A stretch of 64,000 nt of DNA from Sedimentisphaerales bacterium (GTDB lineage: Bacteria; Planctomycetota; Phycisphaerae; Sedimentisphaerales; SM23-30). The stretch lies in NCBI GenBank assembly GCA_028281535.1, contig JANQJS010000026.1:62001-126000 (forward strand). The letters are read 5' to 3'. The notes beneath the pieces are model-generated. The model did no database searches. It saw only the letters and a list, made by a program, of their open reading frames with translations, and was not told the origin of the DNA. The first letter of the stretch is position 1, and every line of letters starts with the position of its first letter. Shown here one piece after another: positions 1 to 64,000 of the stretch. Both the position numbers and the translations under genes were made by a program.

Positions 1-70
1 TTGGTGCATTTTCTTCATCCAATTCTATCGTGATATTTCCCTTAGACGTTTCCAAAATCACACTAGTCAT
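1..70 (-). CDS. Peptidyl-prolyl cis-trans isomerase, cyclophilin type (N-terminal fragment)
   Basis: Only the first 23 codons are inside the window. They read as the opening beta strands of a cyclophilin (VILETSKGNITIELDEENAP), the usual start of short bacterial cyclophilins that catalyse cis-trans isomerisation of prolyl bonds. The ATG at 70 is preceded by GGAGA at good spacing, which supports this start. The catalytic region lies outside the window, so the call rests on the N-terminal pattern alone. Its stop-to-start relation with the phosphoesterase downstream (short gap) suggests the two are co-transcribed. Confidence 0.6.
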   Translation of the reverse strand, partial: MTSVILETSKGNITIELDEENAP

Positions 71-93
71 GGCAGTCTCCTTTATCAGATATC

Positions 94-588
94 TTAATTT
101 ATTTTTAGTATTTCATAAGACAAATCGCTGGTATCCAAAACGATAAAATGCGATTGTCCAGTAATCCAGTCGGTGACTTCGCCAGGATTTATAACCAATG
201 TTTTATTCACCTGTCGCAAATCCTGTTGATGCGTATGGCCATAAATAACCACATCATACATCTGACTGGCGGCGATTTCTTCTATATTATGTTGGGTATG
301 GGTCATGTAAAATGTTCGATCAGCAAATTCACCTTTAAAGCAGTAGTCCTCAATGCTGCCACCGTAATTTTCAATCATGCTGCGAAGACCTAATTTTTCG
401 CCATCGTTATTGCCAAAAACCGCTTTGAATTTTTCACCAAATCGTTCGCCAAAGGCTTTGATGACAAAAGGAGAGATTAAATCACCGGCATGCAACACAA
501 CATCCACTTTTGCTTCAGCCAAACGGTTAATAGCCTCTAATGTATGTATGCGATGGTCATGGGTATCAGATAAAATACCAATTAACAA
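94..588 (-). CDS. YfcE/MJ0936-type metallophosphoesterase
   Basis: A small calcineurin-fold phosphodiesterase. The metal-binding blocks of the family are visible in order: SDTHDH near the N terminus, HAGD, FGNND, then THTQ and YGHTH. These bind two divalent metals and hydrolyse phosphodiesters; the true substrate of this family is rarely known. The frame is open back to an ATG at 627, but that would add 13 residues before the first beta strand. A TTG at 588 has GGAGA seven bases upstream and gives a 164-residue protein starting directly at LIGILSDTH, the normal family length, so I take it as the start. Confidence 0.85.
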   Translation of the reverse strand: MLIGILSDTHDHRIHTLEAINRLAEAKVDVVLHAGDLISPFVIKAFGERFGEKFKAVFGNNDGEKLGLRSMIENYGGSIEDYCFKGEFADRTFYMTHTQHNIEEIAASQMYDVVIYGHTHQQDLRQVNKTLVINPGEVTDWITGQSHFIVLDTSDLSYEILKIN

Positions 589-670
589 GTGTGAATCTCC
601 ATATGCGCTGTTGTCATCAAATAACAAACAACAAGTCTATAGGATACGATTCCGCTTGTCGACTAATTAA

Positions 671-2257
671 TTAGATATAGCACTGATCGTGATTTTCAGG
701 GGATTCAAAGATTTCCCATTTGCGGCCATCTCTTGACAGCAACTGATCTGACTCTTTTGGGCCCCAGGTCCCTGCGCGATAGCTTGGCAGGATAATTCCT
801 GGTTCTTCTGCCGAGTCCAGTACCGGCTTGAAAAAGTCCCAAGAGGCCATCACTTCATCGCTACGGGTAAATAAGGTGGAATCACCCAATGCGGCATCAA
901 GCAATAAACGCTCGTAAGCTTCAGGGGGTTCTTTGCAGAAGGTATCAGAATAGCTGAAATCCATTTTTAACGGCTTGATTTTCATGGCTGGGCCAGGATA
1001 CTTCACCTGGAACTGCATCATGATGGATTCATCGGGCTGGATGCGAAGCACCAAAACGTTTGGATCCATCGGACCAAATGGCGCATTATTGAAAAGGATA
1101 TTTGGGATCTGTTTAAAGTGAATCGCAATTTCGGTCACGCGACTTGGAAGACGTTTACCGGCACGCATATAGAAAGGCACGCCAGCCCAACGCCAGTTGT
1201 CGATATAGGTTTTAAATGCGACAAAGGTTTCTGTCACAGAATCATTGGCAACACCAGGTTCATGTAAATAACCGGGCACTTTATCCTCGCCATAGACACC
1301 AGCAGCATATTGGGCACGTACAACATCGGTTTGAACCGATTCTTCGGTAAAGGGCTGTAGAGCTTTGACCACTTTGACTTTTTCATCACGGACAGCATCA
1401 GCATGCAGTGACATTGGCACTTCCATACCCACCAGCGACAAGAGCTGCATTTGGTGGTTCTGGACGATATCACGCAATGCACCTGATTTTTCATAATAAT
1501 CGGCACGCCCTTCGACACCGAGCGTTTCAGCTACCGTGATCTGAACGTTATCAACGTATTTGTTATTCCAAATCGGCTCAAAGATACTATTGGCAAAACG
1601 CAGTACCAAAATGTTCTGTACCGTTTCTTTGCCAAGGTAATGGTCGATACGATAGATCTGGCTTTCATCAAATGACTTGACAACATCGCTTTGTAAATCA
1701 AGTGCAGAGTCTAGATCACGGCCAAATGGTTTTTCGATGATAATACGTGACCAAGGTTTCTGGTGCTTGCCTTTATGTGACAAACCAGCTTCACCCAAGT
1801 GAGCAGAAATCGGTGAAAAATAACGGGGCTGCGTTGACAGATAGAAAAGATAATTTTCTGGCATCTGTTTTTCAGCCGACAAAGATTCCAAACGACCACG
1901 CAGTGCATCATATCCATCTTGATCATCCAAATTCGCTTGATGATAATAGAGGTTTTGGGCAAATTTAGACCAGGTCGATTCATCCAGCTTGCGATTGAGC
2001 ATGGATTCGATACTTTCCATGACAAAATCACGGAAGGATTCATCGGTATAATCACGACGGGCAAAACCAACAATGGAGAATTTCTCGGGTAGTAGCTTTT
2101 CCAGATAAAGCTTATACATGGCTGGAATGAGCTTGCGGCGAGTCAAATCACCTGTTGCCCCGAAAATGACCATAGAAAATGGGTCTGGTTTGTTGACATT
2201 GTTATTTGAGCTTTTGGCAGTTTCCACTTGTTTGTCCATTTCTAAAACGGTCGTCAT
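671..2257 (-). CDS. zwf: Glucose-6-phosphate 1-dehydrogenase
   Basis: Oxidises glucose 6-phosphate to 6-phosphogluconolactone with NAD(P)+, the first step of the oxidative pentose phosphate pathway, in the cytoplasm. The N-terminal dinucleotide-binding loop GATGDLTRRKL and the catalytic signature RIDHYLGKETVQN are both intact, and IIEKPFGRDL precedes the latter as expected. At 528 residues it is slightly longer than the usual 480-510, with about 25 extra N-terminal residues before the Rossmann fold. It is preceded by an AT-rich promoter-like region and is not obviously in an operon with 6-phosphogluconolactonase or 6-phosphogluconate dehydrogenase, which are not in the window. Confidence 0.97.
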   Translation of the reverse strand: MTTVLEMDKQVETAKSSNNNVNKPDPFSMVIFGATGDLTRRKLIPAMYKLYLEKLLPEKFSIVGFARRDYTDESFRDFVMESIESMLNRKLDESTWSKFAQNLYYHQANLDDQDGYDALRGRLESLSAEKQMPENYLFYLSTQPRYFSPISAHLGEAGLSHKGKHQKPWSRIIIEKPFGRDLDSALDLQSDVVKSFDESQIYRIDHYLGKETVQNILVLRFANSIFEPIWNNKYVDNVQITVAETLGVEGRADYYEKSGALRDIVQNHQMQLLSLVGMEVPMSLHADAVRDEKVKVVKALQPFTEESVQTDVVRAQYAAGVYGEDKVPGYLHEPGVANDSVTETFVAFKTYIDNWRWAGVPFYMRAGKRLPSRVTEIAIHFKQIPNILFNNAPFGPMDPNVLVLRIQPDESIMMQFQVKYPGPAMKIKPLKMDFSYSDTFCKEPPEAYERLLLDAALGDSTLFTRSDEVMASWDFFKPVLDSAEEPGIILPSYRAGTWGPKESDQLLSRDGRKWEIFESPENHDQCYI

Positions 2258-2300
2258 GATCTTAAACCCTTATAATAAATGATATATACAATGCGTCATT

Positions 2301-2318
2301 ATTATATCGATCGATCGA
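2301..2318 (-). promoter_or_regulatory. Possible zwf promoter element with TCGATCGATCGA palindrome
   Basis: Upstream of zwf the minus strand has a perfect TATAAT (2306-2301) directly preceded by a 12-base palindrome, TCGATCGATCGA (2307-2318), which occupies the spacer of the putative promoter. The -35 position is poor. The palindrome could be an operator or simply sequence chance; the rest of 2258-2517 shows nothing else. Confidence 0.3.
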
Positions 2319-2517
2319 CTCTATTTGTTTGCTTATATTTAACGAATCATGGAAGGTTTCACCAGATTTTTCTTATTTTGTTGCAAATCAACGTATTACA
2401 ACCAGCTTGATTGCAGCTATTTTTAAAAATCTGCGATGAAAAGCAGAAAAAGTGTCTTATAAGACCTTAATTTTAGTTGAGAAAAGGGATAGACATGGTT
2501 TGAAATAAAAAAAGAAG

Positions 2518-2600
2518 TGGGCCGGGTTGGATTCGAACCAACGTAAGCTTACGCTAACGGGTTTACAGCCCGTCCCCTTTAGCCACTCGGGCACCGACCC
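2518..2600 (-). tRNA. tRNA-Tyr (anticodon GTA)
   Basis: An 83-base class II tRNA. The seven-base acceptor stem GGGTCGG/CCGGCCC closes (one G-U), the anticodon arm carries CTGTAAA giving anticodon GTA, a long variable arm (GCGTAAGCTTACG region) is present as expected for bacterial tRNA-Tyr, and the T loop reads TTCGAAT. A run of seven T follows the gene on its own strand and may end transcription. Confidence 0.95.
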
Positions 2601-2674
2601 ACACTCTTTTAACTCTTTATTTCAAAGAACTTTAAATCAATATCGCTGCATCCGCAGCCGAATCGAGATCAGAT

Positions 2675-2703
2675 AATTTACACAAAATCGACGCGGACTG
2701 CAA
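2675..2703 (-). promoter_or_regulatory. Probable promoter of tRNA-Tyr
   Basis: On the minus strand, TTGCAG and TAAATT are separated by 17 bases, about 75 bases upstream of the mature tRNA-Tyr. The match to the sigma-70 consensus is partial (3 and 4 of 6). Confidence 0.35.
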
Positions 2704-2791
2704 GCTTTTGATCATATTTTAGCCATTTTTACAGGAAATTGAAAGTCAAAGCAGAATTTTCGCCTGATTTAAAAGGTTTGTCAGTAAGTAT

Positions 2792-2820
2792 TTGACAACG
2801 GGCCGGTTTTTCTGTAAATT
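2792..2820 (+). promoter_or_regulatory. Sigma-70-type promoter of tRNA-Val
   Basis: A perfect TTGACA (2792-2797), a 17-base spacer and TAAATT (2815-2820) lie 17 bases upstream of the tRNA-Val 5' end. A GC-rich stretch in the spacer (GGGCCGG) is notable but the geometry is optimal. Confidence 0.75.
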
Positions 2821-2837
2821 TGTCCCTTCATCGCTGA

Positions 2838-2911
2838 GGGCGATTAGCTCAGTTGGCTAGAGCGCTTCCCTTACAAGGAAGATGTCGCAGGTTCGAGTCC
2901 TGCATCGCCCA
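2838..2911 (+). tRNA. tRNA-Val (anticodon TAC)
   Basis: A 74-base tRNA. Acceptor stem GGGCGAT/ATCGCCC pairs fully, the D arm has AGCTCAGTTGGCTAGAGC, the anticodon arm CTTCC-CTTACAA-GGAAG gives anticodon TAC, and the T arm has GGTTCGAGTCC. The discriminator base is A. CCA is not encoded. Confidence 0.96.
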
Positions 2912-2982
2912 TTCTTTTCTGATTTTCACATTCCCCTTATACTGGTGTTGACCTGCTATGATATATTATCTACCATAAATCC

Positions 2983-3667
2983 ATGGGATATTTTAGCCTA
3001 AAGGAAGCTGCTCGTCGTTATGACCTTTATCGACCAAAGGTACATGCAAAGCTTCTGGAACAATTACCCCCATACCTAGGACACTTACCGCATAACAAAG
3101 CGATTGATATTGCTTGCGGCACAGGGGAATCTACCAAAGCATTATCGAAATACGCTAATAATACTTATGGCATAGACTGCTCAGCGAGATGCTACACTAT
3201 GCAAAGCAAAATGGGTTACATGTCGATTGCCTGGATATTCACACCGATGTCATCAATGGCCGATGGGACTTGATTAGTACATGTATGGCATTTCATTGGT
3301 TTGATCAAGAACAAGTCATAAACACTTATAAAACACTCTCAGAGTCTAAAGCAACAGCTGGTTTTGCGATGTTTATCTTAAAACCTTTCCAACCCCACCT
3401 AGAAGTCAAAGTGACGCAACTATCATTTACAAGGATTCTGATATAAATTTGTTACACAAATCAACTGGTGCTTTTGATATTGAATTTTCAAAAGATAATC
3501 TCATTGGCTATTTAACCACTCAATCTAACATCGAACAAGCCGTGCAAGACAACCAAAACTATGAAGACATTGAGGATTACTTAAAGAACGAATTGAAAGA
3601 TTTCGTTTTTGATACACCTTTTAAATATGGTTACACAGCGGAAATTTTTCAATTTTTTGGCAATTGA
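2983..3667 (+). pseudogene. Frame-shifted class I SAM-dependent methyltransferase
   Basis: Three overlapping reading frames together spell one methyltransferase. Frame 1 from 2983 gives the N terminus and SAM-binding loop (AIDIACGTGESTKAL). At about 3187 the next motif continues in another frame (MLHYAKQNG, then DLISTCMAFHWFDQEQ, a typical post-motif of the ubiE/COQ5-like group), so one base seems missing in GCGAGATG. A second shift near 3385-3420 leads into IIYKDSDINLLHKST and the C-terminal part ending at 3667. With two shifts it cannot give a full protein unless they are sequencing errors. It lies just after tRNA-Val, a common landing site for acquired DNA. Confidence 0.8.
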
Positions 3668-3698
3668 TCAAAAAACATAATTAACTAACTTATATTAC

Positions 3699-4136
3699 TT
3701 ATTCTTCGGTATTACAAATAGCTTCTAATTGCTGTTGAGCTCGCTCTATTTTCTCAGAGACACATTCTCGAAGTTCGTCAGGTTCGGCGGGTTTTAATAA
3801 ACAAGCGTAGTTCTTAGTATGTAAGCCATTGAAATTATGGATAACATCTTCGCTATCCGTTATGAATATAAAGGGTATTTCAATCATTCCGTCTTGATTT
3901 TCTTCTGCATAATCCGCCTCGAGTGTACGGAACTTTTGTAAGAATTCAGTGCAGGAACACTCGTTAGTTTCGGTTAATTCCAACAGCACAAGATCGGGCC
4001 AGAAGGATTTTAAAACCGTTAATCCTTCTTTACCATTTTCGGCCGTTTGCACGTCATAGAGTGATCGTTTTAAAATGCGTTTCATCGACTCAACTAATTC
4101 TTTATCATTGTCGATCACTAATATTTTTGATCCCAT
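3699..4136 (-). CDS. Response regulator receiver-domain protein with Glu at the phosphorylation site
   Basis: A stand-alone receiver domain of 145 residues with no output domain. The first strand keeps acidic residues (VIDND, D9 and D11), the switch Thr93 (FITDSED) and Lys115 (LLKPAEP) are in place, but the residue aligned with the phospho-acceptor Asp is Glu53 (DLVLLELTE). Glu at this site often mimics the phosphorylated state. The loop after strand 3 is longer than usual and acidic (about residues 56-88). No histidine kinase is nearby. It is transcribed away from the LOG-like gene. Confidence 0.8.
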   Translation of the reverse strand: MGSKILVIDNDKELVESMKRILKRSLYDVQTAENGKEGLTVLKSFWPDLVLLELTETNECSCTEFLQKFRTLEADYAEENQDGMIEIPFIFITDSEDVIHNFNGLHTKNYACLLKPAEPDELRECVSEKIERAQQQLEAICNTEE

Positions 4137-4293
4137 GACACCTTACTTTCATTTATCCGTTATTCCCCACAACAATCAAAGGCCCGATAAGTGATATATC
4201 ATTTACCTTTATTTTGACTTTATCGTATTAATTTAATTTCGAATTAATGAGACTTTTATAATTTACCTCCTAGAATTGACATTTATCACGATC

Positions 4294-4321
4294 TTGTAAA
4301 AGTAAAAATCATCGTTATAAT
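4294..4321 (+). promoter_or_regulatory. Promoter of the LOG-like gene, very close to its start codon
   Basis: TTGTAA (4294-4299), a 16-base spacer and a perfect TATAAT (4316-4321) lie seven bases before the ATG at 4329. Transcription should start at or within a base or two of the ATG, so the mRNA may have no leader; no Shine-Dalgarno sequence is seen. A second TTGACA at 4276-4281 is spaced less well. Confidence 0.55.
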
Positions 4322-4328
4322 GAGTTAA

Positions 4329-4862
4329 ATGAATAAACAAAGCAAACAAACGGTCGTTGTATTTGGCTCCTCTCAACCTAAACCTGGTAGTAGCAATTAT
4401 GAGTGCGCCCAAAAACTAGGAGTTGCCATCGCTCAAGCGGGATATGTTCTAGCAAATGGTGGCTATAGTGGCACGATGGCAGGCTCAGCTCAGGGAGCGA
4501 AATCCGTGGATGGCAAAACCATTGGTATCACCTGTAAAATCTTCAACCGAAATGGAAAAAATGAATGGATCGATGAAGAAATTTACACAGAAAATCTCAA
4601 CCAGCGGCTCGATAAACTCATCGAATTAGGGGATGCCTATATCACCCTACCCGGCTCTACAGGAACACTTCTTGAACTGGCCATGGTTTGGGAATTGATG
4701 AACAAAAAGTTCCTTCCGCAGCGTCCTTTTTTCTGTTTGGGCGATTATTGGAAGCCTGTAGTCGAAACGATTGTCCAATCAGGTGAAACAGATGGCCAAC
4801 AAATTTTGTTTACAGATTCGATTGATGAAATTATAACTAATCTCAATGAAACTTGGAGATAG
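4329..4862 (+). CDS. LOG-family (TIGR00725-like) Rossmann-fold nucleotide-binding protein
   Basis: A 177-residue single-domain protein of the LOG / lysine-decarboxylase-like group, whose characterised members release free base from nucleoside 5'-monophosphates. It has the N-terminal strand VVVFGSSQP, the loop NGGYSGTMAGSAQGAK, and PGSTGTLLELAMVWE, which corresponds to the PGGxGTxxE catalytic signature with one Gly replaced by Ser. The Arg of the active site appears as NQRLDKLI. The substrate cannot be read from sequence. It overlaps no neighbour but the next gene starts 22 bases after its stop. Confidence 0.8.
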   Translation: MNKQSKQTVVVFGSSQPKPGSSNYECAQKLGVAIAQAGYVLANGGYSGTMAGSAQGAKSVDGKTIGITCKIFNRNGKNEWIDEEIYTENLNQRLDKLIELGDAYITLPGSTGTLLELAMVWELMNKKFLPQRPFFCLGDYWKPVVETIVQSGETDGQQILFTDSIDEIITNLNETWR

Positions 4863-4884
4863 ACAAACCAATCGCAGGAAGCAA

Positions 4885-5931
4885 ATGGCCATGAATTATA
4901 CATTCTCATGGATCTTGGTACTTTTTCTGACATCAAGCCTTATTGCCCAAAATCAGGTAAAAAAAGTCGATCCGAACGTCAAAGAAGCCGAAAAGCCACT
5001 TCCGACCGGCCTACCTGAGAAAAAACCTCAACGATTGCTCCCTGAAGGAACACAAATCAGCGGACGTAAAGCCAAGCTTCTCCAGCATCCCAAGTCTAAA
5101 AACTGGTTTTTGAAGTTTGAATCAGATATGACAAAAAACAATTCCCAGCCTCTCCAAGCAAACCAGGTAACAGCAGAGGACTTACTATCCCAAAGCCCTG
5201 ATAAAAATGACCCTTACTCCATTCCCATGGAAATTCACCCATGCCAATGGCTAACAAAAATGACTAGTGTGACTAATAATCAGGTCGATTTATCGGTTAC
5301 ATTTCTCATCCGGGCCGAAGTGACCACCTACCAGGATATTAACTATATCTTACCAACCGATGTAAAAACAATGTCGTTATTCGGCAAGAAAAAGGATGAA
5401 TCAAAATCTAGCACCCCTATTACAACGTTGCCAAGTCTATCTAGCAATACCGACAACACGCAAACGAATGAGGATAAGGTAAAGAAAAAGCTTGAACTTC
5501 CAGAAAAACTGAGAAAAACACTTCTTTCCCTACCTCGCCCTCAACCGATCATTAGCAAAGGATTTAACAATAAAGAGCAGGCCACCAATCAACAAAATAA
5601 TACAGGCCAGCGGTCATATTTGATTGGCGGCAAAACACGTTCAGATTTAAAAGAAGGTTATATGATTATCAATCGGGTGGGTCGTTTAGCGTATGATCCC
5701 GATGATAAAAAATGGCTATTTAAATTTGAGGCTGATGGCAACAGCCTTGACGAACCTCCTATTGCATTACTCCCAAGTCGTCAATTGGATGTGATGGAAA
5801 AAACGGTCAACGAAGCCAATGGCCCTATCAAATTTAGTATTACAGGGCAAGTGACCAAGTATCAGAACAAAAATTACCTACTAGTCAGGCGTGTTTTTAT
5901 CATTTATGATCGCGGTAATTTTGGGCTTTAA
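4885..5931 (+). CDS. Secreted protein with two copies of an uncharacterised domain
   Basis: Not a family I can name. The frame is open from 4846, inside the previous gene, but AGGA precedes the ATG at 4885 and the translation then opens with a good signal peptide (MNYTFSWILVLFLTSSLIAQ), so this start is preferred (348 residues). After a Pro/Lys-rich stretch, two related segments follow: one with HPKSKNWFLKFESD and TTYQDINYIL, the other with DPDDKKWLFKFEAD and TKYQNKNYLL. They are separated by a polar, probably disordered linker (about residues 170-250 of the mature frame). It ends soon after the second copy. Likely periplasmic; function unknown. Confidence 0.75.
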   Translation: MAMNYTFSWILVLFLTSSLIAQNQVKKVDPNVKEAEKPLPTGLPEKKPQRLLPEGTQISGRKAKLLQHPKSKNWFLKFESDMTKNNSQPLQANQVTAEDLLSQSPDKNDPYSIPMEIHPCQWLTKMTSVTNNQVDLSVTFLIRAEVTTYQDINYILPTDVKTMSLFGKKKDESKSSTPITTLPSLSSNTDNTQTNEDKVKKKLELPEKLRKTLLSLPRPQPIISKGFNNKEQATNQQNNTGQRSYLIGGKTRSDLKEGYMIINRVGRLAYDPDDKKWLFKFEADGNSLDEPPIALLPSRQLDVMEKTVNEANGPIKFSITGQVTKYQNKNYLLVRRVFIIYDRGNFGL

Positions 5932-6051
5932 AATTCCACAACCCAGACGCCCTACCCCACAATCAAGCACCTGCCGACATAACCAACCAATAATAAAACA
6001 GTTACATAAAAACAAAACAAAGCCATGATACTATTTTCAAGAATCTAACAC

Positions 6052-6080
6052 TTGTAAGTCCTGATAAATTCCGGTAGAAT
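6052..6080 (+). promoter_or_regulatory. Promoter of the STAS/anti-sigma operon
   Basis: TTGTAA (6052-6057), a 17-base spacer and TAGAAT (6075-6080), 56 bases upstream of the STAS gene. Both hexamers are close to the sigma-70 consensus. Confidence 0.6.
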
Positions 6081-6136
6081 CACATTTTTAACAACGACAT
6101 CAACCAAAATGAAATTACATAATCAGAGGTTTAATT

Positions 6137-6493
6137 ATGGATGAACAGCAACCAAAAATTGAAGTACACCAGGATGGCGATGTCATCGAAATCGTTTTGC
6201 TGGATAAGGACATACTGGACGAAGTCACCATCAACCAGATTTCGGAATCACTCTTTGGGGTTATCCAGGATAAAAGTCCTGTAAAGATGGTGCTTAATTT
6301 TGAAAATGTCAAGCACCTCAGCTCAAGTGCTCTGGGTGTTTTAATTCGTCTAAACAAGCATATCAAAGAAGAAGAAGGTGAATTTTGCCTTTGCAATATC
6401 AAACCATCACTTTATGAAATATTTGTCATAACGAAACTGAATAAAGTATTCAAAATTTACGATAATACAAAAGCGGCGATAAAAAGTCTCTGA
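6137..6493 (+). CDS. STAS-domain anti-sigma factor antagonist
   Basis: A 118-residue stand-alone STAS protein of the SpoIIAA/RsbV type. The conserved loop reads FENVKHLSSSALGVLI, placing Ser63 where the kinase-phosphorylated serine of SpoIIAA sits, though the usual Asp before it is Ser and the following Gly is Ala. Such proteins bind an anti-sigma kinase when unphosphorylated and so free a sigma factor or other target. It is followed 76 bases later by a kinase-STAS fusion, its likely partner. Confidence 0.9.
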   Translation: MDEQQPKIEVHQDGDVIEIVLLDKDILDEVTINQISESLFGVIQDKSPVKMVLNFENVKHLSSSALGVLIRLNKHIKEEEGEFCLCNIKPSLYEIFVITKLNKVFKIYDNTKAAIKSL

Positions 6494-6569
6494 TCACGAC
6501 GATTAAGCGGATCACCTTCCAATCGCAACGATTTTCTTACGAATTCAACTTTTTTAAGATCATATTGCA

Positions 6570-7358
6570 ATGACAACAGCGGATAAAAAAATTGAAATTT
6601 CCATCGCTAGTGATTTTTCTGATGCTAAAAAGATCGAAGAAACGATTATCGATTTAGCTACTCAGCAAGGTTATGATGAAGATTCTATTTTTGCCTTGCG
6701 ATTGAGTCTTGAAGAGGCTCTGGTCAATGCGATACGTCATGGCAACAAAGAAGATTCCGACAAGAAAGTCCATATATGCTATACCGTCAATGCCTCACGT
6801 GTAGATATCTGGATCACCGACGAGGGCAATGGCTTTTGTCCAGATAGTTTACCTGATCCAACCTGTAACGATAAATTGGAAATTCCATCCGGCCGCGGTG
6901 TCCTTCTCATGCGTGCTTACATGGACCTGGTTGAATTTAACGAAAGCGGTAATAGTGTTCACCTTACCAAATTCAGCAAACAGCAACCAACGCATTCTTA
7001 CACGGTTTCAACCCAGGGTAATCTCCAAATAGCTGTTGATGAATATGAACGCTATACAGCAATACATCTTAAAGGCTCTGCGGACATGGCGGAAGCGGCA
7101 GAGATGTCATCTGTCATCGATAAAATTATTGAGGATGGCAAACACCAACTCATCATGGATATCAAACTGCTTGATTTTATTTGCAGTATGGGATTAGGAA
7201 CGTTGATTAAAACACAAACTCGCTGCGGCCAGAAAAATGGTTCATTTCATATAGTGAACCCACAACCTGCCGTACAACGTATTTTAAAAACAACCCGGCT
7301 TGATAAATTATTTTCGATAAGCTGCTCTGTCAATGCCGTACTCATGGCACAGAGTTAA
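6570..7358 (+). CDS. Anti-sigma-factor-type serine kinase (HATPase) fused to a STAS domain
   Basis: Residues about 8-135 form an RsbW/SpoIIAB-like GHKL ATPase: N box EEALVNAIRHGN with Asn53, G1 box DEGNGF (Asp84), and G2 box GRGVLLMRAYMD. Residues about 150-262 form a STAS domain with LDFICSMGLGTLIK, Ser206 at the phospho-acceptor position. Kinase and antagonist are normally separate proteins; here both halves of a switch are in one chain, with another STAS protein encoded just upstream. No sigma factor or PP2C phosphatase is adjacent, so the output is not known. No clear Shine-Dalgarno sequence precedes the ATG. Confidence 0.88.
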   Translation: MTTADKKIEISIASDFSDAKKIEETIIDLATQQGYDEDSIFALRLSLEEALVNAIRHGNKEDSDKKVHICYTVNASRVDIWITDEGNGFCPDSLPDPTCNDKLEIPSGRGVLLMRAYMDLVEFNESGNSVHLTKFSKQQPTHSYTVSTQGNLQIAVDEYERYTAIHLKGSADMAEAAEMSSVIDKIIEDGKHQLIMDIKLLDFICSMGLGTLIKTQTRCGQKNGSFHIVNPQPAVQRILKTTRLDKLFSISCSVNAVLMAQS

Positions 7359-7404
7359 AATAAGGACATAAAAATACCCAAAAGGAATTGAAGAGGATTC
7401 AAAC

Positions 7405-8094
7405 ATGAACAGTAGAACACTGCAAGGACGCATACTTCACTGTACTATCATCTCAGCTCTTTTACTGCTGGCATCGGTTTACTCCGGCTGTGAAACAACC
7501 ACATCTTCTAAATATCGCTACGCAACTTACCCATCGATCAGTGAAGTAAATTTCCGCCAAGGTCAGACCTACTCTGAATTGCTTAACCAAAAAACATCAA
7601 AAACCAATCAATATACCCCGGGATATCATGCCTGGGCACCAGCAGTTAAAGAAAAAACGGGTAGATGGAAAGGGATCATGATTCATCATTCCGCAACCGC
7701 CAGTGGCAACGCACATACCATTGACCAATTGCATAAAGATCGACAATGGGATGGGCTGGGATATCACTTTGTTATCAATAATGGCAACGGCGCCGATAAT
7801 GGCAAAGTAGAAGTTGGGTACCGTTGGAAAAATCAAGAAAAAGGAGCCCACTGCCGCGTACATCCAAATGATAATAATTACTGGAATGAACATACCATTG
7901 GCATTTGTCTGATTGGAAATTTTGAATTCTCTCAACCCAGCCAATCACAATATAATTCACTGGCACAACTCGTAAAATTTTTACAAGATCGCTACAATAT
8001 CCCAACCAGTCAAATCGTTGGACATAACCACGCAAAAGTGACCAAATGCCCTGGCAAACACTTCTCCTTTTGGAAACTTAAGCAACAATTGTAA
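7405..8094 (+). CDS. N-acetylmuramoyl-L-alanine amidase (Amidase_2/PGRP) lipoprotein
   Basis: Cleaves the bond between MurNAc and the stem peptide of peptidoglycan. The N terminus has a signal peptide ending in YSGC (Cys29), so it is probably a lipoprotein although the -3 residue is unusual. The Amidase_2 fold runs from about residue 88 to the end, with zinc ligands in MIHHSAT (His94), VGHNH (His207) and KCPG (Cys215). It follows the kinase-STAS gene by 46 bases with GAGG before the ATG and is probably in the same operon. It is one of few wall enzymes in the window and bears on the question of murein in planctomycetes. Confidence 0.88.
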   Translation: MNSRTLQGRILHCTIISALLLLASVYSGCETTTSSKYRYATYPSISEVNFRQGQTYSELLNQKTSKTNQYTPGYHAWAPAVKEKTGRWKGIMIHHSATASGNAHTIDQLHKDRQWDGLGYHFVINNGNGADNGKVEVGYRWKNQEKGAHCRVHPNDNNYWNEHTIGICLIGNFEFSQPSQSQYNSLAQLVKFLQDRYNIPTSQIVGHNHAKVTKCPGKHFSFWKLKQQL

Positions 8095-8128
8095 CAAAAT
8101 TCATCTCATTCAGTTTTCTGTGTTATTA

Positions 8129-8146
8129 GCACCATGATCATGGTGC
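8129..8146. repeat. 18-base perfect palindrome between convergent genes
   Basis: GCACCATGATCATGGTGC is fully self-complementary. It sits 35 bases after the amidase stop. There is no T run on either side, so it is not a standard intrinsic terminator; an mRNA-stabilising hairpin or a protein site are both possible. Confidence 0.55.
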
Positions 8147-8172
8147 AATTCAATATGCGGCTCGTCATTTTG

Positions 8173-8337
8173 TTACGGTTTAATTGTATCTTTTAATTTA
8201 TTCAGGTAATCAACAAGTATATTAGCGTTGAAATATTCACGTGCCACCCTGCCTTTATCATCGACGATAATCATTCTCGCATCCTCCATAATCTGATTTT
8301 CAACACGATGAAGCATCAGTACTAAATAATCATTCAT
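8173..8337 (-). CDS. Possible small protein, 54 residues
   Basis: An open frame in the 300-base gap between the amidase and the glycosyltransferase. From the ATG at 8337 it encodes a charged 54-residue peptide (MNDYLVLMLHRVENQ at the start, ending LNKLKDTIKP). The frame is open further upstream to about 8395, with another ATG at 8349, so it may also be the 3' remnant of a longer gene. No good ribosome binding site is seen. I recognise no family. The composition is protein-like, which is why it is listed. Confidence 0.35.
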   Translation of the reverse strand: MNDYLVLMLHRVENQIMEDARMIIVDDKGRVAREYFNANILVDYLNKLKDTIKP

Positions 8338-8400
8338 ATCATAAGGCATACCCCAGAAATAATGGCAATGAATATAAATAGACCAATCAAAGAAATGTAT

Positions 8401-10008
8401 TTATGCCGCAGAACTTTTCAACACTTCCTGAAACTCTTCTTCTCTGGCCTCAGAAACTTTTGTGCCATAAAGCGTTAAACACGCAACATAGAAATACCCA
8501 GTAGCAAAGATGACCAAAAATGGTAATAAGAGAATCCAAGCACTGGGATTTTTTAAGTAAACTATAATACAGATGGTCACATAAAAACCATACATTAATT
8601 CAACAATAGGCATGATAGTTTTCTTGCGACAAAAACTTTTAGCCTTGGGCATCCAGTCATCCTTATTGCCTGTAGATCCCATACCAAATTTTGGTGTTCG
8701 CTCGAAAGGACTTTCTTTACCGATAAAAGCTTCAATAACAGCTAAACTATTATTGATCGCAATACCAACACCGACCGCCATTAACAAAGGCATATATTTA
8801 ACCTTATCAGTCCATCGATGAAATATCTCTTTTTGACTAGCCATATAAAATGTTCCGACAGAACAAGTGGCTATCATAAAAAAGAAAACTCCCCATACAA
8901 TAGGCGCCAGAACATGATCACCATAATAACTGAAACGAACAAAAGAAATGGGCAAAAACATTAATACCAATAAGGACATAAATAAATACCCGACCGGGTT
9001 AAGCAAATGAAAACAAGCTTCAATTTTTATTCTCAATGGTAATTTTTCTTTCAGTAGTTTCGGCAAAATTTTCTTAGCTGTCTGAACAGACCCCTTTGTC
9101 CATCGAAATTGCTGCTGTTTAAACCCCTGAATTTCCGGGGGTAATTCAGCAGGCGATGTTACATGAGGCAAATAGACAAATCGCCATCCCTTCATTTGAC
9201 AACGATATGAAAGATCGAGATCTTCCGTCAATGTATCATGTTCCCAGCTCCCGGCCTCTTCAATCGCTGTTTTTCGCCACAATCCTGCTGTGCCATTAAA
9301 ATTCATAAATCGCCCTGAAAAATTTCGTGCCGCATGCTCAATCATAAAATGAGCATCTAGAAAAACAGCCTGCACACGTGTAAGAAATGATTGCTCACGA
9401 TTAATATGTTCCCAGCGAAACTGCACCATTCCTACGGATGGATCGGTAAAATAATGAATCGATGCCATTAGATTATCAGGTGTAGGAATAAAGTCGGCAT
9501 CATAAACAGCAATAAATTCTCCCTTAGCTGATTGTAATCCTTCGGCCAAGGCACCGGCTTTATATCCTACTCGATGGGTTCGATGCATGTATTCAATATC
9601 AAAACCTTTAGCAGCAAAACGAGCCACAGTGCTGGCGGCAATTTGACGGGTTTCATCTGTCGAATCATCAAGAACCTGAATCTGTAATTTATCTTTTGGA
9701 TAATTCAATCGACAGACACTGGCAATAACTCGTTGCGCAACGTACAGCTCATTATACATAGGAAGCTGAATGGTAACGGTTGGCAATTCTCTAAAGCAGC
9801 TTTTATACTTAGACGCATTTTTTTTGTGTTTATAATAGAGATAGAGCATTTGCCAACGGTGAAAACCAAACGAGGCAACGATCACTAATAGCGTACAATA
9901 GACCCCCATAACCAATCCATCCAGACCAAGCAACTGACTTTGTCCTTCAGCAAGAAGACATAGATGCTCAAACATTATTGTGTCATCATATATCACTGGT
10001 ATTTCCAT
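8401..10008 (-). CDS. Membrane-bound family 2 glycosyltransferase, cellulose-synthase-like
   Basis: A processive-type GT2 of 535 residues. There is an N-terminal membrane segment (about 30-50), then the catalytic domain with VLDDSTDET, YDADFIP (DxD), TEDLDLSYR and QQQFRW (the QxxRW product-site motif), then several membrane segments from about residue 330 to the end. These are the hallmarks of enzymes that make and extrude beta-linked glucan or mannan chains. No c-di-GMP PilZ domain is present. It starts eight bases after the stop of the HIT gene with AAGG before the ATG, so the two are co-transcribed. The exact sugar is not deducible. Confidence 0.88.
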   Translation of the reverse strand: MEIPVIYDDTIMFEHLCLLAEGQSQLLGLDGLVMGVYCTLLVIVASFGFHRWQMLYLYYKHKKNASKYKSCFRELPTVTIQLPMYNELYVAQRVIASVCRLNYPKDKLQIQVLDDSTDETRQIAASTVARFAAKGFDIEYMHRTHRVGYKAGALAEGLQSAKGEFIAVYDADFIPTPDNLMASIHYFTDPSVGMVQFRWEHINREQSFLTRVQAVFLDAHFMIEHAARNFSGRFMNFNGTAGLWRKTAIEEAGSWEHDTLTEDLDLSYRCQMKGWRFVYLPHVTSPAELPPEIQGFKQQQFRWTKGSVQTAKKILPKLLKEKLPLRIKIEACFHLLNPVGYLFMSLLVLMFLPISFVRFSYYGDHVLAPIVWGVFFFMIATCSVGTFYMASQKEIFHRWTDKVKYMPLLMAVGVGIAINNSLAVIEAFIGKESPFERTPKFGMGSTGNKDDWMPKAKSFCRKKTIMPIVELMYGFYVTICIIVYLKNPSAWILLLPFLVIFATGYFYVACLTLYGTKVSEAREEEFQEVLKSSAA

Positions 10009-10016
10009 GATTAACC

Positions 10017-10433
10017 TTACTCTATTGATTGGAAAATTCTGGAGGCAAGTTCTTCCAGTTTTTCTTTGGGCATTTCACTAGCTGGCCACCGACCTAACAA
10101 GCCATCATCACGATGCCTGGGGATAATATGAAAATGAACATGACCAACAACCTGACCCGCTGAACTACCGTTATTATTTAGAAGATTATAATCCTGTGCA
10201 TCAACAATATTCAGAACAGCCTTAGCTATTTTACCAATGCATTTGGCTAAATTGGCAGCAACGTCTTGTGGACACTCTTCAAAACGCTCGTAATGATCTT
10301 TTGGTATGATCAAGGTATGCCCTAAACTGATTGGTGCAATATCAAGAAAACTCAGTACGTGCTCATCCTCATACACTTTGGAGCATGGCAATAAGCCGCT
10401 GGCAATCTTACAAAAAATACAGTCTTCTGACAT
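10017..10433 (-). CDS. HIT-family nucleotide hydrolase
   Basis: A Hint/Fhit-type protein that hydrolyses nucleotide phosphoramidates or dinucleoside polyphosphates. The zinc-associated CIFCKI at the N terminus and the histidine triad HVHFHIIPR are intact. The frame is open to 10484, but GGAGG lies eight bases before the ATG at 10433 and the protein then starts MSEDCIFCK like its relatives, so I use that start (138 residues). First gene of a two-gene unit with the glycosyltransferase. Confidence 0.93.
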   Translation of the reverse strand: MSEDCIFCKIASGLLPCSKVYEDEHVLSFLDIAPISLGHTLIIPKDHYERFEECPQDVAANLAKCIGKIAKAVLNIVDAQDYNLLNNNGSSAGQVVGHVHFHIIPRHRDDGLLGRWPASEMPKEKLEELASRIFQSIE

Positions 10434-10516
10434 GCCGTTTGCCTCCAAACAAACCAACGATTTAAAAGAGAGGTTAACATCCACCTTACAAACAAATTAT
10501 GATATTGCAGTATTTT

Positions 10517-10546
10517 ATAATACGCCCCGATAAAAGAAAAGTTCAA
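10517..10546 (-). promoter_or_regulatory. Promoter of the HIT-glycosyltransferase unit
   Basis: TTGAAC (10546-10541), an 18-base spacer and TATTAT (10522-10517) on the minus strand, about 85 bases upstream of the HIT start. Confidence 0.5.
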
Positions 10547-10582
10547 ATAATGATTATTTCCAGCTGCAAACCCAACTATCGA

Positions 10583-10616
10583 GATAAAAAAAAACCCGGA
10601 TTTCTCCGGGCTTTTT
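10583..10616 (-). terminator. Intrinsic terminator at the end of the ribosomal supercluster
   Basis: Minus-strand hairpin with stem CCCGGA/TCCGGG (10595-10600 and 10605-10610) and a four-base loop, followed by eight or more T residues. A T run also flanks the other side, so it may work both ways. It lies 40 bases after rplQ and closes the alpha operon. Confidence 0.88.
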
Positions 10617-10657
10617 AATACTCATATGATCAAAGAATAGCTGATCGTAAAATCGAA

Positions 10658-11224
10658 CTATTCCTTCTTCTCTTCAGAATCATCGGCTTCATCAGTCACC
10701 TGAGTTTCTTCGGCCTCAGCCACTACGCTTGCTTCTTCTTCAACATCAGCCGCAGTGTTATCTTCTACCGATTCAGCAGGAGCTTCGACAGCTGCCGTTG
10801 CAGATTTAGGAGTACTGACAACATCACCATCGACCAACTGCAATAAAACTAATCGACCATTATCACCAATACGATGAAAAGGCAACTTTACGATTCGAGT
10901 ATATCCACCCGAACGATCTGAAAAGCGAGGGCCAATCTCATTAAATAGTTTATGAATGACTGTATCCACCTTGACAGGTTCACCATTTTCTTGGTGGCAA
11001 ATATCACGGTCCTGCAATTGAGCGATTGCACGTCGACGGGCGTGAAGTGTTCCCTTCTTCGCCAACGTAATCATTTTTTCAGCAAATGGCTTTACAAACT
11101 TTGCCTTCTCAATGGTTGTTGAGATTCTGCCATGCTCAAATAATGACGACGCTAAATTACGTCGCAGTGCGGTGCGGTGTGCACTTGTTCTACCTAAATG
11201 TCTTCCTCTTACCTGATGTCGCAT
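10658..11224 (-). CDS. rplQ: Ribosomal protein L17 with acidic C-terminal tail
   Basis: Large-subunit protein near the peptide exit tunnel. The L17 fold covers about residues 1-130 (MRHQVRGRHLGRTSAHR, then HKLFNEIGPRF and GGYTRI). The normal length is 115-130; here about 55 further residues form a tail dominated by Glu, Asp, Ala and Val that is probably disordered. Last gene of the cluster, 31 bases after rpoA. Confidence 0.96.
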   Translation of the reverse strand: MRHQVRGRHLGRTSAHRTALRRNLASSLFEHGRISTTIEKAKFVKPFAEKMITLAKKGTLHARRRAIAQLQDRDICHQENGEPVKVDTVIHKLFNEIGPRFSDRSGGYTRIVKLPFHRIGDNGRLVLLQLVDGDVVSTPKSATAAVEAPAESVEDNTAADVEEEASVVAEAEETQVTDEADDSEEKKE

Positions 11225-11255
11225 TTTCAGTCACCTTTTCGGTTAATGACGATTA

Positions 11256-12284
11256 TTATTCCTGTGCCATGGCTTCAAGATACTTGGAAACATCCATTCC
11301 AAGGCTTAATCCCATATCTGACAACTTTCGTTTAATTTCTCGCAAACTGGTTTTACCAAAACTTCGTAGTGCAAGAAGCTCGTTTTCTTTCATAGAGACC
11401 AGATGGCCTAATGTATTAATTTGAACGGCTTCAAGACAATTGCTGGCTCGAACCGACAAATCTAATTCATGCATCTGCTTTTTCAACAGAGAGAGCAACT
11501 CTTCATCGACATCAGAAATTTCTGATTCAACTTCAAGTTCTTCAACATCCTGTTGCCCGGCAGCCAAGTCATCACCCAATTCAAAATATTGAATCAGTGG
11601 ACCAAGATGCTTACGCAAAATCTTAGCAGATTCAACCAGTGCCATTTCTGGAGTAACGGTCCCATCGGTCCAGATTTCCATGAGCAAGCGATCATAATTG
11701 ATACTTTGACCTACACGAGTTTCTTCTGTTTTATAACGTACACGTTTCACCGGTGAATATAACGCGTCAACAGGAATAACACCTACTTCGCGATCACTGG
11801 CTTTGGTATCTTCTGTTGCCGCAATATAGCCACGCCCGCGACCCACGACCATTTCGAGTGAAAACTCAACGTCATCGGTCAACGTCGCTAACAAAAGATC
11901 TGGATTCTGAATGGTAATCGCAGTATCAGCTTCAATATCAGCTGCCGTGATTTGTCCGGCTTTGTTTGCAGTGACCTTCATGGTTTTAGGCTCTTCTGCA
12001 TCCAAATCGACAATCAGAGATTTCACATTCAGGATAATATCTGTGACATCTTCAAGTACGCCCGGAAGCGTTGTAAACTCGTGAGATACACCAGAAATTT
12101 TTACGCTGGTAACAGCTGATCCTTCCAGAGATGAAAGTAATATACGACGTAAACTGTTACCTACCGTTGTACCAAACCCTCTTTCAAAAGGTTCGATAAT
12201 CATGACGCCATAGGTATCTGACGTTACACCTTCATCTTTAATTACTTTTGTAGGCAGTTCTAGCCCACGCCATCGCATTCGCAT
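11256..12284 (-). CDS. rpoA: DNA-directed RNA polymerase subunit alpha
   Basis: Dimerising scaffold of RNA polymerase (342 residues). The N-terminal domain has FERGFGTTVGNSLRRILLSS; the C-terminal domain (about 265-325) has the helix-hairpin-helix that contacts UP elements and activators (LGHLVSMKENELLALRSFG). A short acidic linker joins them. GGAGG lies ten bases before the ATG. A hairpin-forming gap of 136 bases separates it from rpsD. Confidence 0.98.
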   Translation of the reverse strand: MRMRWRGLELPTKVIKDEGVTSDTYGVMIIEPFERGFGTTVGNSLRRILLSSLEGSAVTSVKISGVSHEFTTLPGVLEDVTDIILNVKSLIVDLDAEEPKTMKVTANKAGQITAADIEADTAITIQNPDLLLATLTDDVEFSLEMVVGRGRGYIAATEDTKASDREVGVIPVDALYSPVKRVRYKTEETRVGQSINYDRLLMEIWTDGTVTPEMALVESAKILRKHLGPLIQYFELGDDLAAGQQDVEELEVESEISDVDEELLSLLKKQMHELDLSVRASNCLEAVQINTLGHLVSMKENELLALRSFGKTSLREIKRKLSDMGLSLGMDVSKYLEAMAQE

Positions 12285-12326
12285 ATTCTATTGGCCTCCA
12301 ATTCACTGGGCGACTACCATCAGCTT

Positions 12327-12369
12327 TTGTTATCCGAAGCACACCTTTGTGCTCGAGGCCTTATAACAA
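12327..12369 (-). repeat. Nested inverted repeat in the rpsD-rpoA gap
   Basis: An outer stem TTGTTAT (12327-12333) / ATAACAA (12363-12369) encloses an inner stem AGCACA/TGTGCT (12338-12343 / 12348-12353) with a four-base loop. There is no T run, so it looks more like a folded mRNA element than a terminator. Confidence 0.55.
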
Positions 12370-12420
12370 TTGCTTTCTTTTAGTCGCGAGTGTATTTTCC
12401 TCTAAATAGTTACTTAAGGA

Positions 12421-13053
12421 TTACCTTGAGCAAAATTCGACAATTAATTGTTCTTCAACTGGAATTTGAACATCATCCCGTGTCGGCATTGACACCACAG
12501 TTCCCTCCATGGCAGCATTATTGACTTGCAACCAAGGTTGTACAGGAGCATTAGGATCGACTTCAATATTCGCCTGTATCATTTTCTTTGTTTTTTCTGA
12601 GTCACGAACAGTAATTTTATCACCTTGTTTAACAAGATAACTAACAATATCTACTTTGTGACCATTCACTTTGATGTGGCCATGAGCAATCATTTGACGC
12701 GCATCTTTTCTCGAATTGGTCATATTCATTTTATAAACCACATTATCCAGACGGCGTTCCAACAAAGCCAGAAGAGCCTGACCAGTGTTGGCCTTTTGTC
12801 GCTCAGCCTCTGAGAAATAAATTCTAAACTGCTTTTCTAATACGCCGTAGTAGCGTTTAACTTTTTGTTTTTCACGTAAACGAACACCATAGTCACTGCC
12901 ACGACCACGACGCCAAGAATGCATACCAGGTGGCTTGTTACGGTTTTGTTTTTCCATAGGGCATTTAGCGGTTTCACACCGATTGCCCTTAAGCATCAGC
13001 TTGATACCTTCACGTCTACATTGACGACATACTGGTCCTAACAATTTACCCAT
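12421..13053 (-). CDS. rpsD: Ribosomal protein S4, zinc-binding form
   Basis: Primary 16S rRNA binding protein and, in many bacteria, a translational repressor of its operon. The N terminus keeps four cysteines (CRQC, then RCETAKC), the zinc form. The S4 RNA-binding domain lies about residues 85-150. The frame is open to 13095, inside rpsK, but the ATG at 13053 gives MGKLLGPVCRQCRREG, the usual opening, seven bases after the rpsK stop, so I use it (210 residues). Confidence 0.96.
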   Translation of the reverse strand: MGKLLGPVCRQCRREGIKLMLKGNRCETAKCPMEKQNRNKPPGMHSWRRGRGSDYGVRLREKQKVKRYYGVLEKQFRIYFSEAERQKANTGQALLALLERRLDNVVYKMNMTNSRKDARQMIAHGHIKVNGHKVDIVSYLVKQGDKITVRDSEKTKKMIQANIEVDPNAPVQPWLQVNNAAMEGTVVSMPTRDDVQIPVEEQLIVEFCSR

Positions 13054-13060
13054 ATCTCTG

Positions 13061-13441
13061 TTATACCCTTCTTCGTTTTCTTGGCCGACAGCCATTGTGT
13101 GGAATAGGTGTTACATCTTCAATTGATGAAATTCTCATACCTGCAGCTTGTAAAGCAGTAATGGCAGATTCACGACCAGAACCAGCGCCTTTAACGCGTA
13201 CTTCCAGTTCAACGACCCCAAACTTTTTAGCCGTCGTGGCACATTTTTGCGATGCTTGTTGAGCTGCAAAAGGTGTGCTTTTACGTGAGCCTTTGAAACC
13301 AATGGTACCAGCTGAATCCCAACAAAGAGTTTCGCCGTTCACATCAGTGATGGTGATTAATGTATTGTTAAAGGTCGCCTTGATATGGCAAATACCTTTA
13401 CCTACATTACGTCTTACTTTTCTTTTACCGCTTTTAGCCAT
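13061..13441 (-). CDS. rpsK: Ribosomal protein S11
   Basis: Small-subunit platform protein, 126 residues, usual size. Seen: basic N terminus ([15 protein letters not shown]), central [16 protein letters not shown], and C-terminal [10 protein letters not shown], which is the conserved tail. Lies between rpsM and rpsD as in most alpha operons. Confidence 0.98.
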
Positions 13442-13507
13442 AAATGTTCCTCAATTTTTAACGTGACCTTGTAAAGCAAGTGCCTCATTAAAATAAACTT
13501 AACAATA

Positions 13508-13891
13508 TTATTTAAGAGCCTTAACACCTTTTTTACCAGCAACGGTCTTCTTAGGACCTTTGCGAGTTCTAGCGTTACTCTGTGTGCTTTGTCCACGAAC
13601 AGGTAAACCACGACGATGACGTAAACCGCGATAGCAGGCAATGTCGCGAAGGCGAGCAATGTCCTGACTGGTTTGACGACGCAACTGCCCTTCCACCGTA
13701 TAATCACGATCTAAAATCGCAACAATTCGGCTGAGCTCATCATCCGTGAGATCTTTACCTTTAATGGTTTCAGAGATTTGGGCTTCTTTCAAAATTTCTT
13801 TAGCCAAATGTCTGCCTATGCCATGGATATAGGTTAAGGATATCCACATCTGTTTGTCTGTCGGAATATCGACACCAGCAATACGAGGCAT
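13508..13891 (-). CDS. rpsM: Ribosomal protein S13
   Basis: Small-subunit head protein that touches the P-site tRNA and bridges to the 50S subunit. It opens with [14 protein letters not shown] and has the [10 protein letters not shown] helix-hairpin-helix and the basic stretch [16 protein letters not shown]. 127 residues. Followed by rpsK with a 66-base gap. Confidence 0.98.
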
Positions 13892-13900
13892 AATAGCTCC

Positions 13901-14020
13901 TTATCTACCTTGACGTTGCTTATGACGCGGGTTGGCAGAGCAAATCACTCTCACAACACCTTTGCGTTTTACGATTTTACAATTTTCACAAATACGTTTG
14001 ACAGAGCTTCTCACTTTCAT
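13901..14020 (-). CDS. rpmJ: Ribosomal protein L36, zinc-binding form
   Basis: A 39-residue protein read directly from the sequence: [19 protein letters not shown] at the start and [12 protein letters not shown] at the end. It has the CxxC-x12-C-x4-H zinc ligand set. It sits between infA and rpsM, the standard place for rpmJ. Confidence 0.96.
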
Positions 14021-14038
14021 GATGACACCTATCCTGTT

Positions 14039-14254
14039 CTACTTACGTAAGACAATACGACCTCTGGAGAGATCATATGGACTTATTTCTACGGTCACTT
14101 CATCGCCTGGCAAAATTTTAATAAAATGCATTCTCATTTTACCTGACACGTGAGCCAAGATTTCATGACCATTTTCGAGAGCGACTTTAAACACGGCATT
14201 AGGCAATGCCTCTAAGACTTTGGCATCTACCTTGATCGCATCTCTTTTGGTCAT
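14039..14254 (-). CDS. infA: Translation initiation factor IF-1
   Basis: A 71-residue OB-fold protein that binds the 30S A site during initiation. [18 protein letters not shown] and [21 protein letters not shown] are the typical strands. Nineteen bases separate it from rpmJ and 55 from map. Confidence 0.97.
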
Positions 14255-14309
14255 AACGTTATTATCCTGTTCTAATTTTTGAATAACAAGCTTTTGATCG
14301 CTCTGGATC

Positions 14310-15083
14310 TTACCTTGTTAATATTTCAGCACCATGTTCCATAATGGCGATGGTATGTTCAAAGTGTGCTGCCGGCTTACCATCTCTGGTAACCACGGTC
14401 CAGCCATCACTGAGAACCTTTGTATCTTCCGTACCCATATTTACCATGGGCTCTACGGCCAAAACCATACCCTTTCTTAAGAGCAGATCATCCCGAAGTA
14501 ATTCATCACTAACGTAATTAGGTACTTTCGGATCTTCATGTAGGTTACGACCAATGCCATGACCTACATATTCTTTCACAACACCATAGCCTGCATTTTC
14601 TGCATGATCTTGCATTAACTTTGCAATTTCGCTCCAGTATTTACCTGGCTTGGCTTCGCGAATCGCTATTTCTAACACTTCCTGAGTATTCGTCAGTAAG
14701 CGTTGAACGTCTTCTTCAACATCACCGATCATGATCGTCACAGCAGAATCACCGCAATAGCCATTTAGTTTCACGCCACAATCGACGCTAATCACATCAC
14801 CAGAAACCAATTCGCGATCACTTGGGATGCCATGGACCACTTCTTCATTCACACTGGCACAAATACTCGATGGAAAATCGAATTTAGCCTGTGGGTTTTT
14901 TACACCCTTGAATAATGCCGTTCCACCTGACTCTTCAATCAACTCATCACTAATCTTGGCAAGATCCGCAGTCGTCATGCCTGGCTTTGCTTGCTCTTTT
15001 ATGGCTCCAAGAACACGAGCAACAACATTGCCCGCTTGCTTCATCAGTTCAATTTCTTTTGTAGAACGTATAGCTATTGCCAT
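14310..15083 (-). CDS. map: Methionine aminopeptidase, type I
   Basis: Removes the initiator methionine from new proteins. A 257-residue pita-bread fold with the metal ligands visible: [15 protein letters not shown] (two Asp), [10 protein letters not shown] (His), AVEPMVNMG (Glu) and HTIAIME (Glu). No N-terminal zinc finger extension. It follows secY, with adk missing from between them. Confidence 0.97.
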
Positions 15084-15114
15084 AAAATTTCATCTATTCA
15101 AAGTGATCTTCGAT

Positions 15115-15178
15115 TGAATGATCATTCACTATTAACTTTTAAAACATCCAGAGTCTCAATGGTCTCTTTTCGAGAGAC
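15115..15178. repeat. Two inverted repeats in the secY-map gap
   Basis: The gap holds a 14-base perfect palindrome TGAATGATCATTCA (15115-15128) and, just after the secY stop, a hairpin with arms GTCTCT (15162-15167) and AGAGAC (15173-15178). Neither has a T run. Confidence 0.4.
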
Positions 15179-15179
15179 A

Positions 15180-16532
15180 TTATGCATGAGCACTCTTAAT
15201 GCGGCTGCTGCCTTCCATAAATCCGTCATAATTTCTCATAAGCAGGTTAGCTTCAATACGCTGTACCAAATCAAGAGACACGGAAACAACAATCAATAAA
15301 CCAGTACCACCTAACAGAATCGCAACATTAAATGGAATATTTAATGAAACCATTACCACGGTAGGTACGACCGAAATAATCGCCAGGAACGCGGCACCGA
15401 CATAGGTAATACGCCCCATCACTTTTTCGAGATATTCAGCGGTACGACGTCCAGGTCGAAGCCCAGGAATAAAGCTACCGTAATCACGAAGTTGATTAGC
15501 CATTTCTTTCGGCTGAAACTGGACGGTGGTCCAGAAATAAGCAAAAAAGTAAATCATCAAGATATAACACAAATTATATACAAAAGAATCCATCTGGAAC
15601 GCATCATTAATACTTGCCGTGAAGTTGTTTTCCCACATTCTTGCAATTTGACCGAAAATAATGGATGGAAAAAGCATCAAGGTTGAAGCAAAAATGATCG
15701 GCATCACGCCACCATGATTAACGCGTAAAGGTAGATATTGTCGTTGTCCACCATAAACTCGCTGGCCACGTGTTTGTTTCGCCTGCTGGATAGGGATACG
15801 ACGTTGTCCTTGCGTAATTAAAATCGCACCGGCAACAACTCCAACAAAAGCAAGAATTAAAAAGATCACTTTCGCAGGTGTAACAGTTGGATTATCACCT
15901 GTCATGTTCGTTACCATTTGCATCACGGCCCATGGCATTTGACTAACGATACCCGCCATAATAATTAAGCTAATACCATTACCAATACCATACTCATCAA
16001 TTTGCTCACCTAGCCACATTAAGAAGACAGTTCCAGCTGTCATCGAAAACATTCCAGCTAGATAAAACATCAACCAATGATCTTGTGCTATTTCGGCCTG
16101 AACAAATCCAGACTGAAGCATCCAGGCTAAGACAAAAAAGGATTGAATCAGACAAAGAACCACTGTTGCATACCGAGTATACTCCTGGATTTTCTGGCGA
16201 CCAACTTGGCCTTCTTTTTGTAATTTTTCTAACGCCGGCACCACGGTTCCCAACAACTGGAAAATAATCGACGCTGATATATAAGGCATAATTCCAAGGC
16301 CAAACAAACTACTTTGGCTCAAACTACCACCTGTAAAAATTTGAAGATAATCCGCAACTCGACCAAATGGCGAGTCTGCTGATCCCTTTAAAATTTCGGC
16401 CATGGTCAACTGATCAATTCCAATCACCGGAATCTGAAAACCGATACGGTAAATGCAGAGCATGCCTAACGTAAAAAGAATCTTAAACCGAAGTTCAGGA
16501 ATTCCAAAAATATTTTTTATTGTTGTTAACAT
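15180..16532 (-). CDS. secY: Preprotein translocase subunit SecY
   Basis: Channel of the Sec translocon, 450 residues with about ten membrane segments. Signature stretches GIGNGISLIIMAGI (segment 4-5 region) and RRIPIQQAKQTRG, plus the cytoplasmic loop PGLRPGRRTAEYLEKVM, are all present. Lies after rplO as in the spc operon. Confidence 0.98.
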   Translation of the reverse strand: MLTTIKNIFGIPELRFKILFTLGMLCIYRIGFQIPVIGIDQLTMAEILKGSADSPFGRVADYLQIFTGGSLSQSSLFGLGIMPYISASIIFQLLGTVVPALEKLQKEGQVGRQKIQEYTRYATVVLCLIQSFFVLAWMLQSGFVQAEIAQDHWLMFYLAGMFSMTAGTVFLMWLGEQIDEYGIGNGISLIIMAGIVSQMPWAVMQMVTNMTGDNPTVTPAKVIFLILAFVGVVAGAILITQGQRRIPIQQAKQTRGQRVYGGQRQYLPLRVNHGGVMPIIFASTLMLFPSIIFGQIARMWENNFTASINDAFQMDSFVYNLCYILMIYFFAYFWTTVQFQPKEMANQLRDYGSFIPGLRPGRRTAEYLEKVMGRITYVGAAFLAIISVVPTVVMVSLNIPFNVAILLGGTGLLIVVSVSLDLVQRIEANLLMRNYDGFMEGSSRIKSAHA

Positions 16533-16560
16533 AATAATCTATCCACAAACTCAAAGAGAA

Positions 16561-17022
16561 TTAAGCACTCTTTTTCGTTGTTAGTTCTTCAACTGTTCCA
16601 CCGGCATTATTAATTTTTTCCATAGCGGAACGACTGAATTTATTAGCAACCACTGTTAATTTACGGCTCAATTCACCGTTACCCAGAATTTTCACCAAAC
16701 CTTCGGTTGATGAAATTAATCCAGCCTGTGACAAAGCCTGAGAATCCACTCGAGTACCTTCGTCAAATTTCTCTAATTGAGATACATTGACGATCGCATA
16801 ATTGGTTTTAAAATTCGCATTATTGAAACCACGCTTTGGTAACCGACGAAAGAGCGGCATTTGACCACCCTCAGATAATAGAGGCATGGATTTGCCAGCA
16901 CGAGACTTTTGGCCCTTGTGGCCGCGTCCAGCGGTTTTTCCGAGACCACTTCCTTGGCCACGCCCGCGACGACGACGACGCTTATGGCTGCCAACAAGTG
17001 ATGTTATTTCGTGACTCATCAT
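16561..17022 (-). CDS. rplO: Ribosomal protein L15
   Basis: Large-subunit protein, 153 residues. The Gly/Arg-rich N terminus (KRRRRRGRGQGSGLGKTAG) and FRRLPKRGFNN are typical. Two ATG codons stand in tandem at the start. It follows rpsE by 21 bases, so there is no room for rpmD (L30), which normally lies here. Confidence 0.97.
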   Translation of the reverse strand: MMSHEITSLVGSHKRRRRRGRGQGSGLGKTAGRGHKGQKSRAGKSMPLLSEGGQMPLFRRLPKRGFNNANFKTNYAIVNVSQLEKFDEGTRVDSQALSQAGLISSTEGLVKILGNGELSRKLTVVANKFSRSAMEKINNAGGTVEELTTKKSA

Positions 17023-17043
17023 GGTAAATGATTCCTTTATTTT

Positions 17044-17550
17044 TTATAGAGGAAGTTTTACACCGCGAAGCTCTTCGATTGTTTCACGAGAGCTCAGGGA
17101 TTCCAACGCATTGAGCGTTGCCTTTACAACATTTTTAGCTCCCGTACTACCGTAGACCTTGGTCAATACGTTTTGTACGCCTGCTAATTCTAATACAGCA
17201 CGGCAAGCTGAACCAGCGATAACACCAGTACCTTCACTTGCCGGGATTAATTTTACACGTGTTGCTCCAAAACGCCCTGTGACTTCATGAGGAATAGAGG
17301 TTCCAAGAAGGTTTACTTCAGAGACATTTCGGCGAGCAGCTTTGATAGCTTTTTCAATCGCAGGAGGCACTTCATTCGCTTTACCATATCCAAAGCCAAC
17401 TTGCCCATGTCGATTTCCTACCACAACCAATGCTGCGAAACTGAAACGACGACCACCCTTGACCACAGTCGAACAACGATAGATCTTGACGGACTGTTCT
17501 TCAAGAGGGTATTCTTTTACACCAGGATTTTTTTGTGCCAGTTGGGTCAC
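17044..17550 (-). CDS. rpsE: Ribosomal protein S5
   Basis: Small-subunit protein important for decoding fidelity, 168 residues. It has the double-stranded RNA-binding-like N-terminal part (VVKGGRRFSFAALVVVGN) and the C-terminal domain with SEGTGVIAGSACRAVLE. Twenty-two bases after rplR. Confidence 0.98.
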   Translation of the reverse strand: MTQLAQKNPGVKEYPLEEQSVKIYRCSTVVKGGRRFSFAALVVVGNRHGQVGFGYGKANEVPPAIEKAIKAARRNVSEVNLLGTSIPHEVTGRFGATRVKLIPASEGTGVIAGSACRAVLELAGVQNVLTKVYGSTGAKNVVKATLNALESLSSRETIEELRGVKLPL

Positions 17551-17572
17551 AATAGACTCCCATTAATAACGA

Positions 17573-17923
17573 TTAAAATTTCAATCCAGCTTCCCGGGCT
17601 GAATCAGCCAGGGCTTGCACTCTACCATGGTATTTATAACCATTACGATCAAAATGAACCTGGGTAATACCCAGTTCCAATGCTTTTTCTGCTAACGTCT
17701 TGCCTACCACTTTCGCAGTTTCAATATTGCCACCTTTGCCATCTTTCAATGAACTGGAAGCAACCAAAGTGACACCTGACGTATCATCAATCAATTGAGC
17801 GTACATGTGACGCAATGAGCGAGATAGAGTCAAGCGAGGACATTCAGCGGTGCCCGATATTTTTTTACGAACACGCTTCTTACGACGTAAGCGTTGTTTT
17901 GTTTTAAATTTGTTCTGGTCCAT
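17573..17923 (-). CDS. rplR: Ribosomal protein L18
   Basis: 5S rRNA-binding protein, 116 residues. Basic N terminus ([16 protein letters not shown]), then [18 protein letters not shown] and the C-terminal [20 protein letters not shown]. Standard place between L6 and S5. Confidence 0.97.
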
Positions 17924-17991
17924 TTTGTTTTACCAATTTTGTTTATAATTATTTGCGGTTGTAGCCACCGCCAACTTGTTTCTTTTAGAGA

Positions 17992-18567
17992 TCAGCCACC
18001 ACTAGCAAATGCTTTACCCACTTTACGCTTGATGACTTCATCCGCATAGCGAACACCTTTGCCCTGGTAAGGTTCTGGTGGTTTTACGCGGCGGCAATCT
18101 GCTGCGAATTGCCCCACCATACATTTATCAGAACCTTTGATTTTAAAGGTCGCTGGTGAATCGTTACCACGAGCATTAGGTGAATCGATATCAAGTGTAA
18201 TGCCTTGAGGAATTTTTACCACGCATGGTTTTGCGAAACCAACGGTAATATGTAATTCGGCTCCCTGTTGCTTAACACCAAAACCTGTGCCATAAATCTG
18301 GATACTTTTTTCGTAACCTTTTGTAACACCCACGATCATATTCGCAATCAAAGCGCGAACGGTACCATGCATTGCACGAGCATGACGATCATCACCTTCT
18401 CGGGCCACATGAACTTCTTTAGCGTCTGTATCAACAGTGACTTTAATCTTTGGATCAATGTCTTGGGTCAGTGTATTCTGGCCTGAAGAGACTTTAACTA
18501 TCGCCCCAGCCAACTCTACAGTTACACCGGCAGGAATACTTATTGCTTTTTTTCCAATTCTACTCAT
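17992..18567 (-). CDS. rplF: Ribosomal protein L6
   Basis: Large-subunit protein near the factor-binding site, 191 residues, slightly longer than the usual 177. Two repeated L6 domains are seen; it begins MSRIGKKAISIPAGVTVEL and ends with PPEPYQGKGVRYADEVIKRK. The tail ends in SGG. Confidence 0.98.
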   Translation of the reverse strand: MSRIGKKAISIPAGVTVELAGAIVKVSSGQNTLTQDIDPKIKVTVDTDAKEVHVAREGDDRHARAMHGTVRALIANMIVGVTKGYEKSIQIYGTGFGVKQQGAELHITVGFAKPCVVKIPQGITLDIDSPNARGNDSPATFKIKGSDKCMVGQFAADCRRVKPPEPYQGKGVRYADEVIKRKVGKAFASGG

Positions 18568-18602
18568 AACAAAATCAACTTCTTAAATTTCATTTTTATG
18601 GT

Positions 18603-19004
18603 TTAACTAATTGAGCACAAAAGCTCGCCACCAATATTTAGTTCACGACATTGTTGATCAGACAAAACACCTTTTGATGTGCTGACAATGGCAATACCTA
18701 AACCACCCAATACTTTGGGCATATCCTTCACGGAACGATAAACGCGACATGAAGGTTTACTTTCACGACGGATTGAACGAATCACTTTTTCACCAAGCTT
18801 GCCATACTTAAGGTCGATACGAATCTCACCTTGTTTGTTGGCCGTTTCGATAAAATCATAATCGTTAATGTAACCTTGCTCTTTCAGAACTTTAGCAATC
18901 CCTTTGCAGACACCTGAAGCTTTGATCATCACTTCATCTTGCCCAACACGGTTCGCATTGCGTATCCTGGTTAACATATCTGATATAGGATCGGCATGAC
19001 TCAT
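18603..19004 (-). CDS. rpsH: Ribosomal protein S8
   Basis: Primary 16S rRNA-binding protein and spc-operon repressor in other bacteria. 133 residues, opening SHADPISDMLTRIRNAN and ending with the STSKGVLSDQQCRELNIGGE signature. Confidence 0.98.
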   Translation of the reverse strand: MSHADPISDMLTRIRNANRVGQDEVMIKASGVCKGIAKVLKEQGYINDYDFIETANKQGEIRIDLKYGKLGEKVIRSIRRESKPSCRVYRSVKDMPKVLGGLGIAIVSTSKGVLSDQQCRELNIGGELLCSIS

Positions 19005-19037
19005 AATATTCTTAATTCTCCATGAATTCGTTCAGGG

Positions 19038-19223
19038 TTACCAACTGGCTTTCTTTACGCCAGGGATTTTACCTTCATTAGCTAAATTTCTAAAACAGAT
19101 ACGGCAAATCTTAAATTTGCGATATACAGCACGAGGACGACCACACAGTTGACAACGTGTATAGCCACGCACCTTAAATTTAGGTTTTCTTTCTGCTTTA
19201 ACTTTTAATGCTGTAGTTGCCAT
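19038..19223 (-). CDS. rpsN: Ribosomal protein S14, short zinc-binding form
   Basis: The 61-residue type Z form: [20 protein letters not shown] gives the two CxxC pairs that hold zinc. Ends [10 protein letters not shown] as is usual. Between L5 and S8. Confidence 0.98.
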
Positions 19224-19260
19224 AAAATTCCTCTCATGACGAGATATCTTCTATCTGTTT

Positions 19261-19818
19261 TTAGTTACTTGTATCACCATCTGTTTTGTAAGGCATACCA
19301 AAAAGCTTCAACAATTGTTTTGCTTCTTGATCCGTATTGGCTGTTGTGACCATGGTAATATTCATTCCCAAAGGCTGTGTCACTTTGTCGTGATCGACTT
19401 CAGGAAAAACCACAATCTCATTCAGACCCATACTGAAATTGCCATGACCATCAAACCCTTTAGGACTTAAGCCACGAAAGTCACGAACACGAGGAATCGC
19501 AAGATTAATTAGACGATCCAAAAATTCATACATACGTTGCTTACGCAATGTAACTTTCAATCCAATATCCATACCTTCACGAAGTTTGAAGTTTGAAACA
19601 CTTTTACGTGCTTTGCAGATCAAAGGCTTCTGCCCGGCAATTTTTGTTAGTTCACTGTGAGCTAATTCCAATAATTTCTTATCTTGAATTGCTCGGCCCA
19701 AGCCCATTGATAAAACAATGGTCTTAAGTTTTGGAACCTGCATTTGGTTGCCATATTTAAATTCGTTCAACAATGAAGGAACGATTTTTTCTACGTATTG
19801 TTCTTTTAGTCTTGACAT
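19261..19818 (-). CDS. rplE: Ribosomal protein L5
   Basis: 5S rRNA-binding protein of the central protuberance, 185 residues. Seen: LKTIVLSMGLGRAIQDKK, FRGLSPKGFDGHGNFSMG and VFPEVDHDKV. Gap of 30 bases to rplX. Confidence 0.98.
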   Translation of the reverse strand: MSRLKEQYVEKIVPSLLNEFKYGNQMQVPKLKTIVLSMGLGRAIQDKKLLELAHSELTKIAGQKPLICKARKSVSNFKLREGMDIGLKVTLRKQRMYEFLDRLINLAIPRVRDFRGLSPKGFDGHGNFSMGLNEIVVFPEVDHDKVTQPLGMNITMVTTANTDQEAKQLLKLFGMPYKTDGDTSN

Positions 19819-19848
19819 TTTTTCGCCTTAAACGCTTTCGCTTAACAC

Positions 19849-20160
19849 TTAAATTGCACTGCCATCTTGGACAGATACTCGTTTTTTCTTACCACCATCA
19901 GTTACAAATTTTACTCGGGTTGGTTTATTGGTTTTTGGATTCAATGGCAACACATTGCTAATATGAACCGGTAACTCTTTTTCCAATACGCCACCAGATG
20001 GGTTTTGTCGAGTAGGCCTGACATGTCGTTTAACAACATTAATCCCCTGAATCAGGACCATATTTTTCTTAGGATCGACACTAAGAACTTTTCCGGTGCT
20101 GCCCTTGTCATTACCGGCAATCACCATAACATTATCATCTTTTTTAACATGCATCGCCAT
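19849..20160 (-). CDS. rplX: Ribosomal protein L24
   Basis: Assembly initiator of the 50S subunit; KOW motif in MVIAGNDKGSTGKVLSVD. 103 residues. Its ATG overlaps the rplN stop by one base (TAATG), so translation of the two is probably coupled. A second in-frame ATG follows two codons later. Confidence 0.97.
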   Translation of the reverse strand: MAMHVKKDDNVMVIAGNDKGSTGKVLSVDPKKNMVLIQGINVVKRHVRPTRQNPSGGVLEKELPVHISNVLPLNPKTNKPTRVKFVTDGGKKKRVSVQDGSAI

Positions 20161-20546
20161 TACACAACCTCCGATGCCAATGAGATGATTTTCATAAAAT
20201 TCTTTTCACGTAATTCGCGAGCAACCGCACCAAAAATACGTGTGCCAATTGGATTACCATCAGGATCAATCAAAACGCCAGCATTTGAATCAAAGCGAAC
20301 ATAGCTGCCATCTTCACGACGCGTGGGATACTTGGTACGAATAATAACACATTTATGTGTTTTCTTATCATCCAATGACAAGTTAGGCAGCGATTTCTTA
20401 ATCGCGACTTTGACAACATCACCAACAGCTGCGGTTCGGCGTGTTGATTTGCCGCGAGCAGTACTGCCGCCAAGGACTCTTACACAGAGTGCTGTTTTAG
20501 CACCAGAGTTGTCAGCGATATCTAATATAGTTTCTTGCTGTATCAT
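20160..20546 (-). CDS. rplN: Ribosomal protein L14
   Basis: Large-subunit protein at the intersubunit bridge, 128 residues. It opens MIQQETILDIADNSGAK and ends with the conserved LREKNFMKIISLASEV. Overlaps rplX by one base. Confidence 0.98.
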   Translation of the reverse strand: MIQQETILDIADNSGAKTALCVRVLGGSTARGKSTRRTAAVGDVVKVAIKKSLPNLSLDDKKTHKCVIIRTKYPTRREDGSYVRFDSNAGVLIDPDGNPIGTRIFGAVARELREKNFMKIISLASEVV

Positions 20547-20597
20547 TTTAAGGTCACCTACAATTGCTTTGAAGCGTTAGTCTTTACTTTCTTTAAA

Positions 20598-20861
20598 TTA
20601 CTGAATAACCTGAATCAAACGCCAGGTTTTAGTCTTACTCATGGGACGGCATTTGCAAATATCAACAGTGTCACCCACTTTAGCAACATTCTCAGCATCA
20701 TGAACATGTGCGTGTGTACGACGACGAAGAATCTTACCGTACTTTGGATGTTTGGTCTGGTAATCCATTCTGACACGAATGGTTTTGTCACCAGACTTTG
20801 ATGCGACTACACCGCGATAAGTTCTTAACATTTTACGTTCTTGTGTCTCTGCCATAAACAT
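20598..20861 (-). CDS. rpsQ: Ribosomal protein S17
   Basis: Primary 16S rRNA-binding OB-fold protein, 87 residues from the first ATG. RTYRGVVASKSGDKTIRVRM and GDTVDICKCRPMSKTKTWRL are typical. AAGG fits the second ATG (20855) better than the first, so the mature start may be two codons later. Confidence 0.97.
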   Translation of the reverse strand: MFMAETQERKMLRTYRGVVASKSGDKTIRVRMDYQTKHPKYGKILRRRTHAHVHDAENVAKVGDTVDICKCRPMSKTKTWRLIQVIQ

Positions 20862-20890
20862 GAGCCTTATATTTTATCTAATAGTTAACT

Positions 20891-21088
20891 TTATTTGCTT
20901 TCGAGTTCTCTTTCACGCAAAATGGTTTTTACACGTGCAATATCTTTTTTGATTTTGCCTAACTGGGTTGGATCTTCCAGTTTTTCGGTTACCGATTGCG
21001 TGCGGATTTCAAACAACTTCTTTTGAAGGTTTTCCATCTCATCAACGAGCTCATCAGGATTCATTTCTCTTATTTCGCTTGCATTCAT
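20891..21088 (-). CDS. rpmC: Ribosomal protein L29
   Basis: Two-helix protein at the exit tunnel, 65 residues. Opens MNASEIREMNPDELVDEMEN and ends IARVKTILRERELE. Standard place between L16 and S17. Confidence 0.96.
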   Translation of the reverse strand: MNASEIREMNPDELVDEMENLQKKLFEIRTQSVTEKLEDPTQLGKIKKDIARVKTILRERELESK

Positions 21089-21120
21089 AATTTCGTCTCT
21101 TTGCCATTCACTGGTTATAA

Positions 21121-21543
21121 TTAACCTGCATGTTTGCGTTCAATAAAGCGACATTTGACCGGCATCTTGTGACAAATCCTAAGCATTGCCTGCTTAGCAA
21201 TATCACCTGAAACGCCACCAATTTCATATAAAACGGTACCAGGTTTTACCCGAGCAACCCAATAGGCTGGTTCACCTTTCCCTTTACCCATTCGAGTTTC
21301 TAGTGGCTTTGCACTAACACTACGGTGTGGGAAAATTCGGATATAAACTTTACCTTCACGCTGCAAAAAGTGAGCCGCGGCAATACGACCAGACTCAATT
21401 TGCTTGCCGGTAATAAATCCATGGGTAGTCGCCTGAAGACCATAATCACCAAAAGCAACATAGTTACCCTTAGAAGCATTACCACGAAGTTTTCCTCGCT
21501 GATACTTTCTATACTTAACTCTTTTTGGCATTAATGCTGCCAT
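21121..21543 (-). CDS. rplP: Ribosomal protein L16
   Basis: Large-subunit protein near the A-site tRNA elbow. MPKRVKYRKYQRGKLRGNA, GRIAAAHFLQREGKVYIRIFP and GKGKGEPAYWVARVKPG are diagnostic. The frame reaches a TTG at 21549, but AAGGA is nine bases before the ATG at 21543, which gives 140 residues. Confidence 0.97.
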   Translation of the reverse strand: MAALMPKRVKYRKYQRGKLRGNASKGNYVAFGDYGLQATTHGFITGKQIESGRIAAAHFLQREGKVYIRIFPHRSVSAKPLETRMGKGKGEPAYWVARVKPGTVLYEIGGVSGDIAKQAMLRICHKMPVKCRFIERKHAG

Positions 21544-21589
21544 GATCAACTATCCTTTTTAAATGGTGTTCTAATAAACGTAGTTTATA

Positions 21590-22258
21590 TTAAGAACCGA
21601 AAGTATTGTTTTTGTTTTCGGTTTCAAAATAACCACGATAAATCCATACTTTAATACCAATGATACCGTAAGTCGTTCTGGTTGCACTGAGTCCATAATC
21701 AACATCTGCTTGAAGCGTTTGTAGAGGAATTGAACCCAAAAGTTGTGTTTCACTTCGAGCTAATTCAGCACCACCAAGTCGGCCACCACAGATGATTTTA
21801 ACACCCTTGGCACCTGCACCCATGGCTGCTTCACATGATTGTTTCATCACACGACGAAAAGCAGCACGGCGTTTAAGTTGTTCTCCAATATTGTCTGCAA
21901 CCAACTGAGCGTTAAGTTCAGGTTTTTTAATTTCAACAATATTCACATTCACACGACGATCAATTAAGTCTTCCAGGTTTTCTCGAAGTTTATCAACTTC
22001 AGCACCCTTAGGACCAATGACCAAACCTGGGCGAGCTGTGTGTAATACCACACGAACTTCATCACGTGTTCGTTCAATTTCCACTCTGGCTATACCCGCG
22101 TATGGGGGCATCCGATTTAAGCGGTCATCTACAAATTTGCGAATCTTCTGATCTTCGACCAGAAATTCGCCATAAGCCGCTTTCGGAGCAAACCAGGTAC
22201 TTTTCCAGCCCAGTGTAATACCAGTGCGAAAACCAATTGGTGAACATTTTTGACCCAT
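21590..22258 (-). CDS. rpsC: Ribosomal protein S3
   Basis: Small-subunit protein at the mRNA entry tunnel with helicase activity. MGQKCSPIGFRTGITLGW at the start, KH domain around GLVIGPKGAEVDKLRENLE, C-terminal SETQLLGSIPLQTLQADVDYG. 222 residues. Confidence 0.98.
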   Translation of the reverse strand: MGQKCSPIGFRTGITLGWKSTWFAPKAAYGEFLVEDQKIRKFVDDRLNRMPPYAGIARVEIERTRDEVRVVLHTARPGLVIGPKGAEVDKLRENLEDLIDRRVNVNIVEIKKPELNAQLVADNIGEQLKRRAAFRRVMKQSCEAAMGAGAKGVKIICGGRLGGAELARSETQLLGSIPLQTLQADVDYGLSATRTTYGIIGIKVWIYRGYFETENKNNTFGS

Positions 22259-22303
22259 AAAATAACCTCAAACTTCGGTTTTATCTTTTTATAAACTTAA
22301 TAA

Positions 22304-22852
22304 TTATTCCATATCAACACTTATGTGTATGTGGCTGGCCAACCGGGTAAACGGTACAGCACGGCCACGATCTTTTGGACGCCATCGACGTGTGCCCACT
22401 CGGACACCACCTTCATCTACACGCGACTCAGAAACATAAAGTCGCTTGGTATCCGCTTCTTGTTCATCAGCATTGGCAATGGCACTTTCCAATACTTTGC
22501 GGACATAATAAGCTGCTCGCTTATTAGTAAATTCTAGAATATCCAGAGCCTCTTGAGCATAACAGCCACGAATTAAATCTGCGACCAATCGAACTTTTCG
22601 AGGTGCCATTGGGGCATATCGATGACTGGCTTTCCAGATTTTTAATTCATTTGCTTCAACTTGCATGCCTTGAGCCAAACGATCCACATCGGCACTAGTT
22701 GGGGTTGGCTTCATTAAACCCTTTTCCCAATTACGTACTGCTGATCTGGCTTTGTCTTGATCCATTCCAGTAGCAGCTAGCATCGCTGAAAGATCTTCAA
22801 CACTAAGTCCTGCATTTTGTCTTGTTTTTTTAAGTTTTTCACCACTTAACAT
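22304..22852 (-). CDS. rplV: Ribosomal protein L22 with an N-terminal helix-turn-helix extension
   Basis: Residues about 75-182 are a complete L22: YAPMAPRKVRLVADLIRG, NKRAAYYVRKVLESAIANA and the tunnel-loop end RRWRPKDRGRAVPFTRL. Before it lie about 70 residues not found in ordinary L22 (110 residues): LKKTRQNAGLSVEDLSAML, ARSAVRNWEKG and ADVDRLAQGMQVEANEL. This order of helices is that of an XRE/Cro-type DNA-binding domain. The ATG at 22852 has AGGA nine bases upstream; the internal ATG at 22666 has no usable binding site, so the extension is very probably translated. It could bind DNA or RNA for autoregulation; that is inference. Confidence 0.93.
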   Translation of the reverse strand: MLSGEKLKKTRQNAGLSVEDLSAMLAATGMDQDKARSAVRNWEKGLMKPTPTSADVDRLAQGMQVEANELKIWKASHRYAPMAPRKVRLVADLIRGCYAQEALDILEFTNKRAAYYVRKVLESAIANADEQEADTKRLYVSESRVDEGGVRVGTRRWRPKDRGRAVPFTRLASHIHISVDME

Positions 22853-22900
22853 TGTCTAATTTCCTGTGATGGTTTTGACGGCATTTATTTTAATGCGACG

Positions 22901-23161
22901 TTACTTTTTGCTACCGCTATGTCCTTTAAAGATACGTGTGGGTGAAAATTCACCTAGCTTATGGCCGACCATATCTTCTGTGACATATACTTTGTTAAAT
23001 ACTTTACCATTGTGGACCATAAATGTTTGCCCAACAAATTCAGGAACAATGGTACAACGACGAGCCCAGGTTTTGATAGGTTCACCGCCACCGGGTTGTT
23101 TCATCACTTTATTGAAAAGTTTTTCATCAACAAAGGGGCCTTTTTTTAAAGAACGTCCCAT
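22901..23161 (-). CDS. rpsS: Ribosomal protein S19
   Basis: Small-subunit head protein contacting S13, 86 residues. [19 protein letters not shown] and [17 protein letters not shown] are diagnostic. Between rplB and rplV as in the S10 operon. Confidence 0.98.
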
Positions 23162-23182
23162 ACTTTAAATCCTTTATCGTTT

Positions 23183-24034
23183 CTATAAACTTAATTGAAC
23201 GCCGCGTCTTGATTTACGACGACGAATAATACGTTTGTTTGATGGTTTACTCTTAGCACGTGTTTTTCCGCCTTTCGCCAGTACACCCGTTGGAGAACAG
23301 GGATGACGTCCACCATTGGCACGTCCTTCACCACCACCTAATGGGTGAGCGACAGGGTTCATGGCTTTACCACGAACGTGAGGTTTACGTCCCATGTGAC
23401 GCTTGCGGCCTGCTTTACCAATTTTCACATTCTGATGATCGACATTTCCGATCTGGCCGACGGTTGCTCGGCAGGTTTCCTGAACCATACGCATTTCACC
23501 GCTTGGTAAAATCAGGTGAATCCAGCCAGCATCTTTAGCAGCAATCTGTGCACTCGCTCCTGCAGAACGAACCATTTTGCCACCCTGGCCAGGATTTAAT
23601 TCTATATTATGAACCTCCAAACCATTGGGAATACTTTTCAGCGGCAAGCAGTTACCAGGCTTTGGTTCTACTTTTTCGCCACTTTCAATGGTTTCGCCAA
23701 CCGTGACACCCAAAGGGGCCAGGATATAGCGTTTTTCACCATCTTCATATTTCAATAGCGCGATATGGCAAGTACGATTTGGATCATACTCAATCGCTTC
23801 TACAACTGCCGCGATATTATCTTTTCGTCGCTTGAAATCGATAATACGATATTTCTTACGAGCTCCACCGCCACGAAAACGCACAGTAATTTTACCACTA
23901 TGGTTTCGTCCTGAGTGTTTTTTGATTCGCTTGGTCAGTGACTTTTCTGGCTTTGAACGTGTAATTTCAAAGTAGTCATTCACTGAGGCGTTCCGTCGTC
24001 CCGGCGTTGTTGGTTTGTATACTTTTACACCCAT
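23183..24034 (-). CDS. rplB: Ribosomal protein L2
   Basis: Large-subunit protein needed for subunit joining and peptidyl transfer, 283 residues. [37 protein letters not shown] and [20 protein letters not shown] (the conserved His loop) are all present. Confidence 0.98.
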
Positions 24035-24053
24035 GGTTCTATCTTTCTATCAA

Positions 24054-24329
24054 TTAGAACAAATCAATGTGATCGTCTTCGTGCAGTTTCACAATCGCTT
24101 TTTTCCAGTGTGCCGTTTGGCTTTTAATACGGCCACGACGTCTGGGTTTACCTTTACGATTGGATGTTCTGACATCTGTTACTTTTACACTGTAAATGCT
24201 TTCAATCGCTTGCTTAATTTCAAATTTATTGGCCTTCGGATGAACCTGGAATGAATAGGCACCTAAAGTTGCCTGATGCGTTCCCTGCTCTGTGACCAAC
24301 GGCTTAATAATCGTTTGATATTTATCCAC
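24054..24329 (-). CDS. rplW: Ribosomal protein L23
   Basis: Tunnel-exit protein that docks SRP and trigger factor, 91 residues. IKPLVTEQGTHQ, HPKANKFEIKQAIESIYSVK and RRGRIKSQTAHWKKAIV are typical. Gap of 31 bases from rplD. Confidence 0.96.
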   Translation of the reverse strand: MDKYQTIIKPLVTEQGTHQATLGAYSFQVHPKANKFEIKQAIESIYSVKVTDVRTSNRKGKPRRRGRIKSQTAHWKKAIVKLHEDDHIDLF

Positions 24330-24360
24330 AATTAATTCTCACTGTATCATTGCCTGGCAA

Positions 24361-24984
24361 TTATTTGCCGGCAGCTAATAAATTTTCCAAAGACGCTTTT
24401 GTAAATAACAAAGTGCGATGACTACAAATGTCTCCCACATTGAGCTGCTCAGTCACGAGCGCTTTCACACGTGGAATATTTCGTAGTGATTTATAAACAT
24501 TATCATTCAATTGTTCAGTCGCAACCAAGCAGCTACGATCAATTTTCAAGTTACCAAGGATGTTCACAAACGCTTTCGTTTTGGGGGCATCCATAGCCAA
24601 CTGATCAATGACAATGGCGTTGTTGCTTTGAATTTTTGCTAAGATAGCTGAGTTTCTCGCTAAGCGTTTTTGTTTTTTAGGCATACGCTGAGAAAAGTCT
24701 CTTGGCTTTTTAGCAAAAGCAACACCACCACCGCGACGAACAACCGTACGGGCTGAACCGACACGAGCGTTACCTGTACCCTTTTGACGATACAGCTTAC
24801 GAGTAGAGCCTTCTACCATACCACGGCTTTTGGTTGCCGCAGATCCTTGTCGGCTATTCGCATGATGCATCACAATGGCTTGCTTGATCAATTCAGGTCG
24901 AACACGTTCACCAAGTAACTGCTCATCGACTTTAATTTGATCGACCTCTTTGCCTTCTTGATTGTAAACAGGTAAGTCAATCAT
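24361..24984 (-). CDS. rplD: Ribosomal protein L4
   Basis: Tunnel protein; in E. coli it represses the S10 operon. 207 residues with SRGMVEGSTRKLYRQKGTGN and RKPRDFSQRMPKK-like basic tunnel loop (AKKPRDFSQRMPKKQ). Starts three bases after the rplC stop, so translation is likely coupled. Confidence 0.97.
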   Translation of the reverse strand: MIDLPVYNQEGKEVDQIKVDEQLLGERVRPELIKQAIVMHHANSRQGSAATKSRGMVEGSTRKLYRQKGTGNARVGSARTVVRRGGGVAFAKKPRDFSQRMPKKQKRLARNSAILAKIQSNNAIVIDQLAMDAPKTKAFVNILGNLKIDRSCLVATEQLNDNVYKSLRNIPRVKALVTEQLNVGDICSHRTLLFTKASLENLLAAGK

Positions 24985-24987
24985 GGT

Positions 24988-25632
24988 TTATCCCTTTTTC
25001 TTCGAAGTCTTAACCATCACCAAACCATTGTTCGGTCCTGCAACGGCGCCAGAAATAATGATAAGGTTCTGTTCAGTATCTATATCAATCACTTTATGAT
25101 TTCGGCTGGTAGATGTTTCAGCACCCATTTGCCCGCACATCTTTTTACCTTTACGAATACCACGAGAGGTACCCGCATTAGCAGCATTACCGCCGACACT
25201 ACCTAAACTACGGTGTTTTCTTTCTACACCGTGACTCGCCTCCAAGCCTTTAAAGCCGTGTCGTTTCATACCACCAGCAAAACCTTTACCTTTTGAATTC
25301 CCTGTCACATCGACGTAGGGGATTTCTTGAAAATCTGCGACCGTTAATTCATCACCCGCTGCATGTTCTGCTGCACCTTCGAGACGAAATTCACGAATCG
25401 TTTTCTTTACAGGAATATTGGACTTCTTTGCATGACCTAGTTGAGGCTTTTTCTGCTGTGAGGTCTTAACATCGCCATAACCAATTTGCAGAGCATCATA
25501 GCCATCCGTTTCAGATGACTTAACCTGTGTTACTGTACAGGGCCCTGCCTGGATCACAGTAACTGGAATGCTTTTACCCTCATTATAAATTCGGGTCATA
25601 CCAACTTTTTTTCCTATTAGTGACAATGCCAT
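24988..25632 (-). CDS. rplC: Ribosomal protein L3
   Basis: Large-subunit protein close to the peptidyl transferase centre, 214 residues. LIGKKVGMTRIYNEGKSIPV, GKGFAGGMKRHGFKG and GRKHRSLGSVGGNA-like stretch (VERKHRSLGSVGGNA) are diagnostic. Confidence 0.98.
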   Translation of the reverse strand: MALSLIGKKVGMTRIYNEGKSIPVTVIQAGPCTVTQVKSSETDGYDALQIGYGDVKTSQQKKPQLGHAKKSNIPVKKTIREFRLEGAAEHAAGDELTVADFQEIPYVDVTGNSKGKGFAGGMKRHGFKGLEASHGVERKHRSLGSVGGNAANAGTSRGIRKGKKMCGQMGAETSTSRNHKVIDIDTEQNLIIISGAVAGPNNGLVMVKTSKKKG

Positions 25633-25672
25633 GATTCAAAATTCCATATTCAAGTCTGTTAAAAATGCCCAT

Positions 25673-25710
25673 AAAAAAACGCGTCGAATAATAACAATTA
25701 ATCAGACGCG
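25673..25710 (-). terminator. Terminator-like hairpin between rpsJ and rplC
   Basis: On the minus strand CGCGTC (25710-25705, the last codons of rpsJ) pairs with GACGCG (25685-25680), with a 19-base loop, followed directly by seven T (25679-25673). It has the layout of an intrinsic terminator but sits after the first gene of a long operon, so it could act as an attenuator rather than a full stop. Confidence 0.55.
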
Positions 25711-26010
25711 AATCTTAATAAATACACCTGCCGGAACCACCAAACGATTAAGAGCTTCAATGGTTCTTGGGTTGGCATCAATAATATCAATAATCCGTTT
25801 ATGCGTACGCATTTCAAATTGCTCACGTGATTTCTTATCAATGTGAGGTGAGCGTAGCACTGTATAGCGTTCGATACGAGTGGGTAAAGGAATTGGACCA
25901 CTTACTTTCGCATTTGTACGTTTAGCATGGTCGACGATTTCCTTTGCCGATGCATCTAAGGCACCGTGATCGTATGCTTCCATTCGTATTCTGATTTTTT
26001 CGTTTTCCAC
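25702..26010 (-). CDS. rpsJ: Ribosomal protein S10 / NusE
   Basis: Small-subunit head protein and antitermination partner of NusB, 102 residues. [20 protein letters not shown] and [20 protein letters not shown] are diagnostic. First gene of the S10 operon, after a leader of about 390 bases. Confidence 0.98.
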
Positions 26011-26060
26011 TCTGGGGACTCCAAAGTCATTATATATAGTTAAACTTCAACACAATTTTA

Positions 26061-26119
26061 TGTGCATCCAAATCTGCACATTTGCAAATTCTGGTATTCT
26101 CCCACAATATATTTGCAAA
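26061..26119. promoter_or_regulatory. Palindromic sites in the rpsJ leader
   Basis: An inverted repeat TGTGCA-N8-TGCACA (26061-26080) is followed by two identical 8-base palindromes TTTGCAAA at 26081-26088 and 26112-26119. The two copies start 31 bases apart, close to three helical turns, which would put them on the same DNA face. Binding protein unknown. Confidence 0.4.
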
Positions 26120-26253
26120 GATTGACAAGGATAACGACTTAAAATTTCTGGTCAACACCTTTTTTCAATCTAAACAGTATATTTTTATACATTTATACCA
26201 ATTCACCTTTAAAAAAGATGATTTTTCGATACAAACGTAGCCAAATATGATCA

Positions 26254-26382
26254 GGATTTCGCCATCGAGGAAATCCTTTAAGGCAAGCGTCCAGGATGAC
26301 TGGACTTACTCTTCCCTATCCGTGGGATAACTTACGATAAGAAATCAACTTACACTATCATCGCAAAGCGTCCGTACTTTGC
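26254..26382 (-). promoter_or_regulatory. Structured 5' leader of the S10 operon
   Basis: The 418-base gap between fusA and rpsJ has no gene. In the part nearest the promoter three hairpins can form: GCAAAG/CTTTGC (26363-26382), GTCCAG/CTGGAC (26289-26305) and GGATTTC/GAAATCC (26254-26276). A long folded leader before rpsJ recalls the L4-regulated leader of E. coli, but the sequence is not similar enough to name it. Confidence 0.5.
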
Positions 26383-26404
26383 TCGCTTGGGTCGAAAAGA
26401 TAAT

Positions 26405-26432
26405 ATTCTAATAAACTTCTAAAGAATGTCAA
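26405..26432 (-). promoter_or_regulatory. S10 operon promoter overlapping the fusA stop codon
   Basis: A perfect TTGACA (26432-26427), a 16-base spacer and TAGAAT (26410-26405). The TGA stop of fusA is part of the -35 hexamer. Transcription from here would give a leader of about 390 bases before rpsJ. Confidence 0.7.
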
Positions 26433-28525
26433 GCATTAGCTGCTAAAACTTTCTGAGAAATATTTTCTGGCATCGGCGAATATTTATGCGGCTCCATTGA
26501 GTAACTGGCTCGGCCCTGAGAAATACTACGCAGAGCGGTCGCATAACCGAACATCTCGGATAGCGGTACATAACAATCAATGACTCGAACCTTGCCTTTT
26601 TGCTCTGTAGAGTGGATTTCAGCCCTTTTACGAGATAAATCACCCTGAACAACCCCATAAAACTCATCAGGCGTCACCACCTGCAGCTTCATGATAGGTT
26701 CCAGCAAAATCGGCTTGGCTTTACGCACAGCATCCTGAAATGCCATAGAACCTGCCTGTTGGAAGGCCATTTCAGATGAGTCAACGCTGTGGGAAGATCC
26801 TTCTAATAGGTCAATTTTGATATCCAGCATAGGATAACCGGCCAAAACACCCGTCGTGGAGGCATCTTTGATACCTTTAATGGTAGGATTGATGTATTCC
26901 TTAGGAATCGTACCACCCACCACTTTATTTTCGACAATGATATTATCTTCATCTGGATTTTCTGGGTGAAATGGCTCAATCTGAACAATCGCATGGCCAT
27001 ATTGACCACGACCACCTGACTGCTTGACGAATTTGCCTTCGCCTTTGGCAGGCATAGTAATGGTTTCGCGATAAGACACGCGAGGCTGACCAACGTTGAC
27101 ATCCACTTTCATGTCACGGGTCAGTTTATTTTTAAGAATCTCCAGGTGCAACTCTCCCATACCACTGATGATGGTTTCACCTGTTTCTTCATTAAATTCT
27201 GTTCTAAAGGTTGGATCTTCACGTTTGAGAACTTCAAGAGCTTCCGATAACTTTGGTCGGTCCTGAGCCGTTTTGGGCTCAATGGACAAACTAATGACAG
27301 GCTCTGGGAAGTCAATAGCATCCATCACGATTGGATCTTTTTTATAGCATAATGTATCACCTGTCAGGGTGTTTTTAAGACCAATCAATGCAACAATATC
27401 ACCAGCTTTAGCGGTTTTCACTAACTCGCGAGAATTAGCATGCATCAAGCAGATTTTATTAACGTTCTCATTACGATCACGCGTTGAATTGATCAATCGC
27501 GTACCCGATTCTAACGTACCAGAATAAATTCGAGCAAAAGTTAAATCGCCATGGGTGTCCGAGGTAATTTTGAATGCCAAAGCGACAAGCGGAGCTTCTG
27601 GATCAGGTTTACATTCGATGGTTTGATCTGGCTTACCTGGTACATGACCTTCAACACTATGACGATCAAGTGGGCTGGGTAGAAAATCAACGACCGCATC
27701 TAATAATTTACGTGAACCAATACTTTGTAATGCCGAACCGCACAAAGTAGGCTGCATGGTACCGAGCAATGTACCTGCACGTAAGCCAGCTTTAATTTCA
27801 TCATTGGTAGGTTCTTCATCATTAAGATATTTTTCCATCAGTTCATCATTGTATTCAGCAGCGGCTTCAATCATATTATGACGAGCTAGTTTTGCTTCAT
27901 CGACGAGATCACCTGGAATCTCCTCTACACGAACGACCTTACCTTTTTTAGGATCATCTTCAAAATAATAGGCTTTCATATCAAACAGATCAATGAAACC
28001 TACAAAGTCATCTGATGCACCCAATGGGTATTGGATAGGAACAGGGTTCGCGGCAAGTTTTTCAACAATACTGTTGCAAGCCATTTCAAAGTCAGCACCA
28101 ATTTTATCCATCTTATTGATAAAACAGATACAAGGTACATTGTATTTTTGAGCTTGACGCCAAACGGTTTCAGACTGAGCCTGAACACCTTCGCTGGAAT
28201 CAAATACAGCAACCGCACCATCTAAAACACGAAGTGAACGTTCCACTTCAACGGTAAAATCCACGTGGCCAGGAGTATCAATCAGGTTGATGGTATATTT
28301 CTGATCATTACGGGTCCATGGGCAAGAAGTCGCAGCAGAGGTAATGGTAATACCACGTTGTTGCTCTTCTTCCAGGTGATCCATTACGGCTGTACCTTCG
28401 TGTACTTCACCGATCTTGTAGGTAATACCTGTAAAAAATAAAATACGTTCTGTTACGGTTGTCTTACCCGCATCAATGTGCGCCATGACACCAATGTTAC
28501 GGAGCTTTGCAATATCTTGACTCAT
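26429..28525 (-). CDS. fusA: Elongation factor G
   Basis: Translocation GTPase, 698 residues, usual length. G1 [10 protein letters not shown]2 region [12 protein letters not shown]3 DTPGHVDF and G4 NKMDKIGA are intact, and domain IV has [15 protein letters not shown]. It has its own promoter and lies after the rpsG terminator, so it is set apart from the rpsL-rpsG unit. It ends inside the next promoter. Confidence 0.98.
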
Positions 28526-28565
28526 TTTCTACCCGTTATTTTTCTAAAATTTTCGGAACACTCAA

Positions 28566-28594
28566 ATTACACAATTATTAAAAACACATTTCAA
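28566..28594 (-). promoter_or_regulatory. fusA promoter
   Basis: TTGAAA (28594-28589), a 17-base spacer and TGTAAT (28571-28566), about 40 bases upstream of the fusA ATG and just after the rpsG terminator. Confidence 0.65.
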
Positions 28595-28630
28595 CGTCAT
28601 GATTATTGCGTTCGGGCAAAACCATAACTA

Positions 28631-28669
28631 TAAAAAAACCACGACTAGCAAAACAAACCCAATCGTGGT
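28631..28669 (-). terminator. Intrinsic terminator after rpsG
   Basis: Stem ACCACGA/TCGTGGT (28669-28663 and 28644-28638) with an 18-base loop, followed by seven T on the minus strand. It separates the rpoBC-rpsL-rpsG unit from fusA. Confidence 0.75.
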
Positions 28670-28680
28670 TAAAAGGTCGA

Positions 28681-29154
28681 TTACCAGGCAAAGTGGGAAA
28701 ACGCCTTGTTGGCCTCTGCCATACGATGGACATTTTCTCGCGTTGTCATTGCGGTTCCCTCTTTATTAAACGCTGATACCAATTCATCACCTAAACATTG
28801 ACTCATCGGACGGCCCTTTTTACCACGGGCTGCTGTGATGATCCAACGGAATGCCAGAGCTTGCTGACGAGAAGGTTTCACTTGGGTTGGTACCTGATAA
28901 GTAGAACCACCTACACGTTTAGAACGAACCTCAATCAAAGGTTTGACATTTTCGATGGCGCTTTCAAAAACTTCCAATGGTGGAACATCTTTGACACGTT
29001 TTTCGATCATACCCATGGCATCATATACTATTTTCTGAGCGACACTTTTTTTGCCGTCCCACATAATGCAATTGATAAACTTTGACATCAAACGACTGTC
29101 AAACTTTGGATCAGGTTTAAGTTGTTTAGCCGAAGCCGTAAATCGTCGCGGCAT
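28681..29154 (-). CDS. rpsG: Ribosomal protein S7
   Basis: Primary 16S rRNA-binding protein of the head, 157 residues. [20 protein letters not shown] and [20 protein letters not shown] are diagnostic. Follows rpsL by 49 bases. Confidence 0.98.
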
Positions 29155-29203
29155 TTAAAATACCTCCAAATATTTCATAGTTCGCAATCTATTTTGCGAA
29201 AGA

Positions 29204-29575
29204 TTATTTTGCTCGTTTAGCACCATATTTACTACGTCCCTGTTTTCTGCCATCCACACCCAAGGTATCAAGGACACCTCGAACGATGTGATATCTGACA
29301 CCGGGCAAGTCACGCACGCGACCGCCACGAACCAGGACGATACTGTGTTCCTGTAGATTGTGATCTACACCACCAATATAGGCCGTTACTTCTTTGCCAT
29401 TGCTCAAACGCACCCTGGCAACTTTACGTAAAGCTGAGTTAGGCTTTTTAGGCGTCTGAGTCTTCACCTGAAGACACACACCACGGCGAGCCGGGCAGTT
29501 ATCCAAGTCAGGTGATTTGGACTTCTTACGAGAAATCTTACGAGGTTTTCTCACTAATTGGTTTATGGTAGGCAT
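29204..29575 (-). CDS. rpsL: Ribosomal protein S12
   Basis: Decoding-centre protein, 123 residues. [13 protein letters not shown], then [20 protein letters not shown] (the streptomycin loop; the Lys of KKPNS is the usual resistance site) and [19 protein letters not shown] precedes the ATG at 29575; a TTG one codon earlier is less likely. Confidence 0.98.
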
Positions 29576-29614
29576 CAATAACTCCTATAAGTTAGCCATT
29601 CATAATTGTTTACA

Positions 29615-32600
29615 TTACAAACCCAGTGCTTCTTTGACTTTGGCATCCGCCTCTTCTTCCTCACTTAAGAATTGGGTGTATTCTTCACTATCCAATTCAG
29701 TTGGAGTCGGCGGTTCAGCCAAGTGGTCAATTTTCAGATTCAAGTATGGCTTAAAGGCCGTACCCGCTGGGATCAAATGTCCCAGTATAACATTTTCTTT
29801 CAATCCAAGCAACTGGTCAACTTTTCCAGAAATACTTGCCTCGGTGAGTACCCGAGTGGTTTCCTGGAAACTGGCCGCAGAGACAAAACTGTCTGACTGC
29901 AAGGCCGCTTTAGTAATACCCAACAACATGGTGGTACCGGTCGCAGGTCGGCACTTGCCGCCTACAGCTCCATCGCCACCAATCGCCGCAACTGGCTCGT
30001 TGGCTTTCTCTAATTCTTCTTTAGTGACAACTTGACCTGCAACGAAATCTGTATCGCCGGGTTCATTGACTTTCAAGCTATGGGCGACACGATGGTTAGC
30101 GTCCCTAAAGGCAAATTTATCTAAAACATCACCTGGTAATACATCCGTATCACCGGCGTTATCAACTTTTACTTTACGCAACATTTGATTGATCACAATC
30201 TCAACGTGCTTATCATTAATTTTTACGTTCTGAGCACGGTAAACATTTTGAATTTCATTCAACAGATATACCTGAAGTGCTTCTTCACCACGAATACGTA
30301 AGATATCGTGAGGCACTAAAGGACCATCAGTTAATGGTTCACCGGCTTCAACATTATCACCCGTATGAACATTCAAGTGTTTATCGTGAGGCACGTGGTG
30401 ATCCACTTCAAGACCCGCTTCAGACCGAACGATGATGGTCATCTTACCGCGACGTTTATCACTACGCAGTTCAACGCGACCACTAATTTCAGCCATCGCG
30501 GCAGGTTCTTTAGGTTTCCGTGCTTCAAAGATTTCTGTAATACGTGGCAGACCACCGGTAATATCCTGTGTACCGGTAATCGCACGAGGCTGTTGCGCTA
30601 ACATCTGACCCGGTTGAATTTCCTGACCTTCAGCTACTTGGATACGAGCTTTTGCAGGTAAGTAGTGGAAGTCCAAAATTCGACCTTCGGCATCTTCGAT
30701 CACAATACGAGGATGCTTCTCACCTTTATGCTCGATAACCACAGGAACAGCTTTATCTGTTTCCATATCCATACGGATCGTTTCGCCTTCTTCAATATCC
30801 TGGAAGCGAACAATACCGGTTGCTTCAGATAGAATTGGCACACGGTGTGGATCCCATGAGAATAGTTCTGTACCGATTTCAACAGTATCACCTTCTTTAA
30901 CATTAATGATACCACCATACGGTGCACGATAACGATCTAGCTCACGGCCTTTTTCATCAAGAATGCAAACTTCACCATTACGTTTCAATGCAATTTGAAC
31001 TTCTTGATCATTCAAGACGGTATTTACAACATTGAGTTCTGAATATTTAACCGTACCAGCAACACCACTCTTGGTACTGGTATCCATAACCTGACGTTCA
31101 GCAATACCACCGGTATGGAAAGTACGCATCGTCAGCTGTGTACCAGGTTCACCAATCGATTGTGCCGCGATAATACCGACAGCCAATCCTTCTTCAACCA
31201 AACGGTTGGTACTTAAGTCAACGCCATAACATAATGAGCAAACACCCAGTGGGCTTTCGCAAGTCATAGCACTTCTGACACGAATCGTATCAAGACCTAA
31301 GTCTTCAATTTTCTTACCAATTTCACGTGTGATAATTTGGTTCTCTTCGCAAATGATTTGGTCCGTAATAGGGTTACGGATGGTATCACGAGCGACGCGA
31401 CCAAAGACGTTTTCACTCAAAGGAACAGAAACCTGCTCACCTTTGTAAACCGCACTCTTATTCACACCCTGCAAGGTTCCGCAGTCGTATTCATTAACAA
31501 TAACGTTCTGGCAAACGTCAGCAAGTTTACGGGTTAGATATCCACTATCAGCCGTTTTTAACGCTGTATCTGCCAAACCTTTTCGGGCACCGTGAGTCGA
31601 ACTGAAATATTCAAGAACGTTCAGACCTTCACGGAAGTTCGCCTTAATAGGTGTTTCGATAATTTCACCAGAAGGTTTCGCCATCAACGCACGCATACCA
31701 GCAAGCTGCTGGATCTGATCGATACTACCACGAGCACCAGAATCCGACATCAAGAAGATCGGATTCAAATATGGCTTACCGTTACGTACATCGTTTTCAA
31801 GTTCTTTCATCATTTCATTGGTTACTTCGACACGAGCATGTGTCCAGGCATCAATGATCTGATTGTATCGTTCACCTTCAGTTAAGGCACCCAAGGTGTA
31901 ATTGTTTTCAACTTTGTCCACACGTTTTTGTGTTTTGTCGATGATTTCCTGTTTACGAGAAGGAATACGCATATCGGTGATACACATAGACAAACCAGCA
32001 AGTGTGGCATATTTAAATCCAAGTTGTTTAATGATATCTAATAAATCAACCGTTGCATAACGACCGACAAATTCATGACAATCATTAATTACCTGACTAA
32101 GCGCTTTGCTGCCCATTGGGTAATTATAGAATGGCATTTTTTCTGGCAACGAATCATTAAACACACAACGACCTGGTGAGGTCTCGATGACAACACCATA
32201 ATCAGTATACTTACGCTTTTTATCAATCGCTCTTTTGCCTTCAGGCAATCGAACTTTTACTCGAGCGTGTGTATGAACTTTACCTTTTTCGTAAGCTAAA
32301 ATTGCTTCAAAAGGTGAAGAGAAAATCATGCCTTCGCCTTTTTCCTCATCACGCATCAGGGTCATGTAATAGTTACCTAATACAATATCCTGTGATGGGG
32401 ACATAATCGGCGAGCCGTTCTGTGGCGAGAAGATATTGTTGGTGGCCATCATCAACATGTGTGCTTCAGCTTGAGCTTCCACACTCAATGGCAAGTGAAC
32501 CGCCATCTGATCACCATCAAAGTCAGCGTTGAATCCTTTACAGACCAACGGATGAATCGTAATTGCATTGCCCTCAATTAACTGAGGTTCAAAAGCCTGA

Positions 32601-33886
32601 ATCCCCATCCTGTGAAGCGTTGGAGCACGGTTCAACAAGACAGGGTGATTTTTAATCACTTCTTCAAGAATATCCCAAACTTCCTCATCTCGGCGTTCGA
32701 GCATTTTCTTGGCACTCTTGATGGTATCTGCCAAGCCGCGTTCTTTCAGGCGGCGTATGATAAATGGCTGGTAAAGTTCCAAAGCAATTTTCTTTGGCAT
32801 ACCACACTGATGCAGATGCAATGTTGGACCAACCACAATCACGGAACGAGCAGAATAATCAACACGTTTACCTAATAAGTTTTCACGGAAACGCCCCTGC
32901 TTACCTTTGATCATATCCGTCAAACTTTTCAGAGGACGGTTACTTGATCCAAGAACAGGACGGCGGCAACGGCCATTATCAAACAATGCATCAACCGCTT
33001 GTTGAAGCATACGTTTTTCGTTTCGGATAATGACTTCTGGTGCATTCAAATCAACCAGTTTTTTCAAACGGTTGTTTCGGTTAATGATACGACGATAGAG
33101 ATCATTCAAGTCACTGGTCGCAAAGTTTCCACTTTCCAGAAGAACCAGCGGACGTAAATCTGGTGGAATGACAGGAATGACATCCTGAATCATCCACTCA
33201 GGATTATTATCACTTTGACGAAGTGACTCAACAATTTTGAGCCGCTTACTTAAATCTTTAATCTTCTGCTGGCTACCTGTTTTTTCAAGTTCATCACGAA
33301 GCTTGATGGTCTCCTGATGTAAATCAAGATTTCGCAAAAGTGTACGAACCGCTTCGGCACCCATTTCAGCCGTAAAGGTTGAACCATAAGTATCCAATGC
33401 ACGTCGGTATTCTTCTTCAGTAAGAAGTTCTTTTACTTTTAACGGGGTATCGCCGGCATCGGTCACGACATAATCCTGGAAATAAACCACTTTCTCTAGA
33501 TCAGCGGTTTTCATATCCATAAGATTTGCCAGACGCGATGGCATGGCTTTGAAAAACCATATATGCACAATCGGTGCTGCCAGATTAATATGACCCATAC
33601 GTTTACGACGTACGCGACTATGTGTCACTTTCACGCCACAACGATCACAGATAATGCCTTTAAATTTTGTTCCTTTGTACTTTCCGCAAGCACATTCCCA
33701 ATCACGCTCAGGGCCAAAAATGCGTTCGCAAAATAGACCATCTTTTTCCGCACGGTATGTACGGTAATTAATGGTTTCTGGCTTACGGACTTCTCCGAAA
33801 GACCAACTGCGAATGTCATTTGGACTCGCCAGACCGATTTTTACTGAACCATAATCGTTGATTCGGTCATAAATCGACTCTATCAT
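29615..33886 (-). CDS. rpoC: DNA-directed RNA polymerase subunit beta'
   Basis: Largest catalytic subunit of RNA polymerase, 1423 residues. The N-terminal zinc site (CACGKYKG and CDRCGVKV), the catalytic [16 protein letters not shown] with three Asp for Mg, the trigger-loop region ([16 protein letters not shown]) and the second zinc site ([19 protein letters not shown]) are all seen. Its start is 37 bases after the rpoB stop. Confidence 0.99.
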
Positions 33887-33923
33887 ACCCGGTCACTCCT
33901 TTTCTCGTAGGAAAATTAGGCGA

Positions 33924-36900
33924 TTAAAAAACGCGTTTTTTCTCTAACTGGATGTTTAAACCAAGACCACGAATTTCGTTACATAAAACGTCAAACGAAA
34001 CAGGCGTTCCGGCTTCCAGTGTGTTTGTACCTTTAACCATTGCTTCATAAATTTTGGTTCGGCCTTCAACATCATCACTTTTTACCGTGAGTAATTCTTG
34101 AAGAATATAGGCTGAACCATACGCTTCCAAACCCCATACTTCCATTTCACCAAAACGCTGACCACCGGTTCGTGCTTTACCACCCAATGGCTGCTGGGTA
34201 ATCAAGCTATAAGGACCGGTTGCACGTGCATGAATTTTATCATCCACCAGATGGTGAAGTTTCATCATGTAGATATTACCTACTGTGACTCTCTGTTCAA
34301 GCGGAGCACCCGTTCGACCATCGTACAGGGTTATTTTACCGCCATGAGGCATATCAACATAAATACTTTCTGGATCTGGAACCTCATCATTCGCTAGATG
34401 ATTATTATATTTGTCTGTTGAATATTTGTTGGCTTCATCAATACAGTCATGAATCGTTTGTTCACTCGCACCATTAAATACTGGCGTGATCGCCTGGAAA
34501 CCTAAAATTTTAGCCGCCCAACCCAAGTGCGTTTCAAGAATCTGTCCCACGTTCATACGACCTGGAACACCCAATGGATTCAACAGAATGTCGAGAGAAG
34601 TACCATCTTCCATAAATGGCATATCTTCCTCAGGTAAAATTCGTGCAATCACACCTTTATTACCGTGACGCCCTGCCATTTTATCACCCACTGACAAACG
34701 ACGCTTATTCGCAATGTAGACTTTCACCATTTCCAAGACACCGGAAGGCAATTCATCGCCACGCTTCATTTGTTGTGTTTTACGGGTTAATTCATCACGC
34801 AGTTCACCAATACGCATCAGGAAGGAATCGATAAGATCTTTGACCTGTTCACGTTTTGCGGCAGGTTTAATCCAATCAATTTTGAACGAATCAACCTGTT
34901 CTAAAATAACAGCATTGTTCGTACTGACACCCAACTTCTGCTTTGTGGTTGGATCAACTAATGTGCTTTCTAATTTTTCATTCAGAGCTCTTGCCATTTG
35001 ACGGAAAACTTCGGCAATACGCCCTTCCATATTTGCTTGATATTTTTTCAATGCATCGGCCTGAGCTTTACGTTGATCATCGCTCATATACATACGACGT
35101 GAAAAACGTTTGGCATCGATGACAATACCTTCGTCACCACTGGGAACTTCCAGCGAATCATTTTTAACATCTTCACCCGCTCGGCCAAAAATAGCATAAA
35201 GCAATTTTTCTTCTGGAGAAAGTTCGCTTTTGCTTTTTGGCGAAACTTTACCCACAAGAATATCACCCGCTTGTACATAAGTACCTAAGCGAACGATACC
35301 ACCCTCATCCAGGTTGGCCAGGGCTTTTTCTGAAACATTAGGAATATCACGTGTGAATTCTTCGCGACCTAATTTGGTCTCACGAATTTCCACTTCAAAT
35401 TCTTCAATGTGAATACTGGTGAAGGCATCATTTTTGACCAGCTTTTCGCTAACAAGAATCGCATCCTCAAAGTTGTAACCTTCATACATCATGAAGCCAA
35501 CCAGAACGTTTTTACCTAGGGCTAACTGACCTCGTTGGGTCGCAGCACCATCAGCAATAATCTGATCTTTTTTAACTTCCTCACCCAGTTGAACACGTGG
35601 TTTCTGATTTAAACAAGTACGCTCATTTAAACCAGTAAATTTTCTCAATTCATATTCATCGGCTTCATCAATCACAATGCGAGCGGCATCAACATAGGTG
35701 ATTGTTCCAGAACGACGGGCACGAACCACCATTGAACTGTTTTGAGCCACAACGGCTTCCATACCGGTACCGACAATCGGTGGATCGGTTTTCAACAACG
35801 GCACCGCTTGACGTTGCATGTTTGATCCCATCAAAGCACGGTTAGCATCATCATGCTCCAAGAAAGGGATCAAAGAAGCAGACACGCCCACCGTTTGTTT
35901 TGATGACACATCAACATATTGAATTTCACTACTATCCACCTGAGCCAGGTCACCTTCAACACGTGCCAATGCCATACCAGGACGAACCGTTTTAGAATCG
36001 TCTTCAAAGACATCAACAGGAGAAAGAATGGATTCAATTTCCTGATCGGCACGCAAAGGTTCGGTTCCTTGAGCAACACCATCAACAATTTTTTGATAAG
36101 GCGTTACCAGAAAACCATATTCATCCACGCTGGAATAAATACTCAATGAAGAGATCAAACCAATGTTGGTTCCCTCAGGCGTTTCAATCGGACAAATTCG
36201 ACCATAGTGACTAATATGCACGTCACGCACTTCAAAACCAGCACGTTTTCGGTTCAAACCACCAGGTCCCAAAGCTGACAATCGACGTTCGTGAGTCAAC
36301 TGACTAAGAGGGTTGGTCTGATCGACCACCTGGCTTAATTCACCACGACCAAAGAAAAAGTCGATGCTGCTGGTGATACTCTTGCTATTCACCAGTTCAG
36401 CAATACGACTTACTTCGTTCATATCTTTAATACTCATGCGTTCCTGAACCGCACGACGCAATTTCAGAAAACCTTTGCGAATTTCGTCAGCGGCCAATTC
36501 ATCAATAGTACGCAAACGACGGTTACCCAGATGATCAATATCATCCACATAACCTTCGCTATTTCTCAATCCGAAAATGTATTTCATTGAACCGAGAAAA
36601 TCTTCAGGACGGAGAACCATTTCCGCTTCATCGATATCCTGATCGAATTTACGATTCACACGGAAACGGCCAACACGACCTAAACGATAACGATTGTCAT
36701 CGTAAAATTTTTCTTTGAATAGCTGCTTTGCTTTATCTACTTGAGCTGGGTTCCCAGGACGCAAGCGAGCATAAATTTTCAGCAACGCATCTTCATAGCT
36801 ATTGCTGGCATCTTCAGCTAATGTATTCAAAATAATCGGATCAGGAACTTTTTCAATCACTTCTACTTTTTTCAGCGACGATTGCTGAATCTGTTGAAGT

Positions 36901-37664
36901 TTATCACTGATCTGACAACCGGCTTCGACAATTTCTTCACCCGTTTCTGTATCGATGATAGAACCCACCGACCACATTTCTGGCTTGAGATTATCGACAG
37001 CCACGTTTTTAGTTGCATAGAATTCTCTGATGATGCCTTCGGTTGAACCATAGGTTTCTGACATGGCACGCAAAAAGGTGGTCGCACTGATTTTAGCGGA
37101 CTGGTCAATTCGCACAACCATGACATCCTTTTTGGTCACATTCAGTTCAATCCAGCTACCACGCTCTGGAATAATTCGACATGCGTGAAGCGGCCTGTCA
37201 CCTTCCTGCGATTCAACAACAAAGTCAACACCGGGACTACGATGCAACTGATTAACAATCACACGCTCAGCACCATTAATAATGAATTCACCACCACCGA
37301 TCATCAGGGGGATTTCGCCAAGGTAGACACTGTCTTCCATGATCTCATCAACCCCTTTTCGGGTCATGCGGCAACGAATCCGAAATGGCTTGCCATAGGT
37401 CAAACGCAACTGACGGCATTCATCAGGTGTGTACCTTGGCTTACCAAGCTCGTAATCTAAATATTCAAGCTTAATTTCCTCATTGTAACTTATGATAGGG
37501 AAAATTTCCTTTAAGAGAGATTCCAGTCCATAGTTATCTCTTTGATCAGGCTGAGTGGTGTCCTGGAGAAAGCGATCATAGCTTGCCCTTTGTATTTCAG
37601 TAAGATTCGGCACATCTAAAACTTCAGCCACCTTACCAAAATATCGAACCTGATTTACTACCAT
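33924..37664 (-). CDS. rpoB: DNA-directed RNA polymerase subunit beta
   Basis: Second catalytic subunit, 1246 residues, near Bacillus length and without the large E. coli insertions. The rifampicin region reads [17 protein letters not shown] and [13 protein letters not shown]; the switch and clamp parts ([19 protein letters not shown]) are intact. The Asp normally at the rifampicin position 516 falls in the [13 protein letters not shown] stretch, where Asp-Gln precedes Thr-Asn, as is usual outside E. coli. Confidence 0.99.
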
Positions 37665-37737
37665 ATTAAACTCCTCGTCTATTAAGCTAAAACGATTAAA
37701 TTTATATCACTTTTACAATGATTCAGAAATCACGAAA

Positions 37738-38154
37738 CTACTTCAACTCAACGGTTGCGCCAGCAGCTTCTAGTGCTTTCTGTAGGGCTTCAGCATCTTC
37801 TTTACTCAAACCTTCTTTGACAGCTTTAGGTGCACCATCAACGATTTCTTTAGCTTCTTTCAAACCTAAGCCAGTTGCTCCGCGAACTTCTTTGATCACT
37901 TGGATCTTCTTATCGCCAGCTTCTTTCAAAATCACATCGAAAGCAGTTTTCTCTTCAGCAGCTTCTTCGCCACCACCGCCACCACCAGGGGCAGCAGCAA
38001 CAGCAACAGCACCAGCAGCAGGTTCAATACCATGTTCGTCTTTGAGGTAATCTGCAAGCTCTTTAGCTTGGATCAAGGTCAATCCTACGATTGAATCACC
38101 TAAAGATTTAATATCATCACTGTATGTTTTTTCTGCGACAGCTTCTTCTGACAT
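37738..38154 (-). CDS. rplL: Ribosomal protein L7/L12
   Basis: Stalk protein that recruits translation GTPases. N-terminal dimer domain (about 10-50), a flexible hinge rich in Ala, Gly and Glu ([15 protein letters not shown]), and the C-terminal domain with [20 protein letters not shown]. At 138 residues it is longer than the usual 120-128, with a longer N-terminal lead. Confidence 0.98.
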
Positions 38155-38186
38155 AACTCAAAACTCCTATAAAACTCTTAATTCAT

Positions 38187-38245
38187 ATTCCGAGAGCCAG
38201 CAAACCTGATTGCCGTTTTAACCCTAATAGCAGGACAGTCGGAAT
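38187..38245 (-). repeat. Inverted repeat in the rplJ-rplL gap
   Basis: ATTCCGA (38245-38239) and TCGGAAT (38193-38187) form a perfect outer stem; CCTG and CAGG inside it can pair as well. No T run. A folded mRNA between L10 and L12 could set their 1:4 expression ratio; this is inference. Confidence 0.45.
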
Positions 38246-38274
38246 TTGACTGAATATCTATTTCAATGAAACGA

Positions 38275-38799
38275 CTAAGCCGCTTCTTCTTTATTATCAA
38301 TAATGGTTTTAATACAACCTGCAATGGTTGATGCAGGTGAGGTTGCCGCACCGACAACACGTGAACCAGGTGACATGGCAATCATAACCACTGTCGCTTG
38401 AAGTTCAGCACGTGTAGGCCATTTTGCAATTTCTTTGGCGGCCTTCTGATCCATTGCCTGACCATCCAGGTAAGCACCCTTGATTTCAAAATTATCAAGC
38501 TTCTTATCCCATTCGATCAACTCTTTGGTGAGGTCAACGATGTTATCCGCACCAGCAGCAATAGCACACGGGCCGGACAACATGTCATCTATGCCTTCCA
38601 TACCCAATTCAGTGAAAGCACGACGCGCCAATGAATTCTTGACGACCGTCACACGAATATCTTTTTCCAACAATTGACCACGCAATTCATTATTGCTATT
38701 GCCATCGATGCCACGCATGGAAACAACGACCCATTCGGTCAATCCATCAAACCTGGATTTAAATTCTTTTTCGATTAAACCTTTGACTCTTTTACTCAT
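38275..38799 (-). CDS. rplJ: Ribosomal protein L10
   Basis: Base of the L7/L12 stalk, 174 residues. VKNSLARRAFTELGME and GPCAIAAG match the family; the C-terminal helix that binds L12 dimers is present (TSPASTIAGCIKTIIDNKEE). Followed by a 120-base gap before rplL. Confidence 0.97.
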   Translation of the reverse strand: MSKRVKGLIEKEFKSRFDGLTEWVVVSMRGIDGNSNNELRGQLLEKDIRVTVVKNSLARRAFTELGMEGIDDMLSGPCAIAAGADNIVDLTKELIEWDKKLDNFEIKGAYLDGQAMDQKAAKEIAKWPTRAELQATVVMIAMSPGSRVVGAATSPASTIAGCIKTIIDNKEEAA

Positions 38800-38815
38800 C
38801 TTTGGCCTCTTTGTC

Positions 38816-39499
38816 TTATGCTAAAACAACTTCGACCGAAGGGCTCATGGTTGCTGACAAGCAAACCTTTTTCATGTAGGCACCTTTGGTTGAAGAGGGT
38901 TTCATTTTTGTAATCATATCAATGAACGCATTAATGTTATCCAGCAACTTTTGGCCATCAAAATCGATTTTGCCAACAATCGCATGAACATTGCCACCGC
39001 TATCATTACGGAATTCAACTTTACCAGCTGAATATTCCTGAACGGCTTTTTCAACATTAGGAGTGACTGTGCCACTTTTTGGCGAAGGCATTTTCCCTTG
39101 AGGACCTAAGACGCGACCTAATTTACCGACTTGACCCATAAGTCGAGGGTGAGCCACTGCCACATCAAAATCCAGCCAGCCATCAGCGACTTTTTTAACG
39201 AGTTCTTCATTACCCGCTTCAATGGCACCGGCAGCTTTCGCTTTTTCGGCATCCTCGCCTTCGCAAAAAGCAATGACTTTTAGCGTTTTACCAATACCAT
39301 GTGGCAATGTGATCGATCCTCGCACATTTTGATCTGCCTGACGAGCATCAATGCCCAGCCAGATCACACATTCAACAGATTGCTTAAATTTTGTGGTATC
39401 CCACTGCTTTAGCTTTTCGACCGCCTCTGCCAGCGGTAAAGCCTGTTTAGCATCATGATTTTCTACATTTTTCTTATAGCGTTTACTTCTTGAACGCAT
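38816..39499 (-). CDS. rplA: Ribosomal protein L1
   Basis: L1-stalk protein, 227 residues, which in many bacteria represses rplKA translation. LPHGIGKTLKVIAFCEGEDA, VGKLGRVLGPQGKMPSPKSG (domain II) and STKGAYMKKVCLSATMSPSV are diagnostic. Confidence 0.98.
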   Translation of the reverse strand: MRSRSKRYKKNVENHDAKQALPLAEAVEKLKQWDTTKFKQSVECVIWLGIDARQADQNVRGSITLPHGIGKTLKVIAFCEGEDAEKAKAAGAIEAGNEELVKKVADGWLDFDVAVAHPRLMGQVGKLGRVLGPQGKMPSPKSGTVTPNVEKAVQEYSAGKVEFRNDSGGNVHAIVGKIDFDGQKLLDNINAFIDMITKMKPSSTKGAYMKKVCLSATMSPSVEVVLA

Positions 39500-39561
39500 A
39501 TATCACCTCGCGAATCTTCGCTCCCACTGTCTCAGGCCGTGGTATGCCTCCGTAATTAAAA

Positions 39562-39987
39562 CTAATTAGCGACTTCAATCCCCATACTACGAGCCGTACC
39601 TGCAATAATCTTGGCGCCCTGCTCAACAGAAAACGCATTCAGGTCGGCTAGTTTTGTTTTGGCTATATTTTCCAACTGCTCTTGAGTGACGGTTCCCACT
39701 TTGTCTTTATTAGGTACACCACTACCTTTGGCCACACCAGCTGCTTGCTTTAATAGAGCAGCCGCTGGAGGACTTTTAATAACGAAATCAAAGGTACGAT
39801 CAGCATATACGTTGATCACAACAGGAACAATCATACCATTCATGTCACCGGTTTTCTCATTAAACTGAGAAACAAACTGACCAATGTTAACACCGTGTTG
39901 ACCTAAAGCAGGACCAATAGGCGGTGCTGGCGTCGCTTGTCCACCAGGAGCTTGAATTTTAATTTGTGCGGTAATTTCTTTTGCCAT
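39562..39987 (-). CDS. rplK: Ribosomal protein L11
   Basis: GTPase-centre protein, 141 residues. [20 protein letters not shown] with the conserved double-proline region, then [20 protein letters not shown] and the C-terminal [13 protein letters not shown]. Between nusG and rplA. Confidence 0.98.
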
Positions 39988-40041
39988 GTTATACTCTCAT
40001 TTTCTAAAACAAAAATTGCGGCAAATGATCGTGTCGATCAC

Positions 40042-40638
40042 CTACAGTTTTTCTAGTTGCCAATATTCAATATCGAGCGGCGTCTCACGACCAAAAATAG
40101 TCACAAGTACACGCACGGTTCCTTTTTCACTATCAATATCTTCAACGTGGCCTTCATACCCTTCAAAAGCACCACCTTTGATCTTAATCTGATCGTCTTT
40201 ATTAAACTCCATCTGAATCGTTGGCGTATCTTCGGTATCCTGAATTTGGCTGAGCATTTTGGAGACTTCCATATCGCTCATGGGGCTTGGCTTGCCTTCA
40301 GTACCAATAAAATCACCAACGCCATTGGTTTCTTTAATCAAAAACCAGCTGCGTTCAGGAATATTACCTTGCTCATCAAGAATCATCTCAATGAAGACAT
40401 AACCAGGATATAATTTTCGCTCATACACACGATGTTGATTTCCTCTGACACGTTTCACTTTTTCAGAGGGAACAACAATACGACCAATCTCACTATCAAG
40501 ATGATCGAGCTGCACTTTTTGCAGCATCGCATCGCGAACTTGTTCTTCACGGTTTGCTGCAACACGCAGCACATACCAACGCATCCCTGGTTCGGGTGTG
40601 CCGGTTGATTCAGCTTGCACTTCTGTTGATTCAGTCAC
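40042..40638 (-). CDS. nusG: Transcription termination/antitermination protein NusG
   Basis: Binds RNA polymerase and couples it to Rho or the ribosome. The NGN domain starts at MRWYVLRVAANREEQ, and the KOW domain near the end reads FNKDDQIKIKGGAFEGYEG. A GTG at 40638 with GGGG upstream is the likely start (198 residues); the open frame extends four codons further to a TTG. About 18 residues precede the NGN domain. It lies 15 bases after the secE stop. Confidence 0.97.
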   Translation of the reverse strand: MTESTEVQAESTGTPEPGMRWYVLRVAANREEQVRDAMLQKVQLDHLDSEIGRIVVPSEKVKRVRGNQHRVYERKLYPGYVFIEMILDEQGNIPERSWFLIKETNGVGDFIGTEGKPSPMSDMEVSKMLSQIQDTEDTPTIQMEFNKDDQIKIKGGAFEGYEGHVEDIDSEKGTVRVLVTIFGRETPLDIEYWQLEKL

Positions 40639-40653
40639 AATGTACCCCAAAAT

Positions 40654-41079
40654 CTATAATGTTGCATCGGTTGGCGAAACGTACAAGACACCGATCCATC
40701 TAAAAAACTGAACAAAACCGGTATCGACTAACGCTAACAAGATGGCCATGATGATCACGGTAACGATGACAACCTTGGTCGACGTAATAATTTCCTTCTT
40801 TGTAGACCAAGAGACTTTTTTCATTTCACCTTCAGTTGCAATCATAAAATCTGCTACTTTGGGTTTATTCAATACCTTAAAGATGTAAAATGCCAGGGCC
40901 AGACAAATCAAAGCTGGAATACCTGCTTGCACCCAAGGCTTTACGTTAGGATCCAGGCTCAAACCTTCCAACTTGTTGTAAAGTGCATAGCATCCCAAAA
41001 CCAGTAAAATGCCAGTACCCATGCCGGTACCAACCCTGGTATAAGTTCCTTGCCCTTTTTTATAAAAAGCTAATGACAT
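40654..41079 (-). CDS. secE: Preprotein translocase subunit SecE, long form
   Basis: Stabilises SecY. At 141 residues it is the long, three-helix form: hydrophobic stretches at about 20-36, 50-68 and 100-120. The conserved amphipathic helix before the last segment is EGEMKKVSWSTKKEIITSTK. The usual bacterial SecE outside Proteobacteria has only one helix, so the extra two are of note. Confidence 0.94.
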   Translation of the reverse strand: MSLAFYKKGQGTYTRVGTGMGTGILLVLGCYALYNKLEGLSLDPNVKPWVQAGIPALICLALAFYIFKVLNKPKVADFMIATEGEMKKVSWSTKKEIITSTKVVIVTVIIMAILLALVDTGFVQFFRWIGVLYVSPTDATL

Positions 41080-41103
41080 ACTCTAATCCTTAATTTTAGT
41101 TAC

Positions 41104-41177
41104 CACGGCAGGGAGGAATCGAACCCCCAACCGGCGGATTTGGAATCCGCTGCTCTGCCTAATTGAGCTACTGCCGT
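41104..41177 (-). tRNA. tRNA-Trp (anticodon CCA)
   Basis: A 74-base tRNA between rpmG and secE. Acceptor stem ACGGCAG/CTGCCGT pairs fully, the anticodon arm GCGGA-TTCCAAA-TCCGC gives CCA, and the T arm has GGTTCGATTCC. The discriminator is G, usual for tRNA-Trp. The same position is used in other bacteria of the PVC group. Confidence 0.96.
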
Positions 41178-41206
41178 ATTCACTTACCGCGGTCTGGGTC
41201 ACGATA

Positions 41207-41374
41207 TTATTTCTTCCGTAGCTTGTGCACAGTGTGCTTACGCAATCTTGGGCAATATTTTTTAAGTTCCATTTTTGGAACGCCACCCATGATATTCACT
41301 TGCGTGCGATAGTTCCGATCGCCAGTCTCTGTGCATTCAAGCCAGAAATATTCTCTTTTTGCTTTCTTTGCCAT
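41207..41374 (-). CDS. rpmG: Ribosomal protein L33
   Basis: A 55-residue protein read from the sequence: [20 protein letters not shown], then [19 protein letters not shown]. Each of the two CxxC positions keeps only one cysteine, so it probably does not hold zinc in the classic way. Sits between tuf and tRNA-Trp. Confidence 0.95.
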
Positions 41375-41413
41375 GCTATTGCCTTCGCCAAAATTTATCA
41401 GATAATCAGAACA

Positions 41414-41447
41414 AAGGGCTGAGTGCTAATGGATAGCACGCGCCCTT
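41414..41447 (-). repeat. Two-part inverted repeat in the tuf-rpmG gap
   Basis: Outer arms AAGGGC/GCCCTT (41414-41419 / 41442-41447) enclose inner arms GTGCTA/TAGCAC (41423-41428 / 41434-41439). Twelve perfect pairs in all. There is no following T run, so it is a likely mRNA structure or processing site rather than a terminator. Confidence 0.6.
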
Positions 41448-41503
41448 GCTCTATTGTTATTTAATCCATGGGCTTTTATAACCAAACCCATTTATTTCAA
41501 AAA

Positions 41504-42709
41504 TTATTCAATAACTTTCGTTACAACACCAGCACCAACGGTACGGCCACCTTCACGCACGGCGAAACGAAGACCTTCTTCCATAGCGATCGGATTGATA
41601 ATTTCGATCTCTGCGGTGATGTTGTCACCAGGCATGCACATTTCTGCACCGCCTAATAATTTCAAGCTACCTGTCACGTCAGTTGTACGGAAATAGTACT
41701 GAGGACGATACCCAGTAAAGAATGGCGTATGACGACCACCCTCTTCTTTGGTCAAAACGTAAATTTCGCCTTCAAACTTGGTGTGAGGCGTCACGCTACC
41801 AGCTTCACAAAGAACCTGGCCACGTTCTAGATTTTCTTTTTCAACACCACGAAGCAACAAACCAACGTTGTCACCCGCTTGACCAGAATCCAATGTTTTG
41901 TTGAACATTTCAACACCGGTCACGGTTGTCTTTGATGTTTCTTTGATACCGACGATTTCTACTTCTGTACCAACGTTGATTACACCACGCTCAATACGGC
42001 CAGTACCCACAGTACCACGACCTTTAATTGAGAAAACGTCTTCAACAGGCATCAAGAATGGCTTGTCGGTTTCACGTTCTGGCTCAGGGATGTATGAATC
42101 ACAAGCATCCAAAAGATCTTGGATACATTTATTGGCAGCTTCATCTTCTGGATTATTCAATGCATTAACAGCTGCACCGTGAATCACAGGAGCGTTGTCG
42201 CCATCGAAATCATATTTGCTGAGAAGTTCACGAACTTCTAACTCAACAAGTTCCAGCAATTCTGGATCATCTACCAAGTCAACCTTGTTCAAGAAAACGA
42301 CCAATGCAGGCACATTCACCTGGCGAGCCAACAACACGTGCTCACGTGTCTGAGGCATAGGACCATCAGCAGCTGAAACCACCAAGATAGCGCCATCCAT
42401 CTGGGCAGCACCAGTAATCATGTTTTTAATATAATCAGCGTGACCTGGGCAATCAATGTGAGCATAGTGTCTGTTTTCAGATTCATACTCGGTGTGGCTG
42501 GTCGCAATCGTAATAATCTTTGTCGCATCACGACGACCTTGACTCTCTGAAGCTTTAGCCACTTCATCATAGGCAACCCCTGCTGCCAAACCTTTTGCCG
42601 CTTGCACCATAGTAATAGCTGCAGTTAACGTTGTTTTACCATGATCAATATGACCAATGGTACCTACATTTACGTGAGGTTTTGTCCTTTCGAAGGTCTC
42701 CTTCGCCAT
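41504..42709 (-). CDS. tuf: Elongation factor Tu
   Basis: Delivers aminoacyl-tRNA to the ribosome. G1 [10 protein letters not shown]3 DCPGHADY, G4 NKVD and the C-terminal domain are all typical; 401 residues. Only one tuf copy is in the window. It is the first protein gene of the supercluster, downstream of tRNA-Thr. Confidence 0.99.
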
Positions 42710-42820
42710 TGTTACAGGCCTCCTGTCTTAAATTCTGGAGTTAAAAAATCAATAATTTTATATTTAATTTACACTTAAATCTGCTCTATCAAACACTTAG
42801 ATAAAACAGTAACTATACAA

Positions 42821-42893
<73 letters not shown>

Positions 42894-43292
42894 AGAAGAC
42901 TTTTTCAGGTCTCGGGCCACTGGGGTCCTCAACACATCTATATCATAAACACTTACCAAAAATACGGTTAAAACAAGCTCAAACGCTGCTAATTCATTTT
43001 GCCGTGGCCAGTAAGCGCAAAGCCCTTCTAATTAATGAACAAGGCATAGTAGTAAATCACTCGCTTTATGCCAACCTTAATTTTTAAAAAAACTTCATTT
43101 TTCTTAAAAATATTATGATTTTTCACACCTCACCTCGAAACAAACCTGCCCTATGCCAAATTGGCACCCAATCCCCTGTGAATAAAACGTCTGATAATCA
43201 ACAATAAAAAATCAGCTTCTAGCCACTCCACCCCCTTACAACCTTACCAACCACACAAATCCTCTCAGGCAATATCTGATCCCCCCAGGAGA
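42894..43292. other. Gene-free region upstream of tRNA-Thr and the giant surface protein gene
   Basis: About 400 bases without a supported gene. It contains the proposed tRNA-Thr/tuf promoter and a 13-base palindrome TGCCAAATTGGCA (43154-43166). An AT-rich block at 43080-43130 might act as an UP-like element for the minus-strand promoter. Confidence 0.5.
43046..43074 (-). promoter_or_regulatory. Candidate promoter of the tRNA-Thr-tuf operon
   Basis: TTGGCA (43074-43069), a 17-base spacer and TACTAT (43051-43046) on the minus strand, with AT-rich sequence upstream. It would give a precursor of about 145 bases before the tRNA. A TATGAT nearer the tRNA (about 42945) lacks a -35 partner. Confidence 0.45.
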
Positions 43293-43330
43293 TAACTTGC
43301 TAATTTGCAAATACTTTTGTCAGCAAGTTA
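43293..43330 (+). promoter_or_regulatory. Inverted repeat just upstream of a strong promoter
   Basis: TAACTTGCT (43293-43301) and AGCAAGTTA (43322-43330) are perfect inverse copies, 29 bases centre to centre, ending 12 bases before the -35 box of the next promoter. This is the placement of an activator or looping repressor site. Confidence 0.5.
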
Positions 43331-43342
43331 CTTGATAATTTA

Positions 43343-43371
43343 TTGACTTTTTAAAAGAGTTTGTTTAAAAT
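43343..43371 (+). promoter_or_regulatory. Promoter of the 1562-residue surface protein gene
   Basis: TTGACT (43343-43348), a 17-base spacer and TAAAAT (43366-43371). Near-consensus sigma-70 type, with a leader of about 180 bases before the ATG. Confidence 0.65.
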
Positions 43372-43556
43372 ACATATTCACATTGCTTTAAAAATTGGAC
43401 ATCTTGAATACTCGGGCAATGATTTCCGCCTGCCATTTTCCTACGGTCAGGAAAGTAGCCATTATTGACTGCTTGCAGCATATAACAATCAGCCTATAAA
43501 AAAGCGGGAATATTTTATGAATCACTATTATTGAATTAAGAGGAAAATTCGTAATC

Positions 43557-46500
43557 ATGCTACAACTCGAGCAACTGGAAACACGCACACTATTATCAGT
43601 TATCATTAGCGATACGATTGGCCCAAACGATGATTTGGCCATTCCATTCGGCAACATCCCCTTTGGAGATAACAGTAATACTGAAACAATCACTTTGACA
43701 AACAGCGGTGAAGACACAATCGGAATCACGAGCATCATTTTAAACTCAGATAATTTTACGATCACTAATACATTATATACACCTGCTGACAACCTTCCAA
43801 TTACTCCTGAGTTTATACCAGAAACCGATTCGATCACTTCCATTGAGTTTGGCGAAATCATTCCTGGCGTCGTAGGCAATGGTGGCGACAGTGTTTGGTT
43901 TGAATTTCAGGCCCCGCGTAATACGACCATAGAAGCCCAAACATTGATTGACCCTATAGAACTCTTTGACCCTTTTATTGAAATCTACAGTTCGACAGGT
44001 GAAGTGCTGGCTTCAAATGAAGATATTAACACAATGACCACCCCCGCTCCAAACACCTTAAGTGACAGCCATGTTCTGTTTGCAACGCCTTACTACGGCA
44101 CTTACTATCTCAGATTATTTAGCCAGTCACCTACAGCAACGGGTACCATTCCTGTTACCATCGATAACACGGAACAAAGCTTAGTCCCAGAAGAATTTGA
44201 TTCTGGAGAAATTGAACTCGAAGGCACATTGCTACCAGACCAATTCAGCACTGATTATGACTGGTATAAATTTAGTGCTGACTATGGCACGATCCTTAAT
44301 TTTGATTACTCACAAGATATCACAGATAGTGCTTTTGATGTCAACCTGGCAATATACAACACGCTTGGCGAACGCTTGGCAACATCGCCCATCAGTGAAG
44401 TTAATAATCTTGACGTCAACATGACCAACACGGGAGATTTCTTTCTCAGCCTCGAAGCTGAAGACCTCGGATTTATTACAACACCAGAACCCATAAACTA
44501 CTCATTAACAATATCAGAAAATGGCATCTTTGATGTACCTGATATCCCACCACCTCCCCCACCTGGAGATCCAGTTTTAAATCCAAATGATCAAGTAGAA
44601 ATCTTTGTAAAGTTTTCACCAAGCAATTCAGGCAACTTTGAAGATATTGTTACTGTAACAACGCATCAAAATGATGCTTTTGATATCCAATTAACAGGTA
44701 CTGGGCTGCCCGGAGATTTGGGATTTTCAAAAATAATTCTCAGCAATCTTAACCTTGGTTTTATTACACCGCCAGACTCCCCCTTGAACCTCACCAGCAC
44801 AATATCGAATGACCAATTCGCAAACATCAGTCAATCGAGTCAAATTAATTATTACCTTAGCAAAGACCAGCTATTTGACCTTAATGATATATTACTGTCA
44901 CCCGTCGAAGGTAGCACAACTGGCGTGGCCCCTATCGGGGGCAATTCATCTATCAATGTTAATCACACAGTACAGATCCCAGCGGATGCCACGGGTATCA
45001 ATTATATCATCGGGATTATCGATAAATCGAATACCATTTCAGAGAGCAATGAAACAAACAACACCATCGTCTCACAACGAATCAATGTTTCTGATGCACG
45101 CTTAGATATTTTTGATTCTCAAGGTGCGAGTGCGGATCTATTTATAGATTTTGGATTAACAACATTAGGCAACAATACCCTCCCTGAAAATATCGAAATT
45201 TTCAATCTAACGGATAACGAAATCAGGATCACGGACTGGTCTATGGGCCTAGGCGACAGCAGCCAATTCCATCCTGTAACGACGAATATCGCAGGCAATG
45301 ACAATGATGATTTTATTATCCCTGGCAACAGCTCTGATAAAATCTTTCTAGTTTTCTCACCCCTGGCTTATCCAGAAATGGGCTCGAACCTTACAGATAC
45401 ATTTTTATTCAATCTTGATATCCTAGAATCGCCTATCAGCATTGATTTAGCTGGCAAAGTTGATGGGCCAAGTATGTTTGTCCTTGAAGAGTTTGGCACG
45501 CCAAATGATGACATTCTTGAGTTAGGCGATATCCCGCTCGCAGATGACCTGGCCACCCAGACATATACCATAACGCTATCCAATCGAGGCGATGACCCTT
45601 TAAATATCACAAACATAAAAACAGCCAGTGGTAAAGACATTGGTTTTGAGCAGGGCTTCAGTATCGCTGCTGGCCAACAGCAGGATTTTGATATTGTGCT
45701 GCCGATCGACAATATTGCTGATACGTTCGAAGACACATTAACCATCGTCAGCAACGATGGCATTAATGATGGCTTGCGACATATTCCAATGACCTGGCAA
45801 ACCGTCACGTCAAAGTTGGTAGTCACGGACAGCTCCCTGCCACTGGACAACGATCAACTTATTAGCTTCGGCAATGTGCCAATTAGTACAACCTCAGAAT
45901 TGCAATTTGTAACACTATCCAACATAGGGACTGCTGCTCTAGAAATTAATGGCATCCAAATCATAGATAAAGACGATGAAAACTTATTTAGTATTGTCGA
46001 TTCACCTTTTGAAACGTTTCCTGCTTTTATCGCACCAAATGAATCGGTCGATATCCCTCTGGCATTCATGCCAACAACACTCTCAAACGCCCTTTTTACT
46101 GACATGTTGAATATTCAATACAAAACCGATCAATCTCATCTTGTCAGCCTGGAAGGTTTTTCTGGAACACCAGATTTTTCTGTCATTCGCTCAGACAACA
46201 CGCCTGTTGGCCTGGATGACACCATCATATTGTCCCCTGTGCTTAATGGCTCAAATAGTACACAGGAAATTTTGATTGTAAATGATGACGACCTAAGCAA
46301 TCCGGACGATGATATTGTCGTTCCTGTGACGATCACATCGATATCAATCGAAGGTTTAGGCTTCAGTTTATTAAACAACCCTGTAACAGCAGAGAATCCA
46401 ATAACATTACAGTCTGGCGATATTTTGGACGACCTAACGATTCAGTTTGACTCGTTTGGTCTAAATGATTTGCCCTCAGAAGCGATATCAGGACGACTAT

Positions 46501-48245
46501 TTATTGAAGGCACTTTTAATCGTGAGATCCCGCTGGAAGTTAGCGTTGTTTCGCCACAAATATCCTTCCCGGATAACGACGACCAAGGCCAAAACTTCGG
46601 TTCGATTCAAATTGGAGAGGACAGCGAGGACAAAGCGCAAACCATTTCGATTCAGAATACTGGAAATTCGCCATTAGTGATTGATGACTTTATCTTTAGT
46701 AACCAACAATTCAGTATCCTAAAGATTCGCGATGAACTGGATAAATCAATTGCTTTATCAGATTCCATTACCATTCAGCCCAGCGGGTCTCAAAGTACAG
46801 TTCATATTGAATTGGTGTATCGCCCGACCCAAGTGAACAGCTTTGTAGGTGATGATGCCACCTTTAAGTTTACAACGAATGTAAAAGATGATGAAAATAA
46901 TGATACAAAATTTACCATCAACCTTGAAGCTGAAAGCCCTGGCTTACCTTTCCTGATAGATGAGAATACCACAGCGGCCTTCAGAGACGCTGATGGCAAT
47001 CTTGTAAAAGTCAGCATTAAAAATGGGTCTGGCCAGATGTTCCTGGAAAATGGTCAAGGCAGCGACGCCAATATCACGACACTTAAAATTCTTAATGGTT
47101 CTGACAAAACAACTGTCAATATTATAACGTCTGGTGGCTTAACCGAAATTGGCAATATTGAATCTGACAGCAGCCTAGCAAGCATCACAGGTAAGAATGT
47201 ACAAATAAACAATAGCATCGACATTGATGGCTCTTTAGCTTCATTGACACTGAACCGAATTAGTGATCAAGCGGACATCCATATCCATGATGCTACTCTC
47301 AAATCCATGCAGGTTAAAGTTGATCGCATTGGAGATGACGTCCATCTAGATCTGGCAAGCGATATTCGGTTGCTGCAAGCAGGCAGCATTGGCACTAATG
47401 GTGAAATTTCAGCAAAATCATTTAAGCAGGTTAAAATCACTGAAGGCGATCTGGGTTCTGATATCATAGCATTTGATAGCTTCAATGGTAACATTGATAA
47501 AGTCAATGTCGCCCAGAACATAACAGGTAACATATTCGCTCAATTTGATATTGGTAAAGTCTCAAGTAAAAATGGCTCAATTGCAGGAAATATTACTGCT
47601 GGTATGAGCGGAATGGGCCAACAATTCGCAGCATTACACACCAACCATGTTGAACCGATTGAAGAAGGTCGTACACCATCCGGAAATATCAAATCACTTA
47701 AGGCAAAAACTGGCATTTCAGGATCCATCATTGCCTTAGATAACATCAACAAAGTCGATACGAAAAATGGTGTCTTTTCAGCAACAGTCCGTGGTGATAA
47801 TATTAATTCAATCCGGGCCAATGCGATGGATGGTGCTGTCATCAGTGCTGCGGATACAATTAATACCATCTCAATTGCAACGAACATCTTTGATAGCCAT
47901 GTTCTTGCGGGTCTGGATATCGGATTTGATGGCATTGCAGCACCAAACGATGAATTAACCGCGGGTGATATATTGAATTTCCAATTCGGTGGCACCTTTG
48001 CCAATACGCATGTCGCTATTGGTACAATTCCTATTTTCTCGCCATTGTTCCCTCTGGGTTCTAACCAAACCACATCCAGCGGACAAGGCTCCCTAAGCAA
48101 AATATCTCTGGGTGACATTGCCACGAATAATCAAGGAGATCCTTTTGGTTTCTATTATGCCCAGAATGTTCCGTTAAATTTAATTGGTGCCGAACAAGGT
48201 AATTTTGTTGTATTCCAAGATACGAATACCGGAAATCTCCCCTAG
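43557..48245 (+). CDS. Giant extracellular protein: ASH (choice-of-anchor D), PPC and CARDB domains
   Basis: A 1562-residue protein. Its N terminus is the planctomycete motif LEQLETRTLLS with almost nothing before it. Visible domains in order: start of an ASH/choice-of-anchor D domain (about 18-70), two PPC-like domains (about 95-205 and 215-325), the rest of the ASH domain (about 338-390), a CARDB domain (about 390-510), five further ASH-like repeats (about 515-1130), and a C-terminal region of short beta repeats (about 1135-1562) ending with SLGDIATNNQGDPFG. All are adhesion or scaffold folds; no catalytic motif is seen. It has its own promoter and GAGG before the ATG. Likely exported; exact role unknown. 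Confidence 0.85.
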   Translation: MLQLEQLETRTLLSVIISDTIGPNDDLAIPFGNIPFGDNSNTETITLTNSGEDTIGITSIILNSDNFTITNTLYTPADNLPITPEFIPETDSITSIEFGEIIPGVVGNGGDSVWFEFQAPRNTTIEAQTLIDPIELFDPFIEIYSSTGEVLASNEDINTMTTPAPNTLSDSHVLFATPYYGTYYLRLFSQSPTATGTIPVTIDNTEQSLVPEEFDSGEIELEGTLLPDQFSTDYDWYKFSADYGTILNFDYSQDITDSAFDVNLAIYNTLGERLATSPISEVNNLDVNMTNTGDFFLSLEAEDLGFITTPEPINYSLTISENGIFDVPDIPPPPPPGDPVLNPNDQVEIFVKFSPSNSGNFEDIVTVTTHQNDAFDIQLTGTGLPGDLGFSKIILSNLNLGFITPPDSPLNLTSTISNDQFANISQSSQINYYLSKDQLFDLNDILLSPVEGSTTGVAPIGGNSSINVNHTVQIPADATGINYIIGIIDKSNTISESNETNNTIVSQRINVSDARLDIFDSQGASADLFIDFGLTTLGNNTLPENIEIFNLTDNEIRITDWSMGLGDSSQFHPVTTNIAGNDNDDFIIPGNSSDKIFLVFSPLAYPEMGSNLTDTFLFNLDILESPISIDLAGKVDGPSMFVLEEFGTPNDDILELGDIPLADDLATQTYTITLSNRGDDPLNITNIKTASGKDIGFEQGFSIAAGQQQDFDIVLPIDNIADTFEDTLTIVSNDGINDGLRHIPMTWQTVTSKLVVTDSSLPLDNDQLISFGNVPISTTSELQFVTLSNIGTAALEINGIQIIDKDDENLFSIVDSPFETFPAFIAPNESVDIPLAFMPTTLSNALFTDMLNIQYKTDQSHLVSLEGFSGTPDFSVIRSDNTPVGLDDTIILSPVLNGSNSTQEILIVNDDDLSNPDDDIVVPVTITSISIEGLGFSLLNNPVTAENPITLQSGDILDDLTIQFDSFGLNDLPSEAISGRLFIEGTFNREIPLEVSVVSPQISFPDNDDQGQNFGSIQIGEDSEDKAQTISIQNTGNSPLVIDDFIFSNQQFSILKIRDELDKSIALSDSITIQPSGSQSTVHIELVYRPTQVNSFVGDDATFKFTTNVKDDENNDTKFTINLEAESPGLPFLIDENTTAAFRDADGNLVKVSIKNGSGQMFLENGQGSDANITTLKILNGSDKTTVNIITSGGLTEIGNIESDSSLASITGKNVQINNSIDIDGSLASLTLNRISDQADIHIHDATLKSMQVKVDRIGDDVHLDLASDIRLLQAGSIGTNGEISAKSFKQVKITEGDLGSDIIAFDSFNGNIDKVNVAQNITGNIFAQFDIGKVSSKNGSIAGNITAGMSGMGQQFAALHTNHVEPIEEGRTPSGNIKSLKAKTGISGSIIALDNINKVDTKNGVFSATVRGDNINSIRANAMDGAVISAADTINTISIATNIFDSHVLAGLDIGFDGIAAPNDELTAGDILNFQFGGTFANTHVAIGTIPIFSPLFPLGSNQTTSSGQGSLSKISLGDIATNNQGDPFGFYYAQNVPLNLIGAEQGNFVVFQDTNTGNLP

Positions 48246-48304
48246 CGGTTAAAAATATTAATTCTCATTTGACTTACTATTTTACCAAGTCTATGATTGT
48301 GCTC

Positions 48305-48345
48305 AGGTCATGGGTTCAGAGTGAAAACTAAGGTTTTCTTGACCT
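48305..48345 (+). repeat. Nested inverted repeat after the surface protein gene
   Basis: Outer arms AGGTCA/TGACCT (48305-48310 / 48340-48345) and inner arms GAAAAC/GTTTTC (48323-48328 / 48333-48338). No T run follows. It might still end or protect the long transcript. Confidence 0.4.
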
Positions 48346-48429
48346 AGAAACGTTCATTAAATTTGTCCATGTTTTGGTCGGGCATGGGGGATTTTTACGC
48401 TCATAGATTATTTTAGGAGACATATTGCA

Positions 48430-49518
48430 ATGAGAAGAAAATATGGACTGCGCCGGCGAACCACCAAAGATCAGGATAAAGCTTCCCTTTTTTCAAAAAG
48501 CTGTAGCGTATTAAGTGTTAATGGTAATTTGCGTTCGGCTTACTATGAGCCAGGCACCGAAGAAGAACGCTCGATCGGCTATACCCCTATCGAAATCGGC
48601 AAGCCAATTGTCGTACGGTACCTTTACTTTTTCCTTAAATTAGATAATGCTGGCGTGAAAGATCAGGAAATTATGATCTCCAGTTTTGTCAAAACCGAAG
48701 AAGAGAAAAAAGCCGCGGCTGAAGCGATTAACTTTTATGATCCTAAAATGAAATTCAAAAAGGGAATCACCGAAATTGAAAATTTTGGTGCGGACACCTA
48801 CGGCCATGAATTGGCTTATTATGCCAAGAGCTATATCGGTGAACCTTTTAAGCTCACGGCTAAAATTATGGAACTGGATAATCCAGAAAAAGTCACCAAA
48901 GAAATTACTCAGGGGATTGATAAAATTGGCGAGATCCCCTTCTTCGCTGAGTTTATGCCTTACATGGCACTAGCCAAAACCAGCATCGACCTGCTAGGAA
49001 AAATTTTCAAAATCCTGGATCGCGACGATCCGATTGTTCCTGGCTTGCGACTTGATTTATTTTACCAGCGCCCCAATGCCCAACGATTGCAGAGTGGTCG
49101 AATCGTCTGCATCCAAGGTAAAACTGAAGAAGAGATACTGAATGGCGGCTATAAGCTCAACAAGAAAAATCGCCTGGTGAACGCTAATGACAAACCTTAT
49201 ACAGAAACCCCCTACTTTGTTTTACAGGTGAACTCAGAAAACCATTCATCCTATGAGAACTTTGAATATTTCCAGAATGCAGCCGAATTGCTGGCACTGA
49301 CTAATCAATCCGAAGGACTAAAAGATTTTATCGAGACAGCTGCTGAAGGTTTTAAAACGTATGCAGATATCGCGACCATTTCAGATATGGAAGATATGCA
49401 GGATGATCTAGATGACCAGGAAACTCTGGAACGATTTAAAGCCATGTTTAAAGGATTATCACCAGATGTTAAAGGGTTATATCGTAAAAAATATCGAGAA
49501 ATCCTTAGCGAACTCTAG
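48430..49518 (+). CDS. Uncharacterised protein, 362 residues
   Basis: I do not recognise a family. The N terminus is basic (MRRKYGLRRRTTKDQDK) with no signal peptide. Residues about 45-75 look like a beta-sheet start (GKPIVVRYLYFFLKLDN). The middle has an amphipathic helical stretch with short hydrophobic runs (PFFAEFMPYMALAKTSIDLL), then RLDLFYQRPNAQRLQSGRIV. The C terminus is acidic and helical (ISDMEDMQDDLDDQETLERF). AGGAG sits upstream of the ATG. No promoter stands out. It is followed 57 bases later by another unknown gene on the same strand. Confidence 0.7.
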   Translation: MRRKYGLRRRTTKDQDKASLFSKSCSVLSVNGNLRSAYYEPGTEEERSIGYTPIEIGKPIVVRYLYFFLKLDNAGVKDQEIMISSFVKTEEEKKAAAEAINFYDPKMKFKKGITEIENFGADTYGHELAYYAKSYIGEPFKLTAKIMELDNPEKVTKEITQGIDKIGEIPFFAEFMPYMALAKTSIDLLGKIFKILDRDDPIVPGLRLDLFYQRPNAQRLQSGRIVCIQGKTEEEILNGGYKLNKKNRLVNANDKPYTETPYFVLQVNSENHSSYENFEYFQNAAELLALTNQSEGLKDFIETAAEGFKTYADIATISDMEDMQDDLDDQETLERFKAMFKGLSPDVKGLYRKKYREILSEL

Positions 49519-49575
49519 TTATTGGGGTACAATGCCAACAGGTCGAAAATCATTTAACCAGTTGGTATTCGCATA

Positions 49576-50403
49576 ATGGACTCAAATAAATTTCCAGCTA
49601 GACTACACATACTTATGGCAACACAATCAAAGAAGGCTATTGTCATTCGACTTGGTCCTTCCTATCAAAATTGTATTCTTGGCTGGGACCGAGCAACGAA
49701 TGAATTTCAGGTGACTCAATGGTTTCGCGGAAAAATTTTTACCCGGCGATGTGATATTTCACCAGATGGCAAACACTGGATCTACTTTGCTTTCAAAGCA
49801 AATATAGGAGATTCCTGGACAGCAATTGCAAAAGTTCCCTGGTTAAAAGCAATAAGTTTATACAAGAATGGCTCTACGTGGGGTGGTGGCGGATTGTTTC
49901 TAGATAACTTCACCTATTGGCACCATAACATAGCATGCGAAGATGCAACACAACTTTCTCAAGATATCAGACCCACAGAACATGCAATAAACTTCAAAAG
50001 CTATGGTGACAGCGATCGAACCATTTATTTTAATCGATTAATTCGTGATGGATGGAAAATTATAAATCGCGACCGATTGGCTCAAGATATTAGCACTGCA
50101 ATTTTTGAAAAACAATTAAATTCTAATTGGATTATTCAAAAAATATGTCATACACAGATGTCTCCGTCGGAAGGTAAAGGTGGATTTTATTGGGATGAAC
50201 ATTGCTTAACAAACAACGAAACAAATTCCGTCACCGAAGGAGATACTTGGGAATGGGCAGAGTGGGCTGATGATAAACTCTACTTTGCGAAGCAAGGCTG
50301 TTTATATCAAATCGACATAAATGATTCTGGTGACCTAAGTGCCCCTGAATTACTTCATGATTTCAATCATTACACATTTGAAGCCAGAACCGCACCCTAT
50401 TAA
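49576..50403 (+). CDS. Uncharacterised conserved protein, 275 residues
   Basis: Resembles a family of unnamed cytosolic proteins I recall from varied bacteria, with the opening order ARLHILMA, VIRLGPS, CILGWDR, QWFRGKIFTRRCDISPDGKH and the later GGGGLFLDNFTYW. These read as repeated beta strands ending in W or Y, perhaps a propeller-like sheet, and the SPDGKHWIYFA phrase recalls such blades. The function is not known. There is no signal peptide. It ends five bases from the stop of cysN, which runs the other way. Confidence 0.75.
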   Translation: MDSNKFPARLHILMATQSKKAIVIRLGPSYQNCILGWDRATNEFQVTQWFRGKIFTRRCDISPDGKHWIYFAFKANIGDSWTAIAKVPWLKAISLYKNGSTWGGGGLFLDNFTYWHHNIACEDATQLSQDIRPTEHAINFKSYGDSDRTIYFNRLIRDGWKIINRDRLAQDISTAIFEKQLNSNWIIQKICHTQMSPSEGKGGFYWDEHCLTNNETNSVTEGDTWEWAEWADDKLYFAKQGCLYQIDINDSGDLSAPELLHDFNHYTFEARTAPY

Positions 50404-50408
50404 GCAAT

Positions 50409-52202
50409 CTAGATCATGTAGTCGTCTGGGTAGAGTTTTGCCATGAGTAATTGATGGATTGTGAGAATCGCTTCGGCCTGATCGCTATCTTCTTTGAGTT
50501 GCAAGTCAACGGTTCTTTGATTGAAGCGGTTTTCACCCATATTAATGACCAGACAATCGTTGGGCTGATTCAATGTCTCAATCATCTCAAGTTCATAGTC
50601 ATCTAGATCACTAATGGTAGCAATGATAATGACACCTGCATCATTAAATAGGTGGGCCACTTCACCAAGCCGTCGCAGATATTCATCACGTTCACCTTGA
50701 TCTGAATCCAAACTCATGAGACTATTGGACACACCTAGATAATAAACAAATCGACCAGAGTTGAATAATTCCTGCTCTAGTTTTTTGGCCAGCGGCATTT
50801 TACCAATCCCAGCGGGACCAGAGATCAGGATTAAGGAAGATTTTTGGCCATGACGAGCAGAGCGATCTTCTGTGGTAATCAGCGAACGCTCCCAGTTAAT
50901 TTCACGTTGTGCGACATATTCTTCCAGGCGGCTTTGTTTTTCTTGAACGGTATCAAGGATCACACCCCCACCAGAGATTTCATAATTATCAATGATGACA
51001 AATCGTCCGGTTTGGGAAATTTCCGTGGTTAAATCAAAACCAATGGGCTTGAGCGTTTCCAAGATACATTCAGCCACATCGTGTCGCTCGATTTGCTGCT
51101 TGTTTGAATCGGTGGTTAGATTAGATGCATCCAACACATTAACGATTTCACGCAACCAAACAGGTGTGCGAGCTCCAGCCAATTTCAATTTATATCGTTT
51201 GTTTTTGATCATTGGCTGACGGCCCATCCAAAAGATATTCACTTTAAATTGTGAACCAATTTTGGCTTGGGTATCATCGGCTTTACACATCAATTCGCCC
51301 CGCTGGACGTAAATTTGTGTTTCGATGGTTACGCCGGTTGATTCACCCGCTTTGGTCACGGTGGCAGGTTCTGTGTTAAATCCTTCAATCGATGTAATCT
51401 TTGAAGTCTTTTGCGAGGGTAGAAAAACCACTTCGTCCCCCACATTGAGTGAACCGGTTTCAATACGACCAGCAAAAATCCTGCGATCGTCATTATTTGC
51501 AGTAAACTTATAGACATCCTGAACAGGAAATCGTAATGGCTTATCAACAGCGGAGGCTTCTTTTTCAAAGCTATCAAACATCTCAAGCACCGCGGGACCA
51601 TCATACCAGGGCATATTCTCAGAGGCCTTCATGATCACATCGCCTTCTCGCGCACTGATCGGAATGAATCCCTTAGGTGTAATGCCCACTTGCTTGAGGA
51701 ATTCTGAATATTCTTCTTTGATGTTTTCAAATGTCTTTTGATCATAATCGACCAAATCCATTTTATTCACGCCTACAGCAATTTGATTAATACCTAACAT
51801 ACTGAGCAAATAGCCATGACGACGCGAGTTTTCTTGTACGCCTTCATTGGCATCAATCACCAACAAAGCAGATTCGGCACGGGCAGCACCGGAAATCATG
51901 TTCTTTAAAAATTCGATGTGGCCTGGCGCATCAATAATAATATATTCACGCTGGTCAGATTTAAAAAAGCATCTAGCAGAATCAATGGTAATCCCCTGAG
52001 CCTGTTCGTCTTTTAATGCATCCAGCAGGAATGCATACTCGAAAGGCCTGGCATTACGTCGACAATTTTCCTTAACCATCTCCAATTTGCCTTCGGGTAA
52101 GGAATCGGTATCTGCCAAGAGTCGGCCAATGACGGTACTTTTACCATGATCTACGTGGCCGATGACCACAACATTCATTTGTTCTTTATATTTATTTGCC
52201 AA
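50409..52202 (-). CDS. cysN: Sulfate adenylyltransferase large subunit with a degenerate APS-kinase tail
   Basis: GTPase that drives CysD to make APS from ATP and sulfate. GTPase motifs: GHVDHGKST (near residue 15), DAPGHIEF and NKMD; the first and third are closer to EF-1alpha than to the GSVDDGKST and DTPGHEQY of enteric CysN. From about residue 445 the chain continues like an APS kinase ([21 protein letters not shown], then [18 protein letters not shown]), but the P-loop Ser/Thr is Met, the DGDN motif is gone and the FISP loop is replaced by TISDLDD. The tail is also short. The TTG at 52202 follows the cysD stop directly; an ATG eight codons later (52178) is an alternative start. Confidence 0.92.
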
Positions 52203-53084
52203 TTACATGTACCCATCTTTTCTAAGGGTTTCAAGCCCATAACCATCTTCTTTATCCTGCTCACGCCCAGATCGTTCAGCAATATTGGAAAACTTACCAC
52301 TACGCAATTCTTCAACAATTTCGCTAACATTCTTTGCGGTTGACTCAACAGGCGTTGTACATGGGTAGCAACCGAGTGAACGATAACGCTTGCCATCGCC
52401 TTGATCAAAATAAAGATCAATAATGGGGATATTTTCACGTTCGATATATTCCCAAATATTTAATTCTGTCCAATCGAGCAGTGGGTGAATACGCACGTGT
52501 GTGCCAGGTGCAAAATCTGTTTTAAACTGATTCCACAATTCTGGCGGCTGATCACTCACGTCCCAATCATTCTGTTTATCTCTGGGAGAAAAATATCGCT
52601 CTTTGGAACGACTTCCTTCTTCGTCTGCACGCGCCCCTACGATGACTCCTGTAAATGGTTTACCATTGTGGTGCTCTTCATATTGACCCGTTGTATGATT
52701 TAACACCTGTCGAGGCCATTCGCCAGACAATGTATGCTTTAGAGCTTCACTTTTTAATGCGGTACAGCATTCAATACGGGAAATAGCGCCATCAGGAAAC
52801 GTCTTTTTCTCTTTGAGTGCTTTTGTGTTTTGGCCATAGAGCATATTAAGATTCCATTCGAGTGCGAGTTTATCACGATACTCGATCATGGCTGGAATTT
52901 TATATGAGGTATCTACGTGTGCTAAAGGAAATGGCACATGGCCAAAGAAGGCCTTGCGTGCGAGCCAAAGCAACACGGTACTGTCTTTACCGATTGACCA
53001 AAGCATCACGAGATCCTTAAACTCACGATAGGCTTCTCGCATGATATAAACGCTTTGGGCTTCTAATTGTCGTAATTGATCCAT
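52203..53084 (-). CDS. cysD: Sulfate adenylyltransferase small subunit
   Basis: PP-loop ATP pyrophosphatase that adenylates sulfate, 293 residues. [19 protein letters not shown] holds the SGGKDS-like PP-loop, here [38 protein letters not shown] and [12 protein letters not shown] match CysD. Ends immediately before cysN, and starts 48 bases after cysH, so it is the middle gene of a sulfate assimilation operon. Confidence 0.96.
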
Positions 53085-53132
53085 TTTTTCGCTCTTGAGT
53101 TTAAATTCAAACGCGTGGGGTAAAGCCCCACT

Positions 53133-53840
53133 CTACTTGTGTAAGCCACATTCTTTCTGGTCTGGGTTTTCCCACCACCATCGTCCTGCTCGAATATCCT
53201 GACCTTCTTGTATGGCCCTGGTGCAAGGTTCACAGCCGATGCTGGGAAACCCTTGATCGTGCAGTGCATTATATGGCACGCCATTGTTTTTAATATAATC
53301 CCACACTTGATCGGTTGACCAATCGAGCAGTGGGCATATTTTTATAATCTGATTACCTTCATCCCATTGAATCCATTTCATATCTTCGCGTGTGGGTGAT
53401 TGCTCTTTGCGCAAACCAACAAACCAGGCTTGTAGATTATTCTCTGAGATAAAACGTCGTAGGGGTTCAATTTTTCTTACGCCACAACAACGCTTGCGGT
53501 TCTCGATACTTTCATAAAACAGGTTCAAACCATGCTCATTCACCATTTCCTGGACGTCTTGGGTCTGAGGGAACATGACATGTAGCTGAATGCCATATTT
53601 CATTCGGGTCTTCTCCATGACGCTGTAAGTTGCCTGATGCAAACGGCCAGTATCAAGCGTAAAGATTTTTGCCTCTTTAGAAATCTTACAAAGCATATCG
53701 GTCAAAACCTGGTCTTCTGCTCCGAAGCTGGAAGCCAGTGCGATCTCATCGCCGAAGGTTTCCAGAGCGAATGCCATAAGCTGGTTTTCGTCCATACCTT
53801 CGGTGTCTGCCAATAATTTGTCTACTAATTCTTGTGCCAT
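53133..53840 (-). CDS. cysH: Phosphoadenylyl/adenylyl-sulfate reductase, Fe-S (APS) type
   Basis: Reduces activated sulfate to sulfite with thioredoxin. It has the PP-loop-like ALASSFGAEDQVL, and CCGVRKIEPL together with GCEPCTR, the CC-CxxC set that binds a 4Fe-4S cluster and marks enzymes acting on APS. The C terminus has ECGLHK with the redox-active Cys. The frame is open to 53885, but the ATG at 53840 (MAQELVDKLLAD) fits the family better and gives 235 residues. First gene of the operon, with a good promoter. No sulfite reductase is in the window. Confidence 0.95.
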   Translation of the reverse strand: MAQELVDKLLADTEGMDENQLMAFALETFGDEIALASSFGAEDQVLTDMLCKISKEAKIFTLDTGRLHQATYSVMEKTRMKYGIQLHVMFPQTQDVQEMVNEHGLNLFYESIENRKRCCGVRKIEPLRRFISENNLQAWFVGLRKEQSPTREDMKWIQWDEGNQIIKICPLLDWSTDQVWDYIKNNGVPYNALHDQGFPSIGCEPCTRAIQEGQDIRAGRWWWENPDQKECGLHK

Positions 53841-53883
53841 AACGGATATTCCAGTTAAAGCCCCACCCGTAATGTTTGGTGGC

Positions 53884-53899
53884 ATCTATAGTTATAGAT
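53884..53899. promoter_or_regulatory. 16-base palindrome in the cysH leader
   Basis: ATCTATA-GT-TATAGAT: seven-base perfect arms. It lies between the proposed transcription start and the cysH start, a place where a repressor of sulfur genes could block transcription. Confidence 0.45.
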
Positions 53900-53931
53900 A
53901 GGCCACTTTTTCTATAAATTACGAATGTTTC

Positions 53932-53960
53932 ATAATAGCTCAAGGCTGTTAAAAAGTCAA
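53932..53960 (-). promoter_or_regulatory. Promoter of the cysH-cysD-cysN operon
   Basis: TTGACT (53960-53955), a 17-base spacer and TATTAT (53937-53932), both one or two bases from consensus, about 90 bases upstream of the cysH ATG. Confidence 0.7.
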
Positions 53961-54070
53961 GCAAGACCTTTAAAACAAAGAATTTAGAGCGATTAAATGC
54001 CGACTGAATTGGTCAAGATTTGAATGGCAGCTCATTTATTTCAAGACAAGATCAACAGAGATTTCTGAGA

Positions 54071-55522
54071 TCACTTATCTAATTCTACGATGAGCACACG
54101 ACGCTTAAGTGGATTTTGAATTTTATTGGATTTCTCTTTCCAGGTTTCATTCAGGACACGCAGCCAATTTTGGTAGCAGAGCTTGGCGAGATTGTCTTCG
54201 TCTATTTTGGATTTGCGTAATAATTCGAGAATTTTAGGGTATCCAGTTATATCTTTGAGCTCATCGCTCATTAAGGCACCATCGAAATCACTTCCAAAAG
54301 CAACATGATGTATTCCAATTTTATCGATGATGTATTCGATATGCTTGATCAATTGTGATAATGGCATATCTGATTTGTATTCACCATCAGCTCGTAAATC
54401 ACCAACGTAAAAATTAACACCCACCACCCCTCCACTATCGCGAATAGCTAGAAGTTGATCATCAGTGAGATTTCTAGCTTTGGGGGTTATTGCGTGAACT
54501 GCGGAATGCGTAGCGACCAATGGTTTATTGGAAAACTTGGCGACATCCCAGAAACCTTTTTCGTTTAAATGCGATAGGTCGATCATAATACCTAATTCGT
54601 TACAGGCTTGGACAAGATTTTTTCCAGCATCGGTTAATCCTGGGCCAATATCAGGTGTTTGCTTGAATACAAATGGCACGCCATGAGCAAACACGTTTGA
54701 CCGGCTCCAAACAGGACCGAGACTGCGCAGCCCCTTTTCATAATACAATTCAAGATTGCTTAAATCTTCTTTAATAGCTTCTGCGCCTTCGATATGCATA
54801 ATCGCCGCTATGCTGTTTTTTTGAAATGCGTCTAAAATATCATCGACAGAATAGACTCGTCTAAAATCATCAGGTGATTTCTTCTCAAGATCCTCTGCTA
54901 GCAAAAACATTGCATCAACATTTCTTCTTGCCACAACGTGATCAATGGCTTTAGATATATCGACCGTTTCCCCATTATGTTCTATTTGATCTTTATTCCA
55001 TTCAGACGGGGTTGGGGTAAACATAGCAAAGAATCCCCCACAAAAACCACCTTGTATTGCACGTGGCCTATCGATATGACCAATACCACTATCTTGAAAG
55101 AATGAGCGACCACGCCCGCGTTCTGGCAAATGTAAATGGAGCAATGTATCATTATGACCATCAAATACTGGCCAGTCAATTTGAGTTTTGGGTACATTAA
55201 ACTTTCGATCGACTGGATCGGAACTAATCCTCACCGTACGTATAACAGCATCTAAATTTATGCTACCATAGATATGTGGAAATTGAGCACGGCCCCCACT
55301 TAAATTTTCATAACGAATTTCAGCTTTTATACGCTTCTCATCCAAGCAAAGCAGAATTAAATTTAGTGCATCTGGAAAATGCCTAGCCAATACGCCTTTT
55401 AATTGCGGACAAGTACAACAATGAATAAATCCTTCTGGTACAATCGCTGCGTCATAGTCTTTGGACTGTTGAAGCGTTTGAGCCCAATCAAGAGGGTTGG
55501 CAACATGGTAAATTAGAGCCAT
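54071..55522 (-). CDS. DUF952 domain fused to a membrane dipeptidase (peptidase M19)
   Basis: Residues about 1-105 match the DUF952 family (MALIYHVANPLDWAQ, then PEGFIHCCTCPQL and ILLCLDEKRI), a small domain of unknown function usually found alone. Residues about 115-470 form an M19 renal-dipeptidase-type TIM barrel: FDGHNDTLLHLH (first His and Asp ligands), HIEGAEAI (bridging Glu), IDLSHL and VATHSA (His ligands), and GSDFDG (Asp). The zinc site is complete, so dipeptidase activity is likely. No signal peptide, so it should be cytoplasmic. It is a single-gene unit, divergent from the next gene. The fusion is unusual; I am sure of the second part and fairly sure of the first. Confidence 0.88.
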   Translation of the reverse strand: MALIYHVANPLDWAQTLQQSKDYDAAIVPEGFIHCCTCPQLKGVLARHFPDALNLILLCLDEKRIKAEIRYENLSGGRAQFPHIYGSINLDAVIRTVRISSDPVDRKFNVPKTQIDWPVFDGHNDTLLHLHLPERGRGRSFFQDSGIGHIDRPRAIQGGFCGGFFAMFTPTPSEWNKDQIEHNGETVDISKAIDHVVARRNVDAMFLLAEDLEKKSPDDFRRVYSVDDILDAFQKNSIAAIMHIEGAEAIKEDLSNLELYYEKGLRSLGPVWSRSNVFAHGVPFVFKQTPDIGPGLTDAGKNLVQACNELGIMIDLSHLNEKGFWDVAKFSNKPLVATHSAVHAITPKARNLTDDQLLAIRDSGGVVGVNFYVGDLRADGEYKSDMPLSQLIKHIEYIIDKIGIHHVAFGSDFDGALMSDELKDITGYPKILELLRKSKIDEDNLAKLCYQNWLRVLNETWKEKSNKIQNPLKRRVLIVELDK

Positions 55523-55552
55523 TTATTTGTTCCTATCCAAAAAGAAGTTATC

Positions 55553-55580
55553 TTGCTTAATTAAAGTAACAGGATATACT
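55553..55580 (+). promoter_or_regulatory. Candidate promoter of the dienelactone hydrolase-like gene
   Basis: TTGCTT (55553-55558), a 16-base spacer and TATACT (55575-55580), 53 bases before the ATG. The -35 box is weak, the -10 box is good. Confidence 0.45.
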
Positions 55581-55632
55581 GATTCATGATTTACGAAAAG
55601 CAAAAAGCCCCTCTTGCCGAAAGGATTTTCTT

Positions 55633-56433
55633 ATGAACCATGATCTAAGCATTTTCTCGGTCGTCTTAATATGTCTTTTCCTGGCTGGTTGTGAAAATTC
55701 ACCCCATAAACAGCCGCTGATTGAATCCAATTTGCATCATGAATGGGTTGATATTCCAATCCAAGAGAGTGGTCACGTGATAGCTTATGTGGTGTATCCT
55801 GAGAGCAAAGGTAAGTCTGATAGCGTGATTGTGATTCATGAAAATCGCGGACTTACCGATTGGGTACGAACCGTTGCTGATAAACTGGGACAACATGGCT
55901 ATACGGCAATTTGTCCAGATATGCTGACAGGGAAAGGGCCCAACGGCGGTAAGACAGATAGTTTTTCAGATAGTGATGATGCGCGAGAAGCGATTTATGA
56001 ATTGGATCCAGAGAAAATTACATCTGCCTTAAAAGCTTGTACAAATTATATGCGATCATTGCCATCAACCACTGACAACGTTAGCGTGATGGGATTTTGT
56101 TGGGGTGGCGCACAGACCTTTCGATATGCGACAAATGATCCATCTATAAAGCAAGCTATGGTCTTCTATGGACGATCCGCTGAGTCTGATGCCATGCAAC
56201 AGATTGCATGTCCAGTCTATGGTTTTTATGGGGAGTTTGATAATCGGATTAATTCTAAAATTGATGACACCAAAGAGCACATGGCTGAGGCAGGGAAGTT
56301 TTATGAACCGATTATTTATCAGGGTGGTCGACATGGTTTTTTGCGAGTTGGTATGTCTGAAGATGCGAGTGAGATTGAGAAGAAAGCTGCGGATGATGCC
56401 TGGGAACGAGTTTTAAGTTTGTTGAGTCAATAA
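55633..56433 (+). CDS. Dienelactone hydrolase-family lipoprotein
   Basis: An alpha/beta hydrolase of 266 residues. Signal peptide with lipobox LAGC (Cys20), so probably membrane-anchored on the outer face of a membrane. The catalytic triad of the family is visible: Cys in MGFCWGG (nucleophile), Asp in YGEFDNRI, and His in GGRHGF. EEN-like ENRGL follows the first strand (VIHENRGL) as in dienelactone hydrolases. Substrate unknown; the secreted location suggests carbohydrate ester or lactone cleavage, which is inference. A hairpin follows the stop. Confidence 0.88.
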   Translation: MNHDLSIFSVVLICLFLAGCENSPHKQPLIESNLHHEWVDIPIQESGHVIAYVVYPESKGKSDSVIVIHENRGLTDWVRTVADKLGQHGYTAICPDMLTGKGPNGGKTDSFSDSDDAREAIYELDPEKITSALKACTNYMRSLPSTTDNVSVMGFCWGGAQTFRYATNDPSIKQAMVFYGRSAESDAMQQIACPVYGFYGEFDNRINSKIDDTKEHMAEAGKFYEPIIYQGGRHGFLRVGMSEDASEIEKKAADDAWERVLSLLSQ

Positions 56434-56458
56434 AAATGCCGGGCAAAGACTGCCCGGC
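56432..56458 (-). terminator. Terminator between the hydrolase and rhodanese genes
   Basis: Stem GCCGGGCA/TGCCCGGC (56438-56445 / 56451-56458) with a five-base loop. On the minus strand it is followed by ATTTTTATT, so it should end the rhodanese transcript. On the plus strand there is no T run, though the stem may still slow polymerase after the hydrolase gene. Confidence 0.75.
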
Positions 56459-56470
56459 CTACCTACACAT

Positions 56471-57058
56471 TTACATTGCTGGCTGCATTTCTTTATAGGT
56501 GCCTTCAAATTTGAGTTTGGGGTTGTCCGCTTTGACTAACTCGCCTAATTCGTAAACGTTGCTATAACCGTAACCATACAAATTAATAAAAGTAGGAATA
56601 TTTAATGCTAATGAAAGAGCCTTTCTCGCAAAGGCTACCTCGTCTCCATCAATATTATTATTACAGTAGATGAGAATTAATGTCTCTTTATTCGGGATGA
56701 GCTTTTCCAATTTCTCTTGGGAAAAATCTGAAAAATTTAAATGAATTGCACCTCTGACATGTTTATAGTCAAATCTAGACTTGCTGCGTGTATCTAGTAC
56801 AATCACATCATCTCGAGCGGCCAGCCAGGCAAAAAGGTCCAAAGGAATCAGACGATTTTGACGCAGCGGCATTGCTTCATCCGTTAGTTTTTCAAAACCT
56901 TCTGCATCAATCGCAGCGGTAGGTTTATACATATGCTGATAAGAGTTGGATTGTACTATCGGCGACCTTCTTCTTTCTACAGGTTTCCACTTTTTGGCCT
57001 CAACGACACAAACGACCATCAGCAAGCATCCTACTGTTAAGCAAATGAACTTTTTCAT
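56471..57058 (-). CDS. Secreted rhodanese-domain protein
   Basis: Signal peptide (MKKFICLTVGCLLMVVCVVEA), then a single rhodanese domain: VIVLDTRSKSRFDYKHVRGA and LILIYCNNNIDGDE with the active-site Cys. The active-site loop is one residue longer and not the CxGGxR form, so sulfurtransfer or phosphatase-like use is open. AGGAG seven bases before the ATG at 57058 fixes the start (195 residues); an upstream start at 57076 is less likely. Periplasmic by inference. Confidence 0.85.
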   Translation of the reverse strand: MKKFICLTVGCLLMVVCVVEAKKWKPVERRRSPIVQSNSYQHMYKPTAAIDAEGFEKLTDEAMPLRQNRLIPLDLFAWLAARDDVIVLDTRSKSRFDYKHVRGAIHLNFSDFSQEKLEKLIPNKETLILIYCNNNIDGDEVAFARKALSLALNIPTFINLYGYGYSNVYELGELVKADNPKLKFEGTYKEMQPAM

Positions 57059-57076
57059 AATCAATCTCCTATTCAA

Positions 57077-57376
57077 CTAGAATTCTCGACGACCAATCCA
57101 ATATTGATCCTACATGGTTATTATAGTCTCATCGTAACATCATATTGTCAGGTGAATGTAAAATAGTTGTAAAATCATTGAATGCTTTTAAGACATTCCA
57201 GTAAATCATCTATTGCTATCCCATTTAATAAATTCTCTTAATATAAAAAACTTAACGAACACTTTACTCACGTCAACCGTAGGGGCTGATAGTGAGTTCA
57301 TGAGATAAATTCGCGAATACAACTATCTCTCTTGTAGGCAATATATTTAATTTAAAAAGAGTGTAAGGAGAATATA
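57077..57376. other. Intergenic region between divergent genes
   Basis: 300 bases without a gene. A TATAAT on the minus strand (57125-57120) with CTGACA 20 bases upstream may drive the rhodanese gene, but the spacing is too long to be sure. For the plus-strand gene only a good ribosome binding site (AAGGAGA) is clear. Confidence 0.4.
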
Positions 57377-58024
57377 ATGTCCAGGCTAAACGTTCGTAAA
57401 AAACTTTTAACTTTAATCATGACCGTCATGATTTTTTCAATGTGCCTTCCCATCCACGCAGACAGTATCGCATGTGCCATTCAGGATGTTCGCATTATTG
57501 CTGTTGATCCTATTGGCGATGAAGTTGTGTTGAAAAATATCACAGATAGTTCTGTAGACATGACCGGTTGGTTTTGGTGCAGGCGGCGTAGCTATGTATT
57601 GGTCTCGAGTACAGGACCTAGCACATTAGCTGCCGGCACAATAGGCACTTACTCATTTTCGCTTAATGACATTAGTAGTGATGTTGGACTGTATATCAAT
57701 AGTGCATTTGGAAGCTCATCAAGTATGGTTGATTTTATGATGTATTCATCAAATGGTTCCATTCCAAGCCCGAACCGAGTGACTGTCGCCTCTGGAAAAA
57801 CCCCAAAACTCTGGCCGAACAATACGGAACTGATTGATTTTGATTTTCCAATTGTACGCCAGGACATTTGTGGAAATAGCAACGATGTAGGAGCTGATCA
57901 ATGGTGTGGCAATGGAGATTGCTTTAATGCATGCACATTAGAAGGTGATTTGAATTGCGACAATAAAGTCGATATCAATGATTTTTCTATCCTGGCAGCT
58001 AATTGGCTTTCTGGAACTCATTAA
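57377..58024 (+). CDS. Secreted protein with lamin-tail-like fold and half dockerin
   Basis: Signal peptide to about residue 29 (IFSMCLPIHADS). Residues about 35-170 look like a lamin-tail-like domain (VRIIAVDPIGDEVVLKNITD, TAGWF-like DMTGWFW). The C terminus GDLNCDNKVDINDFSILAANW holds one Ca-binding loop of a type I dockerin, a frequent end in Phycisphaerae proteins. In planctomycetes such modules may anchor proteins or not bind cohesin at all. 215 residues, single gene with its own ribosome binding site. Confidence 0.8.
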   Translation: MSRLNVRKKLLTLIMTVMIFSMCLPIHADSIACAIQDVRIIAVDPIGDEVVLKNITDSSVDMTGWFWCRRRSYVLVSSTGPSTLAAGTIGTYSFSLNDISSDVGLYINSAFGSSSSMVDFMMYSSNGSIPSPNRVTVASGKTPKLWPNNTELIDFDFPIVRQDICGNSNDVGADQWCGNGDCFNACTLEGDLNCDNKVDINDFSILAANWLSGTH

Positions 58025-58041
58025 CATATTAAACGCGTTAA

Positions 58042-58080
58042 TAAAAATAAAAAAAGCCGGGTAGATAATACCCGGCTTTC
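58042..58080. terminator. Two-way terminator between convergent genes
   Basis: Stem GCCGGGTA/TACCCGGC (58056-58063 / 58069-58076) with a five-base loop. TTTC follows on the plus strand and seven T on the minus strand, so it is strongest for the giant gene on the minus strand. Confidence 0.8.
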
Positions 58081-58111
58081 ATAATGATCATTATTAATAT
58101 TCAACGTTATG

Positions 58112-61100
58112 TTATGATAACACAATCACATTAAAATCAGTTTCATTAAATGACTGACTAGCATCAATCAATTTTGATGCTTTGACTTTAAGGCCAGCTA
58201 AAACATAATCCACCGATTTAATATTGGTCCCAGTTAAACCAAAGGTTACACCTTGATTATCAGTACCGATGCTGCCTAATGAGGCTTTACCAATATTACT
58301 GATTCCGATGATGGAATTATCGAAGGCGTTGCCACCACCTGGAATGCCTTTGAGCTTGATTGATTTAAGGCCAATGTCGGTATTATTGATTTGAGTGCTA
58401 GAAGTTAACATGCCATTAAGAGTGTCATCGACACCGCCATAGACATTAGAATTAACCATGGCACCCGCGGCAATACCACCGATGTTACCTGCTGAGCGAA
58501 TGACAGAATTCAGAATGGTATTAGGTACAGAAAGTTTGCCCAGTGAGGCTTTGACACTTCCATCAGTAAATATCATGTCCACTTCTAAATTATTTCGACT
58601 GGCAATCGATTTTGCCCAAGGTGCCTGGATCAGGTTTTGTTGACCATCAACTTCTTCCCAAGTTTCAAAGGCTACTTTTTTCAGCGGAATCTCTGATATC
58701 AAACTGGTATCAAAAATATTCTTCGCTGTTAAAGACAAGGCGGCTTTTTCATCGCCTGGTCCAATTTTTATGGTATGGTCCGCATCAATATTGTTGAAGG
58801 CCATTTTAAGTGTACTTCCTGTTGAAGTATAATCACCCAAGAGATCATGAACCCTTGCATCAAAACTGCCTAACGCACCATTGACCACGACATCACCAAT
58901 CTGACCGACTTGTCCTTTCGGTGGTGCTAATTTGACTTTTGTGCCAATCGTTGTATTGAAGAAATCTAAATCGACAGTGCCATCCGGTGCCACACTCAAC
59001 TCAGCATGACCAGGGCCTTTCATGGAATAGTTTGTTCCACGGAAATTAAATTTGGAAATCACCTGACCATCGACAATACCAAATACCAGATTATCAGGAT
59101 CATAGTAGCCAAAATCTGCATCATTGAAATCAACATCCGAACTTAATGTAATCGCGAATGGATTATTATTGGTTGAATTAACAAATCCATCCAGTGGACC
59201 TGCGGTATCGGTTACTTCAACAAGATAGGTTCCTGCTTCCAAAGAGGTGAAATCATATTTTCCACCGTCCCTGGTCACATCTAAAGACAAAAATTGATCG
59301 CCATTGTCTTTCAAGCCATCGCCATTGACATCGAGGAAAAGTGAAACAGAGATACCATCGATGCCAGGTTCATTTTTATCCTGCACGCCATTGTCATTGG
59401 AGTCTAAAAAGATAGTATCGCCAATAGAACCTTTAGGTGGTACATCATCATCCGCCAAGTCAATGGTCGCAGAACCACTTCCAACAAGATAATCAAATGT
59501 CTGATCGATTTCGAAAATGATGGTTTCTCCACCCTCTTCACCGATGTCATCAACGGGGTCAATATCAATGAGGATCTCCGATTGCCCTTGAGGAATCACA
59601 AAGAAGGAGGTAATGAATCCATTGACCTTTGATGTATAATCACCGGTACCAATTCCAAAATCTTGTGCGGCCGTCCCTTTAGGTATAATCGAAACAAATA
59701 AATCTTCATCAGTAGGACCAGTTCGGGTTAATTTGAACTGACCAGGGTCCAGGTCCTTTTCAGCAGCATTTCCGTCTGTTGCAACGATATCAACTTGAGG
59801 TAAATCGCCGGCACCGCCATCAGCATCAAAAATGGCATAACGAAGCGATCCTCTGGTATTGCCATAATAACTCGTCGCTTCAATATTGATCATAACGGTT
59901 TCTAATCCTTCAGCAATATCATCATCCAATGCTTTGATTTTAAAATTATCTTTGGAGAAAAAGGTGAATCCATTATTGTTAACATTTTCAAAAAATGGTA
60001 CCGTAATAAATTCAGTACCAACAGGAACGACTTTGTTCTTTTGTAATAATTGAAAATCTTCGCCCCAGGTTGCTGTACCTGTTATCGAAAAGAAAATATC
60101 AAGCGGTTGAACGAGGTCATTGGAGCGGAAAAAGGTAAATTTAGACTGCGATTCACCAAACGAGTTGGATGGTTCAGCAATAATGGCATTAAATTCAGGA
60201 TCATTGAACGGTGAAATATGTTCAAGAAAAACACGTTCTGTTGCAAAATCGTCATCTGAAATAAAGACTGTCGGAGACCCCGAAAAGGCCTGAAGACTAT
60301 ACGAGGAATTTGGCTGTATAGTAATTTCGACCTCTTCACCTGAGCTAAAGAAACTACCTTCCACTAAATCATCCTGAATTGGAATGATATCTAAGCTCAC
60401 TGAACTCTGGCCCGCAGGAATAATAATTGAATTGCCGATATTATTATAATCAACACCATTGGTGGCAGCTCCACCTACATCAAAAAAGACTTCTAGCGGA
60501 TCATCAGTCGGACCGATTCGGTCAAAAATAAATTGGCCATTTGATGAACCATCTTCGTTTGCATTAAAGATGTTAGTAAAAACCGCCACATCATTATCAT
60601 CATCATCTTCGATAAGTGCCACACCTGAGCTATTGGACGACAAGCTATATCCTGGGCCATCAAGCAATTGCAAGGTAATGGTTTCATCCCCTTCTTCTAG
60701 ATCATCGCTAATACCTATAAATTGAAAAGAAGCACTACCAAAATCTTCTGGAATGGTAACTGTATTAGTACCAACAGGTAGAAGGGTATTATTTACTTGA
60801 AGATTAAAATCGACTCCCCATTCAGCGGTACCGCCAATTGTAAAAGAGATGGGTAATTCCTGATCGAAAAATGGTGAAGCTCCCACGTTAATAAAACCTG
60901 AACCACCATTTTCAAATAAACCAAATTCTGAGTTCGACGATGTGACTTCTAATTCAGGTGGAAGATCTTCGCCTTCAAAACCAAAGTCTATTCCGGTAAA
61001 ATCACTCCCAGGATTGACAAATATTCCTCCAAAAAGCTCTTCAGTTGCAGGCAATCCATCCAGAATATTATTAGTGTCGGTAACTTCAGCAATATAACGA

Positions 61101-63115
61101 CTACCAGGAAATAGATTATCGAACAGATAATTGCCATTGGCATCTGTCGTTTGACTAGCGATTAGTTCATCGCCTGCATCTATCGAAAAGCTATTATTGG
61201 TATCCCTATATAAATCCAATGTCACATTAGCAAAACCACCTTCGTTGAAATCCTGAAAAAAGTTGCTGTTGGGATCATTGTAGACTGTACCTGCAATCGA
61301 ACCAGGTAATACGACACGCACTACGACTTCATCAAATTCATTAATTGCTACATTACCACCACCAGAAGATAAACCTGTATTAGGAATCACAGAGGCATCT
61401 ACAATGGGAGCAAAGTCATCTAAATATCGTTCCAATAATGGTGGTTTACCATTGTCCTGCTGATAGATCAAAGCGTTCTCAACTTTGTTATCTGTAGCAT
61501 CGATAACACTTAACACAACAGGATGCCCAGAATTGGTTGCTAAAAAGAAGTTACCAAATCCATCAGGTACCCCCTGATCAATGACATTCAATTCTTGTCC
61601 AGTATCTATATTCGGGATCAACGTATCAAAAGATTGAGGACCACCTGGTAGGCCGGTCACTGTTCCAGCAACGCGGGCATCGACAAATAGGTTTTTAGTG
61701 CCACCAGGCAAATCGGCCAAAAAGCTCTGTAAATCTAATTCCGATTTCAGTGTGGGATTCAGTGGGTCAGTTGAAATAGCATATTGTCGAACAAAACGAT
61801 TACCAAAGGTAAAAATATCACCCGTAAATTCATCATACTTGACAGAGTGATGTGCCTTACTGTCAAAAAGTTCGGTAACTTCACCAGTGCTTAAATCAAA
61901 AATCCCAAAATGACCATCCTGACCAGGATTATCTGGATCAATCCCAATACGATTACTGCTTGTATAATAGAGTAAATTGGAATCAACCGCCGTCAAGGCA
62001 GGTGCTGAGGCAATTTGCGTCATCGTGTCAGGCTGACCATCAAGCGAATTGGTAATATTTAATGTCGTTACACCCGTACCAAAATTCGCCAAAGGCACAA
62101 TTCCTAAAATACTATCCGGCTGATTGGATGTTATAATTGATTGACCATCTGGACTAAAGGCGATATGAAATGATTCGACATCGTTTGGTAAACTGGCTGT
62201 TTCAATTGCCAGGGTTGTCAGGTCAACTTTATAGACTTCGTTTGTCTGACCACCTACATACATGATGTTGCTGTCACTGGGGTCAATTAAAATACCATTG
62301 GCCCCTTCTGTCTCAACCACATCTTCTACCTGACCAATTAAAAAACGCCCATTAGGATGAGTGGCTGTTGAAGTTGGATCCCAAACATATGGAAATTTCT
62401 TGATATTGACACCTTCTAGAACATCAGTGTCAACACCATCAAATTTTTCAATATCTAGATTTGATAGCGTAAAATTATTGACCAAATTACCAAGAAAATT
62501 TTGAGCAACAACTAAAGCTTGGGCTTCAACATCGTCCAGGAACTCCTGATCCGTTTCAATCAGCTCTTCCAAACGATTAATAAAAAGTGAATAGAATTCC
62601 GTTCCGCTAAAAACGGTATTGGAATCAGCAGAGATGGTAAAATCACCGGCCGAATCAGGGACTGTAACTTTCAAACTTCCAATAGAAGTATTGCTATTGA
62701 CGGCGCTGCCACTACCGCTAACAAAAATATCAGCGATAGATGAATTGATGCTGCCATCAGAAGCGGTCCAAGCATTATTGGTCGCCCAATTACTAATCTG
62801 CAGTAAGTTATTACCCAAATCGGACGAAGCAAAGTTTAATTGCCATGAGTCAAACGGACTAGTTGGATCGATATTGACATCGAGGTTGATTTCACTGCCA
62901 GCCAAAACCTGAATAACGGTTTTGTCACCTTCCTGAAAAACATTAGCGCCATCTGCTGAAGGTATTAACTCTAATGAAGCATTCAATAGTACACGACTTT
63001 CCAGTCCTTCCAATTGAAGCGAGGCCACTGAATTGGATTTTAATTCCAGATTTTTTCTTGAGATGGCCTTGGCCTTTTTCATGAGTTTGCGGGTAAGGTT
63101 TCTGCGAGATTTCAT
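58112..63115 (-). CDS. Giant extracellular protein: Calx-beta and SdrD B-like domains
   Basis: A 1667-residue protein. A basic N terminus (about 1-30) leads to the planctomycete motif LEGLESRVLLN at about 34-45. Then a cohesin-like or beta-sandwich part (about 47-190), a region with propeller-like repeats (about 225-580; SPDGQSIITSN is one blade), an SdrD B-like domain (about 605-700; NGNYLFDNLFPG), about four Calx-beta domains (about 725-1200; each with GTAxWGxDF and DDxxEGxE), a second SdrD B-like domain (about 1225-1320; FLDSNDNGVQDKNEPG), and a C-terminal beta-repeat region ending with SLGSIGTDNQGVTFG and about 35 more residues. A signal for surface adhesion or biofilm is likely. No catalytic motif is seen. 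Confidence 0.85.
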   Translation of the reverse strand: MKSRRNLTRKLMKKAKAISRKNLELKSNSVASLQLEGLESRVLLNASLELIPSADGANVFQEGDKTVIQVLAGSEINLDVNIDPTSPFDSWQLNFASSDLGNNLLQISNWATNNAWTASDGSINSSIADIFVSGSGSAVNSNTSIGSLKVTVPDSAGDFTISADSNTVFSGTEFYSLFINRLEELIETDQEFLDDVEAQALVVAQNFLGNLVNNFTLSNLDIEKFDGVDTDVLEGVNIKKFPYVWDPTSTATHPNGRFLIGQVEDVVETEGANGILIDPSDSNIMYVGGQTNEVYKVDLTTLAIETASLPNDVESFHIAFSPDGQSIITSNQPDSILGIVPLANFGTGVTTLNITNSLDGQPDTMTQIASAPALTAVDSNLLYYTSSNRIGIDPDNPGQDGHFGIFDLSTGEVTELFDSKAHHSVKYDEFTGDIFTFGNRFVRQYAISTDPLNPTLKSELDLQSFLADLPGGTKNLFVDARVAGTVTGLPGGPQSFDTLIPNIDTGQELNVIDQGVPDGFGNFFLATNSGHPVVLSVIDATDNKVENALIYQQDNGKPPLLERYLDDFAPIVDASVIPNTGLSSGGGNVAINEFDEVVVRVVLPGSIAGTVYNDPNSNFFQDFNEGGFANVTLDLYRDTNNSFSIDAGDELIASQTTDANGNYLFDNLFPGSRYIAEVTDTNNILDGLPATEELFGGIFVNPGSDFTGIDFGFEGEDLPPELEVTSSNSEFGLFENGGSGFINVGASPFFDQELPISFTIGGTAEWGVDFNLQVNNTLLPVGTNTVTIPEDFGSASFQFIGISDDLEEGDETITLQLLDGPGYSLSSNSSGVALIEDDDDNDVAVFTNIFNANEDGSSNGQFIFDRIGPTDDPLEVFFDVGGAATNGVDYNNIGNSIIIPAGQSSVSLDIIPIQDDLVEGSFFSSGEEVEITIQPNSSYSLQAFSGSPTVFISDDDFATERVFLEHISPFNDPEFNAIIAEPSNSFGESQSKFTFFRSNDLVQPLDIFFSITGTATWGEDFQLLQKNKVVPVGTEFITVPFFENVNNNGFTFFSKDNFKIKALDDDIAEGLETVMINIEATSYYGNTRGSLRYAIFDADGGAGDLPQVDIVATDGNAAEKDLDPGQFKLTRTGPTDEDLFVSIIPKGTAAQDFGIGTGDYTSKVNGFITSFFVIPQGQSEILIDIDPVDDIGEEGGETIIFEIDQTFDYLVGSGSATIDLADDDVPPKGSIGDTIFLDSNDNGVQDKNEPGIDGISVSLFLDVNGDGLKDNGDQFLSLDVTRDGGKYDFTSLEAGTYLVEVTDTAGPLDGFVNSTNNNPFAITLSSDVDFNDADFGYYDPDNLVFGIVDGQVISKFNFRGTNYSMKGPGHAELSVAPDGTVDLDFFNTTIGTKVKLAPPKGQVGQIGDVVVNGALGSFDARVHDLLGDYTSTGSTLKMAFNNIDADHTIKIGPGDEKAALSLTAKNIFDTSLISEIPLKKVAFETWEEVDGQQNLIQAPWAKSIASRNNLEVDMIFTDGSVKASLGKLSVPNTILNSVIRSAGNIGGIAAGAMVNSNVYGGVDDTLNGMLTSSTQINNTDIGLKSIKLKGIPGGGNAFDNSIIGISNIGKASLGSIGTDNQGVTFGLTGTNIKSVDYVLAGLKVKASKLIDASQSFNETDFNVIVLS

Positions 63116-63422
63116 ATGTGTTTCCCTTTAGTGTTTTGGTCAGATGTTGGGGTCTAACCCAACGCAATGAATTCGTCCTATAATTTACTCTGCAAGAGTT
63201 TGTTATTTAATACATTACAAGCATCACAAAAACAGATCCTTTCAAAGATCTATTTTAACTACAAATTTGGATACCACCTTGGTGCCTGACGAGCACAGTA
63301 TTTCAGCTTATTCCCTGAAAGCTAAAACACCATTTTACCAAAATCGCCTTTGCAATGACAAGCTTTAAAATGATGTTTTAAAGTACGTACTTTATGATGA
63401 TTATCAAGGTTAATTGGATAAT
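63116..63422. other. Intergenic region between the giant gene and ald
   Basis: 307 bases with no gene. AAAGGG stands before the giant gene's ATG. No convincing promoter hexamer pair is seen; TAAATT at about 63185 is a weak -10 choice. The part next to ald has overlapping inverted repeats listed separately. Confidence 0.4.
63363..63394. repeat. Overlapping inverted repeats after ald
   Basis: CTTTAAAA/TTTTAAAG (63363-63370 / 63376-63383) and the 16-base perfect palindrome TAAAGTACGTACTTTA (63379-63394) share bases, so only one can fold at a time. Thirty bases after the ald stop. AT-rich, without a separate T run. Confidence 0.5.
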
Positions 63423-64000
63423 TTAGATCAAACTTGAATAAGGAATGTTCAATGCGTCAGCGACAGCTTGGTGGACGCATTTGCCTTGATAGATATTGAC
63501 ACCTTTGGCGAGAGCCTGATCGTCATGGATGGCTTGTTCGAAGCCTTTGTCGGCGAGTTCTATAATGTATGGAAGCGTTACATTGGTTAGAGCAATTGTT
63601 GATGTTCGCGGAACAATACCAGGCATGTTGGCAACCGCGTAGTGAATAACATCATGTTTGATATAGGTTGGATTGCTGTGCGTTGTGACGTGATCGATGG
63701 TCTCAATGGTACCGCCCTGGTCTACGGCGACATCGACGATAACGCTGCCAGATCTCATCGTTTTAACCATAGCTTCTGTAACCAGATTGGGCGCTTTGGC
63801 TCCGGGGATTAAAACGGCACCGATTAATAGATCGGCTTGCTTCACAGCATGGGCAATATTGAAACTATTGCTCATCAGTTTTTCGATGCGCCCGCTATAA
63901 ATACTATCGAGAAAACGCAAACGATCTGCATTATTATCTAAAATGGTCACCTGGGCACCTAGGCCGATGGCCATTTCCGCTGCATTCATCCCAACAACGC
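63423..64000 (-). CDS. ald: Alanine dehydrogenase (C-terminal part)
   Basis: Interconverts L-alanine and pyruvate with NAD. The window holds the last 192 codons: the end of the NAD-binding loop (VVGMNAAEMAIGLGA), ILDNNADRLRFLD, DLLIGAVLIPGAKAPNLVT and DVAVDQGGTIET, which are diagnostic. The N-terminal substrate residues are outside the window. The C terminus is complete. Confidence 0.95.
   Translation of the reverse strand, partial: VVGMNAAEMAIGLGAQVTILDNNADRLRFLDSIYSGRIEKLMSNSFNIAHAVKQADLLIGAVLIPGAKAPNLVTEAMVKTMRSGSVIVDVAVDQGGTIETIDHVTTHSNPTYIKHDVIHYAVANMPGIVPRTSTIALTNVTLPYIIELADKGFEQAIHDDQALAKGVNIYQGKCVHQAVADALNIPYSSLI

Follow-up and report, generated by a model that had tools for sequence, protein, structure and literature searches.

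A predicted XRE-type domain fused to the N terminus of ribosomal protein L22 in Sedimentisphaerales and two further lineages of one class

In the S10 operon of a Sedimentisphaerales bacterium, the gene in the position of rplV encodes an L22 with a long additional N terminus, and the question raised by this locus is what this extra segment, here called the head, is and what it contributes to the cell. The window analysed was a stretch of 64,000 nt from contig JANQJS010000026.1. A first-pass annotation, which gave no strand, had described a fusion of rplV with an extra N terminus, and this was borne out by a 182-aa ORF occupying exactly positions 22304–22852 of the minus strand; the plus strand was riddled with stops over the same interval and the open frame was found only on the minus strand. 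The gene lies in the canonical S10-operon slot, rpsS–rplV–rpsC, in a gene order that was the same in the window and in 20 further regions (one of them incomplete), and rplV was present as a single copy genome-wide (one match). The features discussed are listed in Table 1.

Table 1. Positions in the window of the fused gene, its domains and the upstream elements of the S10 operon
Feature	Position	Strand	Evidence or remark
rplV, fused XRE-domain and L22 ORF	22304..22852	-	182 aa
Complete L22 core, residues 73–182	22307..22636	-	PF00237, TIGR01044, Foldseek
Head, residues 1–72, predicted XRE/Cro-type domain with four to five helices	22637..22852	-	Pfam HTH_3, AlphaFold2, Foldseek/VIA-align
Basic patch, residues 40–53, from the C-terminal end of helix 3 into the next loop	22694..22735	-	net charge
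Helix 3, residues 32–43, 'recognition helix' position	22724..22759	-	N41/W42 invariant, 36/37 variable
AGGA ribosome-binding sequence	22862..22865	-	9 nt ahead of ATG
Palindromes of the first-pass annotation, between P2 and rpsJ	26061..26119		not conserved
Promoter-like P2, about 145 nt ahead of rpsJ	26128..26155	-	conserved in family f1
Covarying S10 leader-RNA element, specific to the order	26332..26400	-	covariation, model search
Promoter P1 of the S10 operon (TTGACA-16-TAGAAT), just after fusA	26405..26432	-	conserved in order

The C-terminal part of the protein is a complete L22. Residues 75–179 matched PF00237 (Ribosomal_L22) over the full length of the model (E=1.7e-29, 102.5 bits, cut-off 28), TIGR01044 was also matched over its full length (5.6e-28, 97.2 bits, cut-off 73.65), and Foldseek comparison of the core with bacterial L22 chains gave an rmsd of 1.2–1.5 A in most of the best matches. 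The earlier reading, that a full L22 follows the head without a break, is therefore upheld. The L22/unknown domain fusion NF008917 (PRK12279) is likewise an L22 joined to another domain, although its extra part follows L22 whereas the head precedes it here; only residues 8–107 of the 311 in that model were matched, with 49.6 bits against a cut-off of 526, and membership of PRK12279 was rejected since the match was confined to the L22 part and fell far under the cut-off. A separate feature of the core (22307–22636, minus strand) is that three residues are inserted into the tunnel-lining hairpin, immediately ahead of the loop K-R. This insertion was seen in the Sedimentisphaerales L22 sequences measured (for example DEGGVRVGTRRW, compared with DEGPTIKRF without the insertion) and was absent from families f4 and f8 and from unfused lineages where measurable.

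When the head was scanned alone, HTH_3 (PF01381) matched residues 7–70 with 25.9 bits (1e-5; curated cut-off 23); in the whole 182-aa protein the score was 21.9 bits, which is under the cut-off. AlphaFold2, run on a 60-sequence alignment, returned a mean pLDDT of 91.6 and a pTM of 0.83 for the whole protein and a pLDDT of 91.7 for the head alone, with head helices at residues 4–14, 18–26, 32–43, 53–63 and 67–70, the last of which passes directly, with no linker, into the first L22 strand at residue 73. The pLDDT of 10-residue blocks was 92–97 over residues 31 to 150 and continuous across the junction, and the pLDDT and pTM values suggest that this junction is rigid. Alignment of the head by VIA-align with XRE controllers and repressors gave Z-scores of 8.6–10.6 at an rmsd of about 1.8–2.8 A, the top match being C.Csp231I (Z 10.6, 70 residues, rmsd 2.4), with further matches to BswR, CylR2, SinR, P22 c2 and 434 Cro. 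Foldseek gave a probability of 1.00 for most of its top matches, none of which had an E-value below 0.001, and the head profile, searched against PDB sequences, yielded only a weak lead, TniQ at about 1e-3. The first-pass annotation had assigned the head to the Cro/XRE type and had allowed that structure prediction might find no helix-turn-helix fold; instead a lambda-repressor-like HTH fold was matched, and HTH_3 (above its cut-off for the head alone), AlphaFold2, Foldseek and VIA-align agreed.

The start codon of the fused gene was in register across the 60 proteins compared (ATG, but GTG in family f4). In the window an in-frame stop lies two codons upstream of the ATG, and among the 60 proteins the upstream stop was often within a few codons of the start and an AAGG- or AGGA-like sequence preceded many of them. 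The sole internal ATG near the junction in the window is codon 63, at which just three of the 62 listed sequences have ATG; some relatives had no ATG, GTG or TTG near the junction, one (L014) had no start codon whatsoever between codons 41 and 95, and no conserved internal start near the junction was found among the relatives compared. An internal start giving an L22 of normal length was rejected for want of any such conserved codon, and the upstream start with its good AGGA, preferred in the first-pass annotation, stands, the codon-63 ATG being missing from nearly all relatives.

Closely related pairs were used to gauge constraint, the medians of omega over all pairs being inflated by distant pairs. 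Omega was mostly 0.04–0.3 for the head and mostly 0.01–0.1 for L22, so the head is under purifying selection; its mean column entropy was 1.72 bits compared with 0.88 for L22, the head evolving about twice as fast. The conserved start, the lack of a conserved internal start and omega of about 0.04–0.3 in most close pairs indicate that the head is probably an obligate part of the protein. The idea that the start is mis-assigned, with translation actually beginning further inside the frame and no head being produced, has the ATG at window codon 63 in its favour and can be practically dismissed in view of the rarity of that ATG, the startless region of L014 and the selection on the head.

A survey of Phycisphaerae L22 proteins for the same extension, also proposed in the first-pass annotation, was carried out with a head profile (from alignment A2) against 397 genomes of the class. 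The profile was positive in 138 of these, and its strong matches coincided with rplV every time. The fused genomes comprised 91 of the 95 members of the window's order, Sedimentisphaerales, all 44 of family f4 and all three of family f8, whilst the other 255 genomes of the class had no head by this profile. Three of the four Sedimentisphaerales without a head had no rplV match and the fourth had an rplV fragment only; as no complete rplV was found there, these look like assembly gaps, and the head was present wherever a complete rplV could be found in the order, f4 or f8. The carriers, three lineages of mostly uncultivated bacteria, have the fused gene as their sole rplV in nearly every case, and a head conserved across 138 genomes excludes chance as the source of the fusion. 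A sample of 392 genomes drawn across the phylum returned the same lineages and one weak match in a 912-residue frame (2.7e-4); within this sample only three lineages, all of one class, have the head. Our literature search, which left most subscription papers outside its scope, found no published report of an L22–HTH fusion.

In 26 genomes searched at E<=1e-3 there was neither a free-standing copy of the head nor a donor for it; the 397 class genomes gave two weak extra matches in long unrelated frames (3.6e-4 and 6.6e-4), and a phage collection gave head relatives only at E of about 0.02–0.04. A profile built from Sedimentisphaerales heads only scored the f4 and f8 heads at 50–66 bits, compared with 5–10 bits for SinR and the 434 repressor, whose sequences, supplied from general knowledge, we take as yardsticks; reciprocally, an f4 head profile scored the order's heads at 28–67 bits among the matches listed. 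Since the cross-lineage scores far exceed those of the two repressors, the heads are specific relatives of one another, and these profiles point to one origin across the order, f4 and f8. A tree built from seven S10-operon proteins (rooted with a single outgroup and with several low supports) placed the order beside the unfused f108 and f112, and f4 and f8 among the unfused f5, f6 and f7. The three fused lineages are thus split by unfused families, so that either an ancestral head was lost several times or the head moved between lineages.

The residues conserved in the head bear on what it may touch. Asn41–Trp42 was invariant in all 60 heads and P49 nearly so. Positions 36 and 37, which by alignment to the 434 repressor we take to be XRE base contacts, and position 18, presumably that of the usual helix-2 Gln, were variable and mostly non-polar, chiefly V/I/L/A/S, in the 49 Sedimentisphaerales heads; no conserved polar residues were found at the base-contact positions of helices 2 and 3, N41 alone being invariant. 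The C.Csp231I, SinR, P22 c2 and 434 Cro proteins have a fold in common with the head, but they are free-standing DNA binders with polar base contacts, whereas the head is fused to L22 and varies at those positions. Residues 40–53 carried a mean net charge of +3.6 in the order, +3.2 in f4 and +5.0 in f8; in the order and in f4, no other 14-residue segment of the head was as basic. This pattern is what would be expected of a face for the nucleic-acid backbone that has been kept without a conserved reading code, and is compatible with DNA binding. Because the basic patch is kept and the base-contact positions vary, contact with a backbone, or with rRNA, suits the head better than the reading of an operator.

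The explanation that we favour, to which we give about an even chance, is that the head is a structural or assembly domain of the ribosome on the solvent face of the 50S subunit, touching 23S rRNA. An XRE-fold domain would have been recruited into the ribosome, forming the N-terminus of each L22 chain as it is translated and lying against the L22 globular domain with no linker between them; that it comes with every L22 follows from the fused gene being the sole rplV in nearly every carrier and from its canonical S10 slot. The head would then be placed beside the peptide exit port, with its basic patch touching the 23S rRNA backbone in the neighbourhood of H2, H24, H46 and H19, a contact that may aid local assembly or stability and is suggested by the head's position and basic patch only. 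There are precedents for lineage-specific extension of uL22, which is one of four proteins round the tunnel exit (PMC5071890). In Cutibacterium acnes, which like Mycobacterium has terminal extensions of uL22, the N-terminal extension anchors 23S rRNA H2, H24, H46 and the tip of H19, and there is also a 43-aa C-terminal tail (PMC10085706); here, by contrast, the addition is a 72-aa folded XRE domain. The uL22c of spinach chloroplasts is likewise enlarged, its size being almost doubled by terminal extensions, but according to PMC5071890 the chloroplast extensions are mostly extended in conformation and the model of uL22c covers only residues 26–149 of 199; no XRE domain is mentioned in the portion cited here.

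A matching change in 23S rRNA was sought by comparing 12 sequences from fused lineages with 16 from unfused ones. The two groups were not split by any difference in length and no column separated them completely, so a 23S rRNA change matched to the head was rejected. The top single columns (E. coli 2087–2088 and 2219), which we take to lie in a different part of the subunit, had a shuffle probability of 0.005 that ignores ancestry and was not relied on; for that reason they probably reflect shared ancestry within f4. Column 1196, at the edge of H46, was suggestive in the first sequence set only. Nor did the head offset a loss of bL32, a neighbour of L22, which was present in all 26 genomes, fused and unfused. 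The absence of a matching 23S change, the unchanged bL32 and the roughly twofold faster evolution of the head relative to L22 count against the structural explanation, and the headless families placed between the fused ones indicate that the ribosome can do without the head. We know of no ribosome structure from this class.

Several further observations were made. The 23S rRNA of the window genome was recovered in pieces only, up to model position 2018 (G000:C43:225820-227763), which may be a contig end. About 300 extra bases were seen in the 23S helix-25 region, near E. coli 506–552, of one f8 genome (L158, G368), and an insertion of similar size at 1819–1889 in G111. In the window, no rpmD (uL30) ORF was found between rpsE and rplO (16561–17550, minus strand).

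Upstream of the operon, the fusA–rpsJ gap measured 377–511 bp in eleven relatives and the window, and shortly downstream of P1 it contains a 69-nt leader RNA with an 11-pair structure, in which two stems covary strongly (GCGA-[GCnnnn..nnnnGC]-G within an outer stem). Pairing was possible in 88.8% of cells compared with 66.4% when shuffled, and double changes occurred in 39 cells compared with 15; no slid version came near. A model of the element gave a single strong match per genome in all 11 members of the order that were searched, three of which had not been used in building it, no match in f4, f8 or most of the unfused genomes searched, and weak matches in an f114 genome (0.005) and, as a second one, in G384 (0.072). 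A search of Rfam at this position gave no match at E<=1, and we regard the element as a new S10-operon leader RNA. Part of it (GCGAGC beside TAGCG) is similar to 23S rRNA around E. coli position 237 and may be a mimic of a ribosomal-protein site. The leader RNA is not an obligate partner of the head, as f4 and f8 carry the head without it. A wider account, clearly less probable than the structural one and put forward tentatively, is that a domesticated DNA-binding repressor fold is now a permanent, structural part of the 50S subunit at the exit port and that, in one order, the head or another S10-operon protein reads the new leader RNA.

Control of the operon by free L22, as envisaged in the first-pass annotation, would make the fused protein an autogenous regulator, repressing the S10 operon through its head on DNA at the rpsJ promoter or on leader RNA. 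The XRE fold with its basic, nucleic-acid-facing loop, the two promoter-like sites before rpsJ in the window with palindromes just past the second, and the conserved, covarying leader RNA of the order all speak for this reading, and in Escherichia coli uL4 autogenously controls the S10 operon through its leader (PMC10931766). That system shares leader regulation by an operon-encoded ribosomal protein, but acts via uL4 on RNA, with no HTH domain. The DNA-binding form of the proposal is undermined by the variable, mostly non-polar positions 18, 36 and 37. Repressors of the XRE type such as C.Csp231I, SinR, P22 c2 and 434 Cro, moreover, bind DNA as dimers.

The palindromes named as targets are indeed present at 26061–26119, with TTTGCAAA at 26081 and 26112 and TGTGCA at 26061 and, inverted, at 26075, but they did not prove to be conserved. 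Only two of the 12 fusA–rpsJ gaps contained TTTGCAAA, those of the window (twice) and of L134; it was absent from 10 of the 11 relatives, four f1 relatives included, and the arrangement of two TTTGCAAA and an inverted TGTGCA pair after P2 occurred in the window only. Across the 64-kb window TTTGCAAA was found at chance frequency and TGTGCA below it. Judged by TTTGCAAA in the 12 gaps, there is no conserved operator at the operon's own promoter, and the palindromes were rejected as operators; they may have a window-specific role just past P2, but are not the conserved partner of an order-wide head. With the leader RNA also missing from the f4 and f8 genomes tested, in which the head is present, we consider autogenous regulation unlikely, although RNA binding by the head, whether to rRNA or to leader RNA, is possible.

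Somewhat more doubtful still is a docking platform at the exit port, in which the head would bind a protein (a nascent chain, a targeting or processing factor, or a nucleoid or membrane partner) and not rRNA. The place of uL22 at the tunnel exit (PMC5071890) would suit such a role, as would a conserved hydrophobic pair, L46-[Y/F/L/M]47, in the loop after helix 3 of Sedimentisphaerales; in f4, however, P, D or N stands at position 47 and mostly R at position 46. It is improbable that the head is a dispensable relic, an inherited insertion of little function, or a leader removed after synthesis. The unfused families that separate the fused lineages, implying repeated loss or movement, and the faster evolution of the head are consistent with this, but it is opposed by the purifying selection, by the occurrence of the head in all genomes of the order, f4 and f8 with a complete rplV and by the retention of the fold, N41, W42 and the basic patch.

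The genes for ribosomal proteins rank among the best conserved in bacteria, and the uL22 extensions described in the papers cited here are tails, not recruited regulator domains. An XRE domain placed before L22 in one order and two families, and absent between them, provides a natural experiment in which related lineages with and without the domain may be compared. The fusion makes two ideas open to test: that a transcription-factor fold has become part of the ribosome, and that a ribosomal protein carries its own nucleic-acid sensor.
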